Assembly: GCA_009781575.1 (NCBI GenBank)
Contig: WQXW01000036.1
Location: 1 to 10,315 of the forward strand
Length of the DNA stretch: 10,315 nucleotides
Source: Solirubrobacterales bacterium
GTDB taxonomy: Bacteria; Actinomycetota; Thermoleophilia; Solirubrobacterales; Solirubrobacteraceae
Direction of reading: 5' to 3'
Numbering within the stretch: position 1 is the first letter of the stretch; every line of letters starts with the position of its first letter. The notes under the pieces are model-generated. The model did no database searches. It was not told the DNA's origin and was given only the letters and a program-made list of their open reading frames with translations. Positions 1 to 10,315 of the stretch are shown here, piece after piece. The position numbers were made by a program, and so were the translations under genes.

Positions 1-111
1 CCATGTCGGTCATGCCGTCTCGTCGCGCCCTAGGCGCGCGGCGCGCAACCACCGATCACTACGAGGCCGTCAGTAGCAGGCGTTGCACGTAACACCCTCG
101 GCGACCAACCG

Positions 112-1740
112 CTACCAGCGGCCTATGCGGGTGAGCAGGACGGCTGCAGCTGCCGCGCCGGCCGTCGATGTGCGCAGGACCGTCGGCCCCAGGCGGGCCT
201 CTACCGCGCCGGCGGCGCGTAGCTGCTCTCGTTCGGCTGGGCTGATGCCACCTTCCGGGCCGACTACCAGGATGATCTCGCCATGCTGCGGCAGTGCCCG
301 GGCGGACAGTGGTGTCGTCGCGTCTGCCTCGAGCACAACGGCACAGGCCGCGTCTGTGGCTAGCTGGGCGACGTCGGGGAGGATGGCCGGGCCGCCTATT
401 TCGGGGAACCAGGCGCGCCTGGACTGTTTGGCGGCCTCGCGCGCCGTGGCGCCGCTGCCGGGGGGCGCGATCACCTCGCGCAGGCCGTGGCGCGCGGCCT
501 CGGCGAGCCGCCGCTCAGGGTGGCCCACCCAGCGCAGCTCGCCCGTGAGCCCGAGCTCGCCAAAGCACGCGCGGGGCGTGTGGCGAAGGGGCGCGCCCCG
601 GCTGGCGGAGGCCACCGCCAGCGCCAGCGCCAGATCGGTGCCGGGCTCATCCACACGCACCCCGCCGACCACGTTGACGAACACGTCGGCGCCGCCGGTG
701 CCCACGCCGCCGTGGCGCGCGAGGATCGCCAGCACCAGCGCCAGGCGGTTGCGATCGAGGCCCGACACCACGCGGCGCGGCTGCTCGAGCTCGGAGGGCG
801 CCACCAGCGCCTGCACCTCGACGAGCAGCGGGCGCGAGCCCTCCATCGCGGCCAGCACCACGCTGCCGGGCGCGCGGGTGGCCTCGGCCACGAAGCGCGC
901 GGACGCGTCCAGCACCTCCACCAGCCCGCCCTGGCGCATCTCGAAGATGCCCGCCTCGTTGGTGGAGCCGAAGCGGTTCTTGAGCGCGCGCAGCTCGCGG
1001 TAGGGCCGCTCGCGCTCGCCCTCGAACTGGAGCACACAGTCGACGAGGTGCTCGAGCGCGCGCGGCCCGGCGAGCGCGCCGTCCTTGGTCACGTGGCCCA
1101 CCAGCACGGTGGCGATCGCGCGCTCCTTGGCCAGCGCCATGATCCGCGCGGTGGCCTCGCGCACGTGGGCCACCGAGCCGCCGGCGCCGGGGAGCTCGCC
1201 GGCGCGCAGCGTCTGCACCGAGTCGATCACGCACACCTCCACGGCGGCGCGCTCGAGCGCGCCCAGCACCAGCTCCAGCTCCGTCTCGGCCACGATCGGC
1301 ACCCCCAGCGCGGCGGGCCCCAGGCGCTCGGCGCGCAACCTCACCTGCTCGGGCGACTCCTCACCGGAGACATACAGCACCCGCCGTCCGGCGCCGGCCA
1401 GGTTGCCGAGCGCCATCGTGGTGAGCGTGGACTTGCCGATCCCCGGCGAGCCGCCCAGCAGCACCAGCGAGCCCGGCACCAGCCCGCCGCCGAGCACGCG
1501 GTCGAGCTCGCCGATCTCCGTGCGCAGCCGTTGCAGCGGCGCGGTGCCCACCTCCGCCAGCGGCCGCGGCGTGGGCGGCTCGCCGAAGCCGGCGCCGGCG
1601 CGGCCGCCGGTCCCCTGCTGGCGCGTATCGGCCACCTGCTCGAGCGTGTTCCACGCCCCGCACCCCTGGCACTGCCCATGCCACTGCATCGACTCATACC
1701 CACACTGGGCGCATCGGTGGAGCACGCGGGCGCGAGCCAT
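112..1740 (-). CDS. radA: DNA repair protein RadA with a fused RsmE C-terminal half (chimeric)
   Basis: RadA (Sms) is a RecA-like ATPase and branch-migration helicase that processes recombination intermediates. The 542-residue product starts at the ATG that puts the zinc finger at once in place: C10/C13 and C24/C27. Walker A GGSPGIGKST is at 96-105, a Walker B-like strand ends at D173, and the RadA signature KNRFG is at 254-258. A Lon-like domain follows, ending with FGELGLTGELR (393-403) and AARHGLREVIAP (415-426). RadA should end about 30-40 residues later. Instead, residues about 431-542 match the C-terminal SPOUT half of RsmE (16S rRNA m3U1498 methyltransferase): REAAKQS at 434-440, the SAM-site motif GPEGGIS (494-500) and the knot motif LGPTVLRTSTA (517-527). 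The N-terminal PUA-like domain and first SPOUT strands of RsmE are absent. Codon use shifts at the same place (see findings). The RadA part is certain; whether the tail is functional, or the joint an assembly artefact, is open. Confidence 0.93.
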   Translation of the reverse strand: MARARVLHRCAQCGYESMQWHGQCQGCGAWNTLEQVADTRQQGTGGRAGAGFGEPPTPRPLAEVGTAPLQRLRTEIGELDRVLGGGLVPGSLVLLGGSPGIGKSTLTTMALGNLAGAGRRVLYVSGEESPEQVRLRAERLGPAALGVPIVAETELELVLGALERAAVEVCVIDSVQTLRAGELPGAGGSVAHVREATARIMALAKERAIATVLVGHVTKDGALAGPRALEHLVDCVLQFEGERERPYRELRALKNRFGSTNEAGIFEMRQGGLVEVLDASARFVAEATRAPGSVVLAAMEGSRPLLVEVQALVAPSELEQPRRVVSGLDRNRLALVLAILARHGGVGTGGADVFVNVVGGVRVDEPGTDLALALAVASASRGAPLRHTPRACFGELGLTGELRWVGHPERRLAEAARHGLREVIAPPGSGATAREAAKQSRRAWFPEIGGPAILPDVAQLATDAACAVVLEADATTPLSARALPQHGEIILVVGPEGGISPAEREQLRAAGAVEARLGPTVLRTSTAGAAAAAVLLTRIGRW

Positions 1741-1761
1741 GCCGCCCACCCTACGGGCGGC
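1741..1761 (-). promoter_or_regulatory. Hairpin enclosing the radA ribosome binding site
   Basis: A perfect inverted repeat, GCCGCCC-N7-GGGCGGC, directly abuts the radA ATG. On the radA strand the seven-base loop reads GTAGGGT, so the only Shine-Dalgarno-like stretch (AGGGTGG) begins in the loop and runs into the 3' arm. Such a stem would be expected to reduce ribosome access. Its regulatory meaning is inferred. Confidence 0.45.
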
Positions 1762-1845
1762 CCCCGACGGCTCACTCGGCGAGGCGCGCCAGGGCGCCGC
1801 TCCCGGCACGCGCGGTGTCGGCAGGTGTGGGATCTGGACGCGCCG

Positions 1846-1950
1846 CCTCGAACACACCTGTCCGAGGAGCTGTTGGGGGATTCGAAAAGAGGATTCCTTC
1901 CGCGCGGAACCAATCCTCAAAACAAAACACGCAACGGCCGAACCCCGAGC
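1846..1950 (+). repeat. Dispersed palindromic repeat, copy 1
   Basis: This is one of three related ~100-bp intergenic copies in the window. The centre is TTCCGCGCGGAA, flanked by arms GAGGATT and AATCCTC to make a 30-bp imperfect palindrome (1889-1918). Outside lie A-rich spacers and a second pair of arms (CTGTTG and CAACGG, allowing one G-U pair). The left part shares CCTCGAACAC and TGTCCGAGG with copy 2. It lies in the divergent gap between radA and the ATPase gene, more than 100 bases upstream of the radA start. Size and structure suggest a MITE-like or REP-like element or a structured RNA. No transposase is visible. Confidence 0.8.
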
Positions 1951-2028
1951 AACCTCGCCCGCGAGGGCCGGGGTCCACGCACCCGATCCCGCGGGTCCAA
2001 CGGGAAGTGAGCCGGTTCCGAGCGGCGC

Positions 2029-2070
2029 AGCACAGTCGTGCTCATGCAAATCTATATCTACACTTCAGGA
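2029..2070 (+). promoter_or_regulatory. Possible promoter and RBS of the plus-strand ATPase gene
   Basis: This short AT-rich patch stands out from GC-rich surroundings just upstream of the ATG at 2080. It holds -10-like hexamers TATATC (2053-2058) and TACACT (2059-2064), but no good -35. A small inverted repeat AGCAC-AGTC-GTGCT (2029-2042) precedes it and could be an operator. CAGGA at 2066-2070 is a plausible ribosome binding site, nine bases before the ATG. Apart from this patch and repeat copy 1, I see nothing else in the gene-free stretch 1741-2079 except the radA leader. Confidence 0.3.
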
Positions 2071-2079
2071 TTGCACGAG

Positions 2080-2616
2080 ATGATCGCAAGGCGTGTCGAA
2101 TCGGAGGTGGCCTCGCTGTTGGAGCACTTCCCGGCTGTGGCCCTGGTCGGGCCGAGGCAGTCGGGTAAGACCGCGCTCGCGCTGGCGATCGCCGAGAGTC
2201 GCCCGTCGGTCTACCTGGACCTCGAGGCGGAGAGCGACAGGGCGCGTCTGGCGGAGCCGGCGCTCTACTTTGCCGACCACGTCGACGAGCTGGTGATCCT
2301 GGACGAGATCCATCGCGCTCCGGGGCTGTTGGAAGCGCTGCGTGGAACGATCGACCAGGGCCGGCGTGAGGGGCGGGCGGCCGGCCGCTTCCTGCTCCTC
2401 GTGCTCGACTGGCACTCGGGACGCAGGTGGGTGGTGGAGATCAAGCGCAGCCTCTCCCCCACGGTGGAACGCGGGCTTCGCGCCTCGCTGGCGGACCTGC
2501 GGCCCGAGCGCGCCTACGTCATCTATCCAGGCGAGGAGCGATACCGTCTCGGAGAGTCGATCGACGCGATCGGCCTCCCGGAGCTCTGCGAATGGGCGCG
2601 CGCGGGAGGCCCTTAG
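2080..2616 (+). CDS. Internally deleted AAA_14/DUF4143-type ATP-binding protein
   Basis: The 178-residue product carries both ends of a family normally about 380-420 residues long. The N-terminal AAA_14 part has Walker A GPRQSGKT (24-31) and Walker B LVILDEIHR (71-79), followed by RGTID and GRFLLL. Residue 108 onward is the extreme C-terminus of the DUF4143 part, with VVEIKRSLSP (118-127, a nuclease-fold E-x-K strand) and VIYPGEERY (147-155). Sensor motifs, the winged-helix region and most of DUF4143, roughly 200 residues, are missing. The joint (codons at about 2400) is in frame. I chose ATG 2080 because MIARRV is the usual family start and an RBS precedes it; GTG 2038 and ATG 2044 are alternatives. 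It is the only clear plus-strand gene and is bracketed by two same-direction repeat copies. It is probably a decaying accessory gene without full activity. The cellular role of the intact family is poorly defined. Confidence 0.75.
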   Translation: MIARRVESEVASLLEHFPAVALVGPRQSGKTALALAIAESRPSVYLDLEAESDRARLAEPALYFADHVDELVILDEIHRAPGLLEALRGTIDQGRREGRAAGRFLLLVLDWHSGRRWVVEIKRSLSPTVERGLRASLADLRPERAYVIYPGEERYRLGESIDAIGLPELCEWARAGGP

Positions 2617-2634
2617 CCTCCCCGGCTGGCGCGG

Positions 2635-2737
2635 CCTCGAACACGCTTGTCCGAGGCGCCGTTGGGGGATTCAAAAAGAGGATTCGTTCCGCGCGGAACC
2701 AATCCTCAAAACAAAAAACGCAACGGACGCTGCTCGG
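2635..2737 (+). repeat. Dispersed palindromic repeat, copy 2
   Basis: This is the best-preserved copy. The 30-bp palindrome at 2678-2707 has a single mismatched pair around TTCCGCGCGGAA. The outer arms CCGTTG and CAACGG are perfectly complementary, and a GGATTC direct repeat lies in the left half. It lies between the convergent ends of the ATPase gene and clpC, in the same direction as copy 1. It could act as a two-way transcription stop here, but the other copies are not placed as terminators. Confidence 0.8.
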
Positions 2738-2751
2738 CCGGCCCCGCCCCG

Positions 2752-2788
2752 CCCCGCCGGAGCTGATCGCGCGCGGCGCCTGGCGGGG
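2752..2788 (-). terminator. Possible GC-rich hairpin after clpC
   Basis: Seven-base arms CCCCGCC and GGCGGGG, 23 bases apart, begin within two bases of the clpC stop on its strand. No T-run follows, so this would be at best a weak or non-canonical terminator. Short (GCCCC)n repetition at 2741-2757 makes such pairing easy by chance. Confidence 0.2.
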
Positions 2789-2789
2789 C

Positions 2790-5453
<2,664 letters not shown>

Positions 5454-5461
5454 CGGCTGCT

Positions 5462-5468
5462 ACCTCCT
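5462..5468 (-). promoter_or_regulatory. clpC Shine-Dalgarno sequence
   Basis: The minus strand reads AGGAGGT, a perfect anti-16S match, eight bases before the clpC ATG. It fixes that start and is by far the strongest ribosome binding site in the window. Confidence 0.9.
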
Positions 5469-5563
5469 GCGACGGCGCGGCCCCTCGGGGGGATGGCGTC
5501 CTGGGCGCCGTCCGGGGCGACCCTCAACGCTGGCAGCCAGTCTACCAACAGCCCACCCCGCGA

Positions 5564-5585
5564 CTCGGGGTACCGGCCCCCCGAG
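5564..5585 (-). terminator. Hairpin downstream of lysS
   Basis: A perfect inverted repeat CTCGGGG-N8-CCCCGAG lies about 27 bases past the lysS stop on its strand. No T-run follows, so it is a terminator only if this organism uses U-less hairpins. It could equally be part of the clpC leader. A nearby CCCCCCGAGCGG direct repeat overlaps it. Confidence 0.35.
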
Positions 5586-5611
5586 CGGCCCCCCCGAGCG
5601 GGTGTGCCGAT

Positions 5612-7162
<1,551 letters not shown>

Positions 7163-7258
7163 GTCGGGAGTGTGACCGGCATCCGGCCTCTGCGCCGTGT
7201 GGTGCTCCGCGTCATGAGTACGAGGAGACGGCTCCGCGCGCTACGGCCGTCACCGTGG

Positions 7259-7275
7259 CGGGCCATCCAGGCCCG
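7259..7275 (-). terminator. Small hairpin just after greA
   Basis: A perfect inverted repeat CGGGCC-N5-GGCCCG starts two bases past the greA stop codon on its strand. It lacks a T-run, so it may be only a weak pause or an mRNA 3'-end stabiliser. The remaining lysS leader (7163-7258) shows no convincing promoter. Confidence 0.3.
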
Positions 7276-7277
7276 TG

Positions 7278-7763
7278 TCAGTTGAGACCGACGTCGATCT
7301 TGGTGATCTTGAGCTTGCGCGCGGGCCCGCGGGGCACCTTGACCGCGACGGTCTCGTTGCGCCGGCGCCCCAGCAGCGCGCGGCCCACAGGCGACTCGTT
7401 GGAGAGCTTGTTTTCCTGCGGGCGCGCCTCGGCGGAGCCGACGATCGTGTACTTGACCGACTTGCCGGTCTTCTCGTCCTTGACGTGCACGACCGAGCCG
7501 ATCTGCACGACGTCGGTGGAGAGGTCTTTGGTCTCGATCACCGTGGCCATGCGCAGCTTCTCCTGCAGTTGCGCGATGCGACTCTCGAGCATGGCCTGCT
7601 CGTTCTTGGCGTCGTCGTACTCGGCGTTCTCGGAGATGTCGCCGAATTCGCGCGCTTCCTTGATCCGTTCGGCCACCTCGCGCCGGCGGTCGGTGGAGAG
7701 CAGCTCCAGCTCCTCTCTGAGCTTCTCGAGGCCTTCGGGAGTGAGGATTACATCCTTCTGCAC
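7278..7763 (-). CDS. greA: Transcript cleavage factor GreA
   Basis: GreA enters the RNA polymerase secondary channel and stimulates cleavage of backtracked transcripts. The 161-residue product has the N-terminal coiled coil (about 8-75) with the family signature EFGDISENAEYDDAK (39-53). Acidic tip residues D42 and E45 match those that coordinate the catalytic metal. The C-terminal FKBP-like domain (about 80-161) includes SPVGRALLGRRRNETVAVKVP. The start is GTG 7763, giving QKDVILTPEGLEKL at the N-terminus as expected. It is preceded by CGGAG, six bases upstream on its strand. The longer open frame continues upstream through a terminator hairpin and is not coding. GreA lies between dus and lysS on the same strand, and its leader may contain an attenuator. 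Confidence 0.97.
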   Translation of the reverse strand: MQKDVILTPEGLEKLREELELLSTDRRREVAERIKEAREFGDISENAEYDDAKNEQAMLESRIAQLQEKLRMATVIETKDLSTDVVQIGSVVHVKDEKTGKSVKYTIVGSAEARPQENKLSNESPVGRALLGRRRNETVAVKVPRGPARKLKITKIDVGLN

Positions 7764-7800
7764 GTGCCGCTCCGGATCACTGGTAGAGGGGCCCAAGGCG

Positions 7801-7831
7801 AACAAAACCCCGCCATGAGGGCGGGGTGTTT
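7801..7831 (-). terminator. Strong intrinsic terminator between dus and greA
   Basis: The stem CCCCGCC / GGCGGGG has a five-base loop. On the minus strand it is followed by TTTTGTT, the best intrinsic terminator in the window; on the plus strand TGTTT also follows. It lies about 65 bases past the dus stop and 38 bases before the greA GTG. It ends dus transcripts and, if the -10 at 7860-7865 is real, also sits inside the greA leader. Confidence 0.85.
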
Positions 7832-7859
7832 GGGCACACTGGGGCCCGGCGAGCGGAGC

Positions 7860-7865
7860 AGTATA
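7860..7865 (-). promoter_or_regulatory. Candidate greA -10 element upstream of the terminator
   Basis: The minus strand reads TATACT, a 5-of-6 match to TATAAT, in otherwise extremely GC-rich DNA just past the dus stop codon. I find no matching -35 at 16-18 bases. Transcription from here would start near 7853 and run through the hairpin at 7801-7831 before greA. Confidence 0.35.
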
Positions 7866-7893
7866 GCGCGGCCCCCAACGCCCGCCGGCCGGC

Positions 7894-9117
<1,224 letters not shown>

Positions 9118-9121
9118 TCAG

Positions 9122-9127
9122 AAAATA
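9122..9127 (-). promoter_or_regulatory. Candidate dus -10 element
   Basis: The minus strand reads TATTTT only five bases before GTG 9117 and eleven before GTG 9111. If used, it would give a leaderless or nearly leaderless dus mRNA, which would fit the lack of a Shine-Dalgarno sequence. No convincing -35 was found. Confidence 0.25.
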
Positions 9128-9173
9128 ACGGCAGTCCCGCAGAATGGGCCGGGGCCCGCGCCGGCGGTGCCGC

Positions 9174-9275
9174 TCGAGCAGCGTCCGTGTCGTTCTTTGT
9201 TTTACGGATTGGTTCCGCGCGGAACGAATCCTCATTTTGAATCCCCCAACGGCCCCTCAGACAGGTGTCGCTCGG
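9174..9275 (-). repeat. Dispersed palindromic repeat, copy 3
   Basis: This copy runs in the opposite direction to copies 1 and 2. It keeps the TTCCGCGCGGAA centre and most of the 30-bp palindrome (9204-9233, outer pair degenerate), the GGGGATTCAAAA spacer, the CCGTTG arm and the GCTGCTCG end. It lies between the toxin gene stop and the dus start, which are co-directional, and could have displaced the original dus promoter. Confidence 0.78.
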
Positions 9276-9297
9276 CTGGGTCCGGAGGCCGCTGCGC

Positions 9298-9852
9298 TCA
9301 ACCATCGAGGCCGAGCAACTCGGCGGCGGCGCGCACGGCCGGGTGGGCGGGGGTCAGCGGGTTCACCTCGACGACTGCCAGCGCCGGGTGGGCGCGGTCG
9401 AAGAGGGTGAGGTTGGCGAGGCTGGACTCGAGTGTGGACCACCAGCGCAGCGCCGCGGGCGCGGGATGGCGCGCGAACAGCGCGGCGGCGTGGGCCCGCG
9501 TGACCGCGCGCCTGTGGGTGGCGACCTGCGAGGGACGCAGCTGGACGTCGAGCAGCACGCGGGGATCGTCGAGATCGAGCACGCGCGCGTGGCTCGAGAG
9601 CGACAGCTCGGCCAGCGCGAGGGGCGTCCGGGAGCGCACGAGCATCCCCTCGTCGAGCGCGCCGGCGCCGCGGAACGGGGCCAGCGCCTCGGCGACGGGC
9701 GATACCGGACTCTCGCCGACGTAGAGACAGCCGTAGAGATGGGGATTGTCGTGGCGTCCGGCGCCCTGCAGCTCGCGCGCGAACCACAGGGGGCCACCGG
9801 GCTCGGTGGGCCGGGACGCCGCGCGCCACGGCAGCACCCGCCAGAGGATCAC
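9298..9852 (-). CDS. RES-domain toxin of a Xre/DUF2384-RES toxin-antitoxin pair
   Basis: RES-domain toxins deplete cellular NAD+; the mycobacterial member MbcT is an NAD+ phosphorylase. The 184-residue product fits the family length. The name-giving residues appear to be present: R5 in LWRVLP, E55 in PVAEALAPF after the strand GCLYVGES (41-48), and S139 in RWWSTLESSLANLTLFD (136-152). The start is GTG 9852, which overlaps the antitoxin TGA as GTGA. This gives translational coupling and places LWRV at the N-terminus as usual; a longer open frame to 9969 would read through the antitoxin gene. No frameshift or missing key residue is seen, so it is probably active when not bound by its antitoxin. 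Gene order (antitoxin first) is standard. Repeat copy 3 follows immediately downstream. The exact reaction is inferred from the family. Confidence 0.87.
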   Translation of the reverse strand: MILWRVLPWRAASRPTEPGGPLWFARELQGAGRHDNPHLYGCLYVGESPVSPVAEALAPFRGAGALDEGMLVRSRTPLALAELSLSSHARVLDLDDPRVLLDVQLRPSQVATHRRAVTRAHAAALFARHPAPAALRWWSTLESSLANLTLFDRAHPALAVVEVNPLTPAHPAVRAAAELLGLDG

Positions 9853-10175
9853 GCGAAGGAGGCGGCGCGCTCCTGGGCGATCGCGTCGAGCAGCTCGCGC
9901 GCGCGCCCGGCCCGGATGAGGTCGATCGGGCGACGGCCCCCGAGGTGGGGGTTCAGGCCTTCCAACCACAGCTGAGCGGTGTCGGGCGGGTAGAGGCGGA
10001 GCAGGCTCGACATCACGAGCTCCAGCAGATCGACGCGCTGGGCGTTGAGCTCGTCGATCCCCTGACCCCGCCGCCAGCGGGTGACCTGAGCGGGACTCAC
10101 CCCCAGCAGCTGCGCAAGCCGCCGTTGCGAGCGGAAATCGCCACTCAGCGCGGTGACCTTCTCGGCGGTGCTCAC
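9849..10175 (-). CDS. Xre/MbcA/ParS-type antitoxin with DUF2384 domain
   Basis: This is the cognate antitoxin: it binds and blocks the RES toxin and usually represses its own operon. The 108-residue product has an N-terminal helix-turn-helix, RRLAQLLGVSPAQVTRWRRG (18-37), and a DUF2384-type C-terminus with WLEGLNPHLGGRRPIDLI (70-87), whose end is expected to plug the toxin active site. I chose GTG 10175 because VSTAEKV matches typical starts. GTG 10181 and TTG 10199 are alternatives, but 10199 would lie inside the operator. No clear Shine-Dalgarno precedes it, and the candidate promoter would leave a leader of only a few bases. The gene starts 38 bases after the coaX stop and overlaps the toxin by four bases. 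It is an insertion in an otherwise housekeeping run. Confidence 0.88.
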   Translation of the reverse strand: MSTAEKVTALSGDFRSQRRLAQLLGVSPAQVTRWRRGQGIDELNAQRVDLLELVMSSLLRLYPPDTAQLWLEGLNPHLGGRRPIDLIRAGRARELLDAIAQERAASFA

Positions 10176-10187
10176 AGCCACCGCCCC

Positions 10188-10217
10188 ACTGTAGCGCAAC
10201 GATATGTGTTGCGTCAG
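10188..10217 (-). promoter_or_regulatory. Promoter and palindromic operator of the toxin-antitoxin operon
   Basis: A perfect inverted repeat CGCAAC-N7-GTTGCG (10195-10213) has an AT-rich spacer. It sits between a -35-like CTGACG (minus strand, 10212-10217) and a -10-like TACAGT (minus strand, 10188-10193), 18 bases apart. Repressor binding there would block RNA polymerase, the usual autoregulation by Xre-type antitoxins. The -35 overlaps the coaX stop codon, so the operon promoter lies in the coaX end. Confidence 0.65.
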
Positions 10218-10315
10218 GAGTTCAGCTGGTGCAACAGGCGCAGGCCGGTGAGCGTGAGCAGATCGTCGACCTCGTGGATCTCCTCGGTGAACGGCACCAC
10301 CAGCCCGCCGAGCCC
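10214..10315 (-). CDS. coaX: Type III pantothenate kinase, C-terminal end (partial)
   Basis: CoaX phosphorylates pantothenate, the first step of coenzyme A synthesis. Only the last 33 codons and the TGA are in the window; the rest lies beyond the right edge. The visible end reads GLGGLVVPFTEEIHEVDD (first 18 residues) and then LLTLTGLRLLHQLNS. It matches the family ending of the type ATGG..P....S..I..VDP.LTL.GLR.iYE.N. The frame has no internal stop and G/C-rich third positions. It is called from motif pattern alone over a short stretch. Its place upstream of dus and lysS fits known gene orders. Confidence 0.75.
   Translation of the reverse strand, partial: GLGGLVVPFTEEIHEVDDLLTLTGLRLLHQLNS

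Follow-up and report, generated by a model that had tools for sequence, protein, structure and literature searches.

Three described systems come closest to the reading frame analysed here. RadA/Sms proteins are represented by the NCBIfam model TIGR00416. The 16S rRNA uracil(1498)-N3 methyltransferase RsmE consists of a PUA-like N-terminal domain (PF20260) and a methyltransferase domain (PF04452), and carries the segments GPEGG and LGP.VLRT, which we take to be its signatures. The third system is the chimeric contig of short-read metagenome assemblies. A literature search on a fusion protein of RadA and RsmE returned no paper naming these in title or abstract.

The window, that is, the whole stretch of DNA analysed, comprises 10,315 bases and is one complete contig (C36) of a 2.25 Mb genome in 401 contigs that is 73% complete and that we infer to be a metagenome bin. 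An unbroken frame runs on its minus strand from 1749 to 112 and encodes 545 amino acids from a GTG at 1749; the longest frame begins at 2049, and inspection favours the ATG at 1740 as the start of RadA. The RadA body (451-1740, minus strand) contains the zinc-binding motif, the ATPase and the Lon-like domain (PF18073, PF06745, PF13481 and PF13541) and lacks the last ~20 residues. It matches TIGR00416 at residues 4-433, covering profile positions 1-434 of 454 with 485.5 bits (cut-off 403.05), as is required of a RadA/Sms protein. The native C-terminal tail followed by disA, which is the usual arrangement in the genus, is not found on C36, where the tail is replaced. In its place stands the C-terminal part of an actinomycete-like RsmE up to the stop codon (112-429, minus strand), which is foreign to the order of this genome. 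PF04452 matches residues 435-538 with 91.7 bits at profile positions 60-164 of 165. Thus, the C-terminal SPOUT part is present with intact GPEGG and LGP.VLRT segments, and the methyltransferase domain is incomplete, profile positions 1-59 being absent. The best NCBIfam model for this part, the RsmE equivalog NF008693, reaches 122.3 of the 210 bits that its cut-off demands. The PUA-like domain PF20260 was found neither in the fused protein nor anywhere else in the genome.

A sequence-only reading of this DNA had described RadA followed by RsmE in one frame, with the joint somewhere between 112 and 700. Both points are borne out by the profile matches, which assign the protein to RadA up to residue 433 and to RsmE from there to the stop, and by the placement of the joint at 430-450. 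The SPOUT match, on which that reading had made its RsmE assignment depend, is the PF04452 match given above. Since window position 1 is the end of C36, the joint sits 450 bases from a contig end, and the RsmE part occupies these terminal 450 bases. No gene was assigned to bases 1-111, between the end of the contig and the RsmE stop, and they are taken to come from the same foreign source. When bases 1-447 were compared with 60 related genomes, just four short matches of 24-45 bases were obtained.

Codon usage changes along the frame. Codons ending in A or T make up 18 of 433 before residue 434 versus 25 of 112 from there on (Fisher p = 1.6e-8). The earlier count of 6 in 93 codons before residue 434 was exact; its 25 of 109 for the remainder should read 25 of 112. 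The best single break in third-base G+C lies at codon 450, 16 codons beyond the joint. Overall G+C is 0.70 for window bases 1-429 and 0.71 for the first 300 bases of C36, which is not unusual.

The fused protein was compared with 61 genomes, namely the present genome plus 23 from its genus, 13 from its family and 24 from its order, and 50 of them gave a match. Some of these matches extend to residues 465-519; as PF04452 was found in none of the 60 relatives, we take them to be chance extensions of the tail. The same PF04452 search succeeded in 10 of 14 controls, as did that for PF20260, which was found in 0 of the 61 genomes. RsmE, as judged by PF04452, thus seems to be missing from the order, 41 of the 60 genomes being at least 90% complete. 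As a separate observation, the fused protein found no RadA in 9 of the 23 genomes of the genus, well-completed ones such as G017 (97% complete) and G013 (90%) among them.

The search for the same joint elsewhere, proposed by the sequence-only reading, was performed with residues 395-545 against ~5.8 billion proteins, from which at most 7,997 candidates within a length limit were taken: among the best 120 of 1,533 matches, both halves were covered only in the window's own protein. A close second fusion should appear near the top of such a list. The closest other RadA is 80% identical and no radA of the same species was found; the named RadA matches belong to Solirubrobacteraceae. For the RsmE part (111 residues searched), the best matches are metagenome RsmE proteins (P0001, 88% identical; P0002, 86%), and the two of the 120 listed matches that carry an organism name are from Nocardiopsaceae and Trebonia. 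In a scan of at least 60 loci for a donor genome of rsmE, none of those listed exceeded 61% identity to P0002, and near-identical rsmE DNA was not found. Precomputed Pfam domains place an RsmE domain together with DnaJ-type domains in P0136 and P0142 and with PF03060 in P0138; these could represent genuine fusions or neighbouring genes that were joined.

At the joint itself, 21 bases (430-450, minus strand) encode ATAREAA (residues 434-440), a word that by family comparison is compatible with both RadA and RsmE. Its 21-mer does not occur a second time in the genome. For the comparison, 182 RadA and 140 RsmE proteins that fit a simple pattern, out of 347 fetched and with the window's own protein excluded, were aligned without gaps at the joint. 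The RadA pattern prescribes P, S, G, E, T/S and L, the RsmE pattern E, A, K and Q, and agreement at these positions is by construction. The free positions before the joint follow RadA (e.g., H, G and A 99%, V 86%, L 81%), those after it follow RsmE (S 92%, R 99%, R 99%, A 89%, W 96%, P 99%), where agreement with RadA is 0-4%. Within the word, T at the second place is rare among the 182 RadA proteins (3%) and R is present in 55%. Listed RadA tails include SGAGAREAATLREA (9 of 204) and listed RsmE proteins KWRATAREAAKQSRRAWLP (18 of 136), so at the protein level a short word common to both partners is indicated at the joint. As AREAA is found in the RadA tail of none of the 13 same-genus loci, the exact DNA word of the RadA parent is supposed. 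Because both families read the word in the same frame, a join there would automatically be in frame. The proposal that a strand of RadA takes the structural place of the one lost from RsmE is hence not needed and was rejected: the partners meet at ATAREAA, the segment before it is RadA's own, and the RsmE domain remains incomplete.

A location of the joint within a dispersed repeat of the genome was likewise considered and rejected, the nearest copy found beginning at ~1830-1840. The repeat in question is an intergenic element of ~100-125 bases with an inner palindrome, present in the window at 1840-1960, 2629-2749 and, inverted, 9145-9268. It is highly repeated in this genome: a first look gave 353 candidates, of which 34 were scored, and 35 near-full-length places with 89-100% identity are listed, the query included. 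At E 0.001 none of 25 other genomes (15 of the same genus, 10 of the same order) matched, and an Rfam search of the window was without match. It could be a private element of the MITE or REP kind.

The absent radA end was sought through its neighbour. In 12 of 13 same-genus loci (L003-L015) disA follows radA, with the DisA motif 177-375 bases past the radA stop, and in the thirteenth (L006) the contig edge is reached. Among 16 further loci scanned, two have the DisA motif after radA, five have radA without the motif in reach, and in nine no radA motif was found. The disA gene of the present genome (466 bits for DisA) lies on another contig, C34 (10,484 bases), at 8552-9658 on the minus strand. 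A frame of 123 residues (C34 9740-10111, minus strand) ends 81 bases upstream of it. This frame closes with LREALALALPAPARGPRRAAA and a stop, an ending that resembles RadA tails such as LREALAAALPVAGSRPARAAA of L008. Of 197 RadA tails, 17 have LREALALA, which makes it one of their two most frequent forms. The sequence-only reading had proposed looking in the rest of the genome for a canonical 3' end of radA. An ordinary tail is indeed present beside disA; it is attached to foreign-looking DNA and does not belong to an intact second radA.

The first ~100 residues of the C34 frame are not RadA and are joined in frame to the RadA tail. Pfam and NCBIfam name nothing in this part at E 0.001. At a loose threshold ApbE appears with E 0.056, below the Pfam cut-off and beside two other sub-threshold families, and all four matches in the PDB are FAD:protein FMN transferases (E 0.093-0.17). 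As the likeness to ApbE stays below the cut-off, the shared word at this joint is shown for RadA tails and supposed for the other partner. The contig end also carries PF07456 (62.1 bits, cut-off 30), which was found in 0 of 60 relatives and is rare anyway (2 of 14 controls). In the C34 end the families found are PF07456 and DisA, and nothing was recognised as an integrase or transposase. Measured per 300 bases, its G+C values of 0.58 and 0.56 fall under the 0.61 that marks the 1st percentile of 502 inner windows. With PF07456, a weakly ApbE-like start and a RadA tail, C34 9740-10484 (L097 2689-3433) represents a second chimera-like contig end in this assembly. A survey of 63 contig ends by G+C gave six low ones, among them the C34 end and not the C36 start, so chimeric ends are not shown to be widespread in the genome.

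Taken together, a single radA gene appears to be divided between two contigs whose foreign ends differ. As expected of a chimera, the joint on C36 lies near a contig end between partners of different origin, and the true continuation, the RadA tail with disA, is found elsewhere in the same assembly, on C34. The partners are dissimilar, each lies at a contig end and is joined in frame, and one of them meets radA at a shared word, a picture that points to false joins at shared k-mers. We therefore consider the RadA-RsmE fusion to be very probably a false assembly join at a chimeric contig end, with the joins presumably made by the assembler and not by the cell. According to this model, the radA-disA locus of a Solirubrobacteraceae-like bacterium would have been broken during assembly within the final ~20 radA codons. 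At C36 the contig would have run on, by way of the word coding for ATAREAA, into the 3' portion of an actinomycete-like rsmE; at C34 it would have run on, by way of the word coding for LREALALA, into a different, lower-G+C and weakly ApbE-like piece. A k-mer of ~21 could have served as the bridge, and the frame shared by both families at the rsmE word would have kept the false join in frame, as is likely for C34 too.

The sequence-only reading had left three explanations side by side: a new fusion, a radA end overwritten by transferred rsmE DNA, and an assembly chimera. The third is strongly favoured over the first two. Overwriting of the radA end by a transferred rsmE piece was rejected because disA still has a RadA tail next to it. 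It is very unlikely that foreign DNA, perhaps a large piece, really entered the 3' end of radA in the cell, by insertion or recombination, and left RadA with part of RsmE at one border and the ApbE-like piece with the RadA tail at the other, each in frame. Both contig ends do meet within the same ~20 codons of radA, like two borders of one insertion, and the change in composition fits foreign DNA. However, the two ends differ in G+C (0.70 for window 1-429, 0.56-0.58 for the C34 end), neither the C34 end, with no integrase or transposase recognised, nor window 1-450, which contains the RsmE part only, offers such a gene, and the start of the insertion within rsmE would need to coincide exactly with a word also found in radA. 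Even more improbable, to the point that we give it hardly any credence, is a functional RadA-RsmE fusion whose methyltransferase fold would be completed by the end of RadA. The unbroken 545-codon frame and the intact GPEGG and LGP.VLRT segments would agree with it, but it would have to function without PF04452 positions 1-59 and PF20260, as the sole example among the best 120 of 1,533 matches and in an order where 60 of 60 relatives are without RsmE, while the RadA tail stands beside disA on another contig.

The false join favoured here carries a caution for G+C-rich genomes, in which a coding word of ~20 bases may be common to two unrelated genes and be read in the same frame by each. A false join at such a word can mimic a clean in-frame domain fusion with a composition break. 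Such cases can be largely settled without reads if the displaced native tail is searched for in the same assembly next to a gene that conservatively neighbours it, as disA does here.

In comparison with the described systems, residues 4-433 are like RadA/Sms, and the difference lies in the last ~20 residues, which are absent on C36 and present as an ordinary tail on C34. Residues 434-545 are like RsmE; unlike RsmE, they comprise PF04452 positions 60-164 of 165 only, have no PUA-like domain and belong to a family absent from the 60 relatives. The locus as a whole resembles the chimeric contigs of short-read metagenomes in its foreign contig end, the short shareable word at the join, the change in composition and relatives, and the second such end at the same gene on C34. 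It differs from the usual chimeric contig in that the join falls in frame inside two genes and thereby mimics a protein fusion.
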